Shown: positions 1 through 50,543 of the stretch, in pieces | Layout: every line of letters starts with the position of its first letter | How positions within the stretch are numbered: the stretch's first letter is position 1 | NCBI GenBank assembly: GCA_021199235.1 | Contig: JAJQIL010000098.1 | Location: forward strand, 1-50,543 | DNA from: Lachnospiraceae bacterium | Lineage (GTDB): Bacteria; Bacillota; Clostridia; Lachnospirales; Lachnospiraceae | Direction: 5' to 3' | DNA length: 50,543 nt | The notes under the pieces: generated by a model | What the model saw: the letters and a program-made list of their open reading frames with translations, nothing else | Database searches by the model: none | What the model was told of the DNA's origin: nothing | Made by a program: the position numbers and the translations under genes

Positions 1-89
1 AGCAGACAGCGGGGTGTGATTCGCGGTCATATGTACAGAAACATCAATGATTGTGCTTAACCGATTTATTGGAGAAGGGGGCGAGGCAG

Positions 90-1823
90 ATGGTTCCGAT
101 TATTTCCATTGGAACGCAGGATTTTGAGTATATCAGGAAAAATCATTATTTTTATGTGGATAAGACGGATTTTATACGAGAATGGTGGGAGAACGGAGAC
201 ACAGTGACCCTGATTACGCGCCCGCGCCGCTTCGGTAAGACTCTGAATATGAGTATGCTGGAACTTTTTTTCTCAAAGCAGTATGCCGGTCGCTCAGAGT
301 TGTTTGAAGGGCTTTCTATTTGGGAAAATCCAAAATATCGTACATTGCAGGGAAGCTATCCGGTGATTTTTATCAGTTTTGCCGGTATCAAAGGAAACAC
401 GTATGAAGATATTCGGGAAAGTATGATCCAGACGATTCTGGATTTATATGCGAAATACCGCTATGTGCTGGATGGAGATGCATTGAATCAGCAGGAAATG
501 GAATATTTTGATTATGTAAGACCGGAGATGTCCGATACAATGGCGGCGATGGCGCTGCATCGTCTGGCGATCTGTATGTACCGTTATTATGGAAAAAAGG
601 CAATCATTCTTCTGGATGAATATGATACGCCGCTGCATGAAGCATATGTTTATGATTTTTGGGATGAACTGCTCCCTTTTATCAGCAGGCTTTTTAACTG
701 TACATTTAAGACGAATCCTTATATGGAACGGGGACTGTTAACCGGAATTACAAGAGTTAGCAAAGAATCTATTTTTTCCGATATGAATAATCTGGAAGTC
801 GTGATGACGACTTCCACAAAATATGAATCGGCCTTTGGCTTCACAGAGGCGGAGGTTTATGAAGCGTTGCGGATGTTTGGATTATCGGAGCAAATTGAAA
901 AAGTGCGGTACTGGTACGATGGATTTTGCTTTGGGAAAAGAAAAGATATTTATAATCCATGGTCGATCACAAAGTATTTGGATTCAGGAAGATTTGGAAC
1001 TTACTGGGCAAATACCAGCTCGAACAGGCTGGTTGGAAAGCTGCTTCAGGAAGGCTCTTCTGAATTGAAAATGGATGCAGAGGATCTGCTCGCGGGCAAG
1101 TCCATTCACAAAAGGCTGGAGGAAGAGATCGCATTTGAAGAACTGGATGAGAGCGATTCAGCGGTTTGGAGTCTGCTTCTTGCGGCAGGGTATCTGCGGA
1201 CGGATAAGCCTGTCGACAATTCTGTAACAGGCAAAGACTGCAGAATGACCGGGAATGAAAATGAACTCGAAATGGAAACGGACAACGAGTATTCGCTGTC
1301 CCTTACAAATCTGGAAGTGAAAAAAGAATTCCGCAAAATCATTCAGAGATGGTTTGCAAATCCATCCACGAGATACAATGACTTTATAAAAGCACTGCTG
1401 CTGGGCGATGTGGATTATATGAATCAGTATACGAATCAGTTTGCCCTGCAGACATTCAGCTTTTTTGACGCCGGGAAGAAATTATCTGACGAAGTGGAGC
1501 CGGAACGATTTTATCACGGCTTTGTGCTGGGGCTGATCGTAGATCTGGCGGAACGTTATCGGATCACTTCGAATCGTGAAAGCGGGCTCGGGCGCTATGA
1601 TGTAGTGTTGGAGCCGTTGCAAAACGACCTCAGAGCTTATGTTCTGGAATTTAAGGTGTTCAATCCTGCGAAGGAGAAAGACTTAAGCGAAACGGTGAAA
1701 GACGCGCATGCTCAGATTGAGAAAATGAAGTATGATACGGATTTGCTTGCAAGAGGGATTCCGCAGGAGCGAATCTGTCATTATGGTTTTGCATTTGAAG
1801 GAAAACGAGTGCTGATCGGATGA
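90..1823 (+). CDS. AAA-ATPase-like protein with C-terminal PD-(D/E)XK nuclease-like domain
   Basis: The N-terminal region carries the P-loop of the 'AAA-ATPase-like' family, RPRRFGKT at about residues 44-51, and a Walker B-like IILLDEYDTP near residue 172. The C-terminal part has the PD-(D/E)XK layout YDVVLEP (about 502) followed by LEFKVF (about 518), as in proteins annotated PDDEXK_9. Members of this family are abundant in gut Firmicutes and Bacteroidetes; their cellular role is not settled, and nuclease activity is inferred from the motif only. An upstream TTG at 51 would add 13 residues, but ATG 90 has a GGAGAAGGGG ribosome site at a sensible distance and the protein then starts like its relatives. 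The gene looks more AT-rich than its neighbours, which suggests transfer. Confidence 0.85.
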   Translation: MVPIISIGTQDFEYIRKNHYFYVDKTDFIREWWENGDTVTLITRPRRFGKTLNMSMLELFFSKQYAGRSELFEGLSIWENPKYRTLQGSYPVIFISFAGIKGNTYEDIRESMIQTILDLYAKYRYVLDGDALNQQEMEYFDYVRPEMSDTMAAMALHRLAICMYRYYGKKAIILLDEYDTPLHEAYVYDFWDELLPFISRLFNCTFKTNPYMERGLLTGITRVSKESIFSDMNNLEVVMTTSTKYESAFGFTEAEVYEALRMFGLSEQIEKVRYWYDGFCFGKRKDIYNPWSITKYLDSGRFGTYWANTSSNRLVGKLLQEGSSELKMDAEDLLAGKSIHKRLEEEIAFEELDESDSAVWSLLLAAGYLRTDKPVDNSVTGKDCRMTGNENELEMETDNEYSLSLTNLEVKKEFRKIIQRWFANPSTRYNDFIKALLLGDVDYMNQYTNQFALQTFSFFDAGKKLSDEVEPERFYHGFVLGLIVDLAERYRITSNRESGLGRYDVVLEPLQNDLRAYVLEFKVFNPAKEKDLSETVKDAHAQIEKMKYDTDLLARGIPQERICHYGFAFEGKRVLIG

Positions 1824-1845
1824 ATGAAGGAACAGGAGGAAATAG

Positions 1846-2415
1846 ATGCGAATCGGAATGGGATATGATGTGCACCGCCTTGTGGAGGATCGCAGACTGA
1901 TCCTCGGCGGCGTGGAAATACCGTACGAAAAGGGACTTTTGGGACATTCGGACGCGGATGTGCTGCTGCACGCGGTCATGGATGCGCTGCTCGGCGCGGC
2001 GGCGCTGGGCGACATCGGAAAGCATTTTCCGGATACGGATGAACGCTACAGAGGCATCTCCAGCGTGGAACTGCTGAAGCGGGTTGGGGAGATGCTGGAT
2101 GAAAAATGCATGATAATAGAAAACATTGACGCGACGATCATCGCGCAGCGGCCGAAGCTGTTGCCCTATATGGAGCAGATGAAGCAGAACATTGCCGGAG
2201 CGCTGCATCTGGAGCCGGGGCGTGTGAACGTGAAAGCGACCACGGAGGAAGGACTCGGCTTTACCGGAACCGGCGAGGGCATTTCCGCTCACGCTGTCTG
2301 CCTGCTGCAGCCGCTGATGGACGGCATTGCGGATGGCAGGATGTATGGAGACGGTACTGCGGGAAGCGGATGCGCGGGCTGTCCGGGGTGTGTGAAAAGT
2401 CAGAGGGCAGATTGA
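1846..2415 (+). CDS. ispF: 2-C-methyl-D-erythritol 2,4-cyclodiphosphate synthase
   Basis: IspF makes the cyclic diphosphate intermediate of the MEP isoprenoid pathway. The sequence has the family signature: GYDVHRL with metal ligands D8 and H10, [12 protein letters not shown] giving H42, the [11 protein letters not shown] loop, and [15 protein letters not shown] near the C-terminus. The start is fixed by AGGAGGAAATAG just upstream. The usual enzyme ends shortly after the ISAHAVCLL segment (about residue 154); this one runs to 189 residues with a glycine-rich tail holding three cysteines in CAGCPGC. No ispD lies next to it, unlike in many Firmicutes. Confidence 0.95.
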
Positions 2416-2433
2416 AAGAGGACATGGACCGCT

Positions 2434-2853
2434 ATGGAAGGAAAATTTATTAATCGATATAGAAGCTTTTGTGATTGCCTGAGTGGTTTGGAACAGGCGA
2501 AACAGCGGGATCCGGAAGATGCATTTGTGCTGAGCGGAGCTGCGCAGAAATACACTCTGACGTTTGACCTTTCCTGGAAGGTTATGAAGGATATCATTGT
2601 TAAGTATCATAAAATTCTGGATTTTGCAGCCGGTTCACCTCGTGAAACACTTCGAACGGCATATTCGGCAGGGCTGATCTCAGACGACAGATGGATGGAG
2701 ATGCTGTCTTTGAGAAATAATCTGGCTCACGATTATAATGGCGCTTTGGTGAGGGAAGCCTTTGATAAGATTTTAAATGAATATATTCCTCTTTTTTGCC
2801 AGTTTCGGGAGAAAGCAAATGCTTATATCACTGCGATAGAAGAAGAGGGATAA
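2434..2853 (+). CDS. HEPN protein, HI0074-like nucleotidyltransferase partner (orphan)
   Basis: A 139-residue helical protein of the HI0074 / nucleotidyltransferase substrate-binding family, part of the HEPN superfamily. It has R94-NNLA-H99-D-Y101, which matches the R-x4-H-x-Y active motif of HEPN toxins in HEPN/MNT toxin-antitoxin pairs. Such proteins normally sit beside a small minimal nucleotidyltransferase (MNT) antitoxin; none is seen on either side (ispF upstream, cysS downstream). It could be a toxin tamed elsewhere, an inactive remnant, or a solitary RNase. Start ATG 2434 follows GAAAGAGG. The stop codon lies inside a copy of the 27-bp palindromic repeat. Confidence 0.8.
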   Translation: MEGKFINRYRSFCDCLSGLEQAKQRDPEDAFVLSGAAQKYTLTFDLSWKVMKDIIVKYHKILDFAAGSPRETLRTAYSAGLISDDRWMEMLSLRNNLAHDYNGALVREAFDKILNEYIPLFCQFREKANAYITAIEEEG

Positions 2854-2876
2854 CTGTAAAGGTACGGAACAGTTAT
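2850..2876 (+). repeat. 27-bp palindromic repeat, copy A
   Basis: Perfect 8-base arms ATAACTGT and ACAGTTAT around the centre AAAGGTACGGA. The stop codon TAA of the HEPN gene is part of the left arm. Same element as at 37948, 44683 and 46061. Confidence 0.85.
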
Positions 2877-2895
2877 GATGAGGAATGAAAAGGAA

Positions 2896-2924
2896 TTGAC
2901 AAAAGCGGGTTTTTTGCATAGACT
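2896..2924 (+). promoter_or_regulatory. Putative sigma-A-type promoter of cysS
   Basis: TTGACA at 2896-2901, a 17-base spacer and TAGACT at 2919-2924, about 110 bases before cysS. I looked for a T-box leader between this promoter and the start codon and did not find one. Confidence 0.5.
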
Positions 2925-3033
2925 GTTCACAGACATCTGAAGCATGCAACGGAAAAGCGCTGTATGGAATAATAAGGAGCCGCTCTGCGAATGAACGGCA
3001 CATTTATGTTCATGGGAAAGTTGAGGAAACAGG

Positions 3034-4533
3034 ATGAGAGTTTACAATACACTGTCGAAAAGAAAAGAAGAATTTGTGCCGCTGGAGCCGGGCAAGGTAA
3101 AAATGTATGTCTGCGGACCGACGGTCTACAATCTGATTCATATCGGAAATGCGCGCCCGATGATCGTATTTGATACGGTGCGGCGTTATCTGGAGCACAA
3201 GGGCTATGAAGTGAATTATGTGTCCAATTTTACGGACGTGGACGACAAGATCATCGCCAAAGCGAATGAGGAGGGCGTTTCCGCACAGGAGATTTCCGAG
3301 CGGTACATCGCGGAGTGCAAAAAGGACATGGAAGCGATGAATGTGCGCCCGGCGACGACCCATCCGCGTGCGACGCAGGAGATTGACGGGATGATCGAGA
3401 TGATCCGGACGCTGATGGACAAGGGCTATGCCTACAATGTGGACGGCACGGTCTATTTCCGCACCAGAAAGTTTGCGGAGTATGGAAAGCTGTCCCATAA
3501 GAATCTGGATGATCTGCGCTCGGGTGGCCGTTCGCTTCTGGTGACCGGCGAAGATCAGAAGGAGGATCCGCTGGATTTTGTGCTCTGGAAGCCGAAAAAA
3601 GAGGGCGAGCCGTTTTGGCCGTCGCCGTGGAGCGAGGGGCGTCCCGGCTGGCATATTGAGTGCTCGGTGATGTCGAAAAAATATCTGGGCGAGGAAATTG
3701 ACATTCACGCGGGCGGCGAGGATCTGATCTTCCCGCATCATGAGAATGAGATCGCGCAGAGCGAGTGCTGCAACGGCAAACCGTTCGCGAAGTACTGGCT
3801 GCACAATGCGTTTTTGAATATTGATAACCGCAAGATGTCCAAGTCGCTCGGCAATTTCTTTACCGTGCGTGAAATCTCTGAGAAATACGACCTGCAGGTG
3901 CTGCGTTTCTTTATGCTGAGCGCGCATTACCGCAGCCCGCTGAATTTCAGTGCGGACCTGATGGAGGCAGCCGGGAACGGACTGGAGCGTATCCGCAATG
4001 CGGTGTCGAATCTGAAATATATTATGGAGAGCCGCACCATGCAAAATTGCCCGGAGGGCAATGGTGCGGCCTGCGTCCTCGATTCTCATGGAGAATCGGG
4101 ACATATTATGGAAAACAGTGCTGCTTCGGAAGATGCTGTTCTGACATCTGCCGAGCAGGACATCCTGGCCGGAGCAAAGGCTTATGAGACAAAGTTTGAC
4201 GAGGCCATGGACGACGATTTCAACACGGCGGACGCGATCGCGGCGATTTTCGAACTGGTAAAATATGCGAACAGCAACCTTACTTCCGCAAATTCAAAGG
4301 AACTGGTACAGGCAGTGTACGGGGAACTGGTCGATCTGTGCGGCATCCTCGGCCTGATCGTGGAGGAAAAGGAAGAACTGCTGGACGCGGATATCGAGGC
4401 GCTGATCGAAGAGCGGCAGGCTGCGCGCAAGGCAAAGAATTTTGCGCGGGCGGATGAGATCCGCAACCAGCTGGCCGAACAGGGTATCACGCTTCTGGAT
4501 ACGCGTGAGGGTGTAAAGTGGAAACGGGCATGA
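3034..4533 (+). CDS. cysS: Cysteinyl-tRNA synthetase
   Basis: Class I synthetase charging tRNA-Cys. It shows the zinc-site cysteine C27 in YVCGPTVYN, the HIGH-type HIGN (36-39), HIECSVMS, the [15 protein letters not shown] block and KMSKS at 267-271. At 499 residues it is about 30 residues longer than usual. The extra segment, about residues 333-365, is encoded by two near-perfect DNA hairpins (see the repeat at 4031-4098). The gene starts at ATG 3034 after GAGGAAACAGG, and its last bases overlap the start of mrnC. The order cysS-mrnC-rlmB is common in Firmicutes and points to a shared translation/ribosome-maturation operon. Confidence 0.97.
4031..4098 (+). repeat. Pair of palindromic hairpins in frame inside cysS
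   Basis: First hairpin 4031-4070: outer arms GCCGCACC (4031-4038) and GGTGCGGC (4063-4070), a one-sided bulge ATGCAAA on the 5' side, inner arms ATTGCCC and GGGCAAT, loop GGA. Second hairpin 4080-4098: arms CGATTCTC and GAGAATCG, loop ATG. Both are read through in frame and account for much of the extra protein segment. Confidence 0.85.
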
Positions 4534-4967
4534 CGGAAGCAACGGATATGACTGCCTGCATCGACATCGCATTTGCTCTTCCGTCTAAAGACTGGAAGCA
4601 GTATGCCCCGCTGACTCTTGCTTATATCGGCGATGCGGCCTATGAGCTGATCATCCGGACCATTTATGTGAAACGGCACGACATCCAGCCGCAGAAGCTG
4701 CACAGGCTGGTGACGCGCTGCGTCAGCGCAAAAGCGCAGGCAAAAATGATCGCGGCGCTTCTGCCGGAGCTTGACGAGGAGGAGACGGCTATTTACCGCC
4801 GGGGACGCAATTCCAGGCCCTATACAAAGGCGAAGAATGCTACCATGACGGAATATCTGGAGGCGACCGGCTTCGAGGCGCTTATGGGTTATCTGTATCT
4901 GGAAGAAAAGTATGAGCGGATGACGGAGCTGACAGTGAAAGGGCTGGAGAGCATTGGGCTCGCGTAA
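4518..4967 (+). CDS. mrnC: Mini-ribonuclease III
   Basis: A 149-residue protein made of an RNase III catalytic domain without a double-stranded-RNA-binding domain, as in Mini-III, which trims the ends of 23S rRNA precursor in Bacillus. The family segment [16 protein letters not shown] is present, with the acidic residues expected in the active site. I place the start at GTG 4518, which has GAGG about 8 bases upstream; ATG 4530, overlapping the cysS stop codon as ATGA, is an alternative. Either start means cysS and mrnC overlap and are probably translationally coupled. Confidence 0.9.
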
Positions 4968-5059
4968 GAAAAAACTGCAAGAATCTGCCTGCCGTCTGCT
5001 TGCGGATGCCAGGGCAAGACGTCGGGCGCAGGTGTGACAAAATCATTTTAGGAGACAAT

Positions 5060-5842
5060 ATGAGAAAACAGGAACTAAATGAACATCCGGACGCAGCGGA
5101 TTCCGGCCTCATTGAGGGCCGCAACGCCGTTCTGGAGGCTTACCGTTCGGGCAAGACGATTGACCGTCTGCTGATTCAGGACGGCTGCCAGGACGGGCCA
5201 ATTCAGTCCATCAAAAGAGAGGCACGCAAGGCAGGTACGATCATTGATTTCGTGCCGAAGGAGCGTCTGGACGGCATGTCACAGACCGGACGGCATCAGG
5301 GCGTGATCGCCTGTGCAGCGGCCTATGATTACGCGGAGGTTTCGGATATTCTGGTGGCGGCGCGCGAAAAGGGCGAGGATCCGTTTTTGATCCTGCTGGA
5401 CGGGATCGAGGATCCGCATAACCTTGGTGCAATCGTCCGTACCGCCAATCTGGCGGGTGCGCACGGTGTGATTATTCCGAAGCGGCATGCGGTGGGGCTG
5501 ACTGCGACGGTGGCGCGTGCTTCGGCGGGGGCTCTGAACTATACGCCGGTCGCACGCGTGACGAATCTGGGAAATACGATAGAAGAGCTGAAAAAAGAAG
5601 GCATCTGGTTTGCCTGTGCAGCCATGGATGCGCAGCCCATGTATGAGGCAAGTCTTACCGGACCGATCGGACTGGTGATCGGTGCGGAGGGCAGCGGCGT
5701 GAGCCGTCTCGTCCGCGAAAAATGTGATTTTGCAGTTTCCATCCCGATGCACGGAGATATCGATTCGCTGAACGCGTCAGTCGCGGCCGGGGTGCTGAGC
5801 TTTGAAATCGTGCGGCAGAGACAGTATGGAAGTAAAAAATAA
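5060..5842 (+). CDS. rlmB: 23S rRNA (guanosine-2'-O-)-methyltransferase, TrmH/RlmB family
   Basis: SPOUT-class methyltransferase using S-adenosylmethionine. An N-terminal substrate-binding domain begins LIEGRNAVLEAYRSG. The three SPOUT motifs follow: the N-S-R type region GIEDPHNLGAIVRTANLAGA, then IGLVIGAEGSGVSRLV, then SIPMHGDIDSLNASVA, which form the knotted cofactor site. RlmB methylates G2251 in E. coli; the exact position here is inferred from family and context. The start is ATG 5060 with GGAG at 5051; an upstream TTG reading would add 20 residues unlike the family. Confidence 0.92.
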   Translation: MRKQELNEHPDAADSGLIEGRNAVLEAYRSGKTIDRLLIQDGCQDGPIQSIKREARKAGTIIDFVPKERLDGMSQTGRHQGVIACAAAYDYAEVSDILVAAREKGEDPFLILLDGIEDPHNLGAIVRTANLAGAHGVIIPKRHAVGLTATVARASAGALNYTPVARVTNLGNTIEELKKEGIWFACAAMDAQPMYEASLTGPIGLVIGAEGSGVSRLVREKCDFAVSIPMHGDIDSLNASVAAGVLSFEIVRQRQYGSKK

Positions 5843-5910
5843 CAGGAATACTCTGTTTTGCGTGAGCCGGGCAGCGGTATACGGGAATGATAGAAAGAAG
5901 GAAGCAAAAA

Positions 5911-7347
5911 ATGGGTAAATATTTTGGAACAGACGGATTTCGCGGCGAGGCGAATGTGAAGCTTAACGTTGAGCATGCGTTCAAGGTCGGGCGCTATCTG
6001 GGATGGTATTACGGCCAGATTGCTGACGAACAGACGGAAATGGCAGCGGCCGGGGCTGACGCGGCAGATCAGGCGGGCGCCGGAGACGGAGATGCCTCCG
6101 TGTTCCCGCGGCGGAAGGCCAGAATTGTGATCGGCAAGGACACGCGCCGTTCGAGTTATATGTTCGAGTACGCGCTGGCGGCAGGGCTGACGGCATCTGG
6201 AGCGGATGCGTATCTGCTTCATGTGACAACGACGCCGAGCGTTTCCTATGTGGTGCGCACGGAGGATTTTGACTGCGGCATCATGATTTCCGCGAGCCAC
6301 AACCCCTATTACGACAACGGCCTGAAGATCATCAGCGGCAGCGGCAAAAAGATCGAGGCTGAGGTGGAGGATAAAATCGAGGCTTACATCGATGGAAACT
6401 CAGGCGAGCTTCCGTTTGCGACCGGAGAAAAGATCGGCCGCACGGTGGATCATCAGGCAGGACGGAACCGTTACATCGGGCATCTGATCTCCCTGGCGAC
6501 GCGTTCTTATAAGAATACGAAGGTTGGTCTGGACTGCTCAAACGGCAGTTCTTCCTCGATCGCAAAGAGTGTGTTCGACGCGCTCGGCGCGAAAACCTAT
6601 GTCATTCACAACGAGCCGGACGGCACGAACATCAACCGCGGCTGCGGCTCGACCCATATCGAGGAGCTTCAGAGCTTTGTCCTGGAAAAGGGGCTGGATG
6701 TCGGCTTTGCCTATGACGGGGATGCGGACCGCTGCATCGCGGTCGATTCCAACGGACGCATCATCGACGGCGACCTGATCCTGTACATCTGCGGAAAATA
6801 TCTGAAAGAGAACAGACAGCTGGAGAACAATACCGTCGTCACGACCATTATGTCCAACATCGGACTTTACAAAGCCTTTGACCGCGAAGGAATCCGTTAT
6901 GAAAAGACTGCGGTCGGAGACAAATATGTCTATGCGAACATGTGCGAGAACGGACACTGCCTGGGAGGCGAGCAGTCCGGTCACATTATTTTTTCCAAAT
7001 ATGCGACGACCGGCGACGGCATTCTGACGTCCATCATGGTGATGGAAGTCATGATGGATAAAAAGAGGAGTCTCGCGTCGTTGGCCTCTGAGGTGGAGAT
7101 CTATCCGCAGCTTCTGAAAAACGTGCGTGTCGCGGATAAGGCGGCCGTAAAGGCGAATGCGGCGGTGCAGGCGGCTATCGAGGCGGCTGCAGAGGCACTC
7201 GGCGATGAGGGACGTATCCTTGTGCGCGAGAGCGGTACCGAGCCGGTGATCCGCGTGATGGCGGAAGCAAAGACTGACGAGCTCTGCACACAGCATGTAG
7301 ATGCAATCATCGAGGTGATGAGAGAGCAGGGGCTTGTTCAGGAATAA
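5911..7347 (+). CDS. glmM: Phosphoglucosamine mutase
   Basis: Alpha-D-phosphohexomutase turning glucosamine-6-phosphate into glucosamine-1-phosphate for cell-wall precursor synthesis. It starts GKYFGTDGFRGEANV, typical of GlmM. The phosphoserine loop is ISASHNP with catalytic Ser near 129, the metal loop is DGDADR near 270, the sugar loop is GGEQSGH, and the phosphate-binding RESGTEPVIRVM is near the end. ATG 5911 has AGAAGGAAG upstream; the earlier ATG 5887 does not. There is an alanine/glycine/aspartate-rich insertion at about residues 42-68 that GlmM normally lacks; it contains a short palindrome (ACGGAG/CTCCGT). Confidence 0.93.
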   Translation: MGKYFGTDGFRGEANVKLNVEHAFKVGRYLGWYYGQIADEQTEMAAAGADAADQAGAGDGDASVFPRRKARIVIGKDTRRSSYMFEYALAAGLTASGADAYLLHVTTTPSVSYVVRTEDFDCGIMISASHNPYYDNGLKIISGSGKKIEAEVEDKIEAYIDGNSGELPFATGEKIGRTVDHQAGRNRYIGHLISLATRSYKNTKVGLDCSNGSSSSIAKSVFDALGAKTYVIHNEPDGTNINRGCGSTHIEELQSFVLEKGLDVGFAYDGDADRCIAVDSNGRIIDGDLILYICGKYLKENRQLENNTVVTTIMSNIGLYKAFDREGIRYEKTAVGDKYVYANMCENGHCLGGEQSGHIIFSKYATTGDGILTSIMVMEVMMDKKRSLASLASEVEIYPQLLKNVRVADKAAVKANAAVQAAIEAAAEALGDEGRILVRESGTEPVIRVMAEAKTDELCTQHVDAIIEVMREQGLVQE

Positions 7348-7437
7348 AAAAGAACACGAAAGTGGGAAGCAGACAGTTCATTCGCGTACCGCTGTGTTTG
7401 TAAAGAAGATATGTAATGATCCGGGCAGGCATTTGCA

Positions 7438-7464
7438 CTTGCTGTGAAGGAGCGGAATAGTTAC
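7438..7464 (+). repeat. 27-bp palindromic repeat, decayed copy B
   Basis: About 21 of 27 positions match the consensus seen at 2850 and 46061; the right part GGAATAGTTAC is kept while the left arm has decayed and reads into CACTTGCTG. Confidence 0.55.
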
Positions 7465-7487
7465 GAAGACAGAGGAGAGAGAAAATC

Positions 7488-9215
7488 ATGGAACACAAAT
7501 GGAAGCGGCTGCTTTCTTATTATAAGCCATATCTGGGGCTGTTTGCCTCAGATATGTTTTTTGCGATTCTGGGAGGAGCGGTCACACTGGCGATCCCGCT
7601 GGTAGTCCGCTATATCACATATAATGTCATTCAGCTGCCGTCGAATGAGGCACTTCCGATCATCACGAAGCTTGGCATTGCGATGATCGTGATGGTGGCA
7701 GTGGAATGCTTCTGCAATTTTTATATCGGGTATTACGGACACAATATGGGCGCAAGGATCGAGCACGACATGCGCGCTGAGATTTTCGGACATTACCAGA
7801 AGCTGTCCTTTGCATATTATGACAACCATCAGACCGGGCAGATGCTCTCCCGCATCACCGCGGATCTGTTCGACATCAGCGAGCTGCTGCACCACGGCCC
7901 TGAGGATATCGTGATCTCGCTGATCAAGCTGATCGGTTCCTGCGTAATTCTGGCGCAGATCAACTGGCAGCTGACGCTGGTGACCTACCTGTTCATCCCG
8001 ATCATTGCCTGCTACGCGCTGTATCTGAACAAAAAAATGAAGGTCGCGTTCAAGGAAAACCGCCGCCGGATGGCGGACATCAACGGGCAGATCGAGGACA
8101 GCCTTTCCGGTATCCGTGTGGTAAAATCCTTTGGCAACGAGCACATCGAGGAAGAAAAATTCCACGGCGGCAACGAACGCTTTGTCGAGGCGAAAAAGCT
8201 GAGCTACAAATTTATGGCGATGTACAATTCGGGGCTTGGCGCGATGACGACCCTCGTCACCATCGTCGTTCTGCTGGTCGGCACCGGGCTTATCACCGCC
8301 GGGCTGATGGCGATCGCCGATCTGGTGACGTTCCTTCTGTATATCAACAACTTTACCGACCCGATCAAAAAGCTGATCACCCTGACCGAGCAGTTCCAGA
8401 ACGGATTTTCCGGATACGAGAGGTTCCTTGAAGTGATGGACATCGAGCCGGATATTCAGGACGCGCCGGATGCCGTCAGTATGGATACGGCAAAGGGAGA
8501 TATCCACTTTAAAAATGTCTCTTTTAAATATGAAGAAGGACAGGATACTGTCTTAAGCCACATCGACCTGAATGTGAAGGCCGGGGATTACCTGGCGATC
8601 GTCGGAGCGTCGGGCGGCGGCAAAACGACCCTGTGCAGCCTGATTCCGCGCTTTTACGACGTGGACAGCGGTGAGATCCTGCTGGACGGCACGGACATCC
8701 GCAAAATTAAGCTTGCGGACCTGCGCAGACAGATTGGTATCGTGCAGCAGGATGTCTACCTGTTTACGGAAAACATCATGGAAAACATCCGTTATGGCCG
8801 GCCGAATGCGACTGATGAAGAAGTCATCGAGGCGGCAAAGCTGGCGAATGCTCACGAATTCATTTCCCAGCTGCCGAACGGCTATTACACGGATATCGGC
8901 CAGCGCGGCGTGAAGCTTTCCGGTGGCCAGAAACAGCGCCTCTCCATCGCGCGCGTGTTCCTGAAAAACCCGCCCATTCTGATTTTTGATGAGGCGACCT
9001 CCGCCCTCGACAACGAGAGCGAGCGCATTGTGCAGCAGTCTCTGGAAAAGCTGGCCAAAGGCCGCACGACCTTCGTGATCGCGCACCGCCTGTCCACCAT
9101 CCGCAACGCGCAGAAAATCCTCGTCCTCACCCCGAATGGCATCGAGGAGCAGGGAACGCATGAAGAGCTGCTGGCGAAGAACGGCGTCTATACCAGACTG
9201 TATGAGAACCGGTGA
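7488..9215 (+). CDS. ABC-type multidrug/lipid exporter, fused permease and ATPase
   Basis: A 575-residue half-transporter of the MsbA-like exporter type: six membrane helices in the first 300 residues, then an ATPase domain with Walker A GASGGGKTT (373-381), Q-loop QQDVYLF, signature LSGGQ (477-481), Walker B with D501-E502 and switch H533. There is no second half-transporter gene next to it, so it probably acts as a homodimer. The substrate cannot be read from sequence. The ATG follows GAGGAGAGAAAATC. It is separated from glmM by about 140 bases containing a decayed 27-bp repeat. Confidence 0.9.
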   Translation: MEHKWKRLLSYYKPYLGLFASDMFFAILGGAVTLAIPLVVRYITYNVIQLPSNEALPIITKLGIAMIVMVAVECFCNFYIGYYGHNMGARIEHDMRAEIFGHYQKLSFAYYDNHQTGQMLSRITADLFDISELLHHGPEDIVISLIKLIGSCVILAQINWQLTLVTYLFIPIIACYALYLNKKMKVAFKENRRRMADINGQIEDSLSGIRVVKSFGNEHIEEEKFHGGNERFVEAKKLSYKFMAMYNSGLGAMTTLVTIVVLLVGTGLITAGLMAIADLVTFLLYINNFTDPIKKLITLTEQFQNGFSGYERFLEVMDIEPDIQDAPDAVSMDTAKGDIHFKNVSFKYEEGQDTVLSHIDLNVKAGDYLAIVGASGGGKTTLCSLIPRFYDVDSGEILLDGTDIRKIKLADLRRQIGIVQQDVYLFTENIMENIRYGRPNATDEEVIEAAKLANAHEFISQLPNGYYTDIGQRGVKLSGGQKQRLSIARVFLKNPPILIFDEATSALDNESERIVQQSLEKLAKGRTTFVIAHRLSTIRNAQKILVLTPNGIEEQGTHEELLAKNGVYTRLYENR

Positions 9216-9299
9216 TGCGCCGGGACAGGCATCAAAGAACTGAATGGAATCATTTAGAGAAACGGAGACCCCAAGGTCAGGAAAGGAACGATACATACT

Positions 9300-10379
9300 A
9301 TGAAGAACTGGGAAGCCAACATCCGCAAGGTAACCCCCTATGTGCCGGGGGAACAGCCAAAGCGCACAGACGTCATCAAGCTGAATACCAATGAAAATCC
9401 ATATCCGCCGTCACCGAAAGTGACTGAGGCGCTGCGGGAGATGTCCACGGAACCGATGCGCAAATATCCGGATCCGGAAGCACGGCAGCTGGTGGAGGCG
9501 ATCGCGCGGGAGGAACATGTCCGTCCGGAGCAGGTTTTCGTCGGCGTTGGCTCTGACGATGTGCTGGCAATGATTTTCCTGACCTTTTTCAATTCGGACA
9601 AGCCGATTCTGTTCCCGGACATCACATACTCGTTTTACGATGTGTGGGCGGATATGCTCCGCATTCCCTACGAGCAGCAGCCGCTGAACAATGCCTTTGA
9701 AATCGAGAGCAGTGACTATTACAAAGAAAACGGCGGTGTGATCTTTCCGAATCCGAATGCCCCGACCGGCGCGCTTCTGGAGCTGCCTGTTGTTGAGGAT
9801 ATTCTGGCACATAATCCTGATGTTATTGTCGTTGTGGACGAGGCCTATATTGACTTTGGAGGGACGACCTGCACCGGCCTGCTCGAAAAATACGAGAACC
9901 TGATCGTCGTAAAGACCTTTTCCAAATCACGCTCGCTGGCCGGTATGCGTATCGGATATGCGATTGCCGGTGCAGAACTGATTCGTTATCTGAATGACGT
10001 AAAATGCTCGTTCAACTCCTATACGATGAACCAGACGGCAATCCTGCTTGGAACAGCGGCCGCAGAAGACCACGCATACTTCGAAGAGACCCGCCGGAAG
10101 ATCATCGCGACGCGCGAACAGGCGAAAAAAGAACTTGCTGCGCTGGGATTTTCCTTTGCGGATTCGCAGGCGAATTTCCTGTTCGCCACACATAAAAGCG
10201 TACCTGCCGAAGAACTGTTCACGGCGCTCAAAGAGCAGGGCATCTATGTGCGCTACTTTAAGAAGCCCCGGATTGACAATTACCTGCGCATCACGATAGG
10301 AACGGACGAGCAGATGGAGCGGCTGTACACGTTCTTGAAAGAATATTTAAGAAAATTGAACATGGTAACAATAATTTGA
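9300..10379 (+). CDS. hisC: Histidinol-phosphate aminotransferase
   Basis: PLP-dependent class I/II aminotransferase of 359 residues. It has the HisC-like N-terminus with NTNENPYPPSP, the pyridine-ring aspartate region VVVDEAYIDFGG, and the PLP lysine K209 in KTFSKSRSLAGMRIGYA. HisC catalyses a late step of histidine synthesis and often also accepts aromatic substrates. It is alone, with no other his genes in the window, so a role in another amino-acid pathway is possible. Confidence 0.88.
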   Translation: MKNWEANIRKVTPYVPGEQPKRTDVIKLNTNENPYPPSPKVTEALREMSTEPMRKYPDPEARQLVEAIAREEHVRPEQVFVGVGSDDVLAMIFLTFFNSDKPILFPDITYSFYDVWADMLRIPYEQQPLNNAFEIESSDYYKENGGVIFPNPNAPTGALLELPVVEDILAHNPDVIVVVDEAYIDFGGTTCTGLLEKYENLIVVKTFSKSRSLAGMRIGYAIAGAELIRYLNDVKCSFNSYTMNQTAILLGTAAAEDHAYFEETRRKIIATREQAKKELAALGFSFADSQANFLFATHKSVPAEELFTALKEQGIYVRYFKKPRIDNYLRITIGTDEQMERLYTFLKEYLRKLNMVTII

Positions 10380-10415
10380 CGAATAATAACGAACGTGAAA
10401 GAGGGATTGATGCGT

Positions 10416-11303
10416 ATGGCATCCTACGAAAACTTCGCCCGCGTCTACGATTTATTCATGTCGGACACGCCGTATGACGACTGGTGCGATTACCTGCACG
10501 GTCTGCTTTTGAAATACGGTGCGGCAGACGGCCTTGTACTGGAGCTGGGCTGCGGGACCGGAGCGATGACACAGCGTCTGGCGCGGCTTGGCTATGATAT
10601 GATCGGCGTGGACAATTCCATTGATATGCTGGAAATCGCCCGGGAAAAGCAGCTGGACTTTCAGAATGACCGTTCGGATGCGGATATTCTTTACCTTCTC
10701 CAGGATATGCGTGAGTTTGAACTGTACGGTACGGTGCGTGCCGTGGTGAGTATCTGCGATTCGATGAATTATATCACGGAAGAAGACGATCTGCTGCAGG
10801 TGTTCCGGCTGGTCAATAACTATCTGGATCCGGGAGGTGTTTTTATCTTCGACCTGAATACGGAGTATAAATATCAGAAGATACTGGCGGACAACGTCTT
10901 TGCGGAGAACCGCGAGGAAGGAAGCTTTATCTGGGAAAACTGGTATGAGGAAGAGACGGGGCTCAATGAGTACGATCTGACCCTTTATATAAAGAAGAAT
11001 CTTCATAATGTGGTTCCGCAGGATATGGCCGATGCCCCACAGAATTCAGAAAATGCAGAAGCTGACGAAGGAAACGAAAATGCGGATGCAATGCGGCAGA
11101 GCAGAGACGAAAGCTACGAGCGGTACGAGGAAACGCATATCCAGCGGGCATGGCCGGTTGACCGCGTGTGCGGACTTCTTGAAAAAGCCGGCCTGCATCT
11201 GGAAGCGGTTTACGACGCGTTTACGGAAGATGCGCCGCAGCCGGAGAGCGAGCGGGTGTATTTCGTTGCGCGGGAAACCGGAAAGACAAGAACAATCGAG
11301 TAG
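10416..11303 (+). CDS. Class I SAM-dependent methyltransferase
   Basis: Small-molecule-type methyltransferase. Motif I is VLELGCGTGAMTQRLARLG with the acidic residue after strand 2 in IGVDNSIDML. The N-terminus (YENFARVYDLFM, then PYDDW) matches a family widespread in Clostridia and Bacilli. The start is best at ATG 10416, which gives that N-terminus and has AGAGGG about 10 bases upstream; ATG 10410 and GTG 10395 are alternatives. An acidic, asparagine-rich segment at about residues 198-235 interrupts the C-terminal half and looks like an insertion. The stop codon lies in a hairpin (11298-11322). The substrate is unknown. Confidence 0.85.
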   Translation: MASYENFARVYDLFMSDTPYDDWCDYLHGLLLKYGAADGLVLELGCGTGAMTQRLARLGYDMIGVDNSIDMLEIAREKQLDFQNDRSDADILYLLQDMREFELYGTVRAVVSICDSMNYITEEDDLLQVFRLVNNYLDPGGVFIFDLNTEYKYQKILADNVFAENREEGSFIWENWYEEETGLNEYDLTLYIKKNLHNVVPQDMADAPQNSENAEADEGNENADAMRQSRDESYERYEETHIQRAWPVDRVCGLLEKAGLHLEAVYDAFTEDAPQPESERVYFVARETGKTRTIE

Positions 11304-11322
11304 GGAGACTTGTCCCCTACTC
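11298..11322 (+). repeat. Hairpin over the methyltransferase stop codon
   Basis: Arms GAGTAGGG (11298-11305) and CCCTACTC (11315-11322) with an 8-base loop. It directly abuts the TATGCGCAG-family element and probably belongs to it, since a comparable second hairpin follows the copy near 28.5 kb. Confidence 0.6.
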
Positions 11323-11329
11323 GCCGCGC

Positions 11330-11379
11330 GGGGCGCGTGCAGCTTTAGCTGCTAAATTCCTTACGCGCCCCTGCGCATA
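11330..11379 (-). repeat. TATGCGCAG two-stem hairpin element, copy 1
   Basis: Read on the - strand: TATGCGCAG, outer arm GGGGCGCGT, 5' bulge AAGGAATTTA, inner arm GCAGC, loop TAAA, inner arm GCTGC, outer arm ACGCGCCCC. Same architecture and partly the same sequence as 28510-28557, with different but still paired stems. Confidence 0.75.
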
Positions 11380-11411
11380 AAAAATCCTGTCGCAGCTGTG
11401 CGCATCAGGAG

Positions 11412-11442
11412 AAAACAGGAGACAATTTATGTCTCCTGTTTT
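11412..11442. terminator. Bidirectional rho-independent terminator
   Basis: Perfect 13-base inverted repeat AAAACAGGAGACA / TGTCTCCTGTTTT with loop ATTTA, giving a T-run on both strands. It lies between the converging methyltransferase and lipoprotein genes, and the lipoprotein stop codon (TAA on the - strand, 11427-11429) sits in the loop. Confidence 0.85.
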
Positions 11443-11933
11443 GGCACTTCATAGGTCTCGTTGTAATTGAACTCACCGGAATCAATGTCCGTGATCACGC
11501 TGTCCTCCCAGAGAAACCGCAGGTACCGGTAGATTACCTCATGTGCACGCAGATAGTCCGTGGAACTCAGCAGATCATAGAGTTCTGTATATTCAATATC
11601 GTTTTCCTCACAGAGTTCATCCTCGGTTACAGACTCTTCGTCGATAAAAAAGTTCGCGATCAGCGTGGAAATGTTCTTGTCATAGGGAATCTCATTGATG
11701 GACATGACCATATAGCTGGAGTCCGTGTCTGTATAGGCGGCCTGAATGGTGTAATCGCTGTAGGCGTCAATGAATTCTGCTTTCCCGTCGCCGACCTGTA
11801 CGCCGCTGAACGTAACGCCGTCTGTAATCTCGAACAGTTCGGCGGACGCGGCCTGCTGCTGCTCCTTTTTTTCACAGCCGGTCAGAAGCAGGGCGGCCAT
11901 AAGCAGAAGTGAGAATCTTTTTTTTATAGTCAT
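11427..11933 (-). CDS. Putative lipoprotein of unknown function
   Basis: A 168-residue protein starting with a lipoprotein signal peptide: a KKR charged region, a leucine/alanine core and lipobox LLTGC with lipid-attachment Cys20. The mature part is acidic and shows no motif I recognise; its content suggests a small extracytoplasmic alpha/beta domain. It is the only gene of its strand in this part of the window and is divergent from the LTA-synthase-like gene across about 330 bases. Confidence 0.75.
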   Translation of the reverse strand: MTIKKRFSLLLMAALLLTGCEKKEQQQAASAELFEITDGVTFSGVQVGDGKAEFIDAYSDYTIQAAYTDTDSSYMVMSINEIPYDKNISTLIANFFIDEESVTEDELCEENDIEYTELYDLLSSTDYLRAHEVIYRYLRFLWEDSVITDIDSGEFNYNETYEVPKQET

Positions 11934-12157
11934 ATAGGAAAAGTCCTTTTTTTATTCTTACTGTAACTGTTCAAGTGTATCATAATTACCATTTCTATCT
12001 AAAGTAGCACAATATCGATAAAGAATCCAGAATTTTTTATATTTTTTATTGCGAAAGATTTTTATAAGGAAAGAACTCCAGCAGCCGTGAGGATACAGAA
12101 GTATTTTGAGGGTTATGAAAAGAAAGTGAACAAAACCTTAAAATTCCGTAATCACGG
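11934..12157. other. AT-rich divergent intergenic region
   Basis: Between the lipoprotein (leftward) and LTA-synthase-like gene (rightward). It holds a degenerate, reverse-oriented copy of the 27-bp palindromic repeat at 11963-11989, long A/T runs and no ORF worth calling. A leftward promoter must lie here but I cannot place it with confidence. Confidence 0.5.
11963..11989 (-). repeat. 27-bp palindromic repeat, degenerate copy
   Basis: Begins GTAACTGTTCA and ends ATTAC with exactly 27 bases between the ends, but the middle and right arm have diverged. Confidence 0.4.
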
Positions 12158-12186
12158 TTGACATTTTCAGTGATTTGCTTTATCTT
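12158..12186 (+). promoter_or_regulatory. Putative promoter of the LTA-synthase-like gene
   Basis: TTGACA at 12158-12163, a 17-base spacer, TATCTT at 12181-12186, about 75 bases before the start codon. Confidence 0.6.
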
Positions 12187-12259
12187 TCACTGTGGTTTAA
12201 AATTTCACAATATTTTACCCTGATTTTTACATAAATATTACCTGGGAGGTTGTTGCAGG

Positions 12260-14575
12260 TTGTCTGGTAAGAAAAAAGAGACAGAGAAGAGTCTGTCAGA
12301 AATAAAGAAAACGGAAAAACGTGTGAGGACGCGCAGCCCGAGAGTCAAGCGTGTGATCGCGGTGCTGAACCGCTACTCGCTTCTGTTCCATATGCTTCTG
12401 GCCTGCGGCGTCTGCTTTGCGATTGAGTGGATTTCGAGACATTCGTTTGTGGAAGCGTGTGAGTTCGCGGTGGACCGGAATCTGGTCTTTCTGTACAACT
12501 CGTTTCTGGTATGGGTGACGCTGACACTCGTATACATAGTGAAGCGCCGGATGGCGGCGCGGATGCTGATCTGTGCGTTCTGGCTTTTTTTAGGGACAAT
12601 CAATGGCTGCATTCTGGCAAAACGGGTGTCGCCGTTTGGCTGGACGGATCTGAAGATGGTGGGCGATCTGTTTACCATGCAGAGCAGTTATTTTACAGAT
12701 CAGGAAGCCGCGATGGTGATCGCCGTGGTTGCCGCTGTGTGTGTGCTGCTGGTGATCCTGTGGGTGAAAGGACCGAAGTTTCAGGGAAAGACACACCGCA
12801 TCGCGGGCGTATGTCTGGTACTTCTGGTGGTCATGATGGTGCCGCGGGTGACGGATGCCGCGAAGAGCAGCAATGTCCTTGCGTCTTACTTTGAGAATCT
12901 GGCGCAGGGATATAAGGATTATGGTTTTGTCTACAGCTTCACTTCCAGTGCTTTGAATCAGGGCATGAGTACGCCGGACGGATATTCCGAGGAAGCGGTG
13001 CAGGCAGTGCTTGATATTATGGGAGCGGGCCAGGATGAGACGGCAGACAGTGAAGAGAATGTGAGCGCAAAAGAGACGGCGGACAGTACGGACGTGGCTG
13101 CAGGCGAAAGCGCATCGCTGGTGTGTGTTGCTGCGACAAAAACGTTGTCCTCAGAGGAGGATGCGGTTTCAGATAATACAGAGATATCAGAAGATACAGA
13201 CGAATCAGAAACATCTGATGAGACCGGGATTTCAGAAACGGTGACAGCGACAGCTTCGGTGGATTTGGATAACCCGAACATCATTGTCATTCTTCTGGAA
13301 TCTTTTATTAATCCGGATATGCTGAATTTTCTCACAACCAGCGAGGAAGCGGTGCCGAATTTTGAATATCTGTTTGAAAACTATACCTCCGGCTATGTGG
13401 AGGTACCGGTGGTCGGCGCGGGTACGGCCAACACGGAGTTTGAGATCCTGACCGGGATGGGGATGCAGTTTTTTGGCCTCGGCGAATATCCGTATAAGAC
13501 GATTTTAAAGGAGACGAACTGCGAGAGCATTGCCTCCGATCTTGCCACGCTTGGCTATGGCACGCATGTCGTGCACAATAACGGCGGCAATTTTTACAGC
13601 CGCGCGAACGCGTTTTCCCAGATGGGGTTTGACACGTTCACCAGCAAGGAGCTGATGGACATCCGCGAATACACGCCGCTTGGGACCTGGCCGACCGACC
13701 ACATTCTGGTCGGAGAAGTGGAAAAGTCTCTGGATTACACGCCGGATCAGGAGGATTTTGTTTATGTGATCACAGTGGGCAGCCATGGAGATTATCCGCA
13801 GTATGAAGTGCTGGAGGATCCGGAGATTACGATTTCCGGCGTCGAGGACGAGGGGATGGCGTATGCCTGGGAATATTATGTGAATATGCTGCATGAGGTC
13901 GATGAATTTATAGGCGAGCTGATAGAGATGCTTGAGGAGCGCGGCGAGCCGACTTATGTCGTGATGTTCGGCGATCACCTGCCGACGATGGATCTGACGG
14001 AGGAGGATATGTCGACCGGGAGCCTGTTCCTGACTCCGTACGCGACCTGGAACAATATAGGTCTGGAGAAAAATGACAGCGACATGACGTCCTACCAGCT
14101 GCTGGCGGATACGTTGGAGGAGCTGGGACTTGGCGGCGTCGGCACGATGTTTACCTTCCATCAGAACCGGGATGCGTATGATTCGGAAGAAGAATATATT
14201 GACGCCATGGAGCTTTTGCAGTACGATATCCTCTATGGAGAGCATTATGTCTATGACGGGGAGAATCCTTATCCGGCCACGGATCTCGTCATGGGCACGG
14301 AGGAAGTGGTCATCGATCAGATCCTTGATATCGGTGAGTATTACTATCTGATCGGAGAGAACTTCACCAAATGGAGTAAGGTGTACGTGAACGACGAAAA
14401 GATCAGTACGACCTATTATACTTCCCGGATGCTGCGGATCAAAAAGAGCAAGGTGCCGGAAGGGACGAATACGATCGTGGTCAATCAGGTCGGATCGTCG
14501 AGTACGATCTTCCGCAGCTCAAACACGGTGGAACTTGTGGTGAGTGAGGAGGAGACGAACGCCTCGACAGAGTAA
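12260..14575 (+). CDS. LTA synthase-family sulfatase-fold membrane phosphotransferase
   Basis: A 771-residue membrane protein: about five N-terminal helices (residues 38-195), a long Ser/Thr/Glu/Asp-rich linker (about 255-333), then an extracellular sulfatase-fold domain. That domain has IVILLESF (metal ligand Glu), the nucleophile region GAGTANTEFE with catalytic Thr near 389, and MFGDHLPTM (metal-binding Asp-His). Enzymes of this family transfer glycerol phosphate from phosphatidylglycerol to lipoteichoic acid or other glycans. After about residue 660 comes a beta-rich tail resembling an IPT/TIG-type domain, which typical LtaS lacks. The start is TTG 12260 with GGGAGG upstream; the next in-frame ATG would cut the basic N-terminus and part of the first helix. 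Confidence 0.88.
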   Translation: MSGKKKETEKSLSEIKKTEKRVRTRSPRVKRVIAVLNRYSLLFHMLLACGVCFAIEWISRHSFVEACEFAVDRNLVFLYNSFLVWVTLTLVYIVKRRMAARMLICAFWLFLGTINGCILAKRVSPFGWTDLKMVGDLFTMQSSYFTDQEAAMVIAVVAAVCVLLVILWVKGPKFQGKTHRIAGVCLVLLVVMMVPRVTDAAKSSNVLASYFENLAQGYKDYGFVYSFTSSALNQGMSTPDGYSEEAVQAVLDIMGAGQDETADSEENVSAKETADSTDVAAGESASLVCVAATKTLSSEEDAVSDNTEISEDTDESETSDETGISETVTATASVDLDNPNIIVILLESFINPDMLNFLTTSEEAVPNFEYLFENYTSGYVEVPVVGAGTANTEFEILTGMGMQFFGLGEYPYKTILKETNCESIASDLATLGYGTHVVHNNGGNFYSRANAFSQMGFDTFTSKELMDIREYTPLGTWPTDHILVGEVEKSLDYTPDQEDFVYVITVGSHGDYPQYEVLEDPEITISGVEDEGMAYAWEYYVNMLHEVDEFIGELIEMLEERGEPTYVVMFGDHLPTMDLTEEDMSTGSLFLTPYATWNNIGLEKNDSDMTSYQLLADTLEELGLGGVGTMFTFHQNRDAYDSEEEYIDAMELLQYDILYGEHYVYDGENPYPATDLVMGTEEVVIDQILDIGEYYYLIGENFTKWSKVYVNDEKISTTYYTSRMLRIKKSKVPEGTNTIVVNQVGSSSTIFRSSNTVELVVSEEETNASTE

Positions 14576-14700
14576 AGATGCTAAGGAATTCTGTGATGAG
14601 CAGAGCAGGAACGAAAGATTTGGCGGGACAGAAATAAGAAGTTTTTTGTCTGGCAGGGAGAATGTTGGCAAAGGAAAGATACAAAGGTACGGGTGCATAT

Positions 14701-14722
14701 GGCCGGCGCGGTGTCGCCGGCC
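14701..14722 (+). repeat. GC-rich hairpin upstream of the YesN-type regulator
   Basis: Perfect arms GGCCGGCG and CGCCGGCC around the loop CGGTGT, without a T-run. A partial match to the TTCAGGACA motif follows at 14792-14802. Confidence 0.5.
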
Positions 14723-14824
14723 TGTTCTGAATTATGGCTCTGTGAATGTATAGAGCCGGTTTTCATACAAAGTAATGGTGCAGGCAACTATATTCAGGAC
14801 AGTTGCGGATGGAGAACAGAAAGC

Positions 14825-16453
14825 ATGCTGAAGGTTTTTTTAGTGGAAGATGAGACGATTATCCGCGAGGGGCTGCGCGACATCATCCCCTGGCAGCAGT
14901 ACGGTTACACGCTGGTGGGCGATGCGGGCGATGGGGAAGAAGCACTTCCCATGATCCGCCAGACACGGCCGGACGTGCTGATCACGGATATTAAAATGCC
15001 GTTTATGGACGGGCTGGCCTTAAGCAACCTGGTCAGCAGAGAGTTCCCGAATACCAAGATCATTATCGTCAGCGGCTATGATGATTTTGAATACGCGAGG
15101 CAGGCCATCCGCATCGGTGTGGAACAGTATCTGCTGAAGCCGATCACCAAGGCGATGCTGATAAAGACTCTGAACGAAGTGTCCGAGAAGATCAACAGCG
15201 AGCGGGAGCAGGAGAATTATCTGGAACAGTTCCACAGCGAAATGCAGGAGTATGAGCAGTTTTCCAGAAGACGCTTTTTTGAAGAGCTTGTGACCGGGCA
15301 GCTTTCTGTGGGAGAGATTTATGAAAAAGCGGAGCAGCTGGGGATCGCCATTCAGGCACAGAACTATAAGCTCCTGATGTACAGCATTCTGGTCCGGAAC
15401 ACCCGGACGAACGACGATGAGGCCAACGAAGCACAGCAGGAAGCCCACGAGGGGCTGACTCACTTTTTCCAGATGTATCCGGAATATCTGGTGTTTCGCT
15501 GGAATGTCCAGACCTATGCGGTGCTGATCAAGGCCGGACCGGCTCAGATGGAGGAACTGACAGCCAGATGCCTGGATACGATCCGGATGCATGTCCTGCC
15601 GATTGAGAATCAGGTCGAATGGCATGTGGCAATCGGGGAGGAGACCTCAAGGCTCTCCGCGCTTCCGGCCTGTTTTGATGAAGTCAGCCGGATCTATTCT
15701 TACCGCCATCTGCTGGGAGACTGCCATGTGCTGACGAAAGAGAATACCTGTGCTCTGATGGAAACAGAAGAAGAGGGCAGCCTCAAAAATGTTGACATGA
15801 CCCGCCTCGATCAGTCAATCCTGCGGGGCTTTCTGGAAAACGGTTCACCGGAAGAGATCGACAATTTTGCGGACGAATATATCGGCGGCCTGCATGGCGC
15901 GGCTACATCGCGGCTGTTCTGCCAGTATCTGATGCTGAATGTCCGTTTCACCGCGATCGCATATCTGGAGTCGCTGGGGTATGACCAGAAGGACTTTATC
16001 GATGACTTTCCTGCCGCGCAGCTTACAGGCAGAAGTCTGGACGCAGAAGAACTGCGGGACTATGTCCGCGCCATTCTGACCTGCGTATTTGAACTGAAGG
16101 AAAAGGAATCCAAAAGCCAGAGCAAGACTGTGATCCGCAAGGCACTGGAGTACATTGATCATAATTTTACGAATGAAACGATTTCTCTGAAGGAGGTTGC
16201 CGGTCAGGTGAATGTCAGCGCGAACTATTTCAGCGCGGTATTCAGCCAGGAAATGCGGCAGACCTTTGTGGAATACCTGACCCAGAAGCGCATGGAATAC
16301 GCGAAAGAGCTGCTGCGGGACTCTGGACTGCGTTCGGCAGAGGTAGCTGCGAAGGTGGGATATAAGGATCCGCATTATTTCAGCTTTGTATTCCGCAAAA
16401 CGCAGGGGTGTACGCCGCGGGATTACCGGGCAAGACATGCGAAGACGCATTGA
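14825..16453 (+). CDS. YesN-type response regulator, receiver plus AraC-type DNA-binding domain
   Basis: 542 residues. The N-terminal receiver has the acidic pocket VEDE, phosphoacceptor D55 in DVLITDIKMPFMDG and the conserved lysine in YLLKPI. A long middle segment follows, then two helix-turn-helix units of AraC type near the C-terminus (ISLKEVAGQVNVSANYFSAV and RSAEVAAKVGYKDPHYFSFV). ATG 14825 is preceded by GGAG; an upstream in-frame extension to 14693 reads unlike any receiver. It forms a pair with the histidine kinase that follows, a pairing that usually controls carbohydrate uptake genes in Clostridia, in keeping with the sugar transporter downstream. Confidence 0.93.
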   Translation: MLKVFLVEDETIIREGLRDIIPWQQYGYTLVGDAGDGEEALPMIRQTRPDVLITDIKMPFMDGLALSNLVSREFPNTKIIIVSGYDDFEYARQAIRIGVEQYLLKPITKAMLIKTLNEVSEKINSEREQENYLEQFHSEMQEYEQFSRRRFFEELVTGQLSVGEIYEKAEQLGIAIQAQNYKLLMYSILVRNTRTNDDEANEAQQEAHEGLTHFFQMYPEYLVFRWNVQTYAVLIKAGPAQMEELTARCLDTIRMHVLPIENQVEWHVAIGEETSRLSALPACFDEVSRIYSYRHLLGDCHVLTKENTCALMETEEEGSLKNVDMTRLDQSILRGFLENGSPEEIDNFADEYIGGLHGAATSRLFCQYLMLNVRFTAIAYLESLGYDQKDFIDDFPAAQLTGRSLDAEELRDYVRAILTCVFELKEKESKSQSKTVIRKALEYIDHNFTNETISLKEVAGQVNVSANYFSAVFSQEMRQTFVEYLTQKRMEYAKELLRDSGLRSAEVAAKVGYKDPHYFSFVFRKTQGCTPRDYRARHAKTH

Positions 16454-16535
16454 AACGGGTCGGTACTTCGCATTTATATCAATCGGATGACGTTCATGAA
16501 TGGTCGGAACAAAGATACAAGGGAGGCACATCAGT

Positions 16536-18029
16536 ATGAAAAGAGCACGCTCTGCCGCGAAGCCGGTATCATTGAATCAGCGGATGCGCACGCTCCTTAT
16601 GGCCTTTTTTATCCCCATACTGGTGATGATGTGCGTGATGCTTGCCGTGATGGTCAGCTATGTCAGCCAGTACACCTCCATTTTGCATAATGTCACCACA
16701 GCTTCCGAGTTCAATCAGGATTTCAAAGGGAACATCGATCTGAAAATGTATTATTACGTCGTCGGCAGCCATTATTCGGACGGCCTGCCGATCGAGGAAG
16801 TGGAAGCTGCGCAGGAGCTGGCACGGGGACTTCTTGAGACGACGACGCAGGAAGAGAGCTATAAAGCGATCAGCGGTGTGCTGCAGCTGTGTGAGAATCT
16901 GGAAGAGAAGATTTACCTGATCGAGGCGACGGACAATTATGATGACCGGCAGACACAGCTGGAGAACAATATTTATGTCCTGACGGAGCTGATCCAGGAA
17001 TATATGTATACTTATCTCTACCACGAAGCGTCTCTTCTGGATACACTGCAGACCGGGATGGTGAGGCATCTGTGGCTGGAGATCGGACTGGTCGTTGCGG
17101 CGGCGATGCTTCTTCTGATCGTGGTATTGCGGCGTTCTCTGCGCTTCGCCCATTCCATCACACAGCCGATCAGCGACCTTTGCGCCCGTGTGCGCTCCAT
17201 CGGCGACGGTGACCTGACCGTGCGGACTCCGATACAGGCGCAGGAATACGAGATCCAGACCTTAAGCGACGGATTTGAAGATATGGTCGGTCGTCTGGAT
17301 CAGCAGATCGAACAGAACCGGCAGGAGCAGGTGCGGCTGCGCAGCGCTGAGCTGGCTCTTTTGCAGGCGCAGATCAACCCGCATTTCTTATATAATACCC
17401 TTGACGCCATCGTCTGGCTGATCGAGATGGAAAAAAACGACCAGGCCGTGGAGATGGTGACCAGCCTGTCCTCCTTTTTTCGCTCCTCCTTAAGCAACGG
17501 GCAGGATGTCATCACACTGCGTGAGGAAGAGCAGCATGCGCGCAGCTATCTGGAAATTCAGCATGTGCGTTACAAGGATATTCTGGAATATGAGATCGAC
17601 ATCGCGCCGGAGCTGGCAATGTATCGGATCCCTAAGCTGACGCTGCAGCCGCTGGTAGAAAACGCGCTTTATCACGGAATCAAGCTGAAGCGCGGGCAGG
17701 GGCAGATCCGCGTGACGGGACGGATGGAAGCACTGGATTCCAGGGGCAATCCGGCAGTTACCCCGGAACAGATGGAGGAAGCACTGCAGAATAATCCGTC
17801 CGCGGCAGTAATCATACTGACAGTGGAAGATAACGGAGCGGGCATGGACGAAGAACGTCTGAAACAGCTGCGCGCCATGCTGAATCATGACACAAGCGTC
17901 GGCTTTGGTATGTCGACCGTGCAGGAGCGGCTGCAGCTGATGTTTGGGACGGAATATGGGCTGGCGATAGAAAGCAGAGCGGGAGAGGGAACATGCGTGA
18001 CCGTGCGCATTCCTCCGCAGGAAAACTAA
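16536..18029 (+). CDS. YesM-type sensor histidine kinase
   Basis: Membrane sensor with one helix at about 19-45, an extracytoplasmic sensing region of roughly 130 residues, a second helix near 178-198, a HAMP linker and a His_kinase/HATPase module. The phosphorylated histidine is H283 in QINPHFLYNTL. ATP-site motifs are LQPLVENALYHGIK (N box), VEDNGAGMDE (G1) and GFGMSTVQERL (G2). I start at ATG 16536, which has GGGAGG 9 bases upstream; ATG 16500 would add 12 residues without a ribosome site. The partner is the YesN-type regulator directly upstream. Confidence 0.92.
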   Translation: MKRARSAAKPVSLNQRMRTLLMAFFIPILVMMCVMLAVMVSYVSQYTSILHNVTTASEFNQDFKGNIDLKMYYYVVGSHYSDGLPIEEVEAAQELARGLLETTTQEESYKAISGVLQLCENLEEKIYLIEATDNYDDRQTQLENNIYVLTELIQEYMYTYLYHEASLLDTLQTGMVRHLWLEIGLVVAAAMLLLIVVLRRSLRFAHSITQPISDLCARVRSIGDGDLTVRTPIQAQEYEIQTLSDGFEDMVGRLDQQIEQNRQEQVRLRSAELALLQAQINPHFLYNTLDAIVWLIEMEKNDQAVEMVTSLSSFFRSSLSNGQDVITLREEEQHARSYLEIQHVRYKDILEYEIDIAPELAMYRIPKLTLQPLVENALYHGIKLKRGQGQIRVTGRMEALDSRGNPAVTPEQMEEALQNNPSAAVIILTVEDNGAGMDEERLKQLRAMLNHDTSVGFGMSTVQERLQLMFGTEYGLAIESRAGEGTCVTVRIPPQEN

Positions 18030-18064
18030 ATTGATGCTGGGAAAAAGATTGACTGCGAATGTTA

Positions 18065-18093
18065 TTGACTTTATGAAATATAGGATATATACT
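18065..18093 (+). promoter_or_regulatory. Putative promoter of the DUF4160/DUF2442 pair
   Basis: TTGACT at 18065-18070, 17-base spacer, TATACT at 18088-18093, about 45 bases before the DUF4160 start. It gives this small module its own transcription start inside the kinase-to-binding-protein gap. Confidence 0.6.
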
Positions 18094-18136
18094 ATACCCA
18101 TGCAAGCCAGGGCACTCAAAGAAGGGGGTCAACATT

Positions 18137-18392
18137 TTGCCGGTGATTTCAAGATTTCATGGAATTGTTATCAAAATGTACTTAAGAAAAAAAAGAACAT
18201 AATCCGCCGCATATTCATGCTATTTGTGGAGATTGTGTTGGTATGTTTTCGCTTCCGGATGGGATGATGTTTGAAGGAGATCTTGAAAACAAAGAACAGA
18301 AAGCAGTGAAAAGATTTATTGATACATATGGTACGGAATTGCTTTCCATGTGGGAGACACAGCAATTTGAGTATCTTAATCCAATCGAATAA
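18137..18392 (+). pseudogene. DUF4160-family gene with a +1 frameshift in an A8 run
   Basis: Starting at TTG 18137 (after AAGGGGGTC) the reading frame gives MPVISRFHGIVIKMYLRKK, the start of a DUF4160 protein, then stops at 18200. After removing one A from the run of eight at 18187-18194 the frame continues with EHNPPHIHAICGDC, the family's HNPPHIHA core, then FSLPDGMMFEGDL, and ends at the TAA 18390-18392, for about 84 residues. So the gene is intact apart from one base. It could be a true pseudogene, a sequencing or assembly error, or a gene expressed through slippage on the A-run. It precedes a DUF2442 protein, its usual neighbour. Confidence 0.8.
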
Positions 18393-18408
18393 CGAGAGGT
18401 GATGTATT

Positions 18409-18885
18409 ATGACGCACAGGATAAAAAATGTCAGGACAAAAAATCCATTTACCATAGAAGCTTTGTTTTTTGACGGAACAGTGAAAGAATATAATGTAGC
18501 GACATTGTTTCCCATATATCCCCAGATGAAAAAGCTGGAGGATCAGAGCTTATTTCGTTCCGTGCAGATAGATGTGGGCGGATATGGTATTTCGTGGAAC
18601 GACTCTTTGGATTTGGAAGCAGAGACCATATGGGAAGATGGTGTAGAAACCGGAAAATCTTTGACAGATCCTATATCGGAGTTGGCTTTTGAACTGACAG
18701 TGGAGCGGGAAAAGGCGGGATTGACACAGAAACAGCTGGCAGAGCGCGCTGGGATGTATCAGGCGGAAATCAGTAAGCTGGAACGTGGATTGAGCAATCC
18801 ATCTGTGGAGACTCTTCAACGGCTGGCCGAATGCATGGGGCTGACTTTACAGATCCGTTTTCAAAAAGTTGCACGGGTTAAGTGA
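18409..18885 (+). CDS. DUF2442 protein with C-terminal XRE-type helix-turn-helix
   Basis: 158 residues. The first 80 resemble DUF2442 (IKNVRTKNPFTIEALFFDG, then the typical VQIDVGGYGISWNDSLDLEAE). The rest is a Cro/CI-type DNA-binding domain with GLTQKQLAERAGMYQAEISK and LERGLSNPSVETLQRL. DUF4160-DUF2442 pairs are common and have been thought toxin-antitoxin-like, though I know of no settled function; the DNA-binding domain would suit self-regulation. Start ATG 18409 follows CGAGAGGTG, 16 bases after the DUF4160 stop. The pair looks inserted between the kinase and the sugar-binding lipoprotein. Confidence 0.85.
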   Translation: MTHRIKNVRTKNPFTIEALFFDGTVKEYNVATLFPIYPQMKKLEDQSLFRSVQIDVGGYGISWNDSLDLEAETIWEDGVETGKSLTDPISELAFELTVEREKAGLTQKQLAERAGMYQAEISKLERGLSNPSVETLQRLAECMGLTLQIRFQKVARVK

Positions 18886-18941
18886 GTTTACTCCATGAAA
18901 ATTGTGGAAAACATGATGGATAAAAGAAAGAGAGCTTTTCA

Positions 18942-19985
18942 ATGATTCCCACCGAAAGCACGAATAAAAACAGAATCAAAAACAGAATCCGAACCGCAGC
19001 AGGGCTTGCCATACTATCAATATCGGTGTTTCTTTCGGGATGCGGAAGCAGCACCATGGTGCAGACAGAGACGGAGGCTGCGGATGGCCTGATCTCAGTC
19101 GCCTTCTCAGAGGTTGGCGCAGAATCTGACTGGCGTGTGGCGAACTCGGAATCCATGCGCACGACCTTTACCACGGAAAACGGCTATGAATTTTACTTTG
19201 AGGATGCCAAGGGAAAGCAGGAGAACCAGATCACGACTCTGCGCAACTACATTCTGCAGGGCGTGGATTACATTGTACTGGATCCCGTGATCGAGACCGG
19301 ATGGGACGAGGTTCTGAAGGAAGCAAAGGATGCGGGTATTCCGGTCATTGTTGTAGACAGGATGATCGATGTGGAGGACGAAGATCTGTATACGGCCTGG
19401 GTCGGCTCGGATTTCCAGAAAGAAGGCGAGACGGCTATGGAATGGCTGGAAGGCTATCTGGAAGAACAGGGGCGTGCCGATGACGAGATAAAGATTTTGC
19501 ATGTAGTGGGAACGCTGGGCGCGACTTCCCAGATTGGACGGACCGCAGGACTTGAGGATGGAGTTGCGGCGCATGAAAACTGGGAAATCATCGCGCAGGT
19601 ACAGGGCGAGTATACCCAGGCGAAGACATATGAGGTGGTTTCAGAGCTCCTTAAGGAGACACAGGACATTGACGTGATCTACTGTGAAAATGATAATTCC
19701 GCACTTGGAGCAATTCAGGCACTGGACGAGGCCGGAATCAGCTATGGGGCGGACGGGGATGTGATTATCATTTCGTTTGACGCGACTGCTGTTGGCCTAA
19801 CGGCCTGCATGGAGGGAAGCATCAATCTGGATGTGGAATGCAATCCGCTGCATGGACCTCTGGTGGAGGAAATCATCCTGCAGCTTGAGGCGGGCGAGAC
19901 TCCGGAAAAGCTGGCTTATGTGGAAGAAACATATTTTACCCCGGATATGCTTACGGAAGAACTGATCGAGTCGCGGGGATATTGA
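18942..19985 (+). CDS. YtfQ-like sugar-binding lipoprotein
   Basis: Periplasmic-binding-protein type 1 fold of the ribose/galactofuranose-binding class. It has a lipoprotein signal peptide with lipobox LSGC (Cys34), so it should be anchored to the outer face of the membrane. The mature part matches the binding protein at 21715 in layout, for example the segments DYIVLDPVIETGWDEVL, PVIVVDRMID and VIYCENDNSALGAIQALDEAG. It has no transporter genes directly behind it: a repressor on the opposite strand follows. Its place just after a YesM/YesN pair suggests that it may present sugar to the kinase; sharing the transporter downstream is the other option. Confidence 0.88.
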   Translation: MIPTESTNKNRIKNRIRTAAGLAILSISVFLSGCGSSTMVQTETEAADGLISVAFSEVGAESDWRVANSESMRTTFTTENGYEFYFEDAKGKQENQITTLRNYILQGVDYIVLDPVIETGWDEVLKEAKDAGIPVIVVDRMIDVEDEDLYTAWVGSDFQKEGETAMEWLEGYLEEQGRADDEIKILHVVGTLGATSQIGRTAGLEDGVAAHENWEIIAQVQGEYTQAKTYEVVSELLKETQDIDVIYCENDNSALGAIQALDEAGISYGADGDVIIISFDATAVGLTACMEGSINLDVECNPLHGPLVEEIILQLEAGETPEKLAYVEETYFTPDMLTEELIESRGY

Positions 19986-20010
19986 TAATGGAAATGATTT
20001 CTTCGTTTTC

Positions 20011-20028
20011 CCTGTAACCGGAAACAGG
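20011..20028. terminator. Possible weak terminator between converging genes
   Basis: CCTGT / ACAGG arms with an 8-base loop in the 46-base gap between the converging binding-protein and repressor genes. Short stem and poor T-run, hence low confidence. Confidence 0.3.
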
Positions 20029-20031
20029 ATC

Positions 20032-21189
20032 TTAATTTACCCTTTCAGTGCTTTCTCCCGGCAGCAGTGTCCATGGGCAGGATACGGAAGAGACTGTTTT
20101 ACCGGTAAGTCTGTTCAGAAGCAGCTCTGCCGCAATATGCCATGGATCCTGGCTCGAACGGAAAACGCTGGTGATGCGGTCTGAAGGTCTGGTCTCCCTG
20201 GCAGAGGCAAAAGCGGCCACAGAGAAACGCTGCGGGACCGGCATTCCGAGACGCTGCAGTTCCCGGATCAGCGCTGTTGCTATTGTGTCATCCTGACAGA
20301 CAGCTGCGGTGCACCCGGTGAGTTGTATGCGGATAAAGGAGAGCAGTACTCTGGAATCGGGCATCCGTACGTTGAGAGGGTCGTACCACAGGAAATCCCG
20401 GTCATCGAAAGCGAGCCCGTTTTCGCAGAGCGCGTGCAGCACTCCGGCATAGCGGGCCGGACCGCTGTGATCGTCGAGACGAAAGATCCCGGCAATTTTT
20501 TTATGCCCCAGTTCAGTCAGGTGGCGGGTCAGCAGCTCGCCGCCCCCGAAATCATCGGAGGATACCTGAAGCACGGAATTTTTGCTGAATGAATTCTGTG
20601 TGCGCATGTTATGACTGCTATCTGACTGGCCCTGCGTCGGGAAATCGGATTTATTGTCACTTCGCAGTTCGGGATATGTTTCACCGAGAAATACAACGAT
20701 AGTGCCGCGCGAGAGCAATTCCTGATAGAGTGAAATATTCGGGTTCGGAAACGCAGTGCGCACACCACGCACGAGTATCCCGCGGACGGGTTTGTCCAAC
20801 AGATTTTGCAGGATCTCCCGCTCTCTGAATGTATGATTCTCCGTGCTGTAGATTGCCGTGGTGTACCCGGCTTCATTCAGGACAGCTTCAGTCTCACCAA
20901 TATGATAATGGGAAAGGTATTCGGCAACGTCCGGTACAAGCAGGGCGATTTCACGGGAGGATAGTGCGCTCGGAAACAGTCCCGGCGCAATATATGTACC
21001 GCTGCCCTGCCGCTTTTCAATCCATCCTCCCTTATGCAGGAGGGAGAGTGCCTGCCGCACGGTCTGGCGGCTGACGCCATAGGCGCGCATAAGTTCCGCT
21101 TCGGTCGGAAGCTTTTGATTTCCAAGCGGACCCCTGCGGATGATTTCTTTTTTCAGCGATTCAGCAAGAGCCTTGTATTTGATTTCCAT
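20032..21189 (-). CDS. GntR/LacI-type transcriptional repressor (AraR-like)
   Basis: 385 residues with a GntR-type winged helix at the N-terminus (LPTEAELMRAYGVSRQTVRQ, then GGWIEKRQGSGTYI) and a LacI-type sugar-binding domain behind it, the build of AraR. Such proteins release DNA on binding a sugar. It is transcribed away from the sugar-transport operon starting at 21715 and is the obvious candidate to control it. Start ATG at 21189 has GGAGAACAATC upstream. A serine/asparagine-rich segment at about residues 174-206, between the two halves of the effector domain, looks like an insertion. Confidence 0.9.
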   Translation of the reverse strand: MEIKYKALAESLKKEIIRRGPLGNQKLPTEAELMRAYGVSRQTVRQALSLLHKGGWIEKRQGSGTYIAPGLFPSALSSREIALLVPDVAEYLSHYHIGETEAVLNEAGYTTAIYSTENHTFREREILQNLLDKPVRGILVRGVRTAFPNPNISLYQELLSRGTIVVFLGETYPELRSDNKSDFPTQGQSDSSHNMRTQNSFSKNSVLQVSSDDFGGGELLTRHLTELGHKKIAGIFRLDDHSGPARYAGVLHALCENGLAFDDRDFLWYDPLNVRMPDSRVLLSFIRIQLTGCTAAVCQDDTIATALIRELQRLGMPVPQRFSVAAFASARETRPSDRITSVFRSSQDPWHIAAELLLNRLTGKTVSSVSCPWTLLPGESTERVN

Positions 21190-21592
21190 GATTGTTCTCC
21201 GGTTCGTTTTTATATTGGAATGCAGGTGCTCCGTTCCTGACCTTTGATTTCCAGTATCATTATATAGCCAGAATCCCGGAAAAAAGTCAAGTTTTATACG
21301 ATGCGAAGAGATATTTCCGGATAAGTAAATTTTTTATCTGTCCGGATTTGCGTGATGTCTCCCAAATAATGCATTTTAGAAAAATTTACCACACCGAAAC
21401 AGCCGGATTTGTCTCAAAGTGTTCGTGGAAAAGCAAAAGAAAATCAACTCCTTTTTCTGCCAGACAAATAATTTCCTCCTTTTTTAGAAACCGGAAAAGG
21501 AATCAGGATTAAATTGTATTGAATTTATAAGAAAATCAAAATAATTTGTATTGTTTGAAAAGCTGAAACTGTATAAAAAGATAAAAATACGG
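21190..21592. other. Divergent regulatory region between repressor and sugar-transport operon
   Basis: About 400 AT-rich bases with no credible gene. An imperfect inverted repeat lies at 21317-21345 (CCGGATAA versus TTATC and TCCGG). It could be an operator or a structured leader. Sites for the GntR/LacI-type repressor and the YesN-type regulator are expected here but cannot be assigned by eye. Confidence 0.5.
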
Positions 21593-21620
21593 TTGACTTT
21601 TATTTCATATTTGTTAAAAT
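21593..21620 (+). promoter_or_regulatory. Putative promoter of the sugar-transport operon
   Basis: TTGACT at 21593-21598, 16-base spacer, TAAAAT at 21615-21620, about 95 bases before the binding-protein start codon. Confidence 0.6.
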
Positions 21621-21714
21621 TACAGACAGAAACAACGAAACGCGGCTGTGCGAAATGATCGGAGATTGTTCGCAGCCGCAGAGCACATTTAAAGAAAGCG
21701 AGGAATTATTTATT

Positions 21715-22689
21715 ATGAAACGTAAACTTATGGCAGTTCTTTGTGTATCCGCTATGACGATGGGCCTGATGAGCGGCGCAACGATCGCATCCGCAGAGGA
21801 AGACGTGATCACCGTTGGTATCATCAACAACGACCCGAACGAGTCCGGTTATCGTACCGCGAACGTTGCAGACTTCGAGAAAGTTTTCGGCGAGGACAAT
21901 GAGAACGGATATGAGACCTCTTTCTTCTACAGCCTTGAGAATGAAGAGCAGATCCAGGCAGCAGAGGGCTTCATCACGGATGAGGTTGACTACCTTCTGA
22001 TTTCCGCAGCAGACACCACTGGCTGGGACGACGTTCTGGAGTCCGCGCAGGAGATGGGCATCACCGTTATCCTGTTCGACCGTATGCTGGATGCAGACGA
22101 AGAGCTTTACGCAGCAGCTGTTGTATCCGATATGTCCGAAGAGGGCGTGACCGCAGTGAACTGGATGACCGAGCAGGGCCTTGATGAGTACAATATCATT
22201 CACATTCAGGGTGTTATGGGTTCCGACGCACAGATCGGTCGTACCACCGCTCTTGACGAGGCAGTAGAAGCGAATGATACATGGAACTATGTAGTACAGC
22301 AGTCCGCTGACTGGAGTGCAGAGACCGCTCAGGAGATTGTTCAGTCCGTTATCGACGCTGGCGATTCTTTCAACGTAATCTATGCAGAGAACGATGATAT
22401 GGCGAAGGGCGCTGTTGCAGCTCTTGACGCAGCTGGTATCACACATGGTGTTGACGGCGACGTGATCGTTATGGGCTTTGACTGCAACCAGTGGGCTCTG
22501 GAAGAGCTGCTTGCAGGCAACTGGAACTATGATGGACAGTGCAACCCGTTCCAGGCAGATACGATCAACGAGATCATCCAGCAGCTTGAGGCTGGTGAAG
22601 AGCTCGAAGAGAAGGTTATCTACTCTGTAGAGGTTGGCTTCGACGCTACGACCATCACACAGGAAGACGTAGACAACTACGGCATCTAA
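21715..22689 (+). CDS. YtfQ-like sugar ABC transporter substrate-binding protein
   Basis: 324 residues in the type 1 periplasmic-binding fold, similar to YtfQ (galactofuranose-binding in E. coli); the actual sugar is unknown. The signal peptide ends in ASA (25-27) with no cysteine at the cleavage site, so it should be cut by signal peptidase I rather than lipidated, which is unusual for a Gram-positive binding protein. ATG 21715 has GCGAGGAA upstream; the in-frame ATG 21655 does not. Codon choice is markedly biased (GAG, CGT, GCA), as for a strongly expressed gene. A hairpin terminator separates it from the ATPase gene. Confidence 0.92.
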   Translation: MKRKLMAVLCVSAMTMGLMSGATIASAEEDVITVGIINNDPNESGYRTANVADFEKVFGEDNENGYETSFFYSLENEEQIQAAEGFITDEVDYLLISAADTTGWDDVLESAQEMGITVILFDRMLDADEELYAAAVVSDMSEEGVTAVNWMTEQGLDEYNIIHIQGVMGSDAQIGRTTALDEAVEANDTWNYVVQQSADWSAETAQEIVQSVIDAGDSFNVIYAENDDMAKGAVAALDAAGITHGVDGDVIVMGFDCNQWALEELLAGNWNYDGQCNPFQADTINEIIQQLEAGEELEEKVIYSVEVGFDATTITQEDVDNYGI

Positions 22690-22726
22690 TTATAAAGGGT
22701 CAAAATAATATCGCAACAGAAATACG

Positions 22727-22758
22727 CGCGGTGCAGCGGGCCTGCACCGCGTTTTCTT
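22727..22758 (+). terminator. Hairpin terminator or attenuator between binding protein and ATPase
   Basis: Perfect 10-base arms CGCGGTGCAG / CTGCACCGCG with loop CGGGC followed by TTTTCTT. It lies just before the ribosome site of the ATPase gene, so it probably lowers transporter expression relative to the binding protein and protects the upstream mRNA end. Confidence 0.75.
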
Positions 22759-22778
22759 AAGAAAGAGGTGATACACGG

Positions 22779-24296
22779 GTGAAAGAAAACGCTGTACTGG
22801 AAATGAAAAACATTACCAAAAGCTTCCCCGGTGTGCTCGCCCTGCAGAATGTGGATTTTACGCTCTGCGAGGGTGAGATTCATGCGTTGATGGGAGAGAA
22901 CGGAGCCGGAAAATCGACTCTGATCAAGGTGCTGACCGGCGTTTATAACAAAGACGGCGGCGATGTCTATCTGAAGGGCAAAGATGGCGCTGTATCTATT
23001 CGTTCCCCGCAGGACGCGCAGGATCTGGGAATCAGCACGGTATATCAGGAAATCACGCTCTGCCCCAATCTGACAGTTGCAGAAAATATGTACATTGGCA
23101 GAGAAAAGGGCTGGAGACAGAACTGGAAAAAGATGAATGCGGATACGAACCGCATTCTGGAATCTCTGGGAATTCCGGCCAAAGCAACGCAGCAGCTTTC
23201 CAGCTGTTCGATAGCGATCCAACAGATGGTGGCGATCGCCCGTGCGGTTGACATGGACTGCAAGGTGCTGATCCTGGATGAGCCGACATCCTCTCTGGAT
23301 GAGCAGGAAGTAGAGAAGCTGTTTGGCCTGATGCGCGATCTGAAAGCGAAGGGCGTGGGAATTATTTTCGTTACGCATTTTCTGGATCAGGTTTATGAGG
23401 TCTGCGATAAGATTACGGTCTTACGAGACGGCAAGCTGGTCGGAGAGTATGTGATTGAGGATCTTCCGCGTGTAGAACTTGTTTCCAAAATGCTTGGCAA
23501 GGATCTGGACGACATGGCCGAGATCAAGGGCGAGGGACAGGAGTACACAGGCGAAGGCGCCGGCACCGTATTTTATGAGGCGGAAGGCCTGCAGAGCAAT
23601 GCGGGAATCCAGCCGTTTGATTTTTATATCAAGAAGGGCGAAGTCAACGGCTTTACCGGACTGCTGGGCTCCGGCCGAAGTGAGTGCGTGCGCGCAATAT
23701 TCGGTGCAGATCATGTGACCAATGGCAAGGTGAAGATCAAGGGCAAGGATGTGAAGATCACCAATCCGCTGGAAGCCATGAAGAATGGCATTGCATATCT
23801 GCCGGAAGACCGTAAGGGCGACGGCATCATCGGCGATCTTTCTGTGCGCGAGAATCTAATCCTTGCGGCACAGGTGCTGCGCGGGTTCTGCAGACCATTT
23901 TCCAGAGCGGAGGCAGAGAAAGCTGCGGATGAATATATCAGGCTGCTTGAGATCAAGACGGCGTCGCAGGATACGCCGATCAAATCGCTGTCCGGCGGCA
24001 ACCAGCAGAAAGTGATCGTGGCGCGCTGGCTGTTCGCCCATCCGGAATACCTGATCCTGGATGAGCCGACACGAGGCATAGATATCGGCACCAAGACAGA
24101 GATTCAGAAGCTGGTGCTGAAGCTTGCGTCGGAGGGCATGAGCATCACGTTTATTTCCTCGGAGACGGACGAGATGCTGCGTACATGTTCACGGCTTGTT
24201 GTCATGCGCGACCGGAAAATGGTTGGCGAGCTGACAGGCGATGATCTGAATCAGAACAAGATTATGAGTACGATTGCGGGAGGTGACGAGGCATAA
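22779..24296 (+). CDS. Sugar ABC transporter, double ATPase subunit (RbsA/YtfR-like)
   Basis: 505 residues with two fused ATPase domains. Domain 1 has Walker A GENGAGKST (about 39-47) and Walker B VLILDEPTSSLD. Domain 2 has the degenerate P-loop GLLGSGRSE typical of this family, signature LSGGNQQ and Walker B LILDEPTRGID. The start is GTG 22779 with GAGGTG 9 bases upstream. Its stop overlaps the next start (TAATG), so it is coupled to the permease gene. Confidence 0.93.
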   Translation: MKENAVLEMKNITKSFPGVLALQNVDFTLCEGEIHALMGENGAGKSTLIKVLTGVYNKDGGDVYLKGKDGAVSIRSPQDAQDLGISTVYQEITLCPNLTVAENMYIGREKGWRQNWKKMNADTNRILESLGIPAKATQQLSSCSIAIQQMVAIARAVDMDCKVLILDEPTSSLDEQEVEKLFGLMRDLKAKGVGIIFVTHFLDQVYEVCDKITVLRDGKLVGEYVIEDLPRVELVSKMLGKDLDDMAEIKGEGQEYTGEGAGTVFYEAEGLQSNAGIQPFDFYIKKGEVNGFTGLLGSGRSECVRAIFGADHVTNGKVKIKGKDVKITNPLEAMKNGIAYLPEDRKGDGIIGDLSVRENLILAAQVLRGFCRPFSRAEAEKAADEYIRLLEIKTASQDTPIKSLSGGNQQKVIVARWLFAHPEYLILDEPTRGIDIGTKTEIQKLVLKLASEGMSITFISSETDEMLRTCSRLVVMRDRKMVGELTGDDLNQNKIMSTIAGGDEA

Positions 24297-25384
24297 TGGC
24301 AAAGAATACTGCTGCAAAAAAACAAAACCCCTTAAGCAGCCTTCTGCACTCACAGATGATGATTCCGCTGGTTGCTCTGGCGCTGCTTCTGGTATTTAAC
24401 CTTATTATGGACCCGACATTTTTCCGGATTACACTGGGTACAAACAGTGACGGCAATCCGGTGCTTTCCGGCAACCTGATCTCCGCGCTGAACAATGGTT
24501 CAGAGCTGGCTATTCTGGCAATCGGTATGACGCTGGTGACAGCGGCCTCCGGCGGACAGGATATTTCCGTAGGCGCGACGATCGCTATCAGCGGCAGTGC
24601 GATGCTGCGCGTTCTCTGCGGTACGGAATCCAGTCCGTCTTCGCTTGCGGCGCCGATCATTCTCGGCTTCCTCGTGGCGGTCCTGGCAGGTATGCTCTGC
24701 GGCGCATTTAACGGCATTCTGGTAGCGACATTCCGTATTCAGCCGATGATCGCGACTCTGATCCTTTATACGGCGGGACGTTCGATCGCGGCCTGGATCA
24801 ACAACAACCAGCTTCCAATCGTGCCGGGAAAAGCATTTACATACTTTGGAGGATTCATTCCGGGCATTCCGATGCCCACACCGTTTTTGATTGCGGTGCT
24901 GTGCATTATTGTGATCGCGCTGGTGATGAAGTTCACGAACCTGGGTCTTTATATCCAGTCCGTTGGCATCAATGAGAACGCGGCAAAGCTGAATGGCTTA
25001 AAGCCGGCGTTTATCAAGATACTCTCTTTCGTGATCCTGGGCGTATGCGTTGCGGTCGCAGCTTTGATCAAGTGCAGCCGGACTTCGACGATCAACTACT
25101 CTGTTGTAGCACAGAATATCGAAATGGACGCGATCCTCGCGGTAGCGCTGGGCGGCAATAATCTGGGCGGCGGTAAATTCAATATCTGGGCTTCTGTTGT
25201 GGCGGCCTATGTCATCCAGCTTCTGACGACGACCCTTTACAAGTTCAAGGTATCTTCGGATGCCCTTCCGGCGTACAAGGCAGTCGTCGTAATCCTGCTG
25301 ATCGTATTCAGCTCTCCTGTTGTAAAGGAAAAACTTTCCCAGATCAGCAAACGCAGGAAAGCGGCAGCAAAGGAGGTGGGCTGA
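24296..25384 (+). CDS. Sugar ABC transporter permease (YtfT-like)
   Basis: 362-residue integral membrane protein of the BPD_transp_2 (ribose-type) permease family with about eight to ten helices. Typical blocks are NNGSELAILAIGMTLVTAASG followed by GQDISVGATIAISG, and the DAILAVALGGNNLGGGKF loop that contacts the ATPase. It overlaps the ATPase gene by one base and is followed after one base by the second permease, so one transcript is certain to be intended. It probably forms a heterodimer with the next protein. Confidence 0.92.
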   Translation: MAKNTAAKKQNPLSSLLHSQMMIPLVALALLLVFNLIMDPTFFRITLGTNSDGNPVLSGNLISALNNGSELAILAIGMTLVTAASGGQDISVGATIAISGSAMLRVLCGTESSPSSLAAPIILGFLVAVLAGMLCGAFNGILVATFRIQPMIATLILYTAGRSIAAWINNNQLPIVPGKAFTYFGGFIPGIPMPTPFLIAVLCIIVIALVMKFTNLGLYIQSVGINENAAKLNGLKPAFIKILSFVILGVCVAVAALIKCSRTSTINYSVVAQNIEMDAILAVALGGNNLGGGKFNIWASVVAAYVIQLLTTTLYKFKVSSDALPAYKAVVVILLIVFSSPVVKEKLSQISKRRKAAAKEVG

Positions 25385-25385
25385 T

Positions 25386-26399
25386 ATGAATAAGAAAAAA
25401 CGAACATTATCGGACGCGAACCTTCTGCTTTTAATCACGATCGTTGTATTTGTAGTGATGTATGCCTGCGCGGTGATCTTTTTAGGCGGCGGCTTCCGGA
25501 AAGCGCAGATGTTCTTCAACATTCTGGACGCGAACGCCGGTCTGGTGATTACAGCCTGCGGCATGAGCCTTGTTATGATCACGCAGGGGATTGATATCTC
25601 CATCGGCGGCGTAGTGCGCCTGATCTGTATGAGCTGTGCGGTCAATCTGGAGCTGCAGAACGGCACTCCGTTTACCGCGTTCCTGATCGCGATGGGCATC
25701 GGCCTTGCGTTCGGTGTTGTGCAGGGCTTTCTGGTGGCGTATCTGGAGATCCAGCCGTTCATCGTTTCTCTGGCGGGCATGTATTTCGCCAAGGGCCTGA
25801 CGACGATCATCCATACAAACCCGATCAGCGTGACGAACGAGGCGTTCAAGGCCTTAAGCAAGATCGAGTTCATCCTTCCGGGGCTGGGCTATTACAACAA
25901 AAAAGGAACTTATATCAATACCACGATTGAGCTGGGTTCTGTGCTGGCGATCATCGTGGTCATCCTGATGTTCCTGATGCTCCGCTATACAAAATTCGGC
26001 CGCAATTTCTATGCGGTCGGCGGCAATAAGCAGAGCGCCCTCATGCTCGGCATCAACGTGAAGCGCACGAAATTCATGTCACATCTCATCTGCAGCCTGC
26101 TGGCCGGATTTGGCGGATTTGTCTACTTTATGCACATCGGCAGCGCGGCGACATCGAACGCGAACGGCATGGAGATGAACGCCATCGCCTCCTCGATCAT
26201 CGGAGGAACGCTGCTGACCGGCGGCGTGGGGAATGTCATAGGTACTTTCTTTGGCGTGCTCTCTCTGAATACGATCCAGAACATCGTATCCTCGATCGGG
26301 CTGGACGACGCATGGTGGACCGGCATCACGATCGCAGCGATGCTATGTCTGTTCCTGATCATACAGAGTGTGGTCATGAGCCGGACGAAGAAGAAATAG
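25386..26399 (+). CDS. Sugar ABC transporter permease (YjfF-like)
   Basis: 337-residue second permease of the same family as the previous gene, with ACGMSLVMITQGIDISIGG and the coupling-loop region IASSIIGGTLLTGGVGN. The pairing of two permeases with one double ATPase is that of the YtfQRT-YjfF system of E. coli. GGAGGTGGGCTGAT precedes the ATG. It ends the operon: a strong terminator follows 20 bases later. Confidence 0.92.
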   Translation: MNKKKRTLSDANLLLLITIVVFVVMYACAVIFLGGGFRKAQMFFNILDANAGLVITACGMSLVMITQGIDISIGGVVRLICMSCAVNLELQNGTPFTAFLIAMGIGLAFGVVQGFLVAYLEIQPFIVSLAGMYFAKGLTTIIHTNPISVTNEAFKALSKIEFILPGLGYYNKKGTYINTTIELGSVLAIIVVILMFLMLRYTKFGRNFYAVGGNKQSALMLGINVKRTKFMSHLICSLLAGFGGFVYFMHIGSAATSNANGMEMNAIASSIIGGTLLTGGVGNVIGTFFGVLSLNTIQNIVSSIGLDDAWWTGITIAAMLCLFLIIQSVVMSRTKKK

Positions 26400-26420
26400 A
26401 AATGATAAAATAATGACTGG

Positions 26421-26445
26421 AAAATCCCGCCGACGGCGGGATTTT
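26421..26445 (+). terminator. Rho-independent terminator of the sugar-transport operon
   Basis: 11-base arms AAAATCCCGCC / GGCGGGATTTT with loop GAC. Confidence 0.9.
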
Positions 26446-26748
26446 CCGTCTGCAGAATTTCGGCACATTTCGACAATCTTTTTTCCGCAAAACGCAGTCA
26501 GTCCTATCGTTTTACACAACATTTACTTTTCTCTTACATTTCTTTTGCAAAAGCTTTTCACTTGTGGTATGGTATATCTGTAAAAAATTCGTCTGCGAAC
26601 CGTATTTCCGGCGGGCGGATCAGAATATTGTTTCAGAAAACGGAGGACCGCGTTTTGCCATGAGACGCGCGGTGTCAGTATAAAAGAGTTACCGTTTACG
26701 ATGCACACAAGGAGGAGGGGGACAAAGGCGTCTCCCTGAAAAAGACAG
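26446..26748 (+). promoter_or_regulatory. Leader region of the Na/Pi cotransporter gene
   Basis: About 300 bases without a real gene. Near 26563 there is a possible promoter (TTGCAA, 17 bases, TATGGT). Further on there is an imperfect stem ACCGCG / CGCGGT (26647-26652 and 26668-26673). Finally a strong ribosome site AAGGAGGA (26709-26716) is followed by a hairpin GGGGGAC / GTCTCCC (26717-26736) and only then the ATG 12 bases later. A 12-codon open frame starts at 26701. Confidence 0.4.
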
Positions 26749-28395
26749 ATGGGTATAGGTAATATCATTTCATTGTTCGGAAGCCTGGGAATGTTCCTGT
26801 TTGGTATGAAATACATGGGAGATGCTCTGGAGCTTGCGGCAGGTCCGAAGATGAAAGACCTTTTGGAGACACTGACCCGCAACCGGGTGATGGGTTTCCT
26901 GTTAGGAGCACTTGTTACGATCGTCATTCAGTCGTCATCCGCCACGACCGTGATGGTCATGGGCTTTATCAACGCCGGTATCATGGATCTGGCACAGGCG
27001 ACCGGCGTAATCTTCGGCGCGAATATTGGTACTACCATTACCAGTGTCCTCATCGCGCTGGATGTATCTGGCATCGCTCCGGTCTGTATCTGCGTCGGTG
27101 CGGTACTGATGCTTTACACGAAAAAGAAGCGCACCGGCTACATAGGACAGGTTATCTTAGGCTTCGGTCTACTGTTTCAGGGACTTCATTCGATGAGCAC
27201 CGCGATGTCTCCCCTGAAAGATTCTCCTGTTTTTCTGAACTTCATTACACAGGCGACGAATCCGGCGCTTGGATTTATTATCGGTGTCATACTTTGTGCG
27301 GTCATTCAGAGTTCGTCGGCTGCGGTCGGCGTCGTGCAGGCGCTCACGCTGCAGGGGCTGATGCCTCTCCATTTTGCTGCGTTTATCATCTGCGGTATCA
27401 ACGTCGGTTCTTCAACACCGCCGATTCTTTCCACGTTCAATGCGAGGAACAACGCAAAGAGGGCGGCGCTGATTTATCTGATCTTTAACGTGGTCGGCGC
27501 GATCATCTTTATGCCGCTCACGATCCTTACCCCAATCACACAGATCATCGAAAAACTGGTGCCGAGCGCAATGTTCCAGATTTCTGTGTACCACATCCTG
27601 TTTAAGGTGGTGACCGGACTGATCCTTCTGCCGCTGACGAATGTGGTTGTGACCTGGACCTACCGTATCATTCCGAAGCAGGCGCATGAGAACGCGTTTC
27701 GTCTGGAATACATTGATAAAAACATGCAGGTGGCGTCTCCGGCCGTTGTGACACTGCAGGTAGGCCGTGAAGTCGAGCGGATGGGCAGACTCGTCCGGGA
27801 AAATCTGGAGCGGGCGGAGACCATTGTCCAGACTCAGAGTATGGCGGGCGTACAGCAGCTGCGCGACACGGAGGATGTGATCGATTATCTGGCATCCGAG
27901 ATTACCGAATATCTGACGACGATCAATGCCGCTGAGATGCCTGCAAGTGTTTCCCGCTATATGACCTGTGCGTTTAACGCAGTAAATGATCTGGAACGTA
28001 TCGGCGACCACGCGGTCGTGATCTCCGGTCAGAATGAGACCAGCCTGGAGGCCGGGGAGCCGTATTCAGATGAGGCTAAAACGGATCTTCTGGAAATCTT
28101 CAATCTGGATCTGCAGCTTTTCGACACGACGATGGAACTGTTCAGCAGGCACAGCTTTACCCCGGAGGCCTGGGTAGATATACGCAAGAGGGAGCATCGG
28201 ATCACGAAGAAAGCCTCCAAGGCGCAGGCAAGACATATGGAACGCCTGAAAGACGGGCAGTGTTCGTTTGAGAAGGGCCTGACCTTTGTCGAGATTCTGG
28301 ACAGCTTTGTGCGTATCGCGAATCATTCCGTCAATATCGCGGAAGAGAGCGGCTCCGAGATGCTGAGTGGGATGTTAAAGACAGAGAACAGCTGA
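26749..28395 (+). CDS. Na+/phosphate cotransporter with PhoU-like C-terminal domain
   Basis: 548 residues. The membrane part contains the two inverted QSSSA repeats of the Na/Pi cotransporter family (Q61-A65 and Q187-A191) with GANIGTT after the first. From about residue 335 the protein is helical and PhoU-like. Members import phosphate, though some are thought to export it. An in-frame stop at 26737 excludes any longer start; ATG 26749 has no ribosome site at the normal distance, the nearest strong one lying beyond a hairpin. It is a single-gene unit between two operons. Confidence 0.9.
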   Translation: MGIGNIISLFGSLGMFLFGMKYMGDALELAAGPKMKDLLETLTRNRVMGFLLGALVTIVIQSSSATTVMVMGFINAGIMDLAQATGVIFGANIGTTITSVLIALDVSGIAPVCICVGAVLMLYTKKKRTGYIGQVILGFGLLFQGLHSMSTAMSPLKDSPVFLNFITQATNPALGFIIGVILCAVIQSSSAAVGVVQALTLQGLMPLHFAAFIICGINVGSSTPPILSTFNARNNAKRAALIYLIFNVVGAIIFMPLTILTPITQIIEKLVPSAMFQISVYHILFKVVTGLILLPLTNVVVTWTYRIIPKQAHENAFRLEYIDKNMQVASPAVVTLQVGREVERMGRLVRENLERAETIVQTQSMAGVQQLRDTEDVIDYLASEITEYLTTINAAEMPASVSRYMTCAFNAVNDLERIGDHAVVISGQNETSLEAGEPYSDEAKTDLLEIFNLDLQLFDTTMELFSRHSFTPEAWVDIRKREHRITKKASKAQARHMERLKDGQCSFEKGLTFVEILDSFVRIANHSVNIAEESGSEMLSGMLKTENS

Positions 28396-28409
28396 AGCGG
28401 ATTTTCTTC

Positions 28410-28438
28410 TTGACAATCAATTTTAATACGAGTATCAT
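28410..28438 (+). promoter_or_regulatory. Putative promoter of the opp/muropeptide operon
   Basis: TTGACA at 28410-28415, 17-base spacer, TATCAT at 28433-28438. The transcript would begin about 170 bases before oppD and include two hairpin elements. Confidence 0.65.
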
Positions 28439-28474
28439 AACTGTATATTTCAATTTAACAGAGAATAATGTTTG

Positions 28475-28508
28475 GCGCAGGTGCCCCACAAGGGGTATCT
28501 GCGCTTTT
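28475..28508 (+). terminator. Hairpin with T-run in the opp leader
   Basis: Outer arms GCGCAG / CTGCGC, inner arms CCCC / GGGG with loop ACAA, then TTTTCT. Because it lies after the putative promoter at 28410 it would act as an attenuator of the opp operon; it may also end transcripts from the cotransporter gene. Confidence 0.5.
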
Positions 28509-28509
28509 C

Positions 28510-28598
28510 TATGCGCAGAGCCGGGCAAGGTGTTTTGCGGCTAAAGCCGCACCCGGCTTACGCGTACGAGCAAGGGCTTACTCGCCCTGCCCGATTCT
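28510..28598 (+). repeat. TATGCGCAG two-stem hairpin element, copy 2
   Basis: TATGCGCAG at 28510-28518, outer arms GCCGGG (28520-28525) and CCCGGC (28552-28557), one-sided 5' bulge, inner arms TGCGGC / GCCGCA with loop TAAA. A second small hairpin GGGC / GCCC follows at 28574-28587. Ends just before the oppD ribosome site. Confidence 0.75.
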
Positions 28599-28616
28599 AT
28601 ATGCGCGGGGGGAACC

Positions 28617-29612
28617 ATGGGAGAGCAGAACAGCGATGTGCTTTTGGAAGTAAAGAATCTGGCCATTTCTTTTTTTAATAAGACCGGTGAAATCCAGGCA
28701 GTGCGCGGCATCAGCTATACGCTTCGGCGGGGCGAGGTGCTGGGGATTGTCGGGGAGTCGGGCAGCGGGAAATCGGTGTCGAGTCACGCAATCCTGCGTC
28801 TGACGCCGGACACCGGGCTGGTGAAAAGCGGAGAGATCCTTTTTGACGGCAGAGATATTCTGAAAATGGAGAAAAAAGAGCTGCAGGAGCTTCGGGGGAA
28901 TCGGATCGCCATGATCTTTCAGGACCCCATGACGAGCCTTGATCCGCTTTTTACAGTGGAATATCAGCTGAATGAATCCTTAAAAAAGCATACCGATATG
29001 GACGCTGCCGCCCGCAGGGCGCGGATGCTGGAGCTTCTGGAAATGGTGGGGATCAACCAGCCTGAGAGGCGCCTGAAGCAGTATCCCTATGAATTTTCCG
29101 GCGGCATGCGTCAGCGTGTGATGATCGCCATGGCGCTGTCCTGCAATCCGGATCTGCTGATTGCGGATGAGCCGACCACGGCGCTCGATGTGACCATTCA
29201 GGCGCAGATCATCGATCTGATCAAAGAATTGAAGGATAAGCTGGGGATGGCCGTCATTTTCATTACGCATGATCTGGGCGTGGTATCGGATATCTGCGAT
29301 AAGATCGTGGTCATGTATGCCGGAAAGATCATCGAGGAAGGGATGAGCCGCCAGATCTTTTATGACAACAGGCATCCATACACCCGAGGGCTGCTGGAAT
29401 CAGTACCGGATATTGAGAGTGATGTCAGTGAAAAACTGAAGCCGATCAAAGGAAATCCACCGGACATGAGCGGGGTAAAGCCGGGATGCGCGTTCGCACC
29501 CCGATGCAGCGACGCGATGCGGATCTGTATCAAAGAGGACGCGCCTCTGTTTGAGATTGACGATACGCACTGCGCGGCATGCTGGAAGATGGTGCGCGAT
29601 GCAAAGGCGTGA
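28617..29612 (+). CDS. oppD: Oligopeptide ABC transporter ATPase (OppD)
   Basis: 331 residues: Walker A GESGSGKS (about 46-53), signature FSGGMRQRV, Walker [13 protein letters not shown] and the C-terminal oligopeptide-transporter extension with four cysteines in the PGCAFAPRC and HCAACWK region, which in relatives binds an iron-sulphur cluster or metal. Start ATG 28617 follows GGGGGG. First gene of an import operon for peptides; the genes downstream suggest that the peptides are muropeptides. Confidence 0.93.
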
Positions 29613-29683
29613 AGGATCGGCGACAGACATAAGAGCGTATGACGGCCGTGTAAGGATTCGCGGCGGCAGAAAGGGACAGTACA

Positions 29684-30676
29684 TTGGGAGAGTTGCAGGA
29701 AAACAGGCCGGAGAGCAATGATATTTTGCTGGAGGTCCGGCATTTAAAAAAATATTTCCCCGTGCGCACCGGCTTTGTGAAGAAGACGGATCTGAAGGCT
29801 GTGGATGACGTCAGTTTTTTCATCCGCAGAGGCGAGACGCTGGGAATCGTGGGGGAGAGCGGCTGCGGCAAGACGACGCTTGGCCGCGCAGTGCTGCGGC
29901 TCGAGGAGCCGACCTCCGGGGATATTATTTACGATAATGAGTCCATTATGGGCAGGAATATGCGGGAATACCGCAGCAGGATGCAGATCGTTTTTCAGGA
30001 TCCCTATGCTTCTCTGGATCCGCGTAAGACCGTGTCGGACATCATCGGCGAGGCGATGGATATTCAGAAGCTGTACAGCACGAAGGAAGAGCGGCGGGAG
30101 AAGATTCTGAGCCTGATGAGTCTGGTAGGCTTAAACAGTCAGTTTTATAACCGTTTCCCGCATGAGTTTTCCGGCGGACAGCGGCAGCGGATCGGGATTG
30201 CCCGTGCGCTGGCGGTCAATCCCGGTTTTATCGTCTGTGATGAGCCGGTGTCGGCGCTGGATGTCTCCATCCAGGCGCAGATCGTGAATATGCTGGAGGA
30301 GCTTCAGGAGACAAGAGGGCTGACGTATCTGTTTATCGCGCACGACCTGGCGATCGTGAAGCATATCAGCCAGCGCATCGGCGTGATGTATCTGGGACAT
30401 CTGGTGGAGCTGGCCGGAAGCGCCGAGTTGTATCGGAATCCGCTGCATCCTTACACGCAGATGCTGCTCTCGGCAATCCCGATCGCGAATCCGGATATCA
30501 GCGCAAAGCGCAAACGGATCCGGATGCAGGGGGAGGTGCCCAGTCCTTTAAATCCGCCGTCCGGCTGTCCGTTCCGTACGCGCTGCCCCTATGCCGGAGA
30601 CATCTGCGCGGAAGCAATGCCGGAGCTGAAGGAGCAAAGCGGGGGACATTTTGTTGCGTGCCATAAATGTCTGTGA
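29684..30676 (+). CDS. oppF: Oligopeptide ABC transporter ATPase (OppF)
   Basis: 330 residues: Walker A GESGCGKT (about 56-63), [15 protein letters not shown], Walker [11 protein letters not shown] and the cysteine-bearing C-terminal peptide-transporter domain [13 protein letters not shown]. The start is TTG 29684 with AAAGGGA upstream; there is no ATG that would keep the N-terminal strand. Partner of OppD in the ATPase heterodimer. Confidence 0.92.
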
Positions 30677-30680
30677 AGAT

Positions 30681-30707
30681 GCGGTCGCGAAGGCACGGAA
30701 CTGTTAC
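30681..30707 (+). repeat. 27-bp palindromic repeat, decayed copy C
   Basis: The right half, GAAGGCACGGAACTGTTAC, matches the element closely; the left arm is lost. It lies just after oppF. Confidence 0.45.
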
Positions 30708-30821
30708 AAAAAGCGATGCAGAACAGGTTTTTGCATCTGCCGCGAAAGCAGTATGAAAATATGGATGAAGCATCAGCTGCGTAAACCATATAAAAACGTT
30801 TCAGCATGAAAGGAAGGAATC

Positions 30822-31742
30822 ATGCAGACTGCAAGATATATTATAAAAAGAGTGCTGCTCGCAATTATCAGTCTTTTTGCGATCATCACGATCACGTTTT
30901 TCCTGATGAACCTGATGCCGGGTGATCCTTTCATGTCGGAAAAAGCGTCAGAAGAGAGCCGGGCGATCCTGATCGCAAAATACGGACTCGACCAGCCGGT
31001 ATACATACAGTATATCCGTTACCTGAAGAACCTGTTTCACGGGGATATGGGTACCAGCTACGTCCTGCAGAAAGGGCGCGCTGTGACGACGATCATCACG
31101 GAATCGTTTTCCGTATCGCTTTCCCTCGGCGCACGGGCGCTGCTGCTGGCGATTGTCTGCGGAATCACTCTGGGATGCATCTCCGGACTCTGCAAGGACA
31201 GGCTGCCGGATTCCATCATCCGTGTGCTTTCTTCCCTGGGGATTTCCATGCCGGGTTATGTCGTCGCTTCCGCGCTGATGATCCTGCTGGCGGTGAATCT
31301 GGGTGTGCTTCCTGTGACCTACAGTAAGCCTGGCGGCTGGATCATGCCGATGATCACACTGGCCATCTATCCCACCTCTTATCTGACCCGTCTGACAAGG
31401 GCGAGTATTCTGGAGGTGATGAATCAGGATTATCTGCTTACCGAGCGGGCAAAGGGAATGTCGGAATTTGTCGTCGTTTTCGTGCACGCGCTGAAAAATT
31501 CCCTGATTCCGGTCATCACGTACCTTGGACCGCTGACTGCCTCCATCCTGACCGGCGGCTTTGTAGCGGAGAGCGTATTCAATGTGCCGGGGCTGGGACG
31601 TTATTTTGTCAGCTCGATCAGCAGCCGCGATTATACGATGATCATGGGAGTGACGATTTTTTACTCCGCGCTCATCGTCATCATGAACCTGGTGTGCGAT
31701 ATCCTGTATAAGATCGTTGACCCCAGAATTAAACTGGACTAG
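30822..31742 (+). CDS. oppB: Oligopeptide ABC transporter permease (OppB)
   Basis: 306-residue permease of the BPD_transp_1 family. The first helix ends in MNLMPGDPF, typical of OppB/DppB. Six helices are apparent, and the ATPase-coupling loop contains LTERAKGMSEFVVVFVHALK. ATG 30822 follows GAAAGGAAGGAATC. Confidence 0.93.
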   Translation: MQTARYIIKRVLLAIISLFAIITITFFLMNLMPGDPFMSEKASEESRAILIAKYGLDQPVYIQYIRYLKNLFHGDMGTSYVLQKGRAVTTIITESFSVSLSLGARALLLAIVCGITLGCISGLCKDRLPDSIIRVLSSLGISMPGYVVASALMILLAVNLGVLPVTYSKPGGWIMPMITLAIYPTSYLTRLTRASILEVMNQDYLLTERAKGMSEFVVVFVHALKNSLIPVITYLGPLTASILTGGFVAESVFNVPGLGRYFVSSISSRDYTMIMGVTIFYSALIVIMNLVCDILYKIVDPRIKLD

Positions 31743-31753
31743 AAGGAAAAATT

Positions 31754-32755
31754 ATGAAGGTAAATGTACTGAGCTTTCAGAATAAAATAGCTCCGGAGGA
31801 TTTTACTCCTCTTGAAGAAGGGTATTTTAAAGAGGAAGTGCTGGAGACGGAGGAGATCGGCTACTGGAAGGCGAGCTGGCAGCGGCTTCGTGCGAACCGC
31901 ATCGCGATGACCGCGCTGGTAATGATCGTGATCCTGATGCTGTTCGCGTTTGTGGGTCCGATGCTTTCGCCGTATACCTACGATCAGCAGGTGCGCGGGG
32001 ATGAGGCGCTCTGGCCGTGCCTGGCGCATCCGTTCGGCACGGACCGCTTAGGGCGCGATATCCTGGTGCGCTGTATGATCGGCTCCAGAATCTCTATTAC
32101 GGTCGGCCTCGTATCCGCAGTGATCGTTATGGTGGTGGGCAGCATTTACGGAGCCATCTCCGGCCTGATCGGAGGCAAGGTGGATATTATCATGATGCGC
32201 TTTGTCGATATTATCTATTCGATTCCGGAGATTCTGCTGATCGTCGTCATCAAAATGGTGATCAGCGATCCGCTGGATACCCTGATCGAGACGGTGCCTT
32301 TCCTGAGCGGTCTGCAGAAGATCGGCTCCGGCCTGATCGCGATCTTTATCGTATACGGCTGCCTGTACTGGGTCGGAATGGCGCGCATTGTCCGCGGCCA
32401 GATCCTGCAGCTGAAGACCTTTGACTATGTGACAGCGTCGGAGGCGCTCGGCTGTACAAAGGGGAGACTGATCCGCGAGCACCTGCTTCCAAACTGCATC
32501 GGACAGCTCATCGCGACCGTGATGCTGCAGATTCCATCCGCGATTTTCACGGAGGCATTCTTAAGCTATCTGGGAATCGGCGTGTCTGCCCCGATGGCCA
32601 GCCTTGGTTCCCTGACCTCGGAAGCACTGAACGGGATTACCTCGTATCCATACCGGGTCATTTTCCCGGCGGCGCTGATCAGCCTGATCATCCTTTCCTT
32701 CAACCTGTTTGGCGACGGGCTTCGGGATGCTCTGGATCCGAAGATGAAGAAATGA
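31754..32755 (+). CDS. oppC: Oligopeptide ABC transporter permease (OppC)
   Basis: 333 residues, with the N-terminal OppC region (WQRLRANRIAMTALVMI), the HPFGTDRLGRDILVR signature and the coupling loop ASEALGCTKGRLIREHLLPN. It follows oppB after 11 bases. The stop codon lies at the left end of a decayed 27-bp repeat. Confidence 0.93.
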   Translation: MKVNVLSFQNKIAPEDFTPLEEGYFKEEVLETEEIGYWKASWQRLRANRIAMTALVMIVILMLFAFVGPMLSPYTYDQQVRGDEALWPCLAHPFGTDRLGRDILVRCMIGSRISITVGLVSAVIVMVVGSIYGAISGLIGGKVDIIMMRFVDIIYSIPEILLIVVIKMVISDPLDTLIETVPFLSGLQKIGSGLIAIFIVYGCLYWVGMARIVRGQILQLKTFDYVTASEALGCTKGRLIREHLLPNCIGQLIATVMLQIPSAIFTEAFLSYLGIGVSAPMASLGSLTSEALNGITSYPYRVIFPAALISLIILSFNLFGDGLRDALDPKMKK

Positions 32756-32780
32756 TGCTGCGCAGGTACGAAACGGTTAC
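32754..32780 (+). repeat. 27-bp palindromic repeat, decayed copy D
   Basis: About 20 of 27 positions match, including GGTACGAAAC and GGTTAC. It starts at the oppC stop codon. Confidence 0.5.
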
Positions 32781-32827
32781 AAAACAAATGTGATATAAAC
32801 TTCCGTATGCATGGAGCAGGAAGCTTA

Positions 32828-32908
32828 TATGCGCAGAGCCGCAAAAGGATTTTTCAGCTTATGCTGTGTGGTTTGCGCATCGGATAAGAGGGCAGGTACC
32901 CTTTATCT
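32828..32908 (+). repeat. TATGCGCAG hairpin element, copy 3 (divergent)
   Basis: Shares the 14 bases TATGCGCAGAGCCG with copy 2. ATGCGCA pairs with TGCGCAT (to 32880), and an inner AGC-TTAT-GCT sits between. A second hairpin, GATAAGAGGG against CCCTTTATC, follows at about 32883-32908, as after copies 1 and 2. Confidence 0.6.
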
Positions 32909-32926
32909 GATAGGAACAGCAGTATT

Positions 32927-32955
32927 GTTCAGAACAGGTTCGTTCCGTTCTGAAC
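32927..32955 (+). repeat. GTTCAGAAC/GTTCTGAAC palindrome
   Basis: Perfect 9-base arms with an 11-base centre AGGTTCGTTCC. The string CAGAACAG followed by TTCGTTC also occurs inside the NlpC/beta-lactamase gene near 37050. Confidence 0.6.
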
Positions 32956-32989
32956 GCGTACCCAATTCCATAAAAAGGAGGAATTCATT

Positions 32990-34555
32990 ATGAAAAAGTC
33001 TAAGAAAATGCTGGCAGCGCTTCTGGCGCTTGGCATGGCAGCGGCATCTCTGCCGATGAGCGCAATGGCGGAGGAATCGGAGAAAATTACGATTTCTGTC
33101 ACGGGCGGCAGCGAGGATTCCATGCAGCTGAACACCGCGACGGGCAGCTACCTGAACGGCCTTTCTGCCTGCCGTCACCTGTTTGAGGGTCTTTACAAGC
33201 TGGATGCAAACGGTGATGTGGTGCTCGGACAGGCGGCTTCCGTCGAGACGAGTGAGGACGGACTCACCTGGACCTTTACGCTGAGAGACGACATTACCTG
33301 GTCGGACGGGGAGCCTGTGACCGCGGATGATTTCATCTTTGGTTTTGAAAATCTGGAAGCACAGGGCGGCGATTATTCGAGCCTGCTCTCTGACGTAGCT
33401 TCTTCTTATGAAGCGCCGGATGAGTCGACCGTAGTCATCACGCTGGATGCTCCGTGCAGCTTCCTTCCGTCTGTACTGGCATTTCCGTCTACGTATCCGG
33501 TAAGAGCGGATTACGTGGAAGAATATGGCGACGCTTACGCGACCGATCCGGAAGCGGCCGTATACAACGGACCGTATGCGATCACCAGCTGGGATCATGA
33601 GGCACAGGTCGTGATGGAGCTTCGCGAGGACTATTACGACGCGGACAGCATTTCCGTAGGCACGATCAACTGGATGCTGATGTCTGAAGAAAGCACGGCT
33701 CTGGCTTCCTTCGAGAGCGGAGATATCATGTATTCCGATATGTGCCCGGATGAGGAAGCGGCGCGTATGGAAGGCAACGGCCTGTTCTATACGGCAGGAA
33801 ATAACAACTACTGCGTGATGTTCAACCTGGGCGAGAACGGCAATGACGTGCTCAAGGACGCGAATGTCCGCAAGGCTCTGTCCCTGGCAATCGACCGTGA
33901 GCGGATCATTTCCATCCGTGACCTGAACGACGAGCTCGGCTATACGCTTGCCTGCAGCGGCTACACAAATGATGAAGGCGTGGACTTTACTGATTACGCG
34001 GATCCGTGGTATGATACAGAGGATTATGAAGCGAACTGCGAACTGGCAAAAGAGCTTCTGGCAGAGGCCGGCTATGCGGACGGCGAGGGCTTCCCGGCTC
34101 TGACTTATATCGTAAACAACGACAGCCGTAAGGAGATCGCGGAGTCGGTTGTAAATGACTGGAAGGAAGTACTCGGAATCGACACGATTACGGTAGAAAA
34201 GACTGAGGACTTCTCCGCGGCAAGAAGAGAAGGCAACTATGATCTGGCATACTTTGGATGGTACATGGATTACACCGATCTTTCCAACATGTACAGCTGC
34301 CTGGTAGGCACAGAGAACGCAAACTCCTTCTATTCCAGCGAGGAATACACCGCTGCCTACAACGCGGCGATCAGTACCGCAGATCAGGCTGAGCAGTGGG
34401 AGTACTACAAAGAACTGGAAGCAATCCTGGCGGAAGACCTTCCGGTAACGGTAATCCTTCACAGCATGAGCAGCTATCTGTTTGACGATACAAATTATGA
34501 AGGGCTTGTATATTCCTGCGGCAACTTCGTGTTTACGTATGTGACAGCACTGTAA
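32990..34555 (+). CDS. oppA: Peptide ABC transporter substrate-binding protein (OppA)
   Basis: 521 residues of the SBP_bac_5 family (TWTFTLRDDITWSDGEPVTA is the family hallmark). The signal peptide ends in AMA (25-27) and has no lipobox, so signal peptidase I cleavage is expected. Strong ribosome site AAAAAGGAGGAATTCATT. It is separated from oppC by about 230 bases rich in palindromes, which may allow separate expression or mRNA stability. A strong terminator follows, so the enzymes downstream may be read through or have their own promoter. Confidence 0.93.
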   Translation: MKKSKKMLAALLALGMAAASLPMSAMAEESEKITISVTGGSEDSMQLNTATGSYLNGLSACRHLFEGLYKLDANGDVVLGQAASVETSEDGLTWTFTLRDDITWSDGEPVTADDFIFGFENLEAQGGDYSSLLSDVASSYEAPDESTVVITLDAPCSFLPSVLAFPSTYPVRADYVEEYGDAYATDPEAAVYNGPYAITSWDHEAQVVMELREDYYDADSISVGTINWMLMSEESTALASFESGDIMYSDMCPDEEAARMEGNGLFYTAGNNNYCVMFNLGENGNDVLKDANVRKALSLAIDRERIISIRDLNDELGYTLACSGYTNDEGVDFTDYADPWYDTEDYEANCELAKELLAEAGYADGEGFPALTYIVNNDSRKEIAESVVNDWKEVLGIDTITVEKTEDFSAARREGNYDLAYFGWYMDYTDLSNMYSCLVGTENANSFYSSEEYTAAYNAAISTADQAEQWEYYKELEAILAEDLPVTVILHSMSSYLFDDTNYEGLVYSCGNFVFTYVTAL

Positions 34556-34573
34556 GTAAATGGAATTGTAAGG

Positions 34574-34621
34574 ATAAGCCCCCGCGCCGTGAGATGGTAC
34601 GGGGGCTTATTAGCTTTTTTT
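34574..34621 (+). terminator. Rho-independent terminator after oppA
   Basis: 11-base arms ATAAGCCCCCG (34574-34584) and CGGGGGCTTAT (34600-34610), then TAGC and seven T. It lies directly before the ribosome site of the epimerase gene. Confidence 0.85.
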
Positions 34622-34635
34622 CGAGGGAGACAGGG

Positions 34636-35874
34636 ATGAAGATTGAGAAAATTGAGTTAGGATATGTCCACATTCCTCTGATCACGCCGTTTCGCACGGC
34701 GCTGCGGACGGTGGACGGGATTCACGATCTGATCGTCAGGATCACGGCGGATGATGGAAGCTTCGGCTTCGGGGAGGCGCCGCCTACGGCGGTGATCACC
34801 GGTGATACGAAGGAGTCTATTGAGGCGGCGATCCGCGGGTATATTGCGCCGTCGATCATCGGGATGGATCTTTTGGATCTGGATGAGGTCATGCGGAAAA
34901 TGGAGAAATCCATTGCGAAAAACACGTCGGCGAAAGCGGCGGTGAACATTGCTTTGTATGATCTCTACGCGAAACAGATGGGGATGCCGCTCTACCGGGT
35001 GTTGTCCGGTGAAGCGGGCGGTGCGGCTGCAAAGGCGGAATCAGGCAAACCGGGCGGTGCGGCTGCTAAGGCAGAATCAGGCAAACCGGGCTGTGGTGAG
35101 GCCGCAAAAGCAGAATCAGGTAAACCGGGCGGTGCGGCTGCCAAAGCGAAATTTGGCGGCATTTCGGAAATTGAGACTGACATTACGATCAGTGTGGATG
35201 AGACGGAGAAAATGGTTCGCGACAGCCTGCGCGCGGTTGCGGACGGCTTCCGAATTCTGAAAGTAAAGGTCGGCAAAGGCGGAAAAAAGGATGTCGAGCG
35301 GGTACGGGAAATACGGCGGGCGGTCGGACCGGAAGCCATATTGCGCATTGACGCGAATCAGGGCTGGTCGGCGGAGGAAGCCATTTCCACGATTCGGGCC
35401 ATGGAAGAGGAAGGATTGAAGATCGAGTTGGTAGAACAGCCGGTTTCCTGTCATGATTTCCGCGGACTTCAGCGGGTGACGAAGGCGGTGGATACGCCGA
35501 TCCTGGCGGATGAGAGTGTGTTTTCTTATGAGGATGCGGAGCGCATTATCGAGGAACACGCGGCGGATTATATCAATATCAAGCTGATGAAGACTGGCGG
35601 CATTCACCAGGCAATGCGTATCTGTGATCTGGCGGATCGATATCAGGTGAACTGCATGATCGGATGTATGCTGGAGAGTAAGGTTTCCGTGAGTGCCGGT
35701 GCGCATCTGGCTGGCGCGAGAAGCTGTATTACTATGGCTGATCTGGACGGCCCGTCTCTGTGTGCCGGGGATCCGTATGAGGGCGGTCCGGTCTACAGTG
35801 GCCCGAAGATTTATCTGAACGAGGATGCCGGGATCGGGATCCGGAAAGTGCCGGCGGACGTCTTTGCACGATGA
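34636..35874 (+). CDS. L-Ala-D/L-Glu-type dipeptide epimerase (enolase superfamily)
   Basis: YkfB-like enzyme that inverts the second residue of L-Ala-D-Glu released from murein peptides. The barrel shows catalytic K209-x-K211 (LKVKVG), metal ligands D239 (RIDANQGW), E267 (VEQP) and D292 (LADES), and the KLMK segment near 316. At 412 residues it is about 45 too long. The excess, residues 128-172, is a 12-residue tandem repeat placed between the capping domain and the barrel, where relatives have only a short glycine turn. ATG 34636 has GAGGGAG upstream. With the genes around it, the function fits muropeptide breakdown. Confidence 0.88.
   Translation: MKIEKIELGYVHIPLITPFRTALRTVDGIHDLIVRITADDGSFGFGEAPPTAVITGDTKESIEAAIRGYIAPSIIGMDLLDLDEVMRKMEKSIAKNTSAKAAVNIALYDLYAKQMGMPLYRVLSGEAGGAAAKAESGKPGGAAAKAESGKPGCGEAAKAESGKPGGAAAKAKFGGISEIETDITISVDETEKMVRDSLRAVADGFRILKVKVGKGGKKDVERVREIRRAVGPEAILRIDANQGWSAEEAISTIRAMEEEGLKIELVEQPVSCHDFRGLQRVTKAVDTPILADESVFSYEDAERIIEEHAADYINIKLMKTGGIHQAMRICDLADRYQVNCMIGCMLESKVSVSAGAHLAGARSCITMADLDGPSLCAGDPYEGGPVYSGPKIYLNEDAGIGIRKVPADVFAR
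35017..35151 (+). repeat. 36-nt in-frame tandem repeat inside the epimerase gene
   Basis: Units at 35017-35052, 35053-35088, 35089-35127 (39 nt) and a partial fourth to about 35151. Each encodes a variant of GGAAAKAESGKP. The units differ mostly at silent sites (GCA/GCT/GCC, AAG/AAA). Confidence 0.9.
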
Positions 35875-35986
35875 GCGAAACAGAGACATGTGACAGGATG
35901 AAAAAAGCGCATGAAAATCGCTGTTGCGTAAGGCGTAATCTGAGGGTATATTTGCTGTGTGAGTATGATGACATTGGAGAACAGAT

Positions 35987-37951
35987 ATGCAGATCAGATA
36001 TGGGATTGTGACAGCACAGAACTGCTTTTTACATGGAAATAACAGCGGGATAGAAGATGAGGTTTTTTCCGGCTGGGCGGTTCGGGTCTTCCCGGGGACG
36101 GAAGAGAATGGCCGGGTAAAAATTGAGACCCATTATGGATACGAAGGGTATGTGTACAAAGACCAGCTTGCCCTGATCAGCCGGGAAACGCTTATCTGCA
36201 GGCAGGACAAGACCCGCTTTTTCCGTATAGGAGTCTCTGCTGCGGATGTGCTGGATCAGCCGAAGGTGCAGGGACTGCTTCTGGAGCGTCTGCTGAAAAA
36301 TTCAATCGTGGAGCGGGTGACCGAACCCTCTGACACAGACGGCTGGTGTCTCGTGCGCACGGCGGCCGGGGTTGTCGGCTATATGCATGAGAATTATCTG
36401 CGTAGGCGTCAGGATGACGACGGATATCTGCTGGAAATGGAAAGCCGGACAGAGCCGGAATTTCCGCAGAGGAAGACGCAGACAGAACCGGAAGTGCTGC
36501 AGAAAAAAACGCGGACAGAGCCGGAACCCATGCCGGCAGGAAACGAAAAAGGGAAAATGGAGAATTCGCCGGAGAACCTGACAGGGAACGGCCAGACCAC
36601 ATACTTCGAAAAACGATTTCGGGAGAATCCTCCGGAAGAGGAAAGCTTTCGTGACGGCGTAGTGCGAAGCGCCCGCTCTTATCTGGGGGTACAGTACCGC
36701 TGGGGAGGGAAATCCTCTCTGGGGCTGGACTGCTCCGGCCTCGCATTTATGAGTTATCTGGAAAACGGCGTTCTGATTTATCGCGATGCGAAGATAAAGC
36801 ACGGATATCCGATTTTTGAAATACCGCGGGAAAAGCTGAAACCGGGGGATCTGATTTTCTTCCCGGGACATGTGGCAATCTATCTGGGAGAAGGGCGTTA
36901 TATTCATTCGACCGGATACAAAAAAACTCCGTATGTCACTATCAACAGTCTGAACCCCGCGGATGAAGAGTATCGGGCGGATCTGGCGGCTTCAATCACA
37001 GCCTGCGGGAGCGTATTTTCAGCGTTGGAGCCTTCGTTTTGCTCAGGAACAGAACAGTTCGTTCATGAACGTTCGCTTCGCGAAGGACGAACCTCCGATC
37101 ATAAAAAATCCGTAACAATTTACGACGAAGATTCGCAGCAGCTGCAAAGACCGTCTGGACAGGATGATAAATTCGATCAATTCGAAGCCCTGCGCAGGCG
37201 TCTGAATGCGATGCCCGGCAATCTCAGTGCGGTATATAAAGATCTGACGACCGGAGAGTCATTTTCGTATCGGGCCAAAGAGCCGCATATTGCCGCGAGT
37301 GTGATCAAGCTGTTCTTGATGGCAGCAGTGTTTCAGGGATTTTCGGAGGGCTCTTTTTCTCCGGAAAAGCGGATTCTGATCCGGCGTGAGGACTGCGTGC
37401 CGTCCTGCGGGGTGCTGACGTATCTGCAGGGAGAATGCACAGTCAGTGTCCGTGATCTGACGGAGCTGATGATCATTGTCAGTGACAACACCGCTGCGAA
37501 TGTCCTGTTTGACCTGGTCGGGGAGGAACGTCTTGCGGAGTTTTTGTCGGATAAGCTCGGCCTGAAAAAGACGGTGTTCCGCAGAAAAATGTTTGATAAC
37601 AAGCGGGCCGCACAGGGAATCGAGAATTATGTGACAGCGGCGGACGCGGCCTGGCTGCTGGAGCGGATCTATAAAGGGGAACTGGTTTCCCGGGAGGCAT
37701 CAAAAGAAATGTATCAGATCCTGACGCACCAGCGGCTGAACGGTAAAATTCCGTTTTATCTGCACACCTTCGCCAATGCACCGGTGATCGCGCACAAGAC
37801 CGGTGAGGACAGCGGCGTCACGCATGACGTGGCCATAGTGGAAGGCGAGAGGCCGTTTGTGCTTTGCTTTCTTGGGAACGAAACAAATGTGGCGGACTAT
37901 GAACGGCTGATGGCGGAGACGGCACGGGATTTATATCTGAAAAGCTGGTAA
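35987..37951 (+). CDS. SH3-NlpC/P60 endopeptidase fused to a serine beta-lactamase-type domain
   Basis: 654 residues in order: two SH3-like domains (about 1-65 and 75-140); a Glu/Pro-rich linker; an NlpC/P60 domain with catalytic Cys249 (LDCSGL) and His295 (GHVAIYLG), as in YkfC, which cuts between D-Glu and the diamino acid of murein peptides; a second linker (about 345-395); and a class A beta-lactamase-like domain with S438-VIK, SDN near 499 and KTG near 604. No Glu166-type omega-loop is obvious, so D,D-peptidase activity seems likelier than antibiotic hydrolysis. There is no signal peptide, so it should work in the cytosol on imported peptides. I know of no common fusion of this kind. The second linker is partly encoded by palindromic DNA (37045-37092). 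Confidence 0.85.
   Translation: MQIRYGIVTAQNCFLHGNNSGIEDEVFSGWAVRVFPGTEENGRVKIETHYGYEGYVYKDQLALISRETLICRQDKTRFFRIGVSAADVLDQPKVQGLLLERLLKNSIVERVTEPSDTDGWCLVRTAAGVVGYMHENYLRRRQDDDGYLLEMESRTEPEFPQRKTQTEPEVLQKKTRTEPEPMPAGNEKGKMENSPENLTGNGQTTYFEKRFRENPPEEESFRDGVVRSARSYLGVQYRWGGKSSLGLDCSGLAFMSYLENGVLIYRDAKIKHGYPIFEIPREKLKPGDLIFFPGHVAIYLGEGRYIHSTGYKKTPYVTINSLNPADEEYRADLAASITACGSVFSALEPSFCSGTEQFVHERSLREGRTSDHKKSVTIYDEDSQQLQRPSGQDDKFDQFEALRRRLNAMPGNLSAVYKDLTTGESFSYRAKEPHIAASVIKLFLMAAVFQGFSEGSFSPEKRILIRREDCVPSCGVLTYLQGECTVSVRDLTELMIIVSDNTAANVLFDLVGEERLAEFLSDKLGLKKTVFRRKMFDNKRAAQGIENYVTAADAAWLLERIYKGELVSREASKEMYQILTHQRLNGKIPFYLHTFANAPVIAHKTGEDSGVTHDVAIVEGERPFVLCFLGNETNVADYERLMAETARDLYLKSW
37045..37092 (+). 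repeat. Palindromic segment in frame between the two enzyme domains
   Basis: Contains the perfect 12-base palindrome CGTTCATGAACG (37060-37071) and a hairpin GTTCG-CTTCGCGAAG-GA-CGAAC (37071-37092). The left part repeats the CAGAACAG / TTCGTTC motif of the intergenic palindrome at 32927. Confidence 0.65.
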
Positions 37952-37974
37952 CTGTTCAGTACCTTCACAGTTAC
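37948..37974 (-). repeat. 27-bp palindromic repeat, copy E (reverse orientation)
   Basis: Perfect arms GTAACTGT / ACAGTTAC with centre TCAGTACCTTC, the exact reverse complement of the consensus. The stop codon of the fusion gene (37949-37951) is inside the left arm. Confidence 0.9.
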
Positions 37975-38046
37975 AAAAGCTGCACATAAGATCGTCAAGG
38001 ATTTGATGTGATATCCGGGAACTCTGACACATAACGATCCGGAACA

Positions 38047-38063
38047 GCAGGCCGCAGGCCTGC
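38047..38063 (+). repeat. Small hairpin upstream of the transglutaminase-like gene
   Basis: GCAGGCC / GGCCTGC with loop GCA, followed by GCATCATAAAA, which recalls the conserved end of the TATGCGCAG element read in reverse. Confidence 0.45.
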
Positions 38064-38094
38064 GCATCATAAAAGATACGGAGAATCATTCGAT

Positions 38095-39513
38095 ATGAAA
38101 GAATTTTCTCATGAGGAATTGAATGCGCTGGCGTATGAACTGCCGGACGAGGTGGAGAAATACAAACAGCAGGGAGACTTTGACGCGGCGGAAGAAGCAA
38201 TTGAGCGCTGGCTGCAGCGTCCGGTGGCGGAGGCGCTGAAAGTGCGGCTGCGGCTGGAAAAGGAAATCTTAAAAGGGCTTCGTGAAGATTTTCCTTATAC
38301 GAAGGAGCAGGCTATCGCGCTTGTCAGAGAGCAGGCTCCCGACTTTGATGAGGCAGATCTGGCGCGGCTGGACGAGGCGGGACTCGCGGAATGGATTTTT
38401 CTGGACGGGGAAAAGCATTACATTCACAATCTCCTGCGGAATATCACGCGGATGGATCCGGAGATCCGGAGCAGAATGCATAAGGAAGATCCGGATGCGG
38501 AAGAAAGAGAACTGTTAAGTGAAGAAATTCATCGGATAAAAAAAGAAAAGCACATAAGCGGTCGCTTCCGGCTGCGGGCCTCCATATCTCTCAGGGAGGA
38601 TTTATTTTATCCGGGAATCAGGCTGAAAGCGCATCTTCCGCTTCCGGCCGAACTGCACCAGACTTCGGACGTGAAGCTTCTGGCACATTCTGACTGCAGA
38701 GTATCCCTGGACCGGCCGGATTCCCTGTACCGGGCGATCTGTTTTGAGGATACACTCCAACAGAACCGGGACTTTTTTGCGGAGTATGAATATACAGTGA
38801 CTGCGGACTACCATGATTTTTCCCGGGAAGATTATGAGGAAGCAGTGAAAAGAAAAACGCTATGGCAGGCAGGCCTTCGGGAGTCCGGACAGTACAACAG
38901 TCCGGAAGAATTGGCGCCTTACCTTAAAGAACAGTACCCGCACATCCGGTTTTCTCCTTATCTGCGCGCGCTGGCGGCGGAGATTACAGCGGATAGCGGC
39001 AATGCACTTGCAAAAGCTTTTGCCATTTATGAGTACATAACGACGCAGGTGAAATATTCTTATATGAGAGAATACTTCCTGATGCCGGACATTCCGCAGT
39101 ATTGTGCGAGAAACCTGCGCGGAGACTGCGGAGTACAGGCGCTGCTGTTCATCACCCTCTGCAGGATCTGCGGCATACCGGCCAAATGGCAGTCCGGTCT
39201 GTACTTTGGCGGCAGAGAAAATGTCGGCGCGCACGACTGGGCAATGTTTTACGCGGAGCCATACGGATGGCTGTACGCGGATCCTTCCTTAGGAGGAAAC
39301 GCTTTCCGCGCCGGAGAGGAAGAACTTCATCGTTTTTACTTTGGTAATCTGGATCCGTTCCGCATGGCGGCAAACAATGCGTTCGCGCAGCCATTCGCGA
39401 ACCCGAAGCGTTTTCTGCCCGCTGATCCGTATGACAACCAGACCGGAGAGCTGGAGTCGGATGTGCGCGGATACGGCAGCCGGGAGACGGTGAGGGAAGT
39501 AAGGAGAATATGA
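38095..39513 (+). CDS. Transglutaminase-like cysteine peptidase-fold protein
   Basis: 472 residues. The C-terminal half has the transglutaminase-core triad: Cys345 in GDCGVQALLFITLCR, His380 in GAHDWAMFY and Asp396 in YADPS. The N-terminal 250 residues are a helical region followed by a beta-rich domain that I do not recognise. No signal peptide. In bacteria this fold includes peptidases and amidases; its place between the NlpC/beta-lactamase fusion and an LD-carboxypeptidase suggests action on peptides derived from the wall. ATG 38095 has GGAG upstream; the next gene starts 12 bases after its stop. Confidence 0.8.
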   Translation: MKEFSHEELNALAYELPDEVEKYKQQGDFDAAEEAIERWLQRPVAEALKVRLRLEKEILKGLREDFPYTKEQAIALVREQAPDFDEADLARLDEAGLAEWIFLDGEKHYIHNLLRNITRMDPEIRSRMHKEDPDAEERELLSEEIHRIKKEKHISGRFRLRASISLREDLFYPGIRLKAHLPLPAELHQTSDVKLLAHSDCRVSLDRPDSLYRAICFEDTLQQNRDFFAEYEYTVTADYHDFSREDYEEAVKRKTLWQAGLRESGQYNSPEELAPYLKEQYPHIRFSPYLRALAAEITADSGNALAKAFAIYEYITTQVKYSYMREYFLMPDIPQYCARNLRGDCGVQALLFITLCRICGIPAKWQSGLYFGGRENVGAHDWAMFYAEPYGWLYADPSLGGNAFRAGEEELHRFYFGNLDPFRMAANNAFAQPFANPKRFLPADPYDNQTGELESDVRGYGSRETVREVRRI

Positions 39514-39525
39514 GGACAGATTATC

Positions 39526-40479
39526 ATGCGGGAAACAGCACTTAGAATGCCGGAAAGGATCCGGCCGGGAGACACGATCGGCGTGGTTGCGCCTGGATCT
39601 CCGATCAGTCCGGAAGAAGGGAAAGCCATGACGGCTTATCTGGAAAAAGCGGGATACTGGGTACGGCCTGGAAAAACCCTGGAAAACCGGATGAATTTCC
39701 ACGGTTATCTCGCCGGAGACGCGCGTACCAGGGCTGAGGATATCAATACTATGTTCGCGGATCCGGACGTGAAAGGGATTCTCTGTGCCAGAGGCGGATA
39801 TGGAAGCAGCCACACCATAGAATATCTGGATCTGGAAATGATCCGTCGGCATCCGAAGGTATTCATTGGCTACAGCGACAACACGAACTACCATTCTGTG
39901 TTGAACAAATACTGCGATCTGATCACGTTTCACGGGCCGATGGCGGTCAGCAATATGCTGAAAGGCTTTGATGCGTACAGTCGCGGCAGCCTCCGGCAGG
40001 CACTCGGCATGAGTATGACGGATTTTTATGAATTTAAAAATCCGCCGGAAGATCCTATGAATACGCTGCATCCGGGAAAGGCAAAAGGACTTGTCACCGG
40101 AGGGAACATCAGCCTTCTGGCGCATTCCGTGGGGACGTTTTACCAGCCGGATACGGAAGGAAAAATTCTGTTTATAGAGGACGAGGAGGAAAGCATTCCG
40201 CGGCTGGACATGATGATCACGCAGATGGAACAGGCGGGAATGACAAAAGGCATCCGTGCCCTGCTGATCGGAAATTTCAAAAATTGCTCCAATGATCATT
40301 ACGACAGGAAATATCAGATTGAAGATTTCCTGCGTGACCGCTTTGCGGACTACAAAGTCCCTGTGGTCACGAATCTGTGCAGCGGACATAAACGCCCGAT
40401 GGGAACCATACCGATGGGCGCTGTTTGCAGCGTCGACGCATCGGAGGAGGCAGTGAAAGTTCTGTTTGGGCTGGGGTAA
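39526..40479 (+). CDS. Muramoyltetrapeptide LD-carboxypeptidase, peptidase family S66
   Basis: 317 residues with the Ser-Glu-His triad of LdcA: Ser94 in RGGYGSSHT, Glu218 in FIEDEEES and His288 in CSGHKRP. The enzyme removes the terminal D-Ala from murein tetrapeptides after import or turnover (YkfA in Bacillus). No signal peptide, so cytosolic. Last gene of the muropeptide block; the ribosome site is GAGGA, and the gene is tightly spaced to the transglutaminase-like gene. Confidence 0.92.
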   Translation: MRETALRMPERIRPGDTIGVVAPGSPISPEEGKAMTAYLEKAGYWVRPGKTLENRMNFHGYLAGDARTRAEDINTMFADPDVKGILCARGGYGSSHTIEYLDLEMIRRHPKVFIGYSDNTNYHSVLNKYCDLITFHGPMAVSNMLKGFDAYSRGSLRQALGMSMTDFYEFKNPPEDPMNTLHPGKAKGLVTGGNISLLAHSVGTFYQPDTEGKILFIEDEEESIPRLDMMITQMEQAGMTKGIRALLIGNFKNCSNDHYDRKYQIEDFLRDRFADYKVPVVTNLCSGHKRPMGTIPMGAVCSVDASEEAVKVLFGLG

Positions 40480-40528
40480 GCTGTCATGCCGCAGCATCCA
40501 CAGCAGCCATCTAAATCCGACAAAACGG

Positions 40529-40556
40529 TTGACAAAAAAATCCATACTGCTATCAT
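40529..40556 (+). promoter_or_regulatory. Putative glnA promoter
   Basis: TTGACA at 40529-40534, 16-base spacer, TATCAT at 40551-40556. The -10 box is also one arm of a short inverted repeat TATCAT / ATGATA (40551-40579). Confidence 0.55.
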
Positions 40557-40604
40557 CCGTTCAGATGAGCGAATGATATACTCTGTAAAAAAGTGGAATG
40601 TGTT

Positions 40605-40705
40605 TTTCACTCGCCGGTTGTGCCCGCAATTTTTGATTGCGGGGCGTGGGTGTCTTGCATAAAGTGCAGGATCAGTCCTCACCGGGTGGAAGCAATAAGG
40701 AGGAA
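40605..40705 (+). promoter_or_regulatory. Structured leader of glnA
   Basis: Between promoter and start codon the sequence folds as CCCGCAAT-TTTTG-ATTGCGGG, then CTTGCA-TAAAG-TGCAGG, then AGGA-TCAG-TCCT, with CCGG segments on both sides that could close a junction. The gene after glnA encodes an ANTAR RNA-binding regulator, so RNA-level control is plausible. The loops are not the AxxGxx hexaloops known for ANTAR targets, and the flanks (ACTCGCC and TTGCATAAA) also resemble the TATGCGCAG repeat read in reverse. Confidence 0.4.
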
Positions 40706-40709
40706 CGAT

Positions 40710-42041
40710 ATGAGCAGGTATACGAGAGCGGATATATACAAAATTATTGAGGAAGAGGACGTGCAGTTTATCCGGCTGCAGTTCACGGATATGTTCGGCA
40801 ATCTGAAAAATCTTGCTGTGACGGTCAACCAGCTGGACCGTGTGCTGGACAATAAGGTCACGTTTGACGGCGCATCCATCGAGGGCTTTGCCCGGATCGA
40901 GCGCTCCGATCTGTGCCTGCATCCGGATCTGGATACCTTCCTGATCTTCCCATGGCGGCCGCAGAATGGAAAGGTGGCCCGTTTCATCTGTGATATTTAT
41001 TACGCGGACGGCACCCCATTCGGCGGAGATCCGCGGTATGTGCTGAAAAAGGTGATCACGGAAGCGAAAGAGATGGGTTATTGTCTGGAGGCAGGGCCGG
41101 AGTGTGAATTTTTCCTCTTCCATACCGATGATGAAGGCCGGCCGACTACGGTGACGCATGAGCAGGCCGGATATTTTGACGTTGCGCCGATCGATCTGGG
41201 GGAAAATGCACGGCGGGATATGATCCTGACGATGGAGGAGATGGGTTATATTGTGGAATCTTCTCATCATGAGGCAGCTCCGGCGCAGCATGAGATTGAC
41301 CTGCGCTACGATGAGGCGCTGCAGAGCGCGGACGGCATCATGACATTCCGGCTCGCGGCAAAGACGGTTGCCAAGCGTCATGGACTGCATGCGTCCTTTA
41401 TGCCAAAGCCGGTCGCGGGTGTGAACGGTTCCGGCATGCATCTCAATTTTTCACTGACAAAGGACGGGAAAAATGTGTTTTACGACGCTGCCGATCCCAT
41501 TCACTTAAGTAAGGAAGGACGCTGGTTCATCGGCGGTCTGCTGAAGCATATCCGTGCGGTGACGGCAGTGACGAACCCGATCGTCAATTCGTACAAGCGG
41601 CTGGTGCCCGGATTTGAGGCGCCGGTGCATGTCGCGTGGTCCGCAAGGAACCGGATTCCGCTGATCCGCATCCCGATCATGGGGAACGGCACCAAGCGCA
41701 TCGAGCTTCGGAGCCCGGACAATGCGGCGAACCCGTATCTGGCACTGGCTGTCTGCATGGCTGCCGGACTGGACGGTATCCGCAATCAGATCACGCCGCC
41801 GGAGAGCATGGATGAGAACCTGCACGCACTGGCACCTGAAGACCTGAAAGCGAGAGGCGTGGAACGGCTTCCTGTTACCCTGCTTGAAGCAGTGGAGGCG
41901 CTGGAAGAGGATACATTTATCTGCGATGTGCTCGGAGAGCATGTATGCAGACGCTACATCAAGGCGAAAAAAGAGGAGTGGGAAGCCTATCAGGCAAGCG
42001 TGAGCAAATGGGAGCTTGACCGCTATCTTGCCAGAGTCTGA
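40710..42041 (+). CDS. glnA: Glutamine synthetase, type I
   Basis: 443 residues, the size of the GSI-alpha type of Firmicutes. It contains the beta-grasp region VQFIRLQFTDMFGNLKN, the metal-binding AGPECEFFLF, HHEAAPAQHEIDLRY, the ATP-site block NGSGMHLNFSL and the substrate region NSYKRLVPGFEAP. It makes glutamine from glutamate and ammonia. ATG 40710 has AAGGAGGAACGAT; a longer frame from 40593 would run through the structured leader. The downstream ANTAR gene probably belongs to the same unit. Confidence 0.96.
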   Translation: MSRYTRADIYKIIEEEDVQFIRLQFTDMFGNLKNLAVTVNQLDRVLDNKVTFDGASIEGFARIERSDLCLHPDLDTFLIFPWRPQNGKVARFICDIYYADGTPFGGDPRYVLKKVITEAKEMGYCLEAGPECEFFLFHTDDEGRPTTVTHEQAGYFDVAPIDLGENARRDMILTMEEMGYIVESSHHEAAPAQHEIDLRYDEALQSADGIMTFRLAAKTVAKRHGLHASFMPKPVAGVNGSGMHLNFSLTKDGKNVFYDAADPIHLSKEGRWFIGGLLKHIRAVTAVTNPIVNSYKRLVPGFEAPVHVAWSARNRIPLIRIPIMGNGTKRIELRSPDNAANPYLALAVCMAAGLDGIRNQITPPESMDENLHALAPEDLKARGVERLPVTLLEAVEALEEDTFICDVLGEHVCRRYIKAKKEEWEAYQASVSKWELDRYLARV

Positions 42042-42175
42042 CCAGCAGGCGGGCTCATGCAAAAGCTTTGTGAGAAATGGCATGGTGTCTGCTCTGTTTT
42101 CCTGCAAAAACCAGATCATTGTCTGTGTTTCTGATTTTTGGGAAAGACGGAACGTAAACTGGCAGGAGGATACGG

Positions 42176-42733
42176 ATGATCAATACCAATATAATAGTCG
42201 TGTTTCCGAAACCGGAAGACGCGAAAAACGTTCGGAATCTCCTGATCCGCAGCGGATATGGAGTCCGGGCGGTCTGTACGAGCGGCGCACAGGCACTTTC
42301 AGCGGCTGACCGGCTGAGCTCAGGCGTGATCGTATGCGGATACAAGTTTGCGGATATGGTGTATTCAGAGCTTTTTGAGGATATGCCGAAGTCCTTTGGG
42401 ATGCTGCTGGTCGCTTCTCCGCGAGTAGTAAACGAGGGAATTGCGGAGGGGGTTCTCTGTGTGACGATGCCCTTTCATGTGAATGACCTGCTGGATTCCC
42501 TGGAGATGGTGATCAGCCAGCAGCAGCGCCGCAGACGTCAGAAGCGCATGATGGCGCCGCAGCGGAGCGAGGAAGAAAAGAAGCTGATCGCGGAGGCAAA
42601 ATCTCTTTTGATGGAGCGCAATGGCATGACAGAGGAGGAGGCGCACCATTATTTGCAGAAGACCAGCATGGACAGCGGTACGAACATGGTGGAGACCGCG
42701 CAGATGCTGTTTGCGTTGATGCGCGACGCCTGA
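42176..42733 (+). CDS. ANTAR-domain regulator with degenerate receiver
   Basis: 185 residues. The first 110 look like a receiver domain, but the third strand reads GVIVCGYKF without the phosphorylated aspartate, so it is a pseudo-receiver. After a basic helix (QQQRRRRQKR) comes the ANTAR domain at about 120-180, with EAKSLLMERNGMTEEEAHHY and LQKTSMDSGTNMVETAQML. ANTAR proteins bind paired RNA hairpins and prevent termination. glnA next to an ANTAR gene is a known arrangement in Clostridia and suggests nitrogen control. Strong ribosome site AGGAGGA. Confidence 0.9.
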   Translation: MINTNIIVVFPKPEDAKNVRNLLIRSGYGVRAVCTSGAQALSAADRLSSGVIVCGYKFADMVYSELFEDMPKSFGMLLVASPRVVNEGIAEGVLCVTMPFHVNDLLDSLEMVISQQQRRRRQKRMMAPQRSEEEKKLIAEAKSLLMERNGMTEEEAHHYLQKTSMDSGTNMVETAQMLFALMRDA

Positions 42734-42851
42734 CCAATGCTTTGAATCTGGGCTTCTGCGGCAGCTGAATCTGGCTGCGGCAGATTTACAGACTGAAAAA
42801 TGCTAAAAAAAGAACCATTATTTTCGGAAAACAAGATATGGGAGACTGTAA

Positions 42852-43778
42852 ATGAAATTTACCAAAATGCATGGTCTGGGGAATGACTATATCTATGTGA
42901 ATTGCTTTAAAGAACAGGTCGGGAATCCATCCGAAACCGCGATCCGCGTGAGCGACCGTCACTTCGGCATTGGCTCGGACGGCCTGATTCTGATCAGGCC
43001 TTCAGACAAGGCCGATTTTCAGATGGAGATGTACAACGCGGACGGTTCATTGGGCGCGATGTGCGGCAACGGCATCCGCTGTGTGGCAAAATACGTCTAC
43101 GATTATGGCCTGACCGACAAGACACAGATCAGTGTGGAGACAAAGAGCGGTATTAAATATCTCGATCTTACGGTCGAGAACGGAAAGGTTGCTCTGGTCC
43201 GCGTGGACATGGGGGCGCCGATACTGGAGCCGGAGCAGATTCCGGTGCGGATCGGGGGATATGGAAAAAGCCAGAAGGATTGTTTTCCTGAGAAGCGGAT
43301 GTTATCAGATAATTCATCGTTAGATAATGAAACAGGTAATGTATCTTTGGCAAATGAGCCGATCATCGGAGAAGAGGTTTTTGTTGGAGCGGATATTTTT
43401 TCCATCACCTGTGTCTCCATGGGAAACCCGCACTGCATCGTGCCTGTTGAGGATGTGGATGGGCTGGAGATTGAAAAAATCGGTCCGCGATTTGAGAACC
43501 ATCCGATGTTTCCGGATCGGGTCAACACGGAATTTGTGAAAGTCATCGATCACGATACGGTGCAGATGCGTGTCTGGGAGCGCGGTTCCGGCGAGACGCT
43601 CGCCTGCGGTACAGGTGCCTGCGCGGTTGCTGTGGCAAGCGCCTTAAACGGATGGACCGGAAACAAAGTGACGGTGAAGCTGCGCGGCGGCGATCTGCAG
43701 ATCGAGTGGGACCGCGGAAAAAATACGGTATTTATGACAGGACCGGCTGCGACGGTGTTTGAGGGAGAAATTATTTGA
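42852..43778 (+). CDS. dapF: Diaminopimelate epimerase
   Basis: Converts LL- to meso-diaminopimelate for lysine and murein. The two catalytic cysteines are C71 (AMCGNGIRC) and C252 (TLACGTGAC), and the N-terminus [14 protein letters not shown] is typical. At 308 residues it exceeds the usual 270-280; a serine/asparagine-rich insertion lies at about 137-171. ATG 42852 follows GGGAGACTGTAA. dapL, which makes its substrate, lies 950 bases downstream beyond an unrelated gene pair. Confidence 0.95.
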
Positions 43779-43797
43779 TTAACAACCTAAATAATAT

Positions 43798-43826
43798 TTG
43801 AAATATATTATAATGTATGCTATAAT
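43798..43826 (+). promoter_or_regulatory. Strong promoter of the unknown overlapping gene pair
   Basis: TTGAAA at 43798-43803, 17-base spacer, TATAAT at 43821-43826, 42 bases before ATG 43868. Best match to the consensus in the window. Confidence 0.7.
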
Positions 43827-43867
43827 GCTTTTGAGATATTTTAAAGATGAGTGTTTCAGGAGGGATT

Positions 43868-44338
43868 ATGGCTGTAAGGAAAGAAAAGATAGTTTCTATG
43901 TTTAGAAACAGGAATGGGACATTGTTTATGCCGACAAAAAAAGAGGACAATATACGAAGGTTGAAAGAAATAGGACATTTGTCTGATGATTGGAACGGAT
44001 ATGGAGCAGGAGCGTTTTCTTCTGCTTTGATTGACAAATGCAATTCTATTATTAATGTACTTGATATTCAGCCGGATGTTTATCCGACAGGCAGACAAAG
44101 CATTCAAATGCAGTACGAACTGGCAGACAGAAGCTATCTTGAATTTGAAATTTTTGAAGACAAAACGTTGTGTCTGAAAGTTCCTCAACGTATCTATGCG
44201 AATGCCGCCACGATACAGATAACTGAAAATGAATCAGAAAGGATACGGGGGATTGTTGAAGACTTTTTTGGACACGGTACAGGAGAAAGAGACCCTTTAC
44301 AGACTGATCAAGCGCTCACAGCCAGATACTTTGGATGA
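43868..44338 (+). CDS. Unknown protein, first of an overlapping pair
   Basis: 156 residues; I do not recognise a named family. A distinctive core reads HLSDDWNGYGAGAFS, then VYPTGRQSIQMQYE and YLEFEIFED, a pattern I associate with small hypothetical proteins of gut bacteria. ATG 43868 has CAGGAGGGATT directly upstream; ATG 43847 has no ribosome site. The gene is clearly AT-richer than the flanking dapF and dapL, has its own strong promoter, and its last 110 bases overlap the next frame. This looks like a horizontally acquired two-gene cassette. Confidence 0.7.
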   Translation: MAVRKEKIVSMFRNRNGTLFMPTKKEDNIRRLKEIGHLSDDWNGYGAGAFSSALIDKCNSIINVLDIQPDVYPTGRQSIQMQYELADRSYLEFEIFEDKTLCLKVPQRIYANAATIQITENESERIRGIVEDFFGHGTGERDPLQTDQALTARYFG

Positions 44339-44657
44339 TCATGGAAATCCCACTTCTGCATTATTTAAGCAGGAAAATGGCGTTTCCGTAGACCGGGATG
44401 GCGGCAGAAAAGAAAATGCTGTAATTCGTACATTCAGGGAGCGGTTTTCAAAACGTTTTAAAGGACTGGCAAAAGTGCAGGCATCTGTTTGTCTGCAAAA
44501 TGATATGTATGTGCTTCCGGAACCGACAAGAGATAACATATATCATGCAAGCATTTATGAGGATGAAAACAGGCTGCCATTGAGCCAGCTTCATGCTCTT
44601 ATATTGGCAGATCATTCAGAAATTGTGGCATTTGAGCCAGAAGTAAAGTGGATATAA
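44229..44657 (+). CDS. Unknown protein, second of an overlapping pair
   Basis: Up to 142 residues, no recognised domain. It is basic in the middle (RTFRERFSKRFKGLAK) and acidic at the end. The start is uncertain: ATG 44229 lies inside the previous gene and lacks a ribosome site; TTG 44253 is another option, close behind ACGGGGGA. Translation is therefore probably coupled to the upstream gene. The content after 44338 reads as genuine coding sequence down to the TAA at 44655, followed by a 27-bp repeat. Confidence 0.6.
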   Translation: MNQKGYGGLLKTFLDTVQEKETLYRLIKRSQPDTLDDHGNPTSALFKQENGVSVDRDGGRKENAVIRTFRERFSKRFKGLAKVQASVCLQNDMYVLPEPTRDNIYHASIYEDENRLPLSQLHALILADHSEIVAFEPEVKWI

Positions 44658-44682
44658 ATATATATTACATAATAATACAATC

Positions 44683-44709
44683 TTAACTGTGAAAGTAATG
44701 AACAGTTAC
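44683..44709 (+). repeat. 27-bp palindromic repeat, copy F
   Basis: Arms TTAACTGT / ACAGTTAC, centre GAAAGTAATGA. It lies between the unknown pair and dapL, 20 bases before the dapL start. Confidence 0.85.
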
Positions 44710-44729
44710 GAACAACCAAGGAGGCCATT

Positions 44730-45944
44730 ATGTTTAAAATCAATGAAAACTATTTAAAGCTGCCGGGCAGCTACCTTTTTTCCACGATTGCGAAAAAGGT
44801 GAATGAATTTCAGGCGGCGAACCCGGATAAATCCGTGATCCGTCTCGGCATCGGTGACGTGACGCAGCCGCTTGCTCCGGTGATCATCGATGCGCTGCAC
44901 GGTGCGGTGGATGAGATGGGAAAGGCGGAGACTTTCCATGGATACGCGCCGGATCTCGGCTATGAATTTCTGCGCACTGCGATTGCGAAGAATGACTACG
45001 CAGATCGCGGCTGCGATATCGCGGCGGATGAGATCTTTGTGTCGGACGGCGCAAAGTGTGATTCCGGCAATATTCAGGAGATCTTCAGTGTGGACAATAA
45101 AATTGCGGTGTGCGATCCGGTGTATCCGGTCTATGTGGATACCAACGTCATGGCAGGCCGCACCGGCACCTATGACCCGAAGACGGAGATGTGGAGCGAT
45201 GTGATCTATATGCCGTGCACGGCGGAAAATAATTTTGCACCGGAGCTTCCAAAGGAGACGCCGGACCTGATCTATCTTTGCTTCCCGAACAACCCGACCG
45301 GAGCGACTATCACAAAGGAGCAGCTTCAGGTATGGGTAGACTATGCGAATAAAGTCGGCGCAGTCATCATCTACGATGCCGCATATGAGGCATATATTTC
45401 TGAACCGGATGTGCCGCATACGATCTTTGAGTGCGAGGGCGCGCGCACCTGTGCGATCGAGCTCAAATCCTTCTCCAAGAATGCCGGCTTCACCGGAACC
45501 CGTCTGGGTTATACGGTGATACCGAAGGATCTGAAGTGCGGGGATGTGATGCTGCATTCTCTCTGGGCGAGACGCCACGGTACGAAATACAATGGTGCTC
45601 CGTACATTCAGCAGCGCGCGGGAGAAGCCGTTTACTCACCGGAAGGCAAGGAGCAGCTTGCAAAGCAGGTGGCTTACTATATGAATAACGCCAAGGTCAT
45701 CAAGGAGGGGCTGCAGGAAGCCGGATACACCGTTTCCGGCGGCGTGAACGCTCCGTATATCTGGCTTAAGACACCGGGGACGATGACATCATGGGAATTC
45801 TTTGATTACCTGCTGGCGAACGCAATTGTGGTTGGTACGCCGGGTTCCGGCTTCGGACCGAGCGGCGAAGGCTACTTTCGCCTTACAGCGTTCGGTACCT
45901 ATGAGAACACCGTGGCTGCGCTGGAGCGGATAAAAAGAATGTAA
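44730..45944 (+). CDS. dapL: LL-diaminopimelate aminotransferase
   Basis: 404-residue class I/II aminotransferase that makes LL-diaminopimelate directly from tetrahydrodipicolinate. It has DapL features: [12 protein letters not shown], the segment [26 protein letters not shown], and PLP-binding K250 in [19 protein letters not shown]. With dapF it completes the route to meso-DAP for wall and lysine. Strong ribosome site CAAGGAGGCC. Confidence 0.95.
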
Positions 45945-45951
45945 GTGACTA

Positions 45952-45985
45952 TTCAGGACAGTACTTCGCACTTGCTGCGAAGTAC
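45952..45985 (+). repeat. TTCAGGACA hairpin with CTTGC loop, copy 1
   Basis: TTCAGGACA at 45952-45960, then perfect arms GTACTTCGCA (45961-45970) and TGCGAAGTAC (45976-45985) around CTTGC. The paired copy at 48890-48923 has different but complementary arms. Confidence 0.75.
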
Positions 45986-46007
45986 GTATGAAAACGTATA
46001 TTATGTG

Positions 46008-46058
46008 GGGAAAAGCCCCATCGCGGCGCGGAGACGCGATTTTAAATGGGTTTTTCCC
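46008..46058 (+). repeat. Large imperfect palindrome between dapL and the MutS-like gene
   Basis: GGGAAAAGCCCCAT against ATGGGTTTTTCCC, with an inner ATCGCG / CGCGAT hairpin. It could serve as a terminator for dapL. It is flanked on both sides by other palindromic elements. Confidence 0.65.
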
Positions 46059-46060
46059 TC

Positions 46061-46087
46061 GTAACTGTGAAGGGACTGAACAGTTAC
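46061..46087 (+). repeat. 27-bp palindromic repeat, copy G
   Basis: Perfect arms GTAACTGT / ACAGTTAC, centre GAAGGGACTGA. It lies 17 bases before the start of the MutS-like gene. Confidence 0.9.
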
Positions 46088-46104
46088 GAATGTAAGGAGT
46101 TCAG

Positions 46105-47844
46105 ATGGATGGTTTAAGCCTGTTATTCCCGCCCGGTAAGACCGCCCGGGAGAAAAAGCTTCCGGAGACGACATATCATGATCTGTCCGTCGATACGATC
46201 TGCGAAAAGCTCTCAAAGCTGGAGCCGGAGCGGATGCAGCTGCGCCGGATGATGCAGCGTATTTCAGGTGATCAGGAGGTAGTTCAATACCGGTGTGATG
46301 TATTCGACGATATTTTGAGATTCCCCGGACTGCGGCAGAAGATGGAAAAGCTGCTGGAACGGGTGGATTTTCTGAAAACGTATGGGAGCTTTGACCGCGG
46401 CAGCGACGCGGCCGGCGTGTGGGAGCTGGTGCACCGTCTGGATGAGATGGATGAGTATATTCAGTGTGTGCAGGCGATTTATACGGTTTTAAATGAAAAC
46501 GATATCGCTTCGGAAGGGCTGCTGAACCTGAAAGAATATGTGCGGCAGCTCTACGAAGACAGCGGTTTTTCCGAACTGAAAAAGGATATTGACAATCTGA
46601 AGGTGGACGCGTCGAAGGTGAAGAGTGTGACGCTCGGCGTGAATCTGAACGACCGCTTTGAGCCGATTGAGACCGGCATTGTGTCGATCAATGAGAAGCC
46701 GTTCACAAAGTCCAATGTGATCGCGAATTTCTGTGATTTCCTGGATCGGAAAATGGGAGACCAGATCCATCCGGATACGGAATGGAATGGAAATATGACG
46801 TTCCGGGCAGCATCAGAAACGGACATCATGGAGAGTGCTGAAAGTCTTGGACGGCTCGGCATGATGCGTCAGAATCCTCTGCTTGCGGCCGGAATGGCGA
46901 CGGTAGCGGACGACAGCCGCGGCGGCGACGTGATCCGGACTCTGGACCGCGCGATCAGTGCGCTGCTCTCAAGGACGGTGAAAAAACTGAAATCCGTGCT
47001 CTCAAAGCACGTATCGGTCAGTACGCACGCGATTTCAGATCTGATCCCGGAATTTCTGTTTTATATTCGTTGGGCGGAATATATTGAAAAACTGCAGGCG
47101 GAGGGATTTGTGTTCTGCAAGCCGCAGATCCTGGATTCGGAAAAGAGAGAAATGCAGGCTAAGGGACTGTACAATCTGAAGCTTGCGCAGTCCCTGTCTG
47201 AGAAAAAGCAGCAGGCGGCGGAAATTGTGCCGAACGACCTGGATTTTTCCGCGGAACATCGGATTTATATCCTGACCGGGGCAAACCGCGGCGGCAAGAC
47301 GACGATCACGCAGGCGGTCGGACTGGCGTTCCTGATGGCGCAGTGCGGCCTGTATGTCCCTGCGGAGTCGTTTGCGTTCAGCCCTGCGGACAACATTTTT
47401 ACCCATTATCCTGCGGATGAGAACCAGACCATGGACCTGGGGAGACTGGGTGAAGAATCCAGCCGTTTTCATGATATTTTCCGCGAGGCGACGTCTTACA
47501 GCCTGCTTCTGCTTAATGAGTCGTTCTCTACGACGTCTTTTGAGGAAGGATATTTTATTGCCAGGGACGTCACCCGCATCCTGCGGCTGCTCGGCGTGCG
47601 GACAATTTACAATACGCATATGCATAAACTGGCGTCCGAGCTGGACGAGCTGAACCGGGAGGAAGGCGGCGACAGCTGCGTGGCCAGCCTGATCGTGGAG
47701 ACAGACGGCGGGAACCGTTCCTATCGTGTGAAGGTTGCGCCCCCGGGAGGCAAATCCTATGCGCAGGATATTGCCGAAAAATACGGCGTCACGTATGAAC
47801 AGCTCAGACAGGAGAAAAAAGAAGTGCTGTTTACGGATGGCTGA
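46105..47844 (+). CDS. MutS-like ATPase without mismatch-binding domain
   Basis: 579 residues. The C-terminal ATPase is of MutS type: Walker A LTGANRGGKTTITQA (about 389-403), then a Walker B-like LLLLNESFSTTSFEEG and YNTHMHKLASEL. The helical middle matches the MutS core/clamp region in general shape. The N-terminal mismatch-recognition domain and the MutS2 Smr nuclease are both missing, so classical mismatch repair is unlikely. Its role is unknown. The Walker B has Asn-Glu where MutS has Asp-Glu. ATG 46105 follows TAAGGAGTTCAG. Confidence 0.85.
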   Translation: MDGLSLLFPPGKTAREKKLPETTYHDLSVDTICEKLSKLEPERMQLRRMMQRISGDQEVVQYRCDVFDDILRFPGLRQKMEKLLERVDFLKTYGSFDRGSDAAGVWELVHRLDEMDEYIQCVQAIYTVLNENDIASEGLLNLKEYVRQLYEDSGFSELKKDIDNLKVDASKVKSVTLGVNLNDRFEPIETGIVSINEKPFTKSNVIANFCDFLDRKMGDQIHPDTEWNGNMTFRAASETDIMESAESLGRLGMMRQNPLLAAGMATVADDSRGGDVIRTLDRAISALLSRTVKKLKSVLSKHVSVSTHAISDLIPEFLFYIRWAEYIEKLQAEGFVFCKPQILDSEKREMQAKGLYNLKLAQSLSEKKQQAAEIVPNDLDFSAEHRIYILTGANRGGKTTITQAVGLAFLMAQCGLYVPAESFAFSPADNIFTHYPADENQTMDLGRLGEESSRFHDIFREATSYSLLLLNESFSTTSFEEGYFIARDVTRILRLLGVRTIYNTHMHKLASELDELNREEGGDSCVASLIVETDGGNRSYRVKVAPPGGKSYAQDIAEKYGVTYEQLRQEKKEVLFTDG

Positions 47845-47946
47845 AAAATACAATCCGATAAGTCAGCGATAGAAACGACAGATTCTGGAGCATTATGAGA
47901 AGCGGTTTTCTTCTCATAATGTTAGAAAGGATATCAGAAAAATGAT

Positions 47947-48864
47947 ATGGAATCTCGGAAAGAATTCCCGATAAAGTTGTATTGTATGACCACGGATGCG
48001 CTGAATGATCCGGAGACATTCCGGAAGCACTATCTGGAGATGCCGGAGGGACGGCGTGCAAAGATTGACCGGGTGCGGATGGAGCAGGATAAAAAGCTTT
48101 CTCTTGCGGCGGGGATTCTGCTCGACCGGGGTCTGCAGGAATTCAACTTAAGCGGGAAAACGATCCGTATAGAGGAAAGCGCATATGGAAAACCATTCTT
48201 TCCGGACTTTCCGAATATCCATTTCAGCCTTTCCCATTCGCATGAGATGGCGCTGGCGGTCTTTGCTGATACTGAGGTCGGATGTGATATTGAATATCGA
48301 AAAAAGCCGAATGAAAAGCTGGCCGGACGTTTTTTCTGCCCGGAGGAGAATGCCTGGATGACAGCTGCCCGGACGGAAACGGAGCGGAAGGAACGCTTTT
48401 ATCGCCTCTGGACGCTGAAAGAGAGCTTTATCAAGGCGACGGGGCAGGGACTGCGTCAGCCTCTGGACTCGTTTTGCTTTCGGATTGAGGAAACCTGCGT
48501 CCTGCAATCAGAGATGAGGGGCAAAACCCGGCGAGGGAATATTCCGGTGGAAGTGCCCCCTCGCAGTAGCTCGGCGGCAGGGTCTCCGCTGCCGCTTCGG
48601 TCCGCGCAAAACGTCTCCGCTTCGCTCCGGACGGTGCTAAACGAACATCCACTGGATGTTCAGCACCGTCCACTGGACGATCAGCGCCGCGCCGCCCATG
48701 AGAGAAACGCTTTGCGTTTGGGCGGCGCTGCCGTGGAGATTCGGCGCAGGAACAGTTCTGTGGAGGTCACGCAGATCTTTGATCAGGCGGAGTATGTGTT
48801 TGAGGAATATCTGATTGGCGGAGACGGAGAATATTGTGCGGCTGTGTGCCTGCGCAGCCAATGA
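47947..48864 (+). CDS. 4'-phosphopantetheinyl transferase (Sfp type) with large insertion
   Basis: Transfers phosphopantetheine from CoA to carrier proteins. It has the Sfp motifs HFSLSHSHEMALAVF, VGCDIEY with Mg-binding D114 and E116, and WTLKESFIKATG with E159. Usual size is about 220-230 residues; this protein has 305. The excess (about residues 190-270) is a basic, low-complexity stretch encoded by at least four DNA hairpins, after which the normal C-terminus (EYVFEEYLIGGDGEYCAAV) resumes in the same frame. Whether the enzyme still works is open. No carrier protein or synthase is encoded nearby. Start ATG 47947 has only a moderately placed GAAAGG. Confidence 0.85.
   Translation: MESRKEFPIKLYCMTTDALNDPETFRKHYLEMPEGRRAKIDRVRMEQDKKLSLAAGILLDRGLQEFNLSGKTIRIEESAYGKPFFPDFPNIHFSLSHSHEMALAVFADTEVGCDIEYRKKPNEKLAGRFFCPEENAWMTAARTETERKERFYRLWTLKESFIKATGQGLRQPLDSFCFRIEETCVLQSEMRGKTRRGNIPVEVPPRSSSAAGSPLPLRSAQNVSASLRTVLNEHPLDVQHRPLDDQRRAAHERNALRLGGAAVEIRRRNSSVEVTQIFDQAEYVFEEYLIGGDGEYCAAVCLRSQ
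48531..48728 (+). repeat. Cluster of palindromic hairpins in frame inside the PPTase gene
   Basis: Four hairpins. 48531-48564: GCGAGGG / CCCTCGC with inner TTCC-GGT-GGAA. 48574-48595: GCGGCAG / CTGCCGC. 48629-48671: outer GGACGGTGCT / AGCACCGTCC, 5' bulge AAAC, inner GAACATCCA / TGGATGTTC with loop C. 48689-48728: outer GCGCCGCCC / GGGCGGCGC, 5' bulge, inner AAACGC / GCGTTT with loop TTT. All are translated in frame. Confidence 0.9.
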
Positions 48865-48889
48865 AAAAGGATAAAATATCGAGCGCCTG

Positions 48890-48923
48890 TTCGGGACAGT
48901 TTCCCGCATTTGCTGCGGGGAAC
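48890..48923 (+). repeat. TTCGGGACA hairpin with TTTGC loop, copy 2
   Basis: TTCGGGACA, then GTTTCCCGCA (48899-48908) and TGCGGGGAAC (48914-48923) around TTTGC; one G-T pair. Its arms differ from copy 1 at four positions, each matched on the other side. Confidence 0.75.
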
Positions 48924-48956
48924 GAAACAGAATACAGGAAAAAGGAGCAGCAGAGT

Positions 48957-49874
48957 ATGAAAAAACCGGTACTGGTAGTGATGGCGGCGGGTATGGGCAG
49001 CCGTTACGGAGGATTGAAACAGATTGACCCGGTCGATCCGGAAGGGCATATTATCATGGACTTTTCTGTCTATGACGCCGTCCGTGCCGGATTTGAAAAG
49101 GTGATTTTCATTATCAAACGGGAAAATGAGGCGGATTTTCGCACAGCCATCGGCGATCGCCTCGCCGGGCACATTGAAGTGAAATATGTGTATCAGGAGC
49201 TTACAAATCTTCCGGAAGGGTTTTCTGTTCCAGAAGGCCGTGTGAAGCCGTGGGGGACCGGGCATGCTGTCTTAAGCTGCCAGGGAGCGGCGGACGGTCC
49301 GATGGTCGTTATCAACGCGGATGATTTTTATGGAAGAAATGCGTTTGCGCTGGCGTATGATTTTCTCACACGGAAAGAGGAAGCTGCAGGCCGCTATATG
49401 ATGGTCGGCTATCGTCTGGAAAACACACTTACGGAGAACGGGTCTGTGGCGCGCGGCGTCTGCAGCACGGATGAGAATGGTTATCTGAAAACGATCACAG
49501 AGCGTACCAGCATTGAACGGCATGGCGACAAGATTGCATACACAGAGGACGGCGGCGCAGGCTGGACAGAGCTTTCTCCGGATACTACCGTTTCTCTGAA
49601 TATGTGGGGTTTTTCCGAAGATATTCTTACAGAACTGAACGAGCGCTTCCGGGCGTTTCTTGCGGAAAATCTGCCGAAAAATCCATTAAAATGTGAGTAT
49701 TTTCTGCCTTTTGTCGTGGATGAGCTGCTGACAGAAGGGAAGGCGACTGTGAAAGTCGAGAAAACTCCGGATAAATGGTACGGGGTAACCTATAAAGAAG
49801 ACAAGCCGGCACTGATGGCGGCAATTCAGAAGATGAAGGATGAAGGGCTTTACCCGCAGAAGCTGTGGGAGTGA
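48957..49874 (+). CDS. Nucleotidyltransferase-family protein (sugar-1-phosphate type)
   Basis: 305 residues with a Rossmann-like nucleotidyltransferase fold: N-terminal VVMAAGMGSRYGGLKQIDPV, the hallmark of the NTP_transferase family, and the metal-binding NADDFYGRNAF. Family members join a nucleotide to a sugar phosphate; this subgroup is often seen as single genes and the substrate is unknown. ATG 48957 follows AAAAAGGAGCAG; the longer frame from TTG 48834 would overlap the PPTase gene and has no family support. Confidence 0.82.
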   Translation: MKKPVLVVMAAGMGSRYGGLKQIDPVDPEGHIIMDFSVYDAVRAGFEKVIFIIKRENEADFRTAIGDRLAGHIEVKYVYQELTNLPEGFSVPEGRVKPWGTGHAVLSCQGAADGPMVVINADDFYGRNAFALAYDFLTRKEEAAGRYMMVGYRLENTLTENGSVARGVCSTDENGYLKTITERTSIERHGDKIAYTEDGGAGWTELSPDTTVSLNMWGFSEDILTELNERFRAFLAENLPKNPLKCEYFLPFVVDELLTEGKATVKVEKTPDKWYGVTYKEDKPALMAAIQKMKDEGLYPQKLWE

Positions 49875-49925
49875 CCAGTCTATATTTCTGAAAATCGAAG
49901 AATATGTGGAGGATCGGAGCATTAA

Positions 49926-49955
49926 GGAACTGAGACTTGCTAAAGTCCCAGTTCC
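49926..49955. terminator. Hairpin between converging genes, antitoxin stop in the loop
   Basis: GGAACTG / CAGTTCC and GACTT / AAGTC with one mismatch and loop GCTA. The antitoxin stop codon (- strand, 49940-49942) overlaps the loop. T-runs are short, so terminator function is tentative. Confidence 0.45.
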
Positions 49956-50164
49956 CGGATGAGTTCCTCCTGAGTGATGGAAGGCTGGTATTCTGGCTCT
50001 CCATCATGAAACGCATTGAATGCGGCCAGTTCATCTTCATCGGCTTTGACGGTTTCGGCATTAGCCAGTTGAAATGTTGCCTGGATAAGCTCCCAGATTT
50101 TCTGCGCATCATTTTCACTCATAATGGTCACTGCGCCTAAAATTCGTTCTTTTACGTTTGACAT
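49940..50164 (-). CDS. Antitoxin of a RelE-type toxin-antitoxin pair
   Basis: 74 residues, acidic, helical (NDAQKIWELIQATF, then DEDELAAFNAFHDGEP and the ending QEELIRELGL), as in small antitoxins found with RelE/ParE toxins. It lies 4 bases after the toxin gene on the same strand. The start at 50164 has AAAGGAG 9 bases upstream; an in-frame extension to 50227 would overlap the toxin gene. No clear DNA-binding motif is visible. Confidence 0.75.
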   Translation of the reverse strand: MSNVKERILGAVTIMSENDAQKIWELIQATFQLANAETVKADEDELAAFNAFHDGEPEYQPSITQEELIRELGL

Positions 50165-50168
50165 ATCG

Positions 50169-50411
50169 TTATACTCCTTTATAAATCTGTCCCCGGTTTC
50201 CAATATCAATAATATCAATAACAACACCGTTCACATCAAATAAGACTCTGAAAGACCCCACTCGCAGACGATAACCATCAATTCCCTGTAACTTTTTAAT
50301 ATCACCTGTCGCAGGAAGCTTTGAAATTGCTTCTATAATACGTCGTTGCGTAATTTTATCCTGTTTTTGAAGGAATTTTTGAGCTTTTTTTGAATATACA
50401 ATCGTAAACAT
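50169..50411 (-). CDS. RelE/ParE-family toxin
   Basis: About 80 residues in the RelE fold: FTIVYSKKAQKFLQKQD, then KLQGIDGYRLRVGSFRVLFD and VIDIIDIGNRGQIY. The conserved arginines and C-terminal tyrosine typical of RelE mRNA interferases are present, so ribosome-dependent mRNA cutting is likely. I prefer the start at 50411 (GGCGGA upstream); 50438 is possible. The toxin precedes the antitoxin, the reverse of the usual RelBE order. Confidence 0.85.
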   Translation of the reverse strand: MFTIVYSKKAQKFLQKQDKITQRRIIEAISKLPATGDIKKLQGIDGYRLRVGSFRVLFDVNGVVIDIIDIGNRGQIYKGV

Positions 50412-50534
50412 ATTATTCCGCCTTTTCAGAACAGCCATGCCTGTTTTGCTGATGAAATAATAACCTGATAAAAAGGTATATAATTAAAATCTAACATGAA
50501 ATTGCACTTTTGTAAATAAGGACTTTTTGTGCCC

Positions 50535-50543
50535 GTAACTGTG
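50535..50543 (+). repeat. 27-bp palindromic repeat, left half of copy H
   Basis: The window ends in GTAACTGTG, identical to the first nine bases of copy G. The rest lies outside the window. Confidence 0.5.

Follow-up and report, generated by a model that had tools for sequence, protein, structure and literature searches.

What is the hairpin-rich DNA that lies in frame within a phosphopantetheinyl transferase gene of a Lachnospiraceae bacterium, and how did it get there? The window, the whole stretch of 50,543 nt that was analyzed, is one of the 161 contigs of a 3.47-Mb draft genome that is 95% complete, and the locus is near its end. The host gene (47947–48864, + strand, 305 codons) was assigned to the Sfp-type 4′-phosphopantetheinyl transferases (PPTase) from the ORF list, Pfam and NCBIfam: Pfam ACPS matched residues 111–183 (E 2.3e-17), and NCBIfam PPTase models matched the gene, each under its curated cut-off. 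Prediction of the PPTase structure from the single sequence gave a mean pLDDT of 31 and no usable fold. A sequence-only reading had proposed mobile palindromes that tolerate insertion into genes and are comparable in behaviour to Rickettsia palindromic elements (RPE).

PPTase orthologues were sought by protein search, which returned matches in 30 of 41 genomes, and 11 of them were aligned. In G014, a genome of the same genus, protein and DNA alignments revealed an empty site within surrounding sequence that was present. The blastn pieces 48184–48548 and 48732–49870 abut in G014 DNA, so that the whole insert relative to this empty site is 48549–48731 (+ strand; blastn and alignments), 183 nt or 61 codons in frame. 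The G010 and G015 orthologues are even shorter than that of G014 in the alignment. The G008 PPTase, with 87% protein identity, has most of the insert, and the head has diverged there. The reading frame, said earlier to be kept on both sides, is open through the whole gene in the ORF list. An extra segment of ∼80 residues had also been claimed: the segment is real, but it amounts to 61 codons when compared with G014, and ∼80 are reached only against shorter orthologues (e.g., G010), because a 54-nt variable stretch upstream of the insert (48493–48546, + strand) is shared with G014 and absent from G008 and G010. The alignment indicates that this stretch is a change separate from the insert.

A search of the own genome with a 198-nt query gave 36 matching places at E ≤ 0.001, which involved different sub-segments, and copies set side by side resolved into two families. 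Family A is a palindrome of 52–55 nt (40 copies examined: 54 nt in 19, and 52, 53 or 55 nt in 21). It reads TCTCCGCTnCGCTCCGGTC, then GGCGCT-AAAC-Gnnnn(T)CC-ACT-GG(A)nnnnC-AGCGCC, a hairpin with a 6-bp lower stem, a 5′ AAAC bulge, an upper stem and a 3-nt loop. Family B (75–78 nt) has two hairpins. It starts with (TGGAAAC)GCCCCCTCGCnnnnGCTCGGCGGCAG and the imperfect hairpin comes first; in the second hairpin, a lower stem of 9 bp is followed by a bulge on the 5′ side and by an upper stem built around CGCTTCGCG. Another unit, C, makes B 39 nt longer at the loci C23:122845, C23:125974 and C59:11374, and is also found in the B copy at C157:48810. Covariance models were built from 14 copies of family A (R1) and 7 copies of family B (R2).

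In the stems of A, 98.9% of the cells were paired, with 17 doubly changed cells vs. 4.7 in shuffles (13 distinct copies). The values for B were 97.2% paired and 180 doubly changed cells vs. 37 in shuffles (51 copies) in an alignment that was fitted to the model and favours structure; the unfitted seven-copy alignment agrees (20 vs. 6). The 3′ arm of B took 23 different sequences in 27 copies, with a mean identity of 52%, and the first eight bases of the head had 90%. These comparisons show that pairing in the B stems is kept though the sequence varies. The lower stem, 5′-side bulge and upper stem with a tiny (3-nt) loop that had been described at the PPTase locus recur as two families with covarying pairs. 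Out of six frames, 4.58 were open in B vs. 4.22 (sd 0.13) in shuffles (50 copies), slightly above expectation, and 3.55 in A vs. 3.89 in shuffles (40 copies), below it.

The region 48511–48760 (250 nt) folded better than 200 of 200 dinucleotide shuffles (z −5.3). The two large hairpins reported earlier (48629–48671 and 48689–48728) are present at these places, the first with arms 48629–48642/48658–48671 and an inner stem 48643–48651/48653–48661, the second with arms 48686–48698/48719–48731. The first predicted stem is partly host sequence (48531–48537, paired with 48558–48564 inside the insert). The four hairpins counted earlier do not hold as equal units; the insert is instead a nest, B[A1[A2]], in which a palindrome B is split by a palindrome A (A1) and A1 by a second A (A2). 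Along the + strand, the predicted B head, GGAAGTGCCCCCTCGC..GCTCGGCGGCAG, with the imperfect first hairpin (48549–48580; split R2 match 48546–48590, weak, 37.5 bits), is followed by the 5′ part of A1 (48581–48613), the 54-nt A2 within A1 (48614–48667; R1 match 81.3 bits, E 6e-18), the 3′ part of A1, GTCCACTGGACGATCAGCGCC (48668–48688), and the second B hairpin with its lower stem, 5′ bulge, upper stem and TTT loop (48689–48731; R2 match and fold). The R2 match to this last hairpin covers 48688–48728 and model positions 38–78 (36.7 bits). Both parts of A1 were delimited by comparison of copies, and the A1[A2] composite also occurs at L002, L003 and L004. Family A is nested in B at other loci (L056, L059, L060, L002, L004, L005 and L008), L002 being a B that carries A1[A2] plus another A.

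Other repeats were seen alongside these families. Copies of B stand head to tail with a period of ∼78 nt in G021 (C52, C345 and C337), G008 (C72), G015 (C170) and G000 (C125:3890), and resemble in-frame tandem duplications; such tandem pairs are a minority of B copies. A repeated palindrome, TAACTGTTCAGTACCTTCACAGTTA, occurs in the window at 2851–2875, 37949–37973, 44684–44708 and 46062–46086 with 0–2 mismatches (0 in 100 shuffles), and a similar sequence adjoins the A copies of L046 and L054. The repeat GCGCAGAGCCGGGC...GCCGC(A/G)CCCGG is split by A at the same place in L042, L048 and L050, near 1420–1560. Rfam had no match in the window at gathering score; a weak GA-cis RNA match on the minus strand (48545–48622; 20.6 bits vs. 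a gathering score of 34.7) was taken as chance.

How widely are the families spread? At E ≤ 1e-5, R2 and R1 gave 75 B and 53 A matches in the own genome; the search for further copies called for by the earlier reading thus found them for both families. In a survey of 25 genomes of the genus, where up to 115 (B) or 144 (A) of the best candidates per genome were scored, B matches at E ≤ 1e-5 numbered at least 26–78 in 8 genomes and 2 in one, with none among the candidates scored in 16, and A matched in at least 24 of the 25. Neither family was detected at E ≤ 1e-5 among the candidates scored in 15 genomes from other families of the order. Within the family, B was found in at least 11 of 299 genomes, the own genome included (E ≤ 1e-6; up to 15 best candidates per genome). 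The titles of 80 of at least 108 public stretches that match the B pattern name Lachnospiraceae, Roseburia, Dorea, Petralouisia, Lachnoclostridium, Clostridiaceae or Clostridiales. Cultured carriers among these matches include Petralouisia muris and Roseburia sp. 1XD42-69. In viral contigs the B pattern had 0 matches and an A pattern a single one, on an IMG/VR contig (L299:11577–11597) that is perhaps a provirus of a carrier.

We compared 67 B and 40 A loci with 2.15 Mb of other sequence, ∼1.2 Mb of it from G008. Both flanks were found at 26 B loci, of which 14 had a gap in at least one relative, 8 were shared and 4 were partly rearranged. Leaving out the partly rearranged loci and C46:14923, whose gap relative to L144 was unreadable, there are 13 readable B empty sites beyond the window, 12 in G008 and C84:5887 in four public genomes. 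Empty sites in relatives, which the sequence-only reading had asked for, are hence on record for the PPTase gene (G014) and at 13 more sites for other B copies; the insert is neither confined to one place in its genome nor shared by all relatives. A separate indel was seen in the window at 43788–44630 (∼840 nt; two short ORFs, 43847–44338 and 44229–44657), which is absent from G008, where its flanks are 3 nt apart.

The 13 readable insertions add 72–81 nt. A common open frame crosses the junction at 9 of them, and the gain at these nine is always divisible by three: 78 nt at seven loci, 72 nt and 81 nt at one each. At eight of these nine loci both flanks (40 residues each) were 88–100% identical to the closest relative compared, and at the ninth, C30:36627, the flanks were 53% and 95% identical. 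In a PurL-type protein, for example, FAGEEHRDPTV of G008 becomes FAGEETPPRCASAADRVAHEENASRLGDSEEHRDPTV in the own genome. No common open frame was present over the stretch compared at 3 of the 13, C104:34636 (+75 nt), C157:23123 (+74 nt) and C157:49671 (+75 or +74 nt). At L103 (G000:C83:9960–10039), a B insertion of +76 nt is out of frame when compared with the G008 orthologue.

Most examined B copies sit inside long reading frames, and many of these are housekeeping genes. Among the 67 best copies (47.9 bits or more, the split window copy excluded, each given to the longer ORF), 43 lie in sense in stop-to-stop ORFs of at least 150 aa, 18 are antisense and 6 are neither. One phase, read much like ETPPR.ASAADR....ENASR, accounts for 34 of the 43 sense copies (binomial p 1e-9 vs. 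1/3, and 1.4e-7 vs. the openness of the three sense frames); the antisense copies, 18 of the 61 in long ORFs, are distributed over the phases as 6, 6 and 6. Public genomes provided 109 B heads with enough flank (at least 108 stretches), a sample that is independent of the own genome but not of its genus. Here, 75 heads were in ORFs of at least 200 aa, 54 of them in sense, and 44 of these 54 show the same phase as in the own genome.

When host ORFs of B were scanned, 37 of 40 matched Pfam families, many of them metabolic or DNA-repair. Sense hosts include riboflavin kinase/FAD synthetase (RibF), a PurL-type protein, NAD synthase (NadE) and delta-aminolevulinate dehydratase (HemB), members of the GH94, GH2, FGGY kinase, RACo, UPF0004 radical-SAM, PBP, M32 peptidase, GalT, WhiA and PriA families, and an AddA-like protein with an NCBIfam match under its cut-off. 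DnaX, HemD, MutL, a TRCF-domain helicase and alanine racemase are antisense hosts.

Family A behaves differently from the gene-dwelling B. From the 53 A copies, 40 were examined and 11 were in ORFs of at least 300 aa, 6 of the 11 nested in B; A is therefore mainly intergenic in this one genome and enters genes largely via B. At an orthologous site, C34:9517 vs. L245 of G008, the B copy has one A more here (+51 nt). Two other candidate empty sites of A are possibly paralogous and were not counted: C157:46613 vs. L245, with a near-full-length match including A in G008 (L268), and C9:39025 vs. L158, where the aligned pieces are just 66 and 107 nt long. Single cases hinted that A prefers hairpin loops as targets, but this was not supported over the 35 sites left after near-identical flanks had been removed (mean stem 3.89 vs. 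3.73, sd 0.19).

Taken together, the scattered copies, the empty sites, a frame that is retained at most sites that can be compared, compensatory pairing and nesting make it very probable that small non-autonomous mobile palindromes, nested in one another, form the insert: a gene-dwelling B and a mostly intergenic A that enters genes largely via B. The earlier proposal of mobile palindromes that tolerate insertion into genes is largely borne out, the likeness to RPE being one of behaviour. B (75–78 nt, two hairpins) would spread in the genome and survive inside protein-coding genes because its insertion usually adds whole codons without a stop, and the host protein would gain a hydrophilic peptide of ∼26 residues per B. 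A (52–55 nt, mostly intergenic) would get into genes largely by insertion into B. B would be under selection for pairing, and its insertions into genes would persist mostly when whole codons are added. Frame and phase suggest that the B peptide is translated, and it is presumably tolerated; the conserved hairpin may be what an enzyme encoded elsewhere recognises. At the PPTase gene, the absence in G014 is probably the original state, and B would have entered after the G014 split and, together with A1[A2], before the G008 split.

Elements of this kind are already known (RPE, the Wolbachia palindromic elements or WPE, and REPs), and A and B differ from them in size, structure, phylum and nesting. 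RPE and WPE are described as palindromic repeats that lie in frame in unrelated genes and encode peptide (PMC10969869, PMC2229807), and for addA, addB and priA there is a description of inserts that resemble WPE and keep the frame (PMC4224334). Likewise, B is in frame in many unrelated protein genes, among them a PriA-type and an AddA-like gene. The published size of RPE is 105–146 bp, and they have long stem-loops and 12-bp inverted repeats at the ends (PMC2229807). In contrast, B, as judged from that description, adds 75–78 nt at most sites, has two separate hairpins rather than the size and repeats of RPE, occurs in Lachnospiraceae and has A and C elements nested within it. GTAG and CGTC REPs are short hairpin repeats, some within replication and repair genes, and for the CGTC REPs that account knows of no dedicated transposase (PMC3733652); its main text has no mention of "Firmicutes" or "Clostridi". 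A and B are short hairpin repeats as well, with B copies in replication- and repair-type genes, but they have no constant GTAG or CGTC tag.

Bacterial MITEs with open frames, such as YPAL/RU-2 of Yersinia, ERIC and Correia, are likewise mobile palindromes whose frame is contiguous (PMC2229807). The same source describes YPAL as ∼168 bp, abundant between genes, with variable target duplications of 3–26 bp at or adjoining dyad symmetry (PMC2229807). B is shorter than YPAL/RU-2 and, in contrast, the examined copies are mostly within ORFs. PARCEL (palindromic amphipathic repeat coding elements), by its description, is palindromic coding DNA with a 25-residue motif that forms tandem arrays in unassigned or membrane-protein ORFs, and coding palindromes are also mentioned for an archaeon (PMC2996958). 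By this comparison of descriptions, B is likewise palindromic coding DNA, but most copies are solitary insertions into members of known gene families (Pfam matches in 37 of 40 hosts) rather than tandem repeats. What is new here is the presence in Bacillota and the nesting that brings a mostly intergenic palindrome into genes. Among the open-access papers listed in literature searches, we found no report of such elements in Lachnospiraceae.

What could move these palindromes? Filled and empty sites overlap at 6 of the 13 B sites by 6, 6, 6, 8, 9 and 14 nt, some imperfectly (TGAGGA, TCTGGA, GGCGCG, GCGGGGGA, TGCGCGGGT and a 14-mer), and the other 7 have no overlap. The upstream flank resembles the 3′ arm (mean 5.96 vs. 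4.86, sd 0.14, in shuffles; 67 copies), a similarity to which head-to-tail B copies contribute. No offset stands out as a fixed-register duplication (largest z 2.6 of 22 offsets, 29 copies, with a filter against head-to-tail copies that missed some, e.g., C125:3890 and C20:2868). We also considered whether the stem is copied from the target at each insertion, and rejected this because one and the same stem recurs at some loci (C47:17683, C47:17926 and C160:2993). The duplications are too irregular for naming a class of mover.

Two classes of mover are compatible with a nest of mobile palindromes. The elements could be MITEs of a DDE insertion sequence that makes 6–9-bp target duplications, a possible though somewhat unlikely origin: the six overlaps point to it, but their register is inconsistent, more than half of the sites have none, and no parent insertion sequence is known, Y1_Tnp being the sole transposase family searched. 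Movement as REPs, with single-stranded hairpins as the substrate of a RAYT or another transposase of the IS200/IS605 type, fits the hairpin with a 5′ bulge, the high copy number, the mostly intergenic A and the published intragenic REPs in repair genes (PMC3733652). We consider it distinctly unlikely, since a constant tag was not found (of 50 B copies, 10 have a tag-like 4-mer close to one end, and CGTC is at the 5′ end in 10 of 40 A copies) and Y1_Tnp is present in the draft genome only as an interrupted gene close to a contig end, in two neighbouring pieces and with an internal stop. The possible short target duplications at B sites also argue against it, as IS200/IS605 transposition, to our knowledge, makes none.

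The palindromes might instead be skipped or removed after transcription, in the manner of mitochondrial byps or of a very small intron, and no peptide would then be produced. Byps, translational bypassing elements, are small hairpins in mitochondrial genes, and stems are indeed conserved here within coding sequence. Skipping would not need the frame, yet all nine common-frame loci add multiples of three; one phase is strongly preferred in own and public genomes, and Rfam returned nothing at gathering score and one weak sRNA match, which renders this explanation very improbable. That the insert is a non-mobile, fast-evolving PPTase linker with palindromes from chance or GC bias is hardly credible: the stretch between catalytic domain and C-terminus does vary in length among orthologues, and L012 and L015 hold other extra sequence there, but the same DNA is found at dozens of other genome places, with empty sites and compensatory base changes.

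The nest of mobile palindromes may be part of something larger. Tentatively, and as a reading that we hold plausible rather than probable, these elements could form a tiered community of codon-quantised palindromes, in which B is gene-adapted, dispensable B is the landing place through which A (with a gain of 51 nt at a single orthologous site) and C (39 nt) reach essential genes, and a hairpin-reading activity moves them all. If so, hyperparasitism would be a standing route for new peptides into housekeeping proteins of gut Lachnospiraceae.

Rickettsia and Wolbachia, intracellular bacteria under weak selection, are the best-known hosts of selfish palindromes that insert in frame. Here, eight genomes of one Lachnospiraceae genus have 26–78 B matches each, in hemB, nadE and priA-type genes among others, and a sister species has near-identical proteins without B, which provides natural before-and-after pairs. 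With such filled and empty pairs, both the cost of a foreign peptide to a working protein and the way in which such elements move become testable.
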